Origin: a virus
Virus record (IMG/VR): IMGVR_UViG_3300032214_000321
Location: 1 to 36,355 of that record
Length of the DNA stretch: 36,355 nucleotides
Direction: 5' to 3' (one strand)
Part shown: in pieces, positions 1 to 36,355 of the stretch
Layout of the letters: each line of letters opens with the position of its first letter
Position numbering within the stretch: the first letter of the stretch is position 1
Position numbers and translations under genes: made by a program
Notes under the pieces: generated by a model
Databases searched by the model: none
Told to the model about the DNA's origin: nothing
What the model saw: the letters and a program-made list of their open reading frames with translations, nothing else

Positions 1-1455
1 CTAAAGTTCAGTGTCAACGGTCACGAACAATCTGCACAAGAAACTGACGAAGCGCAAGGAGACAGTCGTGAGACTCAAAAGGCCATTGAAGAAGTTTTTG
101 GTATGAGTCACGATATGTTCAAACATCTAGTTGCGTTGAATACCTATACTGAACCTTTCTTGTCAATGAAGGCTGCTGATCAACGTGCTATCATTGAACA
201 GTTGTTGGGCATTACACAATTAAGTGAAAAAGCCGAAGCACTAAAAGAACAAATTAAAAATAGCAAAGACAGTATTGCTACAGAAAATACAAAAATTGAA
301 ACTATCAAAGCCAGCAATGATAGAATTCAACAGAGTATTGATTCGTTGGAACGTAAGGCAAAGCTGTGGACCGAGCAAAACGAAGTCAGTGTTACAAATC
401 TAGCCAAAGCTATTGAACAATTGTTAGACATCGACATTGATGTTGAAATTGCCAACCACAGAGCATTAGATGCTTACAATGCTAAACGCAAATCTATTAA
501 CGATCTTAACAGCTGGATCAAACGTTGTGAATTAGACGAAGTTAGAGAAAATAAATTAATTGCAACACTAAAAACTGAAATTGCCAGTTTAGAAAATCAC
601 ACTTGCCACAGTTGTGGTCAAGGATTTCACGACGACAAACAAATTGCACTGTTAGAAAAGAAACGCAAAGAACTACAAGAAGCAGCACTTCAGGCGTTAG
701 CAACCAATACACAGTGGATTGAACATACTACTGCTCTTAAAGAACTAGGAGAGTTAGGCAATATACCTACAGTAATCTATGATAATCTAGAACAGGCTCT
801 TAATCATAAGAACACACTCAGCAGTTTAGAACGTGATCTAGAAGTTAAGGCTGCTGAAACTAATCCTTATATCGAACAAATTGAAGAACTAAAGAAGACC
901 GCGGTTCAAGAAATCGACTATGAACACGTAAACGTACTAGTTCGAGTTAAAGATCACCAAGAATTCTTACACAAATTGCTGACTAACAAAGATTCGTTTA
1001 TTCGTAAACGTATTATTGATCAAAACTTGGCCTATCTAAATCAGCGACTGACCTATTATCTAGATCGAATTGGTCTACCGCACATTGTAGAATTTCAAAA
1101 TGACCTAAGTGTGTTGATTACACAACTAGGACAGGACTTAGATTTTGATAATTTAAGCCGTGGTGAACGCAATAGACTTATTTTGTCTATGTCGTGGGCG
1201 TTCCGTGACGTGTGGGAAAATTTATATCAGGCTATCAATCTATTGTTTATTGATGAACTAGTGGATAGTGGTATGGATGCATCAGGTGTTGAATCAAGCA
1301 TTGCAGTTCTTAAGAAGATGACTCGTGAACGCAATAAAAATGTGTTCTTAATTAGTCATAGAGATGACTTAACTAGTCGTGTTAACCACGTACTCAAGGT
1401 TATTAAAGAGAACGGATTCACAAGTTATTCAAATGATGTGGAGATTGTTGCTTGA
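1..1455 (+). CDS. 46: Recombination endonuclease subunit gp46 (SbcC/Rad50-like), 5' end missing
   Basis: This is the large ATPase subunit of the T4 gp46/gp47 complex (Rad50/Mre11 type), which resects DNA ends for recombination-dependent replication. The frame is open from base 1, so the gene starts outside the window and the N-terminal Walker A lobe is missing. The ATG at 103 is internal: the preceding codons read as a normal continuation (ETQKAIEEVFG). Visible parts are a long coiled coil, a CxxC zinc hook (CHSC, codons at 604-615), a second coiled-coil arm, the ABC signature LSRGE (1153-1167), Walker B LLFIDE (about 1240-1257) and an H-loop histidine in SHRDD (codon 1357). The first segment, FLSMKAADQRAIIEQLLG, is typical of phage gp46. 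The stop overlaps the next start. gp47 would be expected upstream. The assignment is firm from the motifs. Confidence 0.93.
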   Translation, partial: LKFSVNGHEQSAQETDEAQGDSRETQKAIEEVFGMSHDMFKHLVALNTYTEPFLSMKAADQRAIIEQLLGITQLSEKAEALKEQIKNSKDSIATENTKIETIKASNDRIQQSIDSLERKAKLWTEQNEVSVTNLAKAIEQLLDIDIDVEIANHRALDAYNAKRKSINDLNSWIKRCELDEVRENKLIATLKTEIASLENHTCHSCGQGFHDDKQIALLEKKRKELQEAALQALATNTQWIEHTTALKELGELGNIPTVIYDNLEQALNHKNTLSSLERDLEVKAAETNPYIEQIEELKKTAVQEIDYEHVNVLVRVKDHQEFLHKLLTNKDSFIRKRIIDQNLAYLNQRLTYYLDRIGLPHIVEFQNDLSVLITQLGQDLDFDNLSRGERNRLILSMSWAFRDVWENLYQAINLLFIDELVDSGMDASGVESSIAVLKKMTRERNKNVFLISHRDDLTSRVNHVLKVIKENGFTSYSNDVEIVA

Positions 1456-1685
1456 CAACAGAAGCACACGATCGAATGATCAAAGCGTTCCAGGAATATT
1501 TTAAATGGCAGGATCGCTTTGAGTACAAAGGCTCAGACGAAGCAGGCATTAAGGCACGATATTGGCTATCAGAAATACGCAACGAGGCAAGCACAAGGCG
1601 AGTAGAAATACAGGCTAAACGTGAAGAACGCAAACTAGCCAGAAAAGGCATGGTAGGAAGGCCCCATAAGATACATAAGGGATGA
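1452..1685 (+). CDS. Small conserved-looking hypothetical protein after gp46
   Basis: This 77-residue protein is predicted to be helical and charged, with a basic C-terminus (KREERKLARKGMVGRPHK). I do not recognise a family. The start is TTG at 1452, overlapping the gp46 stop (TTGA). It is supported by a GGAG Shine-Dalgarno at 1440-1443 with 8-base spacing; the next ATG (1476) has no comparable site. The gene ends in an ATGA overlap with the nuclease gene, so the three genes appear to be translationally coupled. Its basic tail and its place between a recombination ATPase and an endonuclease would fit a nucleic-acid role, but that is inference. Confidence 0.7.
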   Translation: MTTEAHDRMIKAFQEYFKWQDRFEYKGSDEAGIKARYWLSEIRNEASTRRVEIQAKREERKLARKGMVGRPHKIHKG

Positions 1686-2116
1686 CTTGGTTGTATAAGA
1701 AAAAAATTGTTGAAGAAATCTCAGAAGAGTATATCGGATTCGTATATCTTATTACAAACAACATCTCTGGACGCAAGTACATAGGCAAAAAACTAGCAAA
1801 ATTCGCTAAAACAACATACAAAACAGTCACACTAAAAAACGGCAAGAAGAAGAAAAAGAAGATTAGAGGCAAAATTGAAAGCGATTGGAAGGACTATTAC
1901 GGTTCTAGCGATGCGTTAACCGCAGACGTTAACAAGTTAGGCAAAGAAAACTTCACCAGAGAAATTCTATTTTACTGCAAAAACAAGTCAGAATGCAGCT
2001 ACATCGAGGCAAGAGAACAATTCAAACACAAAGTTCTAGAATCTACTGACTGGTACAACGGTCACATACAGGTTCGAGTTCACGGCTCACACATCCTCAA
2101 AAAACCTAAAATATAA
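1682..2116 (+). CDS. GIY-YIG family endonuclease
   Basis: This 144-residue protein carries a GIY-YIG-type nuclease core. The first half-motif is GFVY (residues 19-22), a conservative form of GIY. The second is KYIGKK (32-37). A lysine-rich insertion (residues 54-61) follows, and a helix with candidate metal-binding glutamates, YIEAREQ (109-115, E110 or E113). Members cut DNA with one divalent metal ion; some are homing enzymes and others act in repair or exclusion. There is no extra DNA-binding domain, and it is the last gene of the gp46 operon, with an ATGA overlap at its start. I see no intron interrupting a neighbour, so if it homes it is free-standing. The family call is good; the biological role is open. 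Confidence 0.82.
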   Translation: MTWLYKKKIVEEISEEYIGFVYLITNNISGRKYIGKKLAKFAKTTYKTVTLKNGKKKKKKIRGKIESDWKDYYGSSDALTADVNKLGKENFTREILFYCKNKSECSYIEAREQFKHKVLESTDWYNGHIQVRVHGSHILKKPKI

Positions 2117-2487
2117 TAGACAGACACAGCCGCAAGGCACAATTAGGCTCAATAAATCCAGGCAAAAGACTGCCAAATAAGCTCGCACCGGCGTTGTTAG
2201 AGTGCCCTTAAAGCTGGATCTCGGATCGCAGTCAACGGAATTCCCTAATTGGTAGAGGGGTTGTAACAGTAGTATCCTTAACAGGACCACGATCGGATAT
2301 GCCTATAGAACCGGTTTACTGTACAAGAAAGTGTTAATCAAGGCTAAAAGAGGATGAAGAATCCACGGCTGTAAGTATGTTAGCGTATATTTGCAGACCC
2401 GCCGTCGTATTAAGACGCAGCTAAAGGTACCGGACGACCGCCTTAGTAATGCTGTAACGCTAAGTGACCATTGTGCAACTCAGATAA

Positions 2488-2628
2488 TGTTCATTTTTAG
2501 CCCGCAAGGGCTAAGTGTGACTGAACAATCTAGATAATATTTAAACTGCTTCGCAGTTATATTCTACTGTTAAAAGAAAAGAAATTCGTTGAGCGTTAAG
2601 CGAAAACGAATATGAGCTTTAGCTCATA
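2488..2628. other. Cluster of four consecutive hairpins
   Basis: There are four inverted repeats in 141 bases. (1) TGTTCA (2488-2493) pairs with TGAACA (2522-2527) and encloses TAGCCC-GCAA-GGGCTA (2498-2513), a perfect stem with a GNRA loop. (2) AACTGC-TTC-GCAGTT at 2544-2558. (3) ATTCGTT (2584-2590) with AACGAAT (2605-2611). (4) TATGAGC-TTTA-GCTCATA at 2611-2628. None is followed by a T-run on either strand, so they are not simple intrinsic terminators. The last ends six bases before a late promoter octamer. Roles as RNA processing sites, protein-binding palindromes or part of a structured RNA are all possible. Confidence 0.6.
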
Positions 2629-2633
2629 GCTGT

Positions 2634-2641
2634 AATAAATA
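2634..2641 (+). promoter_or_regulatory. T4-like late promoter octamer
   Basis: AATAAATA differs from the T4 late consensus TATAAATA by one base. It lies 22 bases before the ATG of the 486-residue protein gene and just after the hairpin cluster. A start of transcription about six bases downstream would give a leader of about 15 bases. Confidence 0.6.
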
Positions 2642-2663
2642 ACAAATATATCTTGGATCTTAA

Positions 2664-4124
2664 ATGAGAATAGCAACATTAATGGAATATCACGTTCTTG
2701 AAAGTCGTAGAATACTTCGAGAAAGCTGTGATGGGTTAACTACTGAGCAACAAATAATTGTAGAAGGAATCTACAATGATCTAATGCCTTTGGTTGAAGC
2801 TAGTCTTGCACCTCAACAGATACAGCAGCTATTTGGTGAGATTGAAAAGGCTGCAACAGCTGGTGGTGACAACAGAACTGGGCTAGGACTTGGTGTGGAT
2901 GTTGCCAAAGAAGCCAACAATGCAATTAATAAATTTGGTACTTGGTTACAGAATACAACTCCTGTACAGGCATTTGATCAAAAGTTTGAACAGCTCAAAG
3001 GTAAAGTATCAACAAAGTTTCCTAAACTTGCTCAACAACTTTCAAGCATTGGTGAGTGGGCAAAAGAAAATCCAGGAAAGACCGCAGCTATTATTGGACT
3101 ATTAACTACACTTGCTTCTATGGCAGGCGGACCAGTTGGCGGTGCTATTGCTGGTCAAGTTTTAAAAGGTGCCGCAGAATTGTTGAAAGGCGAAAAACTT
3201 TCAACAGCAGTAGGCAAAGGTGTTAAAGCAGCGGCATTTGGTTGGTTAACAGGCAAGGCCGTTGAGTTTATTGGTAATGCTCTAGCTGATCCTGTTATTG
3301 CACAGGCCAATGACATTGGTAAAGATATTGTTAGAGCCAATTATAGAGCTACTATTGATGAAATAGGCGGTGAATTTGGCGACAGATTTGGATCATTTGC
3401 TACTGGAGAATTATATGGTCGTTCAGCAGATGTAGCAGACATTAGAGATCTTTGGAAAGATGCCGTTGGCGCTTGGAAAGCTGGGGACTATCGACAAGCT
3501 CAGCTGGGATTTGAAGCTGTAGAAAATTTGACTGATAAACTTGCAAATATAGATTATCTTAATAGTATTGCCAACGACATAGATAAAGCACAACTAATGA
3601 AATCCGGTGCAGAAGAAATGAAAAACTTCTTTGGCAAAATGGCAGATGTTGCACAGGGCGCGGCCACAGCGGCCACGGGAAATTCTAAAAATAAAAAAGA
3701 AAGTGTTTATCGTCAAACTCGTCCACTAAGTGAAGGGCAAGTCTACGTTCTATTCAATCGTATTGAACAACTCAACGAAGGTCCATCTGACTGGCTTAAG
3801 AAAGCTGGAGACTGGGTAGGCAAGAAAGCCACTAATCTAACAACAAAAATTACTGCTGACAAATTAAATTCAGCCTGGGAAAAGGCAGGATCGCCAACTG
3901 ACAGTGCTGAACTTGAAAAGTTTTTAGCAGCTCAGGGTATTAGCGATCAAGTAATTAAACAAACTTTTCAATCAATGAAAATTGACACAGGTGCTGCTCC
4001 TGCTGAAGATCCAAAGAAAGCCGCAACCTTGTATGCTCAAGTTAAAACTGATTTACAAGGACTAGACAAGAAGAGCCAAAAGCAACTTATGGCCTACCTA
4101 CAAAAACAATTAGGAACTGCATAA
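2664..4124 (+). CDS. Putative internal head/structural protein with glycine-rich hydrophobic core and gp21-type sites
   Basis: This 486-residue protein is not assigned to a named T4 gene. The N-terminal 60 residues are helical. Residues about 137-215 form a Gly/Ala-rich hydrophobic stretch (AAIIGLLTTLASMAGGPVGG and onward) that could insert in or coat a membrane. Near the C-terminus are two sequences matching the T4 prohead protease rule (L/I)-x-E|: LSE|G (after E357) and LNE|GP (after E372). The last about 110 residues repeat the layout of the next two gene products: an xEGP site, a variable linker, then YAQVK...LDKK...LQK. It is the first gene of a late operon, one base from the next gene. 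I recall similar proteins in marine T4-like phages (unverified). An internal or ejected head protein is an inference. Confidence 0.7.
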   Translation: MRIATLMEYHVLESRRILRESCDGLTTEQQIIVEGIYNDLMPLVEASLAPQQIQQLFGEIEKAATAGGDNRTGLGLGVDVAKEANNAINKFGTWLQNTTPVQAFDQKFEQLKGKVSTKFPKLAQQLSSIGEWAKENPGKTAAIIGLLTTLASMAGGPVGGAIAGQVLKGAAELLKGEKLSTAVGKGVKAAAFGWLTGKAVEFIGNALADPVIAQANDIGKDIVRANYRATIDEIGGEFGDRFGSFATGELYGRSADVADIRDLWKDAVGAWKAGDYRQAQLGFEAVENLTDKLANIDYLNSIANDIDKAQLMKSGAEEMKNFFGKMADVAQGAATAATGNSKNKKESVYRQTRPLSEGQVYVLFNRIEQLNEGPSDWLKKAGDWVGKKATNLTTKITADKLNSAWEKAGSPTDSAELEKFLAAQGISDQVIKQTFQSMKIDTGAAPAEDPKKAATLYAQVKTDLQGLDKKSQKQLMAYLQKQLGTA

Positions 4125-4125
4125 A

Positions 4126-5256
4126 ATGAGAATCAATGAACTATTAACAGAATCACAACAACCTGAGCAGCTAGACGAAGGTCCATTTGGACAAGCAGTT
4201 GGCAAAGCTGTAGGCGGACTAGCCAAAGGTGTCGGTGCAGTCGCTGGAGGCGTAGTAGGAATGGGGCGTGCTCTTAAGAAAGGCTATCAAAGTGGTAAAG
4301 CCACAGTAGCAGGAGATCCTGATCCAAATGCTCCTTTATCAAAACAATATGCCGCTCCTGATGCAGAAGAACCTGCGGCAGCACCAGCTGCAAAACCAGC
4401 AGCAGGAGCAGCAGAACCAGTAGGTGGCCCAACTGCACAGCCAGCAGCAGGCGATGTGAATAAAGCAGGCCCAGCAGGTACAGCAGCCGCCAAACCTTTA
4501 CAAGGTGCTGCCAAAGTTGCCGCGGACAAAACAGCCGCAGCTACCGCAGGACAAGATCAATCAGCAGCAGGGCAGACAATGTATGCTCAAGTTAAAGCTA
4601 ACATTGACAAGCTAGACAAGAAAGGTAAGCAACGAATTTTACAGTTGTTACAGAAGTCAATGGCAGCACCAGCAGCAGGAGGAGCACCAGCAGGCGGAAA
4701 ACCAGCAGCACCAGCAGCACCAGCAGCAGGTGGAGCACCAGCAGCAGAACCTCAAGCAGCACCAGCAGCAGGTGGAGCACCTGAAAAAGTTGCAGCTCCT
4801 GGGGAAGAACCAGCAGGTGCTGGAGCAGGAGCAATGGGATCTATGGCTAATCAATTAGGCGGCAAGCCTGCTAACACAATGGCTAATGCTCCTGTTAGTA
4901 AAACAAATAAAGCCAAGCCTGGTAATCCAAATGCAGCACCAGCAGCTGAACCTCAAGCAGCACCAGCAGCAGAACCTCAAACAGCACCAGCAGCTGAACC
5001 AACACCGGCAGGTCAACCTGCTCCAAAACGTACAGGTGGTAAAGTTAAAGGGCAAGTAAGTATGACTCCTAATGCTGTACGTAAGCGTGAAAAACGTCTT
5101 GGCAAGCAGCAACCGCAAGGTCAAAGCCAGGCTGAATTAGATGCAGATCGTGAACGTATGATGGGCAACTTTACCGACTCAGTTGAGCGTTATAAGCAGC
5201 GTATGGTTGCCGAAGCGTTTTCTAGAGGCGAAATAAGTTTGTTTAGAAAAAAATGA
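4126..5256 (+). CDS. Ala/Pro-rich putative internal head protein with targeting-like N-terminus
   Basis: This 376-residue protein is dominated by Ala-Pro-Gly-Glu low complexity (about residues 80-330), interrupted by YAQVKANIDKLDKKGKQ (about residues 150-166), which is close to the end of the preceding protein. The N-terminus MRINELLTES...LDE|GPFG contains an LDE|G site after E18. It resembles, in length and character, the short capsid-targeting peptides of T4 internal proteins, which are removed by gp21. The C-terminus is basic (RKREKRLGKQQPQGQ), suiting contact with packaged DNA. The start follows the previous stop by one base, and the stop overlaps the next start (ATGA). The coding function is clear from frame length and operon context; internal head protein is an inference from motifs. 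Confidence 0.72.
   Translation: MRINELLTESQQPEQLDEGPFGQAVGKAVGGLAKGVGAVAGGVVGMGRALKKGYQSGKATVAGDPDPNAPLSKQYAAPDAEEPAAAPAAKPAAGAAEPVGGPTAQPAAGDVNKAGPAGTAAAKPLQGAAKVAADKTAAATAGQDQSAAGQTMYAQVKANIDKLDKKGKQRILQLLQKSMAAPAAGGAPAGGKPAAPAAPAAGGAPAAEPQAAPAAGGAPEKVAAPGEEPAGAGAGAMGSMANQLGGKPANTMANAPVSKTNKAKPGNPNAAPAAEPQAAPAAEPQTAPAAEPTPAGQPAPKRTGGKVKGQVSMTPNAVRKREKRLGKQQPQGQSQAELDADRERMMGNFTDSVERYKQRMVAEAFSRGEISLFRKK
4662..4780 (+). repeat. GCA/CCA-type short repeat tract coding Ala-Pro
   Basis: The tract is built from iterations of GCACCAGCAGCA and near variants inside the Ala/Pro-rich gene, with a second patch at about 4935-5005 and an earlier one at 4369-4450. Unit length is a multiple of three, so slippage would change protein length without a frameshift. 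Confidence 0.6.
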
Positions 5257-5537
5257 GATTCAACGAACTTATTTCAGAAGGTCCAATTGATTCTATTAGA
5301 CAAAATTGGAACAAAGGTGCTGATGCGGTAGACAAAGCATTTACACCAAGTAGGTGGGGGAAAGATTCTCCACCTACTTCATCTTCACAGAAAAAAACTG
5401 CTGTTTCTCCAGTAAAGATTGACGTGCATAATAAACAAGAAGTGATTACAATTTTAAATGCAGTTGATCAAGAAAAAATTTCACCATCACAACAACAACT
5501 GTTAGATATGTTAAAAAATCAAATATCTAAAATTTAA
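5253..5537 (+). CDS. Small putative processed head protein, third member of the cluster
   Basis: This 94-residue protein begins MRFNELISE|GPIDSI, with an ISE|G site after E9 in the same place and style as the LDE|GP and LNE|GP sites of the two genes upstream. The C-terminal helix (EVITILNAVDQEKIS...QQLLDMLKNQI) looks like a diverged copy of the YAQVK/LDKK segment. The start overlaps the previous stop (ATGA). The stop codon overlaps the stop of the convergent gp51-like gene: TAA at 5535-5537 on this strand, TAA at 5536-5534 on the other. Function unknown; the shared features suggest the same pathway as its neighbours. Confidence 0.65.
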   Translation: MRFNELISEGPIDSIRQNWNKGADAVDKAFTPSRWGKDSPPTSSSQKKTAVSPVKIDVHNKQEVITILNAVDQEKISPSQQQLLDMLKNQISKI

Positions 5538-5749
5538 AAGAACGGCAGTCCTGATTTTTTAGTTGTTTCTAAGTTGTCTTTAATAATTTCACCAACAATG
5601 CTACGCTCTTCGAAGCTGAGATTCATAGCTTCGGAGTAACTCATACCTCGCATATACCAGCAGATTTTAAGTGCTTCTTTTTTAATTTCTCGGCTGTCTT
5701 TGTCTAAACGTTTAGAATATTCTAAGATCTCTGAATGCGAGGAGCTCAG
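5534..5749 (-). CDS. 51: Baseplate hub assembly protein gp51-like, apparent CTG start
   Basis: This 71-residue helical protein runs (M)SSSHSEILEYSK to TKKSGLPFF and contains CWYMRGMSYSEAM. There is no ATG, GTG or TTG in frame before M33. The best start is CTG at 5749-5747, in a CTGA overlap with the gp26 stop, with GGAG seven bases upstream. That is the usual geometry of coupled ATGA overlaps, with C in place of A. In T4, gp51 is a catalyst of baseplate hub assembly and lies beside gene 26. I recall short proteins of this type ending in GLPFF next to gp26 in cyanophages, labelled gp51 (from memory). It is much shorter than T4 gp51 (about 249 residues). Coding is well supported by context and composition; the gp51 name is moderately sure. 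Confidence 0.78.
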   Translation of the reverse strand: MSSSHSEILEYSKRLDKDSREIKKEALKICWYMRGMSYSEAMNLSFEERSIVGEIIKDNLETTKKSGLPFF

Positions 5750-6603
5750 GATCCTACTCCGAAAAAATTTGATTGATCCATAGTCACTGGCATATCAAAT
5801 TCTTTAGAGCAACTATTACAGGCAACGTGTTGAACTGGCAGTTCAATATTCTGTTTCATTTCAGTAACGTGATTACTGATTTTTTCAAATACATCTTTTG
5901 GAGCGTTGGCAATGTACTCTTTAATAAACGCAGGATCTGTAACGTCTCCGTCCGGAGTTGATATTTTTGACACACAGCCAGCAATGATGTCTACAGTCAA
6001 AGAAGTTAGCTTGACAAAACTTTGTCCAAATTTCTCAATTTTTTGTTCGTCTGATAATTCTTCGTTGTTAATTACATTAAAGATACGTTGATGTTCAAGA
6101 GTCTTTAAACTAGTTTGACTAAGTTCTCTATATGTATAAGGACGTACAAATATAGTCAACGGATTAAAGTCAACTTCAGGAACAAATTTCCAAGAATTAA
6201 TTTGATCTAACCAATGTACTAGATCTATGTCATAATCGTTTTCTTCACCACAGTGAGGGCAGTTTGCTTCAACGCCCATATTCTCACCGTAGGTAGCAAC
6301 TCGAATTGCAATTAACGCAGCATCGATATCTAAACTAGGCATTTGCCAAGGGTCTTGAATAGCAGGAATACAGCTCTTAATAACTTCAACAGTACTTTGT
6401 CCGCTGAGTAATGCATCCGGAGTTTTGAACATCAACTCATCTTTTGCGGTCATTGCGTATACAGCGTACTCTCCTGTGGCACTTTTATCTAACGCACCGT
6501 TAGGATAGTAATCACCGTTGCTAGGCAATTTTACAAAAATCTTAGGTTGTCTAAACCATTGACTTAGGGGATTAGACTTTTTTTGTTGATTGTTTTGATC
6601 CAC
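5746..6603 (-). CDS. 26: Baseplate hub subunit gp26
   Basis: This 285-residue protein has the gp26 signature of marine T4-like phages: WFRQPKIFVKLPSNGDYYPN near the N-terminus, MTAKDELMFKTPDALLSGQS (51-70) and AIQDPWQMPSLDIDAALIAI (81-100). Four cysteines, CPHC (115-118) and CNSC (262-265), could form a split zinc ribbon. The chosen start is GTG at 6603, seven bases after a GGAGAT ribosome site; an upstream frame to 6636 would run through that site. gp26 is part of the central hub assembly in T4. It is the first gene of a two-gene minus-strand operon with gp51-like, driven by a perfect late octamer at 6657-6650. The gene is larger than T4 gp26 (about 208 residues). Confidence 0.87.
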   Translation of the reverse strand: MDQNNQQKKSNPLSQWFRQPKIFVKLPSNGDYYPNGALDKSATGEYAVYAMTAKDELMFKTPDALLSGQSTVEVIKSCIPAIQDPWQMPSLDIDAALIAIRVATYGENMGVEANCPHCGEENDYDIDLVHWLDQINSWKFVPEVDFNPLTIFVRPYTYRELSQTSLKTLEHQRIFNVINNEELSDEQKIEKFGQSFVKLTSLTVDIIAGCVSKISTPDGDVTDPAFIKEYIANAPKDVFEKISNHVTEMKQNIELPVQHVACNSCSKEFDMPVTMDQSNFFGVGS

Positions 6604-6616
6604 AATTTTTATCTCC

Positions 6617-6624
6617 AATAAATA
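6617..6624 (+). promoter_or_regulatory. Late promoter octamer for the tape-measure-like gene
   Basis: AATAAATA on the + strand, 58 bases before the ATG at 6683, inside the 5' region of gp26. The expected start point is near 6630, so its initial transcript faces that of the minus-strand promoter at 6650-6657. Confidence 0.5.
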
Positions 6625-6649
6625 CAATATCGTCACTGTATGGCATTTG

Positions 6650-6657
6650 TATTTATA
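6650..6657 (-). promoter_or_regulatory. Perfect late promoter octamer for gp26-gp51
   Basis: The - strand reads TATAAATA, the exact T4 late consensus. The expected start is near 6644, giving a leader of about 40 bases to the GTG at 6603 with GGAGAT at 6616-6611. Confidence 0.7.
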
Positions 6658-6682
6658 TGCGCAGTTTTCTGGGAAAAATTAA

Positions 6683-9600
6683 ATGGCTGAAAAAGTAGAA
6701 ATTGATATTCCGGGTATAGGTTTAATAGAAGCCAAAAATGCCGCCACGGAAACTACCCTGCTGGAAATACTTGATGTTCTAAAAGGCACCCAAAAAGACA
6801 ATAATAAAAATGCCAAAGATCAAAAAAACAATGCTGGTAAAGGAGCTCCACCACCGCCAGGAGGTGGAGGTGGAGGCTTAGAGCAATTTAATTTACAGGC
6901 CAAAGGAGCCAGCAAAGGACTTAATTTATTAACAAATGCCGGTAAGGTTGCTGGCGTAGGAATGAATGTACTGGGCCGTGGTGCAGGTATGGCCGCAGGC
7001 GGTATAGGTAAGATGGCAGGCGGTGCAGTGATGGCAGCTGGTGCAGCATTTACCCTAGGCAAGGTAGCTATGAGTGCCGCAGAAGGTATGACCAATTTAA
7101 TCCAGGAAATGGCTAATGTTGGTGACAGTACGCAAAATGCAGCAGCCACAATGAGACACATTCCTGTAGTTGGCGGATTACTAGCAGGAGTGTTTGGAGC
7201 TGTAGCAGCAGCATCTGAGAATGTTGTAGCTGCTTATCAAAAGTCAGCTAGCATAGGTGCAACATTTGGAGGTAGTGTACAAGAGATGAGTCGTGCGGCC
7301 GGCGGCGCCGGTATGACTTTAGATAAGTTTGCAGGACTCATTGCAGCCAACGGTGAAAGTTTGATGTTCTTAGGAGGCACAACTGAAGCTGGCGCTAAAC
7401 AATTTGCAAATCTTGCCAAAGATATTCAAAGCAGTGGAGTTGGTTCAGAGCTACAAAGATTAGGTTATACCACTGAACAGATTAATGGCGGTATGGCCAA
7501 GTACATTAATATTATAGGTAGAACTGGTGCTCTGCAAGGAATGAGCACACAACAGATTGTAGCCAGTTCAGGCGCTTACTTAAAAGAATTAGATGCGTTG
7601 GCAAAAATTACTGGTGTAAGCAGAGAACAAAAAGAACAAGAACAAGCAGCATTAATGTCTGATGCTAAAGTTCGTGCAGCTATGGCAGGATTAGATGCTG
7701 ATCAGCAAAAACAAATGATGGCCTACATCACTAGTTTTCCTAAAGAGCAGCAGGCAGCTATTGCTGATATGATTGCCACAGGTAATACTACAACTGAAGA
7801 AGCTATTCAACTACAAAGTATGCTACCAGGTGTAGCTCAACGTACTATGGAATTTGGTCGTACTCTTCAGGCCGGCGGAAAAATTAATCAAGATGCGCTT
7901 AATCAGGCAAAAAATAGTGCTATTCTTGAAGCTCAAGAAAGTGTGAAGCGTAACAAAGCCAGAGGACTCTACGACGAACAAGCCGGTAAAACTTTCGTTG
8001 GTATGGCTAATCTTGCTTCACAAAAAGTAGATGGATATAGTCAGGCTATTGGTGAACAGGCTAATGCTACGAAAAACGCAAATCTTGCAGAAAATTTAAC
8101 CAAAGCTAAACAACGGCTTGCAGAATTCTCAAACAATTTTCAAATGGCATTGGCTAATAGTGGAGCACTAGATGGACTAATGACAGTTTTTAGTTCGTTG
8201 GCTAATTTGTTAATGTCAACTGTTGTTCCGGTGTTCACAAATTATATTGTACCTATTATTGTAAATGCAGTAGTTCCTGCACTACAAGCGGTGTTTGCTA
8301 TAGCAACTAAAATAGCCTCTGGACTTGGAACATTATTGATGCCAGCGATTGATGCTGTGTCCGCAGCACTTGGTCCTGGTAGCGGACTTGGTGGTACAGT
8401 ACAGTTTATTGATGGAATATTAAACGCTGTATTTCCTCCATTGGCTGCAATTGTTCGTGGAACCGTTATGATCTTTGAAGGACTAATGGAAGGCATTGGC
8501 TTCTTAATAGGTCCAATTAATCGATTGTTTGATTCTTTTAGTTTCTTAGAAGGCGGCACCGACACATTAACCACAATAATTCTTACAGCCGCTGATTATC
8601 TTGGAACAGCTTTTAAAGCTCTTGGCTTCTTGTTAGGTGGAGTAATAGACGTTACAGCTAGTGTTGTCAGATGGTTTGGCGATATAGTCAGCAAAAGCGA
8701 ACTAGTTACTGGTGCATTTAAATTTATAGGTACTGCTGTAGATATGTTAAGAACATATTTTAGTCCCGAAGGATTTAAAGCAATATATGCCAGTATAAAA
8801 GAATTTTTTACAAATGGAATCAAAGATTTTATTGGATCTTTTAAAGATGCTGCTCTAAGTATGTTTTCAGGGTTGCTACAGTTAATTGGCAAGATTCCGG
8901 GTCTTGGAAAATTAGCCGATGCTGGTAAAGAAATGGAAAAAGAAATCGAAGACCGTAAAAAAGCTCGAGAAGATGCAGCCAAAGAAAGAAAAACTGAAAT
9001 AACTCAACTGCATCAAGCTGCTGCCAATGCTAAAACTGAAAGAGACAGAAGAATAGTACAACAGGCGGCCGCTGTTAAACAAGATACAAGATCATTTACT
9101 GAAAGACAGATACATCTAGAGAAGGTAGGAGGCCTTAACAAACAAGAAGAAGACGCAAGGCAAAAGAAACTTGAAGCTGAAAAAGGCCCAACCGTTGATA
9201 TGAGTAATCCTATTCAAATGTTGAAAACTTTCTCTGCGCAACAAAAATCAGCATTTACTCAAGAAGCCAAAGCTCTAGACGATAAAGAAAAAGCTCGAAG
9301 TGAAATGAAAATGGCCAGCGACGAATATTCAAAAGCTATGGATGCACGTAACAAGGCTATGGCGTCGGGTTCAGCCGAAGAAAAGAAAGCTGCTGAAGCT
9401 AGACTTGCAGAAGCTGAAAAGAGACAAAAGGCTGCACAAGAAAGACAAAGCAAAACTCAGGAAGCAGTAGACGAAGCTAAAAAACGAATGGAACTGGCCA
9501 AGGCTGGAAAAGATCCAGGTCCTACTAAAGTTGCAGAAGGCAAGCCAGCAGAAGCAGGCAAGCCAGCAGAAGCAGGCAAGCCAGCAACATCTGAAACTGC

Positions 9601-11245
9601 AAGAGCTCAAGGAACTGTACCAGCTATCAATCAAGATGTACAAAAGAATTTAGAATTAGTCAAAGCTGCACTACAAAAACAAGGACTAAACGATCCTAAG
9701 TACATTGCTGCCACATTAGGCAATGTTATGAAAGAAACTGGTGGTAAGAGTATTAGCGAAAATATGGACTACTCTAAGACCAGTAATGAAAGAATTAAGA
9801 AAATATTTGGATCAAGAGCTGCTGGAAAAACAGATCAAGAATTAGATGCTATCAAGAAAGATCCTAAACAGATGGGCGAAATGATGTATGGATCCAATAC
9901 CAAGATGGGTCAGCAAATGGGCAATACCGAACCTGGCGATGGTTGGAAATATCGAGGTAGAGGATTTATTCAGCTTACAGGTAAATCAAATTATGCCGCA
10001 GCATCCAAGGCTATCTACGGAGACAATCGTCTAGTAGACAATCCAGATTTGGTAAATGATCCTGCTGTGGCCGCCGAAGTTAGTGCCTGGTATATGAAGA
10101 AAGGGCAGGCTAGAATGGCTAGTGGATTAGGTATTGATACTAAGAATATGACGCAAGATCAGGCAAACCTGTTAGCTACCAGTCAAATTGCCGGTGGTGA
10201 CATTCGTAAGAAAGGAGCAATTGGTCAAGAAATTTCTGGAAAGGTAGATAAGTTTGCCAGCTCTGGACAGATTCAGGCCATTGCCGGCGCACCCGGAGGC
10301 CCAGCAACAGCAACAGCAACACCTACTCCGCCAGTAACAGGAGCAACTGCTGCTGATGCATCTAGAGCTCGTACCGATGCCGCAGCCAACGATCCAAGAA
10401 GAACCGATAGACCTACAACTGAAACAACACGGCCAACAGCTACTACTCCTGCCACTACTCCTGCAACCGCTGCTGCAACTACTCCTGCCGCAGGCGAAGT
10501 TCAGGCTCCTCAGTTTGCAATGCAGACCTTGATCAAAGACGGTATAATGCCTACGACTATTGCTTTCCAAGATCTAGTCAAGAAAGGTATCATGCCTATG
10601 CTAACTGGAACACAGGTTAAGGCTTTAGAAGATTCTAAAAAAGGTGCTATTAAACCTGAAGACAGTCTAAGTAAAGGTGAAGAACTTGTAAAAAATCTGC
10701 CTAACGTTGCAAAAACAATGGCAGACCAACTTAAGACTACTGGTACATTAACTAGCGACGATGCAATAAAAGCTGCACTTGAAAAGAATAAATCAAGGGG
10801 AATGTATGACGCAGATGCTGCTAAATCTTATGTAGGCATAGCAGAAGAAGTTAAATCTAGTATTGGAAAAGCTATTAATCCCGAGACAGGTGAATTATAT
10901 ACACCAGTTGATCTTAAATCTCAAATGGCTGAACCTAAGATGAGAGGAACCTATGACAATCTAGCTGCTGCTGAAACTCCAAAATTAGAAATGATAGCCC
11001 AAAAAGAAAAAGAGGCTATGGAAAAAATAGAATTAGAGCGTCAACAAGCAGCAAACAGAGAACAACTTAGAAAAGAAGAAATAATGGCTATGAATGGTCC
11101 TGCGGGTCAAAACAACCCAGGAGGTGAAGCAATTGACTTAAATACAGCATTACGTGAATTAATTGCTATTAATAAGAGAACTGCTGAGCTGAACGAAAAA
11201 CAATTAAGCGTACAAAGCGGTCTAAGCGGCGACCTATTTGCCTAA
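6683..11245 (+). CDS. Tape-measure-like tail protein with embedded GH19 domain
   Basis: This 1520-residue protein has a P4-G6 linker (about residues 55-64), then long Gly/Ala-rich hydrophobic helices (about 75-185) and membrane-like stretches (about 505-720, e.g. LMSTVVPVFTNYIVPIIVNA). These and the charged coiled coils (about 750-960) are typical of tape-measure proteins. Residues about 985-1195 form a glycoside hydrolase 19 domain: candidate acid E1018 in MKETGGK, E1026 in SENMDYS, and the hallmark GWKYRGRGFIQLTGKSNY (about 1087-1104). GH19 enzymes cleave chitin or peptidoglycan; here local wall digestion during DNA entry is likely. A Pro/Thr/Ala linker follows, then a C-terminal helical region repeating an RGLYD-type motif. 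Start ATG with GGGAAA. It could instead be a hub or internal structural protein; a gp29 equivalent is not proven. Confidence 0.75.
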   Translation: MAEKVEIDIPGIGLIEAKNAATETTLLEILDVLKGTQKDNNKNAKDQKNNAGKGAPPPPGGGGGGLEQFNLQAKGASKGLNLLTNAGKVAGVGMNVLGRGAGMAAGGIGKMAGGAVMAAGAAFTLGKVAMSAAEGMTNLIQEMANVGDSTQNAAATMRHIPVVGGLLAGVFGAVAAASENVVAAYQKSASIGATFGGSVQEMSRAAGGAGMTLDKFAGLIAANGESLMFLGGTTEAGAKQFANLAKDIQSSGVGSELQRLGYTTEQINGGMAKYINIIGRTGALQGMSTQQIVASSGAYLKELDALAKITGVSREQKEQEQAALMSDAKVRAAMAGLDADQQKQMMAYITSFPKEQQAAIADMIATGNTTTEEAIQLQSMLPGVAQRTMEFGRTLQAGGKINQDALNQAKNSAILEAQESVKRNKARGLYDEQAGKTFVGMANLASQKVDGYSQAIGEQANATKNANLAENLTKAKQRLAEFSNNFQMALANSGALDGLMTVFSSLANLLMSTVVPVFTNYIVPIIVNAVVPALQAVFAIATKIASGLGTLLMPAIDAVSAALGPGSGLGGTVQFIDGILNAVFPPLAAIVRGTVMIFEGLMEGIGFLIGPINRLFDSFSFLEGGTDTLTTIILTAADYLGTAFKALGFLLGGVIDVTASVVRWFGDIVSKSELVTGAFKFIGTAVDMLRTYFSPEGFKAIYASIKEFFTNGIKDFIGSFKDAALSMFSGLLQLIGKIPGLGKLADAGKEMEKEIEDRKKAREDAAKERKTEITQLHQAAANAKTERDRRIVQQAAAVKQDTRSFTERQIHLEKVGGLNKQEEDARQKKLEAEKGPTVDMSNPIQMLKTFSAQQKSAFTQEAKALDDKEKARSEMKMASDEYSKAMDARNKAMASGSAEEKKAAEARLAEAEKRQKAAQERQSKTQEAVDEAKKRMELAKAGKDPGPTKVAEGKPAEAGKPAEAGKPATSETARAQGTVPAINQDVQKNLELVKAALQKQGLNDPKYIAATLGNVMKETGGKSISENMDYSKTSNERIKKIFGSRAAGKTDQELDAIKKDPKQMGEMMYGSNTKMGQQMGNTEPGDGWKYRGRGFIQLTGKSNYAAASKAIYGDNRLVDNPDLVNDPAVAAEVSAWYMKKGQARMASGLGIDTKNMTQDQANLLATSQIAGGDIRKKGAIGQEISGKVDKFASSGQIQAIAGAPGGPATATATPTPPVTGATAADASRARTDAAANDPRRTDRPTTETTRPTATTPATTPATAAATTPAAGEVQAPQFAMQTLIKDGIMPTTIAFQDLVKKGIMPMLTGTQVKALEDSKKGAIKPEDSLSKGEELVKNLPNVAKTMADQLKTTGTLTSDDAIKAALEKNKSRGMYDADAAKSYVGIAEEVKSSIGKAINPETGELYTPVDLKSQMAEPKMRGTYDNLAAAETPKLEMIAQKEKEAMEKIELERQQAANREQLRKEEIMAMNGPAGQNNPGGEAIDLNTALRELIAINKRTAELNEKQLSVQSGLSGDLFA

Positions 11246-11257
11246 TTTGGAAACATA

Positions 11258-12958
11258 ATGAGCTGGAAAAAATACTTTACACCTGTAGATATTGAAAGAA
11301 GACAAACGTCAAGTCCTGTAGGATCTGGCGGCCGTCCTGGACCAGCTAGAGCAAATTATTCTAGTTTTTTACCCGATGTTTATGCAGGAGCACCAAATCG
11401 TATTGAGAGATATATGCAGTACGATACTATGGATATGGATAGTGAAGTTAATGCTGCTCTTGATATTCTTGCAGAGTTCTGCACACAAAAAGACAAAGAA
11501 AACGCCACACCATTCCATACATTTTTCCGAGGTCAGCCAACTGCTACAGAAGTTAAACTGATTAAAGAGAGTCTGCAGAAGTGGACTAAACAACAACAAT
11601 TTGAAAACAGAATATTTAGAATCATTCGCAACACTTTCAAATATGGTGATTGTTTCTTTATTAGAGATCCTGAAACACAGAAGTGGTTATATGTCGATGC
11701 AGCTAAAGTTACAAAAATTATTGTAAACGAAAGTGAAGGCAAAATTCCTGAACAATATGTTGTACGCGACATTAATTTTAATTTTAAAAATTTAGTTGCA
11801 GTTACTCCACACGGCACAACTAACACAGCACCTAGCGGCACAAGTTCTTATACTTCGGGCGGAAGTCAAGGTCGTGGTATGGTTGGCTCAGCTTCGCAAC
11901 CAGCTGGCACACGTTTTCATAATCAAACTAACGAAGTTACAGTTGATGCTAAAAACGTTGTACACATCAGTCTAAGCGAAGGTTTAGATAATAACTATCC
12001 GTTTGGTAACAGTCTATTAGAATCAGTATTCAAAGTCTACAAACAGAAAGAATTGCTTGAAGATGCTATTATTATCTATCGTATACAACGTGCTCCTGAG
12101 CGTAGAATTTTTTATGTTGACGTAGGCAATATGCCAGCACATATGGCTATGAGTTTTGTTGAACGTGTTAAAAACGAAATTCATCAACGCCGTATTCCTA
12201 GTTCAACTGGTGGTGGTCAAAATGTAGTTGACGCAAGTTATAATCCGTTAAGTGTATCAGAAGATTACTTCTTCCCACAAACCGCAGAAGGTCGCGGATC
12301 AAAAGTTGAAACACTACCAGGCGGCACTAACCTAGGCGAAATTACTGACCTGCGTTATTTTACCAACAAGCTATTCCGTGCTCTACGTATTCCAGCAGCT
12401 TACTTGCCGACTGGCATTGACGAAGCGGCCAACACTATTGCAGACGGCAAAGTTGGCACAGCTTATATTCAAGAACTGCGTTTTAACGAATACTGCAAAC
12501 GCTTACAAAGCAATATTGTAGAAACATTTGATTTAGAATTTAAACTATGGTTGCAGAATAACGGCATTAACATTGATTCTAGTTTATTTGAACTAAAGTT
12601 TAACACCCCACAAAACTTTGCGGCCTATCGCCAGGCAGAGATGGATACTGCCCGTGCAGCCACATTTGCGACACTACAAGAATTGCCGCATCTAAGCAAA
12701 CGTTTTGCACTCAAACGTTTCCTAGGACTTACAGAAGAAGAAATGAAAGAAAACGAACGTCTGTGGAAAGAAGAAAACGGAGAAAATCTAAAAGCACCAG
12801 CAGATTCTGCAGGAGCTATGAGATCCGTTGGAGTTACTCCAGGTGGTATGTCAGCTGAAGCTGAAGGTCAAACCGCAGAAGCATCTCCTGATATGGCTGC
12901 TGCTGCCGAAGCCGGTGCAGCTGGAGCTGAACAGGCACAACCTGCACCTGCAGCCTAA
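11258..12958 (+). CDS. 20: Portal vertex protein gp20
   Basis: This 566-residue portal forms the dodecameric DNA gate at one capsid vertex, starts prohead assembly and docks terminase. The characteristic T4-type segments are RIERYMQYDTMDMDSEVNAA, FRIIRNTFKYGDCFFIRDP, YPFGNSLLESVFKVYKQKEL, the crown and clip region IQRAPERRIFYVDVGNMP, and LPGGTNLGEITDLRYFTNKL followed by AAYLPTGIDEAA. It is slightly longer than T4 gp20 (524 residues), the surplus being an Ala/Glu/Gln/Pro-rich tail after residue about 515. It lies 12 bases after the tape-measure-like gene, so it is probably cotranscribed with it, and starts the T4-ordered head block. Confidence 0.96.
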   Translation: MSWKKYFTPVDIERRQTSSPVGSGGRPGPARANYSSFLPDVYAGAPNRIERYMQYDTMDMDSEVNAALDILAEFCTQKDKENATPFHTFFRGQPTATEVKLIKESLQKWTKQQQFENRIFRIIRNTFKYGDCFFIRDPETQKWLYVDAAKVTKIIVNESEGKIPEQYVVRDINFNFKNLVAVTPHGTTNTAPSGTSSYTSGGSQGRGMVGSASQPAGTRFHNQTNEVTVDAKNVVHISLSEGLDNNYPFGNSLLESVFKVYKQKELLEDAIIIYRIQRAPERRIFYVDVGNMPAHMAMSFVERVKNEIHQRRIPSSTGGGQNVVDASYNPLSVSEDYFFPQTAEGRGSKVETLPGGTNLGEITDLRYFTNKLFRALRIPAAYLPTGIDEAANTIADGKVGTAYIQELRFNEYCKRLQSNIVETFDLEFKLWLQNNGINIDSSLFELKFNTPQNFAAYRQAEMDTARAATFATLQELPHLSKRFALKRFLGLTEEEMKENERLWKEENGENLKAPADSAGAMRSVGVTPGGMSAEAEGQTAEASPDMAAAAEAGAAGAEQAQPAPAA

Positions 12959-12961
12959 TTA

Positions 12962-12969
12962 GATAAATA
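12962..12969 (+). promoter_or_regulatory. Late promoter octamer directly before a start codon
   Basis: GATAAATA ends four bases before the ATG at 12974. With the T4 geometry (start about six bases past the octamer) the transcript would begin at or inside the start codon, so it would be leaderless for that gene. It would still serve the genes downstream. Confidence 0.5.
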
Positions 12970-12973
12970 CAAG

Positions 12974-13231
12974 ATGCTGCTAAAAGAATTTTTTTATTTT
13001 AACGATAAAACCAACGATTTTTCGTCAGATCTTCGCTACGATTCTAGCAAAGACAAATCAGTACTTGAAAAAGATGATACACGAAAGATTCGTTTAACTC
13101 TACGCCAGATTAATTCTTTACGTCATCAAACTGAAGCACACGAGTTTGAAAAAGAAAGCGAATTAGAGTTTATCAAACAAATGTATGGAGCACCAGCAGG
13201 TGAAGCAGCAGCAGAACAACCGGCAGCATAA
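12974..13231 (+). CDS. Small conserved-looking protein between gp20 and gp67-like
   Basis: This 85-residue protein begins MLLKEFFYFNDKTNDF, followed by a polar segment and a basic helix (DDTRKIRLTLRQINSLRHQ) and an Ala/Glu/Pro tail. In T4 the genes between 20 and 21 are 67 and 68, both core components. This gene lies in that interval but shows no clear likeness to gp68. I recall similar proteins starting MLLKEFF at this position in cyanophages (unverified). There is no Shine-Dalgarno before the ATG; a late octamer abuts it. The next gene overlaps its 3' end. A role in prohead assembly is inferred from position only. Confidence 0.75.
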   Translation: MLLKEFFYFNDKTNDFSSDLRYDSSKDKSVLEKDDTRKIRLTLRQINSLRHQTEAHEFEKESELEFIKQMYGAPAGEAAAEQPAA

Positions 13232-13844
13232 CATAGCCTTTGTACTAGGCAACGGTACAAGCAGATCAAAATTAAATCTAAATTCAATTAAAGATATTGG
13301 AGTTATCTATGGCTGCAATGCTCTTTATAGAGAATTTGAGCCCGACTATCTAATAGCTGTTGATACTAAAATGATCAACGAAATTATAGCATCTGGCTAT
13401 CATAAAGATCATCAAGTTTGGACAAACCCTAATAAAGGTATTACCAGCAAAAGTAATGTAAACTTCTTTAGTCCGCATAAAGGTTGGAGCTCAGGACCTA
13501 CTGCACTTTGGATGGCTAGCCAGCAAAGCTACAACGAAATTTACATATTCGGCTTTGACTATCAGGGTCTAGAGGGTAAGTTTAACAACGTCTACGCAGA
13601 TACTTTTAACTACAAGAAAAGTCAAGATGCTGCAACTTTCTTTGGCAATTGGTTAAGCCAAACTGAAAAAACTATTAAAGAATATAAAAATATTCAATTC
13701 TTTAGAGTTATGAAACAGGGTGCGTTTGTCCCAGACAAACTTCAAGGCATACCTAATCTTCAACATATTACTTTTGAACAATTTGAACAAAAGTTCAAGG
13801 GTAGTACTTATACTACCGAAAACCTTCAAAAAAGTACCATTTAA
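13200..13844 (+). CDS. Rossmann-like protein resembling GT42 / DUF115 (MptE-like) enzymes
   Basis: The start is uncertain. GTG at 13200 has GGAG (13187-13190) nine bases upstream and gives 214 residues; ATG at 13185 gives 219 residues but lacks a ribosome site. Numbering here is from the ATG. A nucleotide-binding-like loop FVLGNGTS (19-26) is followed by GVIYGCNALYR (39-49), H98 and SSGPTALWMA (102-111), then EIYIFGFD (118-125). This order resembles GT42 sialyltransferases (GNGPSL ... His ... SG ... EIYLSGIDFY) and the DUF115/MptE-like fold. The phage loop has T-S where those families usually have P-S. It overlaps the 85-residue gene and sits inside the head operon. I recall relatives at this site in cyanophages. 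Whether it is an active glycosyltransferase is unknown. Confidence 0.7.
   Translation: MKQQQNNRQHNIAFVLGNGTSRSKLNLNSIKDIGVIYGCNALYREFEPDYLIAVDTKMINEIIASGYHKDHQVWTNPNKGITSKSNVNFFSPHKGWSSGPTALWMASQQSYNEIYIFGFDYQGLEGKFNNVYADTFNYKKSQDAATFFGNWLSQTEKTIKEYKNIQFFRVMKQGAFVPDKLQGIPNLQHITFEQFEQKFKGSTYTTENLQKSTI
13800..13817 (+). other. Perfect 7-bp hairpin inside the end of the GT42-like gene
   Basis: GGTAGTA-CTTA-TACTACC. A T7 run follows only about 34 bases later, so it is not a standard intrinsic terminator. It could be an RNA-processing or stability element between the gp20 and gp67-like messages. Confidence 0.35.
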
Positions 13845-13864
13845 CCCTATTTTTTTAAATGCGT

Positions 13865-13872
13865 AGTAAATA
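13865..13872 (+). promoter_or_regulatory. Late promoter octamer for gp67-like to gp23
   Basis: AGTAAATA, 33 bases before the gp67-like ATG, which also has a strong AAGGAG site at 13892-13897. Two mismatches to TATAAATA, but the TAAATA core matches the other octamers in the window. Confidence 0.5.
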
Positions 13873-13905
13873 AAACACAGCCTAACAATCTAAGGAGAAT
13901 ACACT

Positions 13906-14727
13906 ATGGCAGACAAGAATATTCTTGAGCAAATGCTTGGTCATTTGGTCAATGAGGACAAACAAAAAGCAGAAGAACTATTTCACGAGTACGTGGTAGC
14001 TAAATCACGTGAAATCTACGAAAGCCTAATCGAAGCCGAAATGGACGACGAAGAGGAAGAAGAAGTAGAAGAAGCTTCTGAAGAAGACAAAGACGAAGAA
14101 GAAAAAGTCGAAGAAGAATTTGAAGACATTGCCTACGAAGGCGATGACGAAATGGGCGATATGGGTGGAGACCCGACTGATGACCTAGAAGGTGAAATGG
14201 GTCCAGAAGAAGGTGATGATGAAATGGCTGACAAAGAGCCAGCTGAATTGCTACAAGACCTAGACGCTATTGTGGATGAACTACAGGCTAAGTTTGACGC
14301 TATGAACGGCGGCGACGAAATGGGCGGCGGCGAAGGTGACGACGAAATGAAAGATGATTTCGATCTAGAAACAGTTCGCGAATATGTAGAAAAAGTTCCA
14401 GCAGGTCACGGCGCAGAAAAGAAAGGCGCAGGCGAAAAAGCTGATGGCACAAAAAGCGTAATCGACAATATGAAGAATGATATGGGCGGCACAACTGCTA
14501 ATATTCTAAGCGGTCGTAATGGATCTGAAGGTTCAACTTCAGGTGCTCTTAAAGGTAATGGTTTGTTGAAAGGTGGTCCAAAAGAGGACAACGCAGGTAA
14601 CATCAATGTTCCAGGCGCTAAGGCAGGCGGTGCTTTCAGCACAAAAGAGCCAGGTCACGGTGCAGAGAAGAAAGGTTCCGGCGAAAGTGCTGACAACAAG
14701 CAAAGTCTTTTCCGTGGTCGTAGATAA
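13906..14727 (+). CDS. 67: Prohead core protein, gp67-like
   Basis: This is a 273-residue, very acidic protein. The N-terminal helix (QKAEELFHEYVVAKSREIYE) leads to SLIE|AEMDDEEEEE. The same arrangement occurs in T4 gp67: a helix, then LIE followed by an acidic tail. LIE|A (after E43) fits the gp21 cleavage rule. T4 gp67 is only 80 residues; this version adds a long region with two copies of a GHGAEKKG(A/S)GE(K/S)AD motif (residues 167-180 and 250-263) and a basic end (FRGRR). It is likely a core component beside gp22, digested during maturation. It directly precedes gp21, as gp67-gp68-gp21 in T4. Strong ribosome site and own late octamer suggest high expression. Confidence 0.75.
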   Translation: MADKNILEQMLGHLVNEDKQKAEELFHEYVVAKSREIYESLIEAEMDDEEEEEVEEASEEDKDEEEKVEEEFEDIAYEGDDEMGDMGGDPTDDLEGEMGPEEGDDEMADKEPAELLQDLDAIVDELQAKFDAMNGGDEMGGGEGDDEMKDDFDLETVREYVEKVPAGHGAEKKGAGEKADGTKSVIDNMKNDMGGTTANILSGRNGSEGSTSGALKGNGLLKGGPKEDNAGNINVPGAKAGGAFSTKEPGHGAEKKGSGESADNKQSLFRGRR

Positions 14728-14740
14728 TAGGGCGATATAG

Positions 14741-15370
14741 GTGAAAACTACTCTAGCTGAACATTTGAGTTTTGACCAGGCACAGATTGTCTTGGAAAGC
14801 GAAGAAGGAGTCAACGGCGGAAAGTCGTTGTACTTAAACGGGATTTGCATTCAGGGTGATATCCGCAATGCAAATCAACGTGTTTATTCTTCTCAAGAGA
14901 TTGGCAAGGCTGTCAAAACGCTTAACGAGCAGATCTCTGGCGGATACTCAGTGCTAGGTGAAGTTGATCATCCTGATGATTTAAAAATTAACCTAGACCG
15001 TGTAAGTCACATGATAACAAAAATGTGGATGGACGGTCCAAACGGCTACGGAAAACTAAAAATACTTCCGACTCCAATGGGGAATCTAGTACAGACCATG
15101 TTGCAGTCGGGAGTCAAGTTAGGAGTTTCAAGCAGGGGGTCTGGCGAAGTTGATTCGCAAGGAAGAGTCCAAGGTTTTGAAATTATTACAGTGGACGTTG
15201 TTGCGCAGCCAAGCGCCCCGGGAGCTTATCCTACACCAGTTTACGAACATCTGATGAATAATCAAGGTGGATATCAGGCATTTAAAATAGCACAAGAAGT
15301 TAAAGGCGACCCAAAGGCACAGAAATACATAGCAGAGAGTCTGGTGAAAATCATCAGAGGTCTCAAATAA
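14741..15370 (+). CDS. 21: Prohead core protease gp21
   Basis: This 209-residue serine protease of the T4 gp21 (S78/U9-like) fold is activated in the completed prohead and cleaves core and shell proteins at (L/I)-x-E. Key segments are GEVDHPDDLKINLDRVSH with candidate catalytic H77, MWMDGPNGYGKLKILPTPMG (95-114), and VKLGVSSRGSG with candidate nucleophile S130 or S131. FEIITVDVVAQPSAPGA includes D152, a possible third member. The start is GTG at 14741, eight bases after AGGG (14729-14732). The C-terminal helix is probably removed by self-cleavage, as in T4. It lies 13 bases after gp67-like and 15 before gp22. Confidence 0.95.
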   Translation: MKTTLAEHLSFDQAQIVLESEEGVNGGKSLYLNGICIQGDIRNANQRVYSSQEIGKAVKTLNEQISGGYSVLGEVDHPDDLKINLDRVSHMITKMWMDGPNGYGKLKILPTPMGNLVQTMLQSGVKLGVSSRGSGEVDSQGRVQGFEIITVDVVAQPSAPGAYPTPVYEHLMNNQGGYQAFKIAQEVKGDPKAQKYIAESLVKIIRGLK

Positions 15371-15385
15371 CAGTAGGAGAATCAC

Positions 15386-16480
15386 ATGCTAGATTTCGTT
15401 AAAAAATTGTTTGAAGACAATGTGATTTCCGAAGAACTTAAATCGGAAATTGAGTCTGCCTGGCAGGGCAGAATCGAAGAAAACCGTGAACAAGTCACTG
15501 CACAGTTACGTGAAGAGTTTGCTCAGAAATATGAGCACGACAAGTCCGCATTGGTAGAAGCTGTTGAAAGTATGCTAGCTGATCGCTTACAAGCAGAGCT
15601 AGGTGAACTCGCAGAAGATCGCCAAGGTCTTATTGAAGCAAGAGCTCGTTATGTAGAAAAAATGTCACAAGATTCCGCTACAATGGAATCTTTTGTTATG
15701 AATAATCTACGTAAAGAAATTGCTGAACTACACGAAGACCGTCAGAAAGTTGCCGCAAATGTTGCACAGCTTGAATCCTTTATTGTGGATGCACTAGCAA
15801 AAGAAATTGCAGAATTCCACAGTGACAAGAAAGATCTAGCCGAAACTAAAGTTAAATTAGTTCGCGAAAGCAAGGCCAAGTTCGAACAAGTTAAGAAAGA
15901 ATTCATTGCACGTTCAAGTCAGATCATTGAAGAAACAGTCTCCAAAGGATTAAAGTCTGAAATGAATCAACTACGTGAAGACATCGAAGCAGCTCGCAAA
16001 AATGACTTTGGTCGCAGGATCTTTGAAAGTTTTGCTAGCGAATTTGCAGCGAGCCATCTCAATGAGAAATCAGAGACAGCTAAACTTCTAAAGGTTGTTC
16101 AACAGAAACATGCCGAACTAGAAGAAGCAGCAAAGATTGTAGCAGATACACAAAAATTAGTTGAAAGTCGTGAAGCAGAATTACGTATTGCAAAAGATAC
16201 AATGGCTCGCAAAGAAGTTATGAGCGAATTGCTAAACCCATTGTCTGGAGACAAGAAAGTAGTTATGCGTGAACTGTTAGAATCAGTTCAAACAGACAAA
16301 CTAAGAAATGCTTATGACAAGTATCTACCTTCAGTAATGAACGGTGGAAGTACTCCGGTCAAAAAAGCGTTGACAGAAGGCAAAGAAATTACAGGCGATA
16401 AACAGGCACCAAATGTCAGTGGTGAAGAAAAAACCGCTGAGATATTTGACATCCGCAGGCTTGCGGGACTAAAAGTTTAA
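15386..16480 (+). CDS. 22: Prohead scaffold core protein gp22
   Basis: This 364-residue, almost wholly helical, charged protein fits the major scaffold of the T4 prohead core. It opens MLDFVKKLFEDNVISEELKS, typical for marine gp22. Two similar helices, ESFVMNNLRKEIAEL and ESFIVDALAKEIAEF, form an internal repeat, and FGRRIFESFASEFAASHLN precedes the C-terminal domain (KLRNAYDKYLPSVMNGG). Candidate gp21 sites include LIE|A near residue 82. It is longer than T4 gp22 (269 residues). Ribosome site AGGAGA. It is placed between protease and capsid as in T4, eleven bases before gp23. Confidence 0.93.
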   Translation: MLDFVKKLFEDNVISEELKSEIESAWQGRIEENREQVTAQLREEFAQKYEHDKSALVEAVESMLADRLQAELGELAEDRQGLIEARARYVEKMSQDSATMESFVMNNLRKEIAELHEDRQKVAANVAQLESFIVDALAKEIAEFHSDKKDLAETKVKLVRESKAKFEQVKKEFIARSSQIIEETVSKGLKSEMNQLREDIEAARKNDFGRRIFESFASEFAASHLNEKSETAKLLKVVQQKHAELEEAAKIVADTQKLVESREAELRIAKDTMARKEVMSELLNPLSGDKKVVMRELLESVQTDKLRNAYDKYLPSVMNGGSTPVKKALTEGKEITGDKQAPNVSGEEKTAEIFDIRRLAGLKV

Positions 16481-16491
16481 GGAGAACTACA

Positions 16492-17688
16492 ATGTCACAA
16501 TTACTCGAGTCACGCTGGTCGGAAACCAAAGAGGCCCTATTAGAAGGTCTACAAGGTAATAAGCGTTCAGTAATGGCAACTACTCTAGAGAATACCCGCA
16601 AGTATCTCGCAGAAAGTGCTACTGCTGGTGCTACTTCCGCTGGCAACGTTGCAACACTTAACCGTGTTATTCTACCCGTCATCAGACGTGTAATGCCAAC
16701 CGTTATCGCTAACGAGTTGGTTGGTGTCCAGCCTATGACTGGCCCAGTTGGTCAAATTCATACTCTACGTGTTCGTTATGCTGACACGTTCACTTCATCT
16801 GCAGGTAGCAATGATGGTGCCCCATACGGTACTGACACAGCTCCTGGTGACGAAGCATTGAGCCCATTCAAGATTGCTCAAGGTTATTCTGGTTCTGCTA
16901 CAACTGACAAGGCAGCTTCTACAGCAGCTTTAGAAGGTGTTGCTGGTAACAGAATGAGCATTCAAATCTTGAAGCAGACAGTTGAAGCTAAGACACGTAA
17001 GTTGTCAGCTCGCTGGACATTTGAAGCTGCACAAGATGCACAAGCCCAACAAGGTATTGACATCGAAGCAGAAATTATGGCTGCTTTGGCTCAAGAAATT
17101 ACAGCTGAAATCGACCAAGAAGTTATTAACTCTCTAAACAGCCTAGCTGGTACAGTATTAACATACGACCAGGCTGCTGTTTCTGGTACTGCTACATTCG
17201 TTGGTGACGAACACGCTGCTCTAGCTGTTCAAATCAACCGTGCTGCTAACTTGATCGCTCAGCGTACACGTCGTGGTGCTGGTAACTACGCCGTTGTTAG
17301 CCCAACAACATTAACACTTCTACAAAGTGCTACAACTTCTGCATTCGCAAGAACAACAGAAGGTACATTCGAAGCACCTACAAACACTAAGTTTGTTGGT
17401 ACATTGAACAGCGCAATGAAAGTGTATGTAAACGGTTATGCAACATCTGATGATGTTCTAATTGGTTACAAAGGTTCAAGCGAAAGTGATGCTCCAGCAT
17501 TCTACTGCCCATACATTCCATTGATGAGCAGCGGTGTTGTTCTAGATCCATCAACTTTTGAACCAGTCGTATCATTCATGACACGTTATGGTTATGTTGA
17601 GTTGACAAACACAGCTTCTTCTCTAGGTAATGCAGCTGACTACCTAGCTAAAGTTGCTGTAACAACAGCTAACCTAAAGTTTGCTTAA
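16492..17688 (+). CDS. 23: Major capsid protein gp23
   Basis: This 398-residue protein forms the hexamers of the head. The diagnostic segments are VIRRVMPTVIANELVGVQPM with TGPVGQIHTLRVRYA, AEIMAALAQEITAEIDQEVI, and a C-terminal PEVV-like wall (STFEPVVSFMTRYGYVEL). A good gp21 site is KYLAE|SATAG after E41, which would give a mature protein of about 357 residues. T4 gp23 has 521 residues and is cut after 65, so both propeptide and body are shorter here. No gp24 vertex paralogue follows. Strong site AAGGAGA, codons free of rare-looking clusters, and an intrinsic terminator immediately downstream fit very high late expression. Confidence 0.97.
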   Translation: MSQLLESRWSETKEALLEGLQGNKRSVMATTLENTRKYLAESATAGATSAGNVATLNRVILPVIRRVMPTVIANELVGVQPMTGPVGQIHTLRVRYADTFTSSAGSNDGAPYGTDTAPGDEALSPFKIAQGYSGSATTDKAASTAALEGVAGNRMSIQILKQTVEAKTRKLSARWTFEAAQDAQAQQGIDIEAEIMAALAQEITAEIDQEVINSLNSLAGTVLTYDQAAVSGTATFVGDEHAALAVQINRAANLIAQRTRRGAGNYAVVSPTTLTLLQSATTSAFARTTEGTFEAPTNTKFVGTLNSAMKVYVNGYATSDDVLIGYKGSSESDAPAFYCPYIPLMSSGVVLDPSTFEPVVSFMTRYGYVELTNTASSLGNAADYLAKVAVTTANLKFA

Positions 17689-17710
17689 TAGCTGACTTTG
17701 ATAGCAAATT

Positions 17711-17740
17711 CAAAAAGGCTCTTAGGAGCCTTTTTGTTTG
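17711..17740 (+). terminator. Intrinsic terminator after gp23
   Basis: CAAAAAGGCTC-TTAG-GAGCCTTTTTG is an 11-bp perfect stem (17711-17736) with a tetraloop. Its 3' arm carries the T-run, continued by TTTG. The A-rich 5' arm could make it act on both strands. It ends the portal-to-capsid transcription unit. Confidence 0.9.
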
Positions 17741-17741
17741 A

Positions 17742-17749
17742 CTTAAATA
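17742..17749 (+). promoter_or_regulatory. Possible late promoter octamer
   Basis: CTTAAATA directly after the terminator and five bases before the ATG at 17755. Two mismatches to the consensus; position and spacing repeat those at 12962-12969. Confidence 0.35.
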
Positions 17750-17754
17750 TCAGG

Positions 17755-18024
17755 ATGAAGATAGAAACTAGTAAAGACTTTCAAGAATTACGTAACCAGT
17801 TTAGCGTCTGGCGAAAACGTTTTCCTATGTTTACGCACGATGTACAGCGAATTGAAAAAATCATAGATGAGCATATACAAGCTCATAGTAAAATAATGGT
17901 CTTGCATAGACAAACTAAAAATCGAAGCTATATTGAAAAAGCTCAAAGAGAAATTGATTCGATTAACAGAATATTAGAAACAGTAGAAAAAATGGAATTG
18001 ATGGCGATGCTAAGCCGCGGATAA
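17755..18024 (+). CDS. Small helical hypothetical protein after gp23
   Basis: This 89-residue protein is predicted all helical and basic (MKIETSKDFQELRNQFSVWR...). I do not recognise it. The frame also runs back to a TTG at 17698, but that would translate through the gp23 terminator, so I take the ATG at 17755, with AGG just upstream. It would be the first gene after the terminator, with its own weak octamer; another octamer overlaps its stop. It occupies the place where T4 has gene 24, but shows no capsid-fold sequence. Confidence 0.72.
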   Translation: MKIETSKDFQELRNQFSVWRKRFPMFTHDVQRIEKIIDEHIQAHSKIMVLHRQTKNRSYIEKAQREIDSINRILETVEKMELMAMLSRG

Positions 18025-18027
18025 ATA
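18020..18027 (+). promoter_or_regulatory. Late promoter octamer overlapping a stop codon
   Basis: GATAAATA, one mismatch to the T4 late consensus, overlapping the TAA at 18022-18024. It drives 18114 onward through an about 80-base leader. Confidence 0.6.
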
Positions 18028-18113
18028 AAGTATCAATAGGAAGAGCCGATTGATGCGGACTTATGCAGAATCCCTCTGCGTAGACCTAGAACGTCAACTT
18101 TAAGGAGAAACAA
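18028..18113 (+). promoter_or_regulatory. Long structured 5' leader with AAGAGCCGA box
   Basis: The leader contains AAGAGCCGA at 18041-18049 and an 8-bp hairpin TATGCAGA-ATCCC-TCTGCGTA (18062-18082, one G-T pair). AAGGAGA then lies just before the ATG. The same order (box, hairpin, AGGAGA, CAAATG) occurs before the 21997 gene. Confidence 0.45.
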
Positions 18114-18539
18114 ATGGGACGTCCATTAAGAAAAGATATTAACGGTGTAGATGTAATTGGTACACCAGCCGGTGGTGGTGCATTAGACAGAGGTATTAGA
18201 GTAGAAGCCTACTTTGGTAGCACAGCTTATACTGATGCAACATATAACAACTCAACCAACTATGCTTATATCTATAAGCAACGCGGAGCTAAAACATTTG
18301 TAGTATCAGATCAAGGTGGCACACTTGCAACTTGTGTACTACAGTCTGCGATTCCAGCAGCTAACGGTGCTATGCGTATCAATGGTTACATTGGCGGCAA
18401 CGGTGCAATTCCAACTCCAATTGCTAAAATTACTAAACGTGTAGCCACTGATTTCAGCGGTAATCGTTATACTTGGCAAATTGTAAACGATTCAACATCT
18501 GATTACATTGCACTAACAAGAATTACTTCAATAAGCTAA
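18114..18539 (+). CDS. Probable virion protein, MGRPLRKDINGV type
   Basis: This 141-residue, beta-rich protein includes YKQRGAKTFVVSDQGGT and KRVATDFSGNRYTWQIVNDS. I recall homologues in cyanophages at the same place after gp23, generally annotated as hypothetical or structural (from memory). There is no signal peptide or membrane segment. The strong ribosome site, long structured leader and own late octamer suggest abundant, regulated expression. Such a small beta protein near the capsid gene could be a head decoration or fibre-attachment protein; that is inference. Confidence 0.75.
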   Translation: MGRPLRKDINGVDVIGTPAGGGALDRGIRVEAYFGSTAYTDATYNNSTNYAYIYKQRGAKTFVVSDQGGTLATCVLQSAIPAANGAMRINGYIGGNGAIPTPIAKITKRVATDFSGNRYTWQIVNDSTSDYIALTRITSIS

Positions 18540-18553
18540 TTTAGGAACTAACG

Positions 18554-19771
18554 ATGGGACAGTTTTTTCGCGTTAACGGCGATTATAATATCAAAGTTAG
18601 AGACGGCGGCACGATTACATTAAATCCAGGAAACACTGGCGATGTAATTGTTGTTGGAAATTTAACTGTAGGTGGTATTGTTACCGCAGTTTCGTCTACT
18701 GAATTAGAAATCGAAGATAGGATTATTACAGTTAACAAAGGTGAAACTGGCCCAGGTGTTACATTAACCTATGCAGGTTTAGAAGTTGATCGAGGAACAT
18801 ATGTAGATTCAACCGAAGTTCCTCGAGCAGCTATTGTATGGAATGAGACTAATCCTCCTTCACACAATGTTGATGATACATTAGAAGAACCCACTGCCGG
18901 CGCTGGCTTTTGGATGTTTGCCACCGGCCAAGAAGGAAGTTACGGTTTTAGAGATAGTAATGTTAAGCTAAGAAGAATTTTAACTGATTCGTCAACCGAT
19001 AGCGGAGACTTAACTTTAATAGGCACAGGTACAGGTGTAGTTAAAGTTAAAGGAACAGCGAGTTATCGTCTACAAGTTACAGATCCTGACGATATTCCAA
19101 ACAAAGATTATGTTGATTATTCTATTTTGAATAATCCAACATTTCAAATTAGAGCACCTAGCAACGAAAATACTCGTGTAATTATAGCAGACAAAGAGTT
19201 GAATGTTGTCAACGCCGGAAGTTTTGTTTCAGGTAGAAAATATGTAATACATAGTGTAGGATCAACTAATTTCACACTTATTGGATCAAGCTACAATCTT
19301 GTCGGCACACTATTTGAAGCTACAGGACCGGGCACTGGAACAGGCACAGCAAGTGATGCAACTCAAGGTGGATCTTTGGCATATTACAGAGATCAAACAG
19401 GTGAGCCAATTGCCCAAGATGGTTATCCTGAAAGTGGAATTGGTTTTGTTGTTGATGGGGCAGTATCTGGAACTTTTTATCAAAATAGAGTTCAACTTCA
19501 AGATTTACAATTTATTGGCAGCGAAATACGCCACGACAATTCTAACGAAAATATTTTTATCAATACCAATGGGACTGGTAAATTACAGACAAACTACGGA
19601 ATTCAATTAGACAACAATGCTGTAAGCCCTGGTATGATCACTGGAAGTCACGTTATCTATTCTAGACCAGAAAGCACAGGAAAGTCTGGAATATTTTTTG
19701 TTAATACAGAAAATACCAGAGATGAATTAGTCAGCAAAAATAGAGCATTGTTGTTTAGTATGTTATTTTAA
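18554..19771 (+). CDS. Fibre-like structural protein with an inserted FTxIG module
   Basis: This 405-residue, beta-rich protein is low in cysteine. The N-terminus (GGTITLNPGNTGDVIVVGNLTV) and the TGTGVVKVKGTA stretch resemble shaft repeats of phage fibres, and PNKDYVDYSI is a motif common in T4-type tail fibres. Residues about 218-266 (nt 19205-19352) are a self-contained module, GSFVSGRKYVIHSVGSTNFT...LVGTLF...GTGTGTA, that recurs in the giant fibre gene at 35115-35268. It starts 14 bases after the previous stop. Likely a virion fibre or fibre-linked protein; the exact location is unknown. Confidence 0.72.
   Translation: MGQFFRVNGDYNIKVRDGGTITLNPGNTGDVIVVGNLTVGGIVTAVSSTELEIEDRIITVNKGETGPGVTLTYAGLEVDRGTYVDSTEVPRAAIVWNETNPPSHNVDDTLEEPTAGAGFWMFATGQEGSYGFRDSNVKLRRILTDSSTDSGDLTLIGTGTGVVKVKGTASYRLQVTDPDDIPNKDYVDYSILNNPTFQIRAPSNENTRVIIADKELNVVNAGSFVSGRKYVIHSVGSTNFTLIGSSYNLVGTLFEATGPGTGTGTASDATQGGSLAYYRDQTGEPIAQDGYPESGIGFVVDGAVSGTFYQNRVQLQDLQFIGSEIRHDNSNENIFINTNGTGKLQTNYGIQLDNNAVSPGMITGSHVIYSRPESTGKSGIFFVNTENTRDELVSKNRALLFSMLF
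19205..19352 (+). repeat. FTxIG module, copy in the 405-residue fibre-like gene
   Basis: About 49 codons reading G(S/A)FV(S/T)GR(K/S)YVI, then S.G.T.FT.IG, NLVGT.F and G.GTGTA. The partner copy lies in giant fibre B at 35115-35268. Similarity is at protein level with diverged DNA. Confidence 0.7.
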
Positions 19772-19780
19772 GGAAAGAAT

Positions 19781-20161
19781 ATGGCAGTCATAGGAAAAAC
19801 AGTTACAGGTACAACAATTACAAGCCCTACAACAATTTATACTAGCAGTGGAAATAATGCCATAACCTGTATAGCTGTCTGTAATGTAGGATCAATTAGT
19901 CTTACAGACGAAACTAGTCAATCAGTTGATGTTAACATTTATGTTGTTTCGCCCGGAGGTGGAGGTGACAACACAACTACTAGTTCTAGTGCGTTAATAG
20001 TTAAACAATTAACTATTCCAGCCGGCGAAACTGTATTTTTTAACGATGAAAAATTTGTCTTAGCTAATAACGATTACATTGCAGTAGGTTATCAAATGTC
20101 GGGTGGCGCAGGAGCAGTCACTAATTTAGTAACAGTTACAGTAAGTACATTACCAGTATGA
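19781..20161 (+). CDS. Small beta-sandwich-like structural protein
   Basis: This 126-residue protein has alternating hydrophobic strands (VDVNIYVVSPGGG, IVKQLTIPAGETVFF). It is similar in pattern to the product of 23054-23386: CN(V/L), a strand with (N/V)(I/V)YV(V/I), then I.(I/P)P...(V/L)...(E/G)EK(F/L)(V/I)L. Ribosome site AAGGAAAG. The stop overlaps the next start (ATGA). A small accessory virion component is the best guess; I cannot name it. Confidence 0.7.
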   Translation: MAVIGKTVTGTTITSPTTIYTSSGNNAITCIAVCNVGSISLTDETSQSVDVNIYVVSPGGGGDNTTTSSSALIVKQLTIPAGETVFFNDEKFVLANNDYIAVGYQMSGGAGAVTNLVTVTVSTLPV

Positions 20162-20778
20162 GATTCTTAAAACAAAAAACTATATCACAGTACAGTGCAG
20201 CAGACGATGCACTAATGATCTATGATAATAGAGATCTAGCCACACATACTCAAAACGGTGGTCGTGCTGTTATGGATATATCTGGCGCTCTTCGCTTGCC
20301 TAAAGGTACTACAGATCAAAGACCTAAACTTACAGGTGTTAGAACTCCCAATGGCCCCAACGGATATATCAGATATAATACAACTACTAACAGTCTTGAA
20401 GGATATATTGGCAGCGCCTGGGAAGTTATTAGAGCTCCTGGAGCATCAGCAATACAGGTCAGTAGATTTGCAGCTAACGGAACCGAAACTACTTTTGGTC
20501 CTTTAAGTTCTTCATACACAAGTTCTTATACAGCCAGCGACTATAACATAATGGTGTTAGTAGACAACGTTATACAGATTGGTAGAACTGTTAACTATGT
20601 AGTAACTCTAAGACAGAGCGGAAGTTTTGTCAGCGTTAACGATGCACCGTTTAGTGCATCTGGTCCTGGCACATACACTAACGGCGAATACTACATTCAG
20701 TTTCCTAGTGCAGTTCCTGCACTAGACGGATCAGGCAATCCAATCTATGTAACTGTGTTCTACGGTTACGGAAACTAA
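20158..20778 (+). CDS. Fibre-associated protein with QRP/RYNT motif
   Basis: This 206-residue protein has LRLPKGTTDQRPK (about 46-58) followed by GYIRYNTTTNSLEGYIGSAW, a motif also present near the C-termini of the next two proteins. The C-terminal half is a beta domain (YNIMVLVDNVIQIGRTVNY...) ending in aromatic residues (VFYGYGN). The ATGA overlap with the previous gene and a two-base gap to the next show a coupled set. In known phages such motifs are found in short fibre and collar proteins; function here is inferred. Confidence 0.72.
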   Translation: MRFLKQKTISQYSAADDALMIYDNRDLATHTQNGGRAVMDISGALRLPKGTTDQRPKLTGVRTPNGPNGYIRYNTTTNSLEGYIGSAWEVIRAPGASAIQVSRFAANGTETTFGPLSSSYTSSYTASDYNIMVLVDNVIQIGRTVNYVVTLRQSGSFVSVNDAPFSASGPGTYTNGEYYIQFPSAVPALDGSGNPIYVTVFYGYGN

Positions 20779-20780
20779 TT

Positions 20781-21869
20781 ATGTCACAGCTAGGTCGCAT
20801 CAGTGGTCCACTATTAGATGCTAACCTTAATAGGCTTGGCGTTGATCTCACATTTCGAAACTACGGAGTTAGTGACGACCTATTATATTTGGAAGTTACT
20901 GGAAATAAAGTAGGCGTTAATAAAACTCCGGTAACGCATAAATTAGAAGTAGACGGAACTACTAAAACTACAGACATAATTGTAGATACACAGGCACAGA
21001 TTGGAAATATTGTTGCTAGCACCAATAATTTTACAACTTATACTATAGCTGATATAACCGTTAGTCCAAATCAAACTAATCCATTGATCACTGCTGATCA
21101 TATTAAAGCAGGCGATCTTAGTTTTAAAGATAATATTATTAGCAATTATCAGACTAACGGTTCTGTATTATTAAATCCCAATGGTACCGGGATCGTTGAC
21201 ATACAAAGTTCTACTACTATTAACGCTGACCTATCAGTTACTGGTAATTTTAATATTAGCGGAAACCTAACAGAAGCAACGAATATCATTGTAGGCGACA
21301 GTCCTATCGACACAGTAATTGTTGCACCAGATTTTTCACAAAGTATTATACCTGGAGATCATCTTCAGTACGATCTAGGTTCTTTGTCTAGAAGATGGAG
21401 AAACGTTTATTCTCATCAAAACGCTAATATTGGAACACTAACATTTAACGATATTACTATTAGCGATCAAATGTTTATTGAAAGCAGTCTTCCTAGTATT
21501 TCTACCCTACAGAGTAACGAAGATTTACGATTATTGCCCGATACTGGCAATATTCTTATTGAGCGTTATAAGATTGAAACAAATAATATAACAAATTTAG
21601 ATGCTACTGTTGGAACTTTAGGTTCAACTGGTATCGGTTATACTCGATTTGTAGATAACAATGCTCTAGTAATTCCAGCAGGTACAGATGCCGAACGCAA
21701 TCCTAGTCCAGAAGTTGGTGACACTAGATGGAATAGTACTAACCCGTTAGATAGCTATCTAGAATGTTTTGACGGAACAACTTGGAACGTAGCTACTGGT
21801 GCTGGCGGCTCTATTTCAACCGTTGAAAACTACGACTTAGCCAATGCTTACATTCTCATTCTAGGCTAA
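20781..21869 (+). CDS. Tail-fibre-like protein, first of two tandem paralogues
   Basis: This 362-residue protein opens LGRISGPLLDANLNRLGVDL, which recurs in the 21997 product as IGRISGPLLKANLIREGVNL. The shaft has short beta repeats (DLSVTGNFNISGNLTEATNI) and a YDLGSLSRRWRNVYS motif common in phage fibres. The C-terminal segment is IPAGTDAERNP...GDTRWNST...FDGTTW. I infer a trimeric, repetitive structural protein. It is followed by a late octamer and a structured leader, so the second copy can be expressed independently. Confidence 0.75.
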   Translation: MSQLGRISGPLLDANLNRLGVDLTFRNYGVSDDLLYLEVTGNKVGVNKTPVTHKLEVDGTTKTTDIIVDTQAQIGNIVASTNNFTTYTIADITVSPNQTNPLITADHIKAGDLSFKDNIISNYQTNGSVLLNPNGTGIVDIQSSTTINADLSVTGNFNISGNLTEATNIIVGDSPIDTVIVAPDFSQSIIPGDHLQYDLGSLSRRWRNVYSHQNANIGTLTFNDITISDQMFIESSLPSISTLQSNEDLRLLPDTGNILIERYKIETNNITNLDATVGTLGSTGIGYTRFVDNNALVIPAGTDAERNPSPEVGDTRWNSTNPLDSYLECFDGTTWNVATGAGGSISTVENYDLANAYILILG

Positions 21870-21881
21870 ATTCTTCTTTGG

Positions 21882-21889
21882 GCTAAATA
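21882..21889 (+). promoter_or_regulatory. Possible late promoter octamer
   Basis: GCTAAATA between two paralogous fibre genes, two mismatches to TATAAATA but with the TAAATA core shared by the others. Confidence 0.45.
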
Positions 21890-21996
21890 ATAGCATAACA
21901 GTGACCAACTGTTATCTATTACTGTGGTATACCAGCAAAGAGCCGAAAGGATGAGAATTTGGTAAACCGTGAAACACGGGGTAACTAGGAGAGCAA
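21890..21996 (+). promoter_or_regulatory. Long structured leader of the second fibre paralogue
   Basis: Three structures are visible: ATAACAGT-GACCA-ACTGTTAT (21895-21915, 8 bp), the palindrome TGGTATACCA (21925-21934), and CCGTG-AAA-CACGG (21967-21979). AAGAGCCGA lies at 21938-21946, and AGGAGA just before CAAATG. The box, hairpin and site repeat the leader at 18028-18113. Confidence 0.45.
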
Positions 21997-23049
21997 ATGG
22001 CTATTGGTCGTATTTCCGGGCCGCTCTTAAAGGCAAATCTCATCCGAGAGGGTGTGAATTTAGCATTTGAGACCGACCTTCTCTATCTTGATGTAAACAA
22101 CTCTCGTATAGGCGTGAAGACGGCTACTCCTACACACGATTTACAAGTTGCCGGTACAACTAGAACTACAAATCTCATAGTTGACACACAAGCAGATATT
22201 GCACAGTTTACAGTTTCTGGCAATACAATAGCAAGTTCAAACAACACTATTAACTTTATACCTAGCGGCGGATCCGCTACTGTCTACCAGGCACGATTAC
22301 AAGTTAATGATTTTGAAATTCAAGGCAATACGATCTCAACTAGATTTAGTAATTCGAATATAGAATTACGACCTAATGGCGCAGGTATAGTTGACATTTA
22401 TGCCAACACCACAGTTAACGGAAATCTAACAGTTACAGGTAATGTAGGAGTTACTGGTAATGTTCAGATTGGCGGAAATATTACCATTGGCGATGCCTTA
22501 ACTGACAATATTACAATTAATGCTGCAATTAAGAGTAGTCTAATACCTGATGCAGACAACACCTATGATCTGGGTAGCTCTAGTTTTTATTGGAGAACAG
22601 TCTACGCACAAACTGTTACTACAGATAATCTAAGCCTAGCAACATTAGATATCGGTAATCTGATGTTTCGAGACAACGAAATTACTACTACCACGGGAAC
22701 AGATTTAGTTTTATTTGGCAACGGTGTCGGGGGTGTTAGATTAGGAAACTTTCGTTTTAGAGACAATACAATTACCAATGTGTCTAACAACGCTATCAGC
22801 CAATTGGTCTCAACCGGTACTGGATATTTTAAAATTGCTGGAACAAACGGTGTGGTTTTACCACGCGGTTCTAATGCTCAAAGACCCACAGCTTATGCGG
22901 TCTTAGGCATGACTCGATACAACACAGATCTAAGGGCATTGGAAGTATGGGATGGTTTTAGTTGGGCGAGTCCGGCTGGATCTAGTGGCGCTGTTACATT
23001 AACACAGGCTGAAGATGCAGCCGCTGCATTTGCACTAACATTAGGATAA
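21997..23049 (+). CDS. Tail-fibre-like protein, second of two tandem paralogues
   Basis: This 350-residue paralogue of the 20781 product shares the head IGRISGPLLKANLIREGVNL, the phrase (I/L)IVDTQA(Q/D)I, a beta-repeat shaft (GNLTVTGNVGVTGNVQIGGN), the YDLGSSSFYWRTVYA motif and the end VLPRGSNAQRP...MTRYNT...VWDGFSW. The two differ most in the shaft, as expected for receptor or assembly specialisation after duplication. It has its own octamer and structured leader. Likely virion structural. Confidence 0.75.
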   Translation: MAIGRISGPLLKANLIREGVNLAFETDLLYLDVNNSRIGVKTATPTHDLQVAGTTRTTNLIVDTQADIAQFTVSGNTIASSNNTINFIPSGGSATVYQARLQVNDFEIQGNTISTRFSNSNIELRPNGAGIVDIYANTTVNGNLTVTGNVGVTGNVQIGGNITIGDALTDNITINAAIKSSLIPDADNTYDLGSSSFYWRTVYAQTVTTDNLSLATLDIGNLMFRDNEITTTTGTDLVLFGNGVGGVRLGNFRFRDNTITNVSNNAISQLVSTGTGYFKIAGTNGVVLPRGSNAQRPTAYAVLGMTRYNTDLRALEVWDGFSWASPAGSSGAVTLTQAEDAAAAFALTLG

Positions 23050-23053
23050 GAAT

Positions 23054-23386
23054 ATGCCAACAGTTTTTAAACAAGCAATATCTACAGAAATAGGAACTAC
23101 TCCGGTTGATGTTTTAGATATTCAGGCCGGAGTAAGAGCAACCGTAATTGGCTGCAATCTCGCTAATATTACAGATTATGATACTGTAAGTGTAAATGTT
23201 TATGTTATTGGTTCTGATACAACTTTATCTTATTATGTTAAGAGTATTCCAATACCTCCAAACACAAGTTTAAAAGTTATTACCAACGGCGAAAAACTTA
23301 TTTTACCAGAACTAACAGGATTAAGAATTGAAAGCGATGTAGAAAATAGTGTTGATGCAACAGTTAGTTACGTTGAAATATCATAA
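23054..23386 (+). CDS. Small beta-sandwich-like structural protein, paralogue of 19781
   Basis: This 110-residue protein has a strand pattern TVIGCNLANITDYDTVSVNVY then IPIPPNTSLKVITNGEKLIL, resembling the 19781 product. It starts four bases after the second fibre paralogue. The pairing of one such small gene with each fibre paralogue suggests a functional partner, perhaps a connector or cap; this is inference. Confidence 0.7.
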   Translation: MPTVFKQAISTEIGTTPVDVLDIQAGVRATVIGCNLANITDYDTVSVNVYVIGSDTTLSYYVKSIPIPPNTSLKVITNGEKLILPELTGLRIESDVENSVDATVSYVEIS

Positions 23387-23395
23387 GGATAGATT

Positions 23396-23764
23396 ATGGC
23401 ACAAAATAATTATTATTTAGGTAGAGATCCAATTGAAATTTTAGGTCAGAGTCCTAGGTATTGGTATGCACTAAGAAGAAATGAAGATGGTGAATTGTTT
23501 ATTGTTCGAAGCGATCAAGTTACTGACAAAGATTCCTACGAGTTAAATATTCCCGGCCCTCCAGAAGAAAATTTTGAAGATTTTGTTCCAGGCGTAGATT
23601 ACTTTGACGGTATAAAAGTAGATCACGAACCAGAACACGAAAATATGTATTATACTCAATACAGATGGGATGATAGATCTATGTTTTATTACGTAGATTC
23701 TCAGGGAATGTTAGTGCAACGAATTAATCAAGGATATTCTTATCCTACTGGAATTTCAAGCTAA
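23396..23764 (+). CDS. Conserved-looking virion-associated hypothetical protein
   Basis: This 122-residue, acidic, Tyr/Trp-rich protein includes YWYALRRNEDGELFIVRSDQ, FVPGVDYFDG and YRWDDRSMFYYVDSQGMLVQ. I recall the phrases PGVDYFDG and YRWDxRSMFYYV from cyanophage hypothetical proteins next to large fibre genes (unverified). It lies 9 bases after the previous gene and 16 before the giant fibre gene, hence the same operon. Perhaps a fibre chaperone or small structural subunit. Confidence 0.72.
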   Translation: MAQNNYYLGRDPIEILGQSPRYWYALRRNEDGELFIVRSDQVTDKDSYELNIPGPPEENFEDFVPGVDYFDGIKVDHEPEHENMYYTQYRWDDRSMFYYVDSQGMLVQRINQGYSYPTGISS

Positions 23765-23780
23765 TAGCTAGGATTTAAAA

Positions 23781-26700
23781 ATGGCAGAATTTAAGATAAG
23801 CAGATTTAGATATACGTGGAAAGGCAACTGGTCGGGAGATTCAGTTAGCTATAATCGAGACGATGTTGTCTATTATAAAGGATCATCTTGGGTATGTATT
23901 CGACAACATGCTTCTGGATTATTTAACGATGATCAGACCTATACTCCATCTGGAGAAACAGATCCTACACCAGCCTGGGTTAAGATGACAGAGGGGCGAG
24001 AATTTTCTGGAAATTGGACAGCAGCACAAAGATATGAGCCGGGCGAATTAGTATTAGTAGGCGGAAATGTTTATATTTCACTAGCATCTCATATAGCATC
24101 TGCAAATTTTAATAGTGATTCTATTAAATGGGAATTATTTGCAGCTGGCAGTAATTTTAGAAATACTTGGGCTCCATCTACACGATACAGAGTAGGAGAT
24201 GTTATAAGATACAACGGCTATACATACGAATGTATTTTAGAGCATACTTCAGGAAGTGCTTCAGACGGAGTTATAGTTGGCAATAACGATGACGATGACG
24301 ATAGTACAAGCGAAACTTGGTCTACAGTAATTGAAAACTATACATATGTAGGCGAATACCTATCATCAAATCCAACAGCAAACATTGCAGGTACTCTTTA
24401 TAGAAAAAATGATCTAGTAAAATACGGCGGCTCAATTTTAAAATGTATAGTCGAACATACGTCGTCAACAACTATTAATAATTTAAACTTTGAAACTTAT
24501 CTTACAGGGTATCAATATGAAAATAGATGGAAAGATACTTCTTATTATGCAACCGGTGATGTTGTTAGATATGGTGGTATAGTTTATACCGCAACTGAAA
24601 ATAATTTTAATAGTCAGCCTGGAAATTTAGAAATTGATGATACTGGAAGGATTAATCCGTCTTGGACTGTAGTTAATAAAGGTATCAATTTTAGGGGAGA
24701 ATATGATCCCGGCGCAGGTATAAATTATGGCGAAGGTGATATAGTTAGAAGGGGAGGCTCTCTATGGGTCAGTTTAACTAATCAATATACCGACGATAGT
24801 TCTTTAAGACCTTTAGATACTTCTAATTGGGAATTAGTAATTGCTGCTCAAAATTTTAGAGGGTCTTGGAGAACAGATCAAGATTATAACCTGTACGATG
24901 TTGTTTATTTTCGCGGCACAACCTATTATGCAAGCACACCTCATAATAGTTCTTTTGATAATTTTCCTGGCGATAACGGATCTGGATTCGATTATTGGAC
25001 TATACTGTTAGTTGGAGATCAAAACGCAGCTCTAACTATTTTGGGAGATATGTTAACCTATAATCTAAAAAGAAATATTTTAGAAGACGGTAGTACTATA
25101 GCAAACATAGGGGACGGAAGCACTTTAGGAACAGTATCTTTACCTATAGGTGAAAAAGATCAATTATTGTATATAGAAGATAACGAAGGATCTCTTGGAT
25201 ATAAAACTTGGGGAAGCATAACAAGAGTAATTTATGTTCGCACTACAGGTGTCGATGACACAGAAATAGATCGAGGTACAAGCTATTTTAAACCATACAA
25301 AACTCTAAGATATGCATTAGAACAAGTGGATGACGATTTTGAAGGTTTTACTTCCATTAAAGTTTCAACCGGTGAATATCAAGAAGTATTACCGTTAATA
25401 ATTCCAGCAAGAACTGCGGTTATTGGAGAAGAACTAAGATCTGTTACAATCAGAGCAAGCGAACCTATAACTTCAGTAGCTAATGACACTCCTTACTTTT
25501 TAGAAACGTTAGTTGATATTGGAACAATCTTAACCAGCATTATACAGGGACTAGTGGTTTCTCCTAGTGCCGGAAATAATGTAATTCAAATTAGAACTGG
25601 CCAGGCTACAAGCACTGAATCAAATATAGTAAACTCTCTATGGGGTAACATTATTTCAACAATTGATTTTAGGGTAAATTCTCAAGGTTCTGCACCTGCG
25701 GTAACTGGGACTAACACAGCTACAGCATTGTCTAGTAGATTGTCTGCTATCACAATGTTAGAAAATAATAGAGAATTTATAAAACAAGAAGCTATAGCAC
25801 AGATGGCAGTTAACTATCCCGAATATGCATTTGATTCAGATAGGTGGCAACAGGACCTTGACAGATTTATTAATGGTCTACAATATGATTTAAGATATAC
25901 TGGAAATTATAGATCTGTATTAGAAGCAAGATACTATGCTAATGCAGCAACAGGCAGTCAATTAGAAGATATGTTCTATGTCAGAGATACAACTGGCATT
26001 AGAAATATGACTCTTAAGGGATTATCGGGTACATTGCCAGCTCTTCAAGAAGGCGAAACTTACAGAATACCAACAGGCGGTGCGTTTGTTTCACTAGATC
26101 CAGGGTGGGGTCCAGATGATGATCGTACCTGGGTTATTAATCGTAGCTGTTATGTTCAGAACGTAACAACATTTGGTACAGGTGCAGTAGGTCAAAAGAT
26201 AGACGGATTACTACATAATGGCGGTAACAGATCTATAGTGTCTAACGATTTTACCCAGGTAATATCAGACGGAATCGGAGCCTGGGTACAGAATGGGGGT
26301 CGTGCTGAGCTGGTTTCGGTATTTACATATTATGCACACGTTGGTATGTTTGCCAAAGATGGAGGCATCATTCGTGCTACTAACGGCAATAGTTCGTACG
26401 GAGATTTCGGCGCAGTTGCTGATGGTATTGATCCAGATGAAGTTATACGCTACGGATATATTAATACTCGAACTGAACAAGCAGTTGTGTCGGCAGCATT
26501 TGCCGGCGAGATTTTAGATTTTATTTTAGGATTAGAATTTGCTAATTGCGGACAAAATTACACCACAGCCAGCTACACAATTACTAGCTCTGGAGTTGGT
26601 GCAACAGCAATTCAAGAAGAATTCCGTGACAACTCGATGTTTGAATGTCAAGTTTTAACGAACGGATCTGGATTTAGTCAAGTAGGTAATCAGGCACAGG

Positions 26701-29342
26701 CAGGTGGTGCGTTAACTATTTCTCTCGCAGCAGCTGAAAATTCAACTGAGGCTGAAATACTAGGAATGAGAATTATTATTATTTCTGGTGAAGGTACTGG
26801 ACAATATGGTTATGTTTATTCGTATAATGCGGGAACAAAATTGTGTACAGTTTATCGAGAGTCTGACAACCAACCCGGTTGGGATCATGTTTTACCAGGA
26901 ACACCATCGAGTAATCTGTTAACTACAGGCACACGATACCGAATTGAACCAAGACCTACATTTAGCACTCCTCCTTATTCTGCTGCTACTGTAACACTGT
27001 CAACTCCGAACACTTGGGCCGCAGCGGCCTACGGTGAAACTAGTGCAACTTTTACAAACTTAACTGGTCAATTAGGAACAGGAACTGTTATTGGAGATGA
27101 CGGGTTGGTGCCAGATGCAGCAGAGTTTACAGTAGTTAAGAATGGTAGGGCTTACTCTGTTGTATTGTCGAGCGGTGGCGCTGGTTATGCAGTAAACGAT
27201 ATTATAACCATAGACGGTTCAGAAGTTGGCGGCATTAGCGGAGAACATGATATTAACTTAAGAGTTACTGCAATCTCAGAAGATAGTACTAACTCTATTA
27301 CAGCTTTTACGACAAATGACGATTCGATAATAGCAGATAGTGGCAAATTTATTCTAACACCCGCATCCGGACATTTTGCTAGATATTCTTCAGATGGTGA
27401 AACTTGGACATCTTTTGATCTTCCAGCCGACGGAAACTGGAAAAGTTTAGCTGCCGGTGATAACAAATTTGTAGCTATTGCGTATGGATCTAATAATGCC
27501 GCCAGTAGTACCAACGGAGTAGTTTGGACTGCAAGATCAATGCCTGCATCTAGAAATTGGACCGCAGTTACTTATGGTAAGCCATCTACTACATTAACTG
27601 GAATATTTCTAGCAATTGCTGACAATTTAAATGCTGCGGCATATTCAACCAATGGTACTTCTTGGACATCGTCTACGCTTCCTACCGTGGGCGATTCGAC
27701 TCTAAATCAATGGGTGGACATTGCCTACGGAGCAAATGTATTTGTGGCTATAGCCAATTCTGGAAACATTGCTGCTGTAGGAACTTGGAATGGTACCACA
27801 TTAAGTTGGCAAGGTACTATTATGGATGTCGTATCCGATTCTTCAGCTAAAGATTGGGTCAGCATAACCTATGGAAACCGAAGATTTGTAGCAATATCTA
27901 CTACTGGCGATGTTGCCTACAGCTTTAACGGGCTAGATTGGCTTCCTGCCACAATGTCTTCGCAAGACGGATCCACGGCTCACAATTGGCAACAAATTAG
28001 ATACGGTCAAGGCGTATTTTTTGCAGTGGGAACCACAGGAAGCAGAACGGTAGGTAATGATCCTACATCAGGACCGACTACTTATGCGGCTACTTCCTAT
28101 GACGGAATTGTATGGACTGATAGAGAGCTGGCAGATGAAGCTAATTGGGGAATAATAGCATTTGGAAATCCGGACATTACACTTAATGACAGTACTCTAA
28201 AGAACAGTAAACCTACTTGGATAGCAGCACCTACAACATCTAGTAGTACGCTGAACAAAATTTATACTGGTGCCCAGACATTAGGTAGAGTGGTAGTAGG
28301 AGGAGTTGGCGTATCAGCAATAAAAATTTGGGAACCAGGTAGCGGATACGTTACAGATCCTGAATTAACAATTACAGATCCAAATAAAACTGTTAATCCT
28401 ACTTTTAGACCTAGACTAGCCGACGGCGTTTTAGCGCAACCAAACTTCATTGCCAAAGGTACAGCTTATAAGACCAGTACCACAACAGTTGCAGTTAACG
28501 GTGATGGTTTTGCAGACATTACGCCAAACGGTAGATTCTTAACTCTTGACGGATTGGGTGTATTACCTGGCCCAGGAGCTCAGTTTTATATTGCAGGCAA
28601 TACTGGATATCGTGTAGCAGTTATTACAGGAATCAACGAACAGTTATTGCCTAACGGTACTATCCGTTCAACTTTCCAAGTTAGTCCTCGTCCGACTTTA
28701 GCAGATTATATAGAGCACGGGATGGAAGTTGTAATTAGAGAACGTTATAGTCAGGTGCGTATTACAGGTCACGATTTCTTAGACATCGGCACTGGAAACT
28801 TTGAAGAAACAAACTACCCCGAACTATATAGAAATTACGAGTTTGCCACACAGCCATTCCAAGAAGTTCAAAACTTAAATGGTGGTCGTGTTTTTTATAC
28901 ATCAACTGACCAGGACGGTAACTTTAGAGCAGGTGAACAATTTGCAGTTGAACAGGCGACTGGTATTATTACTGTTAGTGCAGACTTCTTTGATCTACAA
29001 GGTTTAACTGAATTAAGATTGTCTGGTATTAATGTAGGATCAACAGCAGTTATTAGAGAATTTTCAAAAGATGGATTATTTTTACAAAACTCAAATAACA
29101 TAATTCCAACCCAACGGGCTATTAGGTCATACTTAAATTCAAGATTAAACGTTGGCGGAGAAGACCTATTAACGCCGAGTATTACAGGCGGTCTAGTAAA
29201 AGTTGGCCCAACTTCAATTGAAAGCACTGCTGGGTTTGAAATACTTGTACCGGTTGTAGCTAATTTTAGTGGTAATGGTGCAGGAATGGGCGAAGGGTAC
29301 GTGGCACAAACTATGTTCTTCAGAAGCTTTAACTTAAAATAA
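23781..29342 (+). CDS. Giant modular tail-fibre/adhesin protein A
   Basis: This 1853-residue protein has recognisable regions in order. Residues about 10-415: seven repeats of a CBM5/12-like pattern (W..., Y..GD.V.Y.G..Y.C...H). About 483-560: YVRTTGVDD...KPYKTLRYALEQVD then ISxGxY-like strands (VSTGEYQEVLPLIIPARTAV) resembling pectate-lyase-type beta-helix entry. About 654-724: one helical NREFI...YDLRYTGNYRS unit. About 773-900: DPGWGPDDDRTW and QKIDGLLHNGG. About 1187-1460: some six asp-box-like YSxDGxxWT blades. The C-terminus contains TSTDQDGNFRAGEQF (about 1708-1722), a phrase I recall from cyanophage fibres. It is the likely host-recognition fibre, paralogous to the next gene. Confidence 0.82.
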   Translation: MAEFKISRFRYTWKGNWSGDSVSYNRDDVVYYKGSSWVCIRQHASGLFNDDQTYTPSGETDPTPAWVKMTEGREFSGNWTAAQRYEPGELVLVGGNVYISLASHIASANFNSDSIKWELFAAGSNFRNTWAPSTRYRVGDVIRYNGYTYECILEHTSGSASDGVIVGNNDDDDDSTSETWSTVIENYTYVGEYLSSNPTANIAGTLYRKNDLVKYGGSILKCIVEHTSSTTINNLNFETYLTGYQYENRWKDTSYYATGDVVRYGGIVYTATENNFNSQPGNLEIDDTGRINPSWTVVNKGINFRGEYDPGAGINYGEGDIVRRGGSLWVSLTNQYTDDSSLRPLDTSNWELVIAAQNFRGSWRTDQDYNLYDVVYFRGTTYYASTPHNSSFDNFPGDNGSGFDYWTILLVGDQNAALTILGDMLTYNLKRNILEDGSTIANIGDGSTLGTVSLPIGEKDQLLYIEDNEGSLGYKTWGSITRVIYVRTTGVDDTEIDRGTSYFKPYKTLRYALEQVDDDFEGFTSIKVSTGEYQEVLPLIIPARTAVIGEELRSVTIRASEPITSVANDTPYFLETLVDIGTILTSIIQGLVVSPSAGNNVIQIRTGQATSTESNIVNSLWGNIISTIDFRVNSQGSAPAVTGTNTATALSSRLSAITMLENNREFIKQEAIAQMAVNYPEYAFDSDRWQQDLDRFINGLQYDLRYTGNYRSVLEARYYANAATGSQLEDMFYVRDTTGIRNMTLKGLSGTLPALQEGETYRIPTGGAFVSLDPGWGPDDDRTWVINRSCYVQNVTTFGTGAVGQKIDGLLHNGGNRSIVSNDFTQVISDGIGAWVQNGGRAELVSVFTYYAHVGMFAKDGGIIRATNGNSSYGDFGAVADGIDPDEVIRYGYINTRTEQAVVSAAFAGEILDFILGLEFANCGQNYTTASYTITSSGVGATAIQEEFRDNSMFECQVLTNGSGFSQVGNQAQAGGALTISLAAAENSTEAEILGMRIIIISGEGTGQYGYVYSYNAGTKLCTVYRESDNQPGWDHVLPGTPSSNLLTTGTRYRIEPRPTFSTPPYSAATVTLSTPNTWAAAAYGETSATFTNLTGQLGTGTVIGDDGLVPDAAEFTVVKNGRAYSVVLSSGGAGYAVNDIITIDGSEVGGISGEHDINLRVTAISEDSTNSITAFTTNDDSIIADSGKFILTPASGHFARYSSDGETWTSFDLPADGNWKSLAAGDNKFVAIAYGSNNAASSTNGVVWTARSMPASRNWTAVTYGKPSTTLTGIFLAIADNLNAAAYSTNGTSWTSSTLPTVGDSTLNQWVDIAYGANVFVAIANSGNIAAVGTWNGTTLSWQGTIMDVVSDSSAKDWVSITYGNRRFVAISTTGDVAYSFNGLDWLPATMSSQDGSTAHNWQQIRYGQGVFFAVGTTGSRTVGNDPTSGPTTYAATSYDGIVWTDRELADEANWGIIAFGNPDITLNDSTLKNSKPTWIAAPTTSSSTLNKIYTGAQTLGRVVVGGVGVSAIKIWEPGSGYVTDPELTITDPNKTVNPTFRPRLADGVLAQPNFIAKGTAYKTSTTTVAVNGDGFADITPNGRFLTLDGLGVLPGPGAQFYIAGNTGYRVAVITGINEQLLPNGTIRSTFQVSPRPTLADYIEHGMEVVIRERYSQVRITGHDFLDIGTGNFEETNYPELYRNYEFATQPFQEVQNLNGGRVFYTSTDQDGNFRAGEQFAVEQATGIITVSADFFDLQGLTELRLSGINVGSTAVIREFSKDGLFLQNSNNIIPTQRAIRSYLNSRLNVGGEDLLTPSITGGLVKVGPTSIESTAGFEILVPVVANFSGNGAGMGEGYVAQTMFFRSFNLK
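26098..26455 (+). repeat. Copy A of the conserved DPGWGPDD block
   Basis: This segment of giant fibre A is the best conserved part between the two giant genes. It encodes DPGWGPDD, YVQNVTTFGT, GQKIDG, SIVSNDFTQVISDGIGAWV and GRAELVSVF, and even the DNA keeps runs of more than 20 identical bases with 33733-34075. Confidence 0.75.
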
Positions 29343-29345
29343 ATA
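29338..29345 (+). promoter_or_regulatory. Late promoter octamer before giant fibre B
   Basis: AATAAATA, one mismatch to consensus, overlapping the stop of giant fibre A (29340-29342) and 19 bases before the ATG at 29365, which has CGGAG nearby. Confidence 0.55.
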
Positions 29346-29364
29346 CATATAATCGGAGTAAGTA

Positions 29365-32300
29365 ATGGCAGAATTTAAATTAGGTAGAATTAGATTTGTA
29401 TGGAAAGCAGCCTGGACAACAGGGGCAACATATTATAAAGATGATGTTGTTCGTTTTGGCGGAAAAGTGTATATATGTCAAATAGGACATACAGCTTCTG
29501 CGGATTTTAATACGGATCTAGATATAGTTCCAACCAAATGGAATTTAATGAATGACGGCCAACGTTGGAGAGACGACTGGACAGTTGGTACAGCATACGA
29601 AGAAGGCGATTTAGTTAAGTATGGTGGTACGATATATATCTGTATCGACGGTCATACATCTGCTGCTACTATTGCTTCAGGACTAGAAGCAAATTCTGCA
29701 GACTGGAATACATTTATTGAAGGAACAGATTGGAAAAATGATTGGGCTGTTTCAACAAGATACAAGCTAAATGATATTGTTAGATATGGTGGCATTAATT
29801 ATATTTGTATCACCGGACACACATCTGCTGCTACAGCTACTCTCGGATTAGAAAATTCGTCAGCAAATTGGCAAGTATTTTCACAAGGCCAAGAATACCT
29901 AGGAACCTGGGCAACTAGCACAAGATACAAATTAAATGACATTGTAAAATATGGTGCTGGTCTTTGGATTTGTACCAATCCGCATACAGCTAGCGGAACT
30001 TTTTCTGGCGATTCGGGAAATTGGTCGCAGTATGTTGAAGGATTAGAATACGAAAACAATTGGAGTAATGCTGTAGCCTATCAACCGGGTGATGTTGTTA
30101 AGTACGGTGGCAATAACTATGTTGCAAAAACACAAAATACTGGATCAAACCCAAGAACAAGTTCTTCAAATTGGGATTTATTCTCTGAAGGATTAAGTTA
30201 TCAAGAAACTTGGTCAGCAGGCACTTCATATAAAATTGGAGAAGTTGTTCAATATGGCGGAAATAATTACCTAGCTAAAACTGATTCACCCTCTATTGAT
30301 ATAACTGTTACAGCCACAACAGGCGGTGCAACTGATACATTAACAGTGTCTAGCACAGAGGGAATGGTAGCCGGAATGGCTATTCGATTTACCGGCGGAA
30401 CGTTCAGTGGAATTTTACAAAATGCAAGATACTATGTTACTGACGTTGTTAGTCTAACTGAATTTAAAATTAGTATTGCTCCCGGCGGTTCAACATTCAA
30501 TTTAACCACAGCATCTGGAACAATGACTGCTACAGTAGCAGCTGAACCTGCTAATACCACTTACTGGGATATACTATCAAGCGGCATTCAATGGAGAGGC
30601 AGCTGGACCGACGATATTGAATACAATGTTGGCGATGCTGTAAACTTTGGAGCTAATGCATACATCTGTATTTTGGCTCATCGTGCAGAAGGCGATGATG
30701 GTTCAACAATAGGAACTCAGGGTGGCGGACAGGCAAATAGCCGACCAGATTTAGATGTTACAGGAACCTATTGGAATGTATTATCTGTTGGAACTGAAAC
30801 ATCAGTATTAACAACAACCGGCGACATGGTTTACTACGGTGGTGCAGGACCAACAAGATTACCAGTCGGCACCGAAGGACAAGTTCTTCGTGTAAGTGCC
30901 ACGGGTATACCTGAATGGGTAACCTGGGGTAACACTAGTCACGTATATTATGTTTCGAATACAGGAGAAGATAGACCATATCCCGATTGCGGTGCAACTT
31001 TAGATAAACCTTGGAAAACTATTCGTTACGCTTGTGAACAAGTAGACAACGGTCCTCGTAATCCGAATGCACAGCATTTATTAGAATTAAATCGCGCATT
31101 TATACAAAAAGAAATCACTGCCTGGATTCGCTATCAAGTTACTAACAACGTTGCACCATTTACATCTAGTTTTGACTACGACGAATACAGGTGCGAGCGC
31201 GATGTTGGATTTATAGTTGACAGACTAATCTGGGATATTGGCCACGGCGGCAATTTAAAAATGCGTGCCGCAGCTTTTAGCCTGCTAGGGGCATTTGGCG
31301 AAGCTGGAGAGTTTTCAGCAGCTGAAGAAAGCACACCGTATGTAACACTAGCAGCAGAAGCAGACGAGGGTGTTGCAGCCTACGAACAACTAAAATTATT
31401 AGTAGCAGATGTTCTAGCTAACGAAGTTCCTAACACTGTTTATCAAAACGTAGGACAAGATTCAACAGCCGTAGTTGCACAGTATATTAATACAGACTAT
31501 GTAGCAGAGTCGGGTATTATAGCAACTACAGACGAATTAGTAGATATTGTTATTACGGCGTTAACAGATCAAGATACCGACAATCTACCAGAAAGACGTG
31601 TTCCAAATAACACAATTAATATCAAAACTGGTATATATCGTGAAACCTTGCCTATTATTGTTCCTGCTGAAACTGTTGTAATTGGAGACGAGGTGCGTTC
31701 AGTTAATGCTGGACCAGCTGGTAGTTTAATTAGTAAAGATGATGCCAAATATTCTATTGGGGCCCTAAGCAGATTGGAAACAGTTGTAGGTCAAATCATT
31801 CTTGGCACTAACGTTACAGAGTCTGCAGGCAATACTGCTACTCAAAGTATAGCATTTCCTTACGCCAGCACTGTAGAAGAAACTGATGTTAAACGACTTG
31901 TACGAGTAATGCAACATCAAATTGACTTTAATATCGGAACGACCCATATGGAGAGTTCTGCAGATCCTACAGGATACAACTCGTCATTTTTATCTGGTTT
32001 TGGCGATGCAAGAAAACTTTTAAAAGAGAACAAAGAGTTTATTAAAGACGAAATTACTGCCTGGATTGCTGTAAATTATCCCGCAGTAAAGTATTCTAAA
32101 ACTAAGTGCCGTAGAGACATAGGATTTATTGTAGATGCAATTTCTTACGATCTTACTTATGGTGGCAAGTGGTCAACATTAAATGCTGGATTAGCATATT
32201 TTGATGGTAATGCTAGTACTGATCTACAAATTGACAGTACAGAAGTTGCCGCAACAGCAGCAGCGTATAGTAGAATGAAAACTGTGATTCAGCAGATCAT

Positions 32301-35300
32301 TGCTAACACTACGGTAACTAAGTCTACAGGTAATACAGCTAGCCAGTGGACCGATTCAACAAACTTAACTGGTGGATCAGCAGCCAACACTACAGTTGGA
32401 GATTTAGTTGATGTGATTATTAACATTATTCAAGGCGATTCAACTGCAAGTTTGACACCGCAGATTAATGTTACTCAGATAGCAACATTAAACACATTCA
32501 CTTCTGCAACACACGGACTAGCAGTAGGTGATGCTATAGTTCCAAGAACAACAGCAAACGGATTAACTGCTGGAGTAAAATATTGGGTAGCAGGCACAGT
32601 TAATACTAACACATTCCAGTTAGCTGCAACTTATGGTGGCACAGTCTTAGCATCGTTTACTAATGGAAGCGGATTAGATTTAGACTTTGAAATCATCGAC
32701 TATCCAACAGCAACTAATGGAGTAACTTCTACAACAGCATTAATAGGTGATGCAGCGATTCTAGATTCACAACAAGAAACTATAGTCTCAGCTACTACAA
32801 CTTATATTGCTACAAACTATCCTGCACTAGTTTATAATTCAGCTAAATGTCAACGAGATGTAAGACTGATTTTAGAAGCTGTGATGTTTGACTTTATGTT
32901 CAACAGCAACTTCAAAACTAGAGAAGCAGCTTACAGTTATCTAAGAGCTACTGCTAGTGATGTTTTTGACCTAGGCCAAAAAGCAGCTACTCGAGCTGCA
33001 TTTACATACGTAAAAACATTAGCTAAATCTGTCGTAGGTACTCCTACTGCTGCGAATCGTATTGAAACTCTAATGACCTTGTTAGACGACATTGTTTACG
33101 GTGCTACAAATGAAGGATCGATCTGTCAAACAGGAGTTCGTGCAGCTGATTGGGCAAGATTGCAACTTGAGCGTAACAAAGATTACATTGTTTCTGAAAT
33201 TATAGCCTACGGTTCAGCAACTTACTCTACAACAGTTACAGCAACTTCAGCAGCAACAGATTTAATTACTTGTTCCGATACTAGCTGGATGCAGAGAAAT
33301 GCTCCTATAAGATTTACTGGGACTACATTTGGTGGAATAAACACCGGAGTAACTTATTACGTTCAAAACGTTGTGAGTTCAACAACTTTCCACATTTCTT
33401 CTATAAGAAATGCAGATTCTCCGTTAAACATTCAGTCGAGCGGCACCGGATCAATGGCTGTAACTCTATATTATGACACAGCATCTTGTGAAAGAGATGT
33501 TAGCAGATATATCGATGCTTTAAAGTTTGATTTACAATATCCAGGTAATTATAAATCAAGATTAGCCGCTAGATACTATTCTAATGCAGTCAATGGTAGT
33601 CTTGAAGAAGATATGTATTATCTAAGAAACGGTACTGGTGTGCGAAATCAAACTCTTGCCGGACTAACTGGAGATTTATTGGCTCCAAACGAATACGGTA
33701 CAAGTCGTGTTTCTGCCGGAGCATACTGCTCGTTAGATCCGGGTTGGGGACCAGACGACTTCCGCACCTGGATTATTGGACGTTCACCATATGTTCAGAA
33801 CGTAACAACATTTGGAACTGCGGCTATTGGTCAAAAGATCGACGGAGCATTACACACCGGCGGAAACGACTCTATTGTATCTAACGATTTTACACAGGTT
33901 ATCAGCGATGGTATCGGTGCCTGGGTCACCAATAACGGTCGTGCAGAACTTGTTTCTGTATTCTCATATTACGCACACATTGGTTATTTGGCAGAAAACG
34001 GTGGACGTATTCGCGGCACCAACGGTAATAACTCATACGGAGACTTTGGATCTGTAGCAGAAGGATTTGATGCTAACGAAACTCCAATTGTGTGTCAGGT
34101 AGACAATCGAGCATTTACTGCAACTGTTGGTTCAGTTATTACTGACGGTATTGATAAAATATGGCAATTTGAATTCGATAATGCCGGTCTAGATTATACT
34201 GAATCTTCATGGACTATCGCAGGCGGTGGCAGTGGAGCAGAAGTTGAGCAAGACGATTTCCGTGACGGTGCTGTATTTCAAGTCCGCTTGTTAGACAATG
34301 TTGACGATAGTACAACAGCACCTGAAACTGATGGAAATTATGGCGGTTTTGGTTACATTACAAATTCAAATACTGCTCAAGGCGGTACTACTACTTCTAT
34401 TACTCTTGCAGCAGTTGACGACGAAATTACTGGTGCATATGTAGGAATGAAAGTAATTGTTACATCCGGCGCTGCTACAGGCCAAGTTGGTATTGTATCA
34501 TCTTTTACTGCTGGTACAAAGGTAGCAGCAGTAACAAAAGAAAGCACAGGTGGTGCTGGCTGGGATCATTTGGTGCCAGGAACTGCAATTGTAGCGCCAG
34601 ATGCTAGCTCAACTTATATTGTTGAACCAAGAGTTTCATTTACTGCGCCTACATATAGTTCCACATCTAGAACATTGGCAACAGCTCAAACGTATACTGA
34701 TGCAACTTATGCTCCAACTTTTGCAGTATATACTCCTATATCGAGTACAACTAGCGGTAGTGGAACCGGTGCTACATTTACTGTAGTTCGAAAAGGAACA
34801 AAATATAGTGCTTTAGACATTGTTGCAGCAGGCACAGGATATGACAGATTAGATACTGTTACTCTTGCAGGAACAAGCCTAGGGGGTGCTAGTACCACAA
34901 ATGATATTACAATCACTATTACTGCGGTTAATTCATCTACAGGTGCCATTCAGGCTATTGAATTTAGCGGTGTAGGTGCAGGCGGCCGATTTGCTGCGGT
35001 ATCAAGTGGTTCACGAACTACAAATACTTCTATCAACGGTACTTCTTGGACTGAAAACTTATTATCGTTGCCTAGTACATCAAACTGGGTTTCGGTAGCT
35101 GCTGGAAAATTAACGGTATTAGAAACTGCTGGAGCATTTGTCACCGGCAGATCGTACGTTATTACATCGTTGGGCAACACAGTATTCACAAGTATTGGTG
35201 CTAATGCAAATTTAGTTGGCACACATTTTGTAGCTTCTGGTGCCGGATCCGGTACAGGTACAGCAACACCTGTTGCTAATCATTTGGTAGCAGTCTCGTC

Positions 35301-36355
35301 AAGTACTACAGTAAATGCGTATTCAACAAACGGCGGCACATCTTGGACAGCAGGCGGCCCTCTACCTGGCGGAATAAGCGGAACCGCTGTTGAAGTGGCC
35401 TACGGTCGTTATAGTGGAAACGGGCGTTGGGTAGTTATTGGTACAGGTGGTGCAACTGCCTATTCTACAAATGGCGGCGTAAGTTGGATAGCCGGCGGAG
35501 CCTTGCCTGCAGGAACTTGGTCTAGCGTTAGTTATGGTCAGGGCGTGTGGGTAGCAGTTTCTACAGGTGCAACAACTACAGCTTATTCAGAAGATGGCGG
35601 AGTTACCTGGACCACAGGCGGCGCATTACCCGCAAGTTCAACTTGGATTAGTGTTGTCTATGGTAAAAATAAATTTGTTGCTGTAAGTTCGAGCGGTGCA
35701 GTAAACCCAGCCTACTCAGTAGATAAGGGAGTTACCTGGTCAAATACCGGTGTTGCTGGTTGGTTGAATCAAACAGTAACTAATGTTCGTTACGGACACG
35801 GAATATTTGTTGCGACAAATTCAACGGCCAACAATATGGTAAGCTCAGAAGACGGTATTAACTGGACTACACGAGCGATTACTCGATCATCTGGAACTGG
35901 AGCATTAGTAGCGGTTCAAGGCAATCCTAACCAATCAGGTATTTGGGCTATTATACCTTCAGCAAGCACAACAGCAGCTTCTAGTGCAGTAATAGGTGCT
36001 ACGGCAAAAGCTAGAGCATTTGTTTCCGATAGTAAGATTTTTGCTATTAGAATAGAAGATCCAGGATCAGCTTATAGTTCAGCTCCAACAATAACTATAA
36101 CAGATCCTAACAATCTATATGAAGCACCTACGTCGGTTAGAATTGGTAACGGTGTCTGTGCTAACGCAAGTTTCATAGATAGAGGTATTGGTTTTGATTC
36201 TGCATTTGTTGAGGAAGATAGTGGAGACGGTTATGCAGATAATTTCCAAAGCGGAAAATTTATGGGAGTTAAGAGATTAACTGGTATACCTAGAGCCGGA
36301 GCCAACGTAGTATTTGCTACACAGCCCGATACAGTTTATAAATTGGTTTCTGTGC
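29365..36355 (+). CDS. Giant modular tail-fibre/adhesin protein B, 3' end outside window
   Basis: The frame is open from ATG 29365 to the window end, at least 2330 residues. It begins MAEFKLGRIRFVWKAAW (protein A: MAEFKISRFRYTWKGNW). Seven CBM5/12-like repeats (about 11-443) are interrupted by a beta module (about 311-394). Then come YYVSNTGEDRPYPD...KPWKTIRYACEQVD (about 528-562) and four helical units with C.RD...DL.YGGN (about 573-642, 883-950, 1133-1199, 1265-1410). Further beta modules lie at about 1036-1109 and 1290-1369. The DPGWGPDD block is at about 1458-1570. Asp-box repeats (about 1876-2190) contain an inserted FTxIG module (1918-1969). It is larger than protein A by module gain. 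Late octamer and CGGAG precede it. Likely an adhesin or fibre. Confidence 0.85.
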   Translation, partial: MAEFKLGRIRFVWKAAWTTGATYYKDDVVRFGGKVYICQIGHTASADFNTDLDIVPTKWNLMNDGQRWRDDWTVGTAYEEGDLVKYGGTIYICIDGHTSAATIASGLEANSADWNTFIEGTDWKNDWAVSTRYKLNDIVRYGGINYICITGHTSAATATLGLENSSANWQVFSQGQEYLGTWATSTRYKLNDIVKYGAGLWICTNPHTASGTFSGDSGNWSQYVEGLEYENNWSNAVAYQPGDVVKYGGNNYVAKTQNTGSNPRTSSSNWDLFSEGLSYQETWSAGTSYKIGEVVQYGGNNYLAKTDSPSIDITVTATTGGATDTLTVSSTEGMVAGMAIRFTGGTFSGILQNARYYVTDVVSLTEFKISIAPGGSTFNLTTASGTMTATVAAEPANTTYWDILSSGIQWRGSWTDDIEYNVGDAVNFGANAYICILAHRAEGDDGSTIGTQGGGQANSRPDLDVTGTYWNVLSVGTETSVLTTTGDMVYYGGAGPTRLPVGTEGQVLRVSATGIPEWVTWGNTSHVYYVSNTGEDRPYPDCGATLDKPWKTIRYACEQVDNGPRNPNAQHLLELNRAFIQKEITAWIRYQVTNNVAPFTSSFDYDEYRCERDVGFIVDRLIWDIGHGGNLKMRAAAFSLLGAFGEAGEFSAAEESTPYVTLAAEADEGVAAYEQLKLLVADVLANEVPNTVYQNVGQDSTAVVAQYINTDYVAESGIIATTDELVDIVITALTDQDTDNLPERRVPNNTINIKTGIYRETLPIIVPAETVVIGDEVRSVNAGPAGSLISKDDAKYSIGALSRLETVVGQIILGTNVTESAGNTATQSIAFPYASTVEETDVKRLVRVMQHQIDFNIGTTHMESSADPTGYNSSFLSGFGDARKLLKENKEFIKDEITAWIAVNYPAVKYSKTKCRRDIGFIVDAISYDLTYGGKWSTLNAGLAYFDGNASTDLQIDSTEVAATAAAYSRMKTVIQQIIANTTVTKSTGNTASQWTDSTNLTGGSAANTTVGDLVDVIINIIQGDSTASLTPQINVTQIATLNTFTSATHGLAVGDAIVPRTTANGLTAGVKYWVAGTVNTNTFQLAATYGGTVLASFTNGSGLDLDFEIIDYPTATNGVTSTTALIGDAAILDSQQETIVSATTTYIATNYPALVYNSAKCQRDVRLILEAVMFDFMFNSNFKTREAAYSYLRATASDVFDLGQKAATRAAFTYVKTLAKSVVGTPTAANRIETLMTLLDDIVYGATNEGSICQTGVRAADWARLQLERNKDYIVSEIIAYGSATYSTTVTATSAATDLITCSDTSWMQRNAPIRFTGTTFGGINTGVTYYVQNVVSSTTFHISSIRNADSPLNIQSSGTGSMAVTLYYDTASCERDVSRYIDALKFDLQYPGNYKSRLAARYYSNAVNGSLEEDMYYLRNGTGVRNQTLAGLTGDLLAPNEYGTSRVSAGAYCSLDPGWGPDDFRTWIIGRSPYVQNVTTFGTAAIGQKIDGALHTGGNDSIVSNDFTQVISDGIGAWVTNNGRAELVSVFSYYAHIGYLAENGGRIRGTNGNNSYGDFGSVAEGFDANETPIVCQVDNRAFTATVGSVITDGIDKIWQFEFDNAGLDYTESSWTIAGGGSGAEVEQDDFRDGAVFQVRLLDNVDDSTTAPETDGNYGGFGYITNSNTAQGGTTTSITLAAVDDEITGAYVGMKVIVTSGAATGQVGIVSSFTAGTKVAAVTKESTGGAGWDHLVPGTAIVAPDASSTYIVEPRVSFTAPTYSSTSRTLATAQTYTDATYAPTFAVYTPISSTTSGSGTGATFTVVRKGTKYSALDIVAAGTGYDRLDTVTLAGTSLGGASTTNDITITITAVNSSTGAIQAIEFSGVGAGGRFAAVSSGSRTTNTSINGTSWTENLLSLPSTSNWVSVAAGKLTVLETAGAFVTGRSYVITSLGNTVFTSIGANANLVGTHFVASGAGSGTGTATPVANHLVAVSSSTTVNAYSTNGGTSWTAGGPLPGGISGTAVEVAYGRYSGNGRWVVIGTGGATAYSTNGGVSWIAGGALPAGTWSSVSYGQGVWVAVSTGATTTAYSEDGGVTWTTGGALPASSTWISVVYGKNKFVAVSSSGAVNPAYSVDKGVTWSNTGVAGWLNQTVTNVRYGHGIFVATNSTANNMVSSEDGINWTTRAITRSSGTGALVAVQGNPNQSGIWAIIPSASTTAASSAVIGATAKARAFVSDSKIFAIRIEDPGSAYSSAPTITITDPNNLYEAPTSVRIGNGVCANASFIDRGIGFDSAFVEEDSGDGYADNFQSGKFMGVKRLTGIPRAGANVVFATQPDTVYKLVSV
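33733..34075 (+). repeat. Copy B of the conserved DPGWGPDD block
   Basis: Partner of 26098-26455 in giant fibre B, with the same ordered phrases and close DNA identity around the codons for YVQNVTTFGT and GQKIDG. It could act as a recombination point between the two giant genes. Confidence 0.75.
35115..35268 (+). repeat. FTxIG module, copy inside an asp-box repeat of giant fibre B
   Basis: The module separates WVSVAAGK from LVAVSSSTTVNAYSTNGG. The neighbouring blades have these two parts directly joined (for example WISVVYGKNKFVAVSSSG), so the module appears inserted within one blade. Confidence 0.7.

Follow-up and report, generated by a model that had tools for sequence, protein, structure and literature searches.

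The P1–P3 locus and its gene neighbourhood

The window, that is the whole stretch of DNA that was analysed, is a linear IMG/VR virus record of 36,355 bp (IMGVR_UViG_3300032214_000321) which reads as a T4-like phage, an uncultured lake virus. Its gene order starts with a gp46-like protein and a SegE-type GIY-YIG endonuclease (PF19835), followed by three adjacent genes that are here called P1, P2 and P3. Next come a gp26-like baseplate hub gene on the opposite strand, a tape measure gene, the portal and a small protein, and finally an acidic head-core candidate, the gp21 protease (PF03420), the scaffold and gp23 (PF07068). The tape measure gene encodes 1520 aa with a GH19 domain and is separate from P1. 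P1–P3 are thus located between gp46 and the baseplate hub gene, outside the head-gene block, a position that was counted against their being head proteins. A gp21-type protease is encoded in the window itself and in 12 of 15 related contigs. The coordinates of all features are reported in Table 1, where a bar within a motif marks the proposed cut.

Table 1. Features of the window relevant to P1–P3, with their positions in the 36,355-bp record.
Feature	Position	Strand	Remarks
Polynucleobacter-1 RNA (Rfam RF01718)	2180..2326	+	76.8 bits, E 1.9e-16
Second conserved, covarying structured RNA domain	2340..2625	+	no Rfam match; directly before the late promoter
T4-type late promoter box AATAAATA	2634..2641	+	30 nt before the P1 start codon
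P1	2664..4124	+	486 aa
P1 E20, candidate site LRE|S	2721..2723	+	Glu in 53/59 relatives
P1 E45, candidate site LVE|A	2796..2798	+	Glu in 59/59
P1 E357, candidate site LSE|G	3732..3734	+	Glu in 35/35, C-terminal alignment
P1 E372, candidate site LNE|GP	3777..3779	+	site 1 of the earlier note
P1 C-terminal module (residues 452-485)	4017..4118	+	common to P1 and P2; hhalign
P2	4126..5256	+	376 aa; capsid-targeting-like tag, two candidate sites, glycine-rich stretch, Ala/Pro-rich basic remainder
P2 tag MRINELLTE|S	4126..4152	+	E9 invariant in 29 sequences
P2 E18, candidate site LDE|GP	4177..4179	+	site 2 of the earlier note; E18-G19-P20 invariant
P2 copy of the P1/P2 module (residues 148-181)	4567..4668	+	hhalign
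P3	5253..5537	+	94 aa; tag MRFNELISE|GP, then a short basic protein
P3 tag MRFNELISE	5253..5279	+	E9 is site 3 of the earlier note; not conserved in the nearest relatives
Acidic head-core candidate, gp67/gp68 position	13906..14727	+	LIE43|A
gp21-type prohead protease	14741..15370	+	Peptidase_S77, PF03420, 85 bits; own candidate sites VLE19|S and IAE199|S
Scaffold protein, gp22 position	15386..16480	+	nine candidate sites
gp23 major capsid protein (PF07068)	16492..17688	+	LAE41|S

Nucleotide similarity to cultured phages (‘near’ setting) does not extend beyond about 165 bp within gp23. By gp23, Klebsiella phage RaK2 is among the closest cultured phages, and it shows the same gene order (gp47-gp46, then gp26 on the minus strand, tape measure, gp20, gp21, the gp22 position and gp23). 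In RaK2, however, a hypothetical gene and gp49 take the place of P1–P3 between gp46 and gp26, and no P1–P3-like tagged gene was found at this position in the part of RaK2 that was scanned.

Anatomy and relatives of P1, P2 and P3

From the N- to the C-terminus, P1 consists of a region with E20 and E45, a Gly/Ala-rich hydrophobic stretch (residues ~137-206), a middle domain, a linker with E357 and E372, a C-terminal helical domain and a C-terminal module. The glycine-rich stretch of P2 directly follows its E|GP site. Of the proposed mature pieces, P2, P3 and the C-terminal piece of P1 are basic, with a pI of 9.9, 9.4 and 9.3, respectively. The module common to P1 and P2 was aligned by hhalign over 34 columns (E 3.2e-6) and lies downstream of the proposed cuts, so that it would remain in the mature proteins; given this common module, the cleavage sites of P1 and P2 may not be independent. 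In some phages the C-terminal part of P1 may be a separate gene, as in the 157-aa ORF of locus L057, although that locus may be interrupted.

Homologues of P1 were identified in 44 viral-contig loci, and 80 further loci were found via the baseplate gene. Among the 61 testable loci (baseplate gene present and at least 5 kb beyond it), P1 was found in 52, P2 in 53 and P3 in 27, while at least one of the three was present in all 61, which makes the cluster a core feature of the clade. Only P3 varies fast. Its family was recovered solely by profile iteration in neighbouring loci, and a viral-contig scan with P3 as single sequence gave no match. Homologues of P1 and P3 were not found by tblastn in the cultured-phage collection. 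When bacterial and archaeal genomes were scanned with the P1 alignment, only two contigs were returned, both binned in a Neomarinimicrobiota MAG, which look like phage contigs as they have the same phage gene order.

Pfam and PHROG offered no family for P1 or P2 and none that was significant for P3, and searches of NCBIfam and PADLOC (P1–P3) and of the PDB (P1 profile) revealed no function; PADLOC comprises defence proteins, so its silence on P1–P3 says little about anti-defence activity. A Pfam match of P1 to Herpes_UL6 (E 0.054) was under its cut-off and was discarded. AlphaFold confidence was modest, with a pLDDT of 66 for full P1 and 62 for its C-terminus, and Foldseek comparison of the predicted structures with the PDB and BFVD gave nothing at E <= 0.001. 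The best VIA-align result, to a death domain (Z 4.0), is not interpretable for a small helical bundle.

Expression signals and structured RNA upstream of P1

The tape measure and baseplate hub genes, too, have upstream boxes that are similar to the late promoter box AATAAATA of P1. Of 87 loci, 80 have ATAAATA between -90 and +40 relative to P1, compared to 2.2% of random windows. Taken by itself, the exact TATAAATA box shows no enrichment in the window, and the argument for a late promoter therefore rests on its placement. Since P1, P2 and P3 abut or overlap, they are likely to be read from a single late transcript. Late expression, as expected of internal head proteins, is in this way indicated by sequence only; the late promoter and the gp21-type protease encoded nearby both agree with head proteins.

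The 547-bp gap before P1, which holds both RNA domains, is 93-96% identical in close relatives. The second domain (~2340-2625) was found in 99 loci, with double-sided changes at 26 of the 29 predicted pairs and a covariation score of 0.588, whereas shuffles scored 0.194 and slid controls no higher than 0.10. Its position is immediately before P1 in 81 of 87 loci, and immediately before P2 in seven examined loci that carry no P1. Polynucleobacter-1 was described by Weinberg et al. 2010 from Burkholderiales and from fresh water or estuary, and is listed without a function in the part of that paper that deals with it (PMC2864571). A literature search for the name as a phrase found no paper, and the cultured phages of the collection contained no match to the RNA. 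It is conceivable, but doubtful, that the RNA (~450-550 nt, kept even where P1 is lost) and the tagged-protein operon form one functional unit, in which the RNA would act in head assembly (for instance packaged or scaffold-binding) or regulate the tagged proteins, and P1 would be a polyprotein cut into two mature head proteins.

Candidate cleavage sites and their conservation

The earlier note on this DNA had pointed to [LI]xE|GP motifs in three adjacent ORFs, and these are indeed present: LNE|GPSDW in P1 (E372), LDE|GPFG in P2 (E18) and ISE|GPID in P3 (E9). In P1 the motif is found at residue 372 of 486, far from the N-terminus. According to composition shuffles, at least one [LIVM]xEGP would arise by chance with a probability of 0.014 in P1, 0.035 in P2 and 0.0014 in P3. 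Across 13 records (the window and 12 related contigs), genes of the P1/P2/P3 families contain the motif 18 times in 8,921 aa and other genes contain it 10 times in 496,999 aa, that is 2.0 versus 0.02 per 1000 aa, an enrichment of about 100-fold.

The mean top-residue fraction of P1 is 0.52, against which the conservation of E45 and E20 (Table 1) has to be read. In the better, C-terminal alignment, E357 is part of LSE|G in the close branch and of VxE|S in the distant branch, while LNE|GP is replaced by LTE|AG in several members of the close clade; the automatic alignment of P1 had given E372 in 39/47 and E357 in 42/56. Few columns of P2 are invariant across the 29 sequences; M1, E9, E18, G19 and P20 belong to them, resulting in two invariant sites, LLTE9|S and LDE18|GP, whereas much of the remainder of the protein is low-complexity and variable. 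In a wider set EGP was found in 46 of 56 sequences, and the other ten include several with DEG, DEL or SEA; the absence of E|GP from some distant P2 members speaks against the head-protein reading. For P3, the start MR/KIxE/D is kept among relatives although the Glu site is not, the cleavable Glu being absent in the three nearest relatives (MRFKEISLNP or MRIKELSLNP).

The same site logic had been claimed for gp23 and for the gp67-like protein. In gp23 this holds, as LAE41|S is a site in 8/8 homologues; LIE43|A of the gp67-like protein is present in the window, but is kept as a site in only 7/18. The IAE|S near the C-terminus of gp21 is a site in 18/18. Together with the nine candidates in the scaffold, the sites in gp23 and gp21 show that the same site type occurs in the expected substrates of the clade. 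As [LIV]xE[AGS] is short and also occurs within further proteins, the portal among them, any single site may be a decoy.

The N-terminal tag

In a profile comparison of P2 and P3 only residues 1-10 align (MRINELLTES / MRFNELISEG), so that the two share a tag while their mature parts are unrelated. Likewise, the targeting sequence is all that the internal proteins of T-even phages have in common (PMC3012670). A tag pattern, ^M[KR]x(2,5)[LIVFM][LIVFM]xE[AGSN], was matched by 24 of 1631 genes (13 records), while 300 column permutations gave 2.2 matches on average and never more than 7; this pattern was written after P2 and P3 had been seen, and most of the 24 matches are P2/P3 homologues, about nine being left without them. 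At internal Met residues it was matched once in 7667. In T4, which served as an independent control, only IPII and IPIII matched among 250 ORFs, and IPI and Alt were not caught, from which we conclude that the pattern is specific but not exhaustive. P2 and P3 fit the strict pattern, while the N-terminus of P1 matches it only loosely.

Chance or composition could in principle account for the motif similarity, the motif being short, and would leave three ORFs unrelated to head processing. This is highly improbable in view of the 100-fold enrichment, the invariance across many phages and the outcome of the permutation and T4 controls.

The T4 tag is reported to act in targeting mainly via its N-terminal part, and in processing via residues 8 and 10 (PMC9026906). 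With such a division within the tag, P3 could be targeted and yet remain uncut. The earlier proposal of a T4-like capsid-targeting peptide with a gp21 site is accordingly well supported for P2, by the tag and the invariant E9 and E18, and supported for P1 by site invariance; for P3 the tag part stands, while the cleavage part is weakened by its nearest relatives.

In related contigs, the tag also starts a LysM + GH19 lysin-like protein, a DUF6321 protein and two conserved families without assigned function. Judged by their tag, these other genes are candidates for head-packaged proteins.

Alternatively, P1–P3 could be components of the tail or baseplate side, or assembly factors, that are grouped with the neighbouring genes for the baseplate hub and the tape measure, a reading that appears unlikely. 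Under this explanation the MRINEL helix would dock another structural partner, and E|GP would be a helix-ending turn spread by duplication. P1–P3 do lie next to the genes for the gp26-like baseplate hub and the tape measure, P1 and P2 have a module in common, and the hydrophobic stretch of P1 is weakly similar to tape measure proteins of cultured phages (tblastn, E ~0.1). However, a separate tape measure gene is present, the two Glu residues of P2 are invariant where much of the remainder is not, the tag matches both T4 IPII/IPIII and the gp24 prodomain, and the same kind of site is found in gp21, gp22 and gp23 of the clade.

Comparison with known systems

The closest parallel is found in the T4 internal proteins IPI, IPII and IPIII, which share with the cluster an N-terminal tag of 9-10 residues that has two hydrophobic residues followed by x-E at matching spacing (MKTYQEFIAE|A versus MRFNELISE|G), a small basic mature part and a T4-like late context. 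As in T4, P2 and P3 resemble each other in nothing but the tag. Unlike in T4, P2 has a second invariant site and P1 is far larger, with internal sites; homology to the T4 proteins beyond the tag was not found in PHROG or Pfam for P1–P3, nor by tblastn for P1 and P3. Furthermore, the T4 internal proteins are patchy and accessory, whereas P1–P3 genes are near-universal in their clade.

The prodomain of T4 gp24, a known gp21 substrate (PMC9026906), starts with MAKINELLRE|S, nearly identical to MRINELLTE|S of P2, although P2 matches no capsid family. T4 Alt, a precursor that gp21 cleaves at both ends (PMC9026906), is a parallel in that processing at more than one position is proposed for P1 too; P1 differs in having no ADP-ribosyltransferase domain or other enzyme signature in Pfam or PHROG. 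Head and ejection proteins of phiKZ and SPN3US also carry several xE| sites, with redundant ones in propeptides (PMC9026906, PMC10052503). The SPN3US protease cleaves after AxE, with Ser preferred at P1' (PMC10052503), a specificity that differs from the [LI]xE sites of P1–P3, and no sequence similarity between the phiKZ/SPN3US proteins and P1–P3 was found.

Proposed role of P1–P3

Taken together, the best explanation of P1-P2-P3 is a late operon of a T4-like phage, encoding internal head proteins that are targeted to the prohead and processed by gp21. We assign this explanation a probability of roughly 0.7, the case being strongest for P2. Judging from the sequence features described above, P1–P3 are supported as working like the capsid-targeted internal proteins of T4, to which they show no detected sequence homology. 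The 9-residue tags of P2 and P3 (MRINELLTE and MRFNELISE) would act like the T4 capsid-targeting sequence and dock both proteins in the scaffold core during prohead assembly, after which the gp21-type protease would cut behind [LI]xE and release the basic mature proteins into the head along with the DNA. LDE|GP of P2 would serve as a second, back-up cleavage site. P1 would probably be cut at E20 and/or E45 and a second time at E357 and/or E372 in the linker, which would leave a large, hydrophobic middle piece and, apart from it, a basic piece from the C-terminus. That P1–P3 are packaged, cleaved, released and ejected is inferred throughout this scheme, and membrane insertion during ejection is a possibility only.

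The earlier note had further suggested that the cluster may encode anti-defence proteins. P1–P3 would then be packaged in the head and injected as anti-defence or host-takeover factors, like IPI*, IPIII and Alt of T4. The tagged T4 proteins do include the anti-restriction protein IPI as well as IPIII, which is required on one E. coli strain (PMC9391042, PMC3012670). Moreover, mature P2 and P3 and the P1 C-terminus are basic. The suggestion finds no support in Pfam, PHROG, NCBIfam, PDB or fold matches, and the presence of at least one of the three genes in every testable relative, with P1 and P2 near-universal and carrying invariant residues, is unlike accessory anti-defence genes. We consider this role improbable. 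Near-universal presence and invariant residues favour a core function in the head or in ejection, and P1–P3 are thus more likely to be parts of the head with a structural task or a task in ejection than to be accessory factors against defence.

On the evidence of tags and candidate sites, P1–P3 probably extend the known tag-and-trim logic of T4 to new protein families that nearly all relatives carry. The candidate cuts name concrete peptides for proteomics, and the natural tags, several of them with a built-in back-up cleavage site, are candidates for loading proteins into phage heads. If the proposed role is true, a sequence rule would become available to pick head-packaged proteins without known function from metagenomes, and the capsid-targeting and gp21 processing logic of T4 would reach a large uncultured T4-like clade.

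Structured RNA and late promoters in the window

The noncoding gap 5′ of P1, the first of three adjacent genes (P1 to P3) proposed to encode prohead-targeted internal head proteins, extends from 2117 to 2663 and contains a Polynucleobacter-1 RNA and a second covarying domain, for which no match was found in Rfam. The gap is 93-96% identical among close relatives, and the second domain was present in 99 of the 124 loci collected with P1 homologues or the baseplate gene. Directly 3′ of the RNA region lies P1 or, in loci without P1, P2. T4-type late promoter boxes were identified on both strands.

Internally, at residues 1085-1148, the tape measure protein (6683-11245, +) matches GH19 (chitinase class I). 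Within the head-gene block, a 219-aa ORF overlapping the 12974 gene showed a weak match to a sialyltransferase family, besides that to phrog_30607.

Features in the window and related contigs (L-numbers); a slash marks the candidate gp21-type cut
Feature	Location	Strand	Remark
Polynucleobacter-1 RNA	2180-2326	+	Rfam match
Second RNA domain	~2340-2625	+	Covariation
Late promoter box	2634-2641	+	Just 5′ of P1
Late promoter box	6617-6624	+	Just 5′ of tape measure gene
Late promoter box	6650-6657	-	Just 5′ of baseplate hub gene
Late promoter box	12963-12969	+	Just 5′ of 12974 gene
219-aa ORF	13185-13844	+	phrog_30607 match
LysM + GH19 lysin-like protein	L149:13179-14195	+	MRASEFITE/NFADGK, tag-like N-terminus
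Basic 68-aa protein	L009:8819-9025	+	MRAHEFITE/NFADGK, N-terminus
Tagged conserved family, 370 aa	L127:8446-9558; L139:5014-6126	-	
Tagged conserved family, ~165 aa	L128:4416-4922; L139:19413-19901	-	

Homologues and tag carriers in related contigs

A P1 homologue and the window-type phage gene order were found on PBPT01000016.1 (335 kb) and PBPT01000082.1 (153 kb), both assigned to a Neomarinimicrobiota MAG from the Red Sea; these look like jumbo-phage contigs placed in a bacterial bin.

The 370-aa and ~165-aa families represent further carriers of the N-terminal capsid-targeting-like tag, in two large contigs. The gene for the basic 68-aa protein adjoins a P1 homologue. This protein may be a basic internal protein, and the LysM + GH19 protein a head-packaged lysin.
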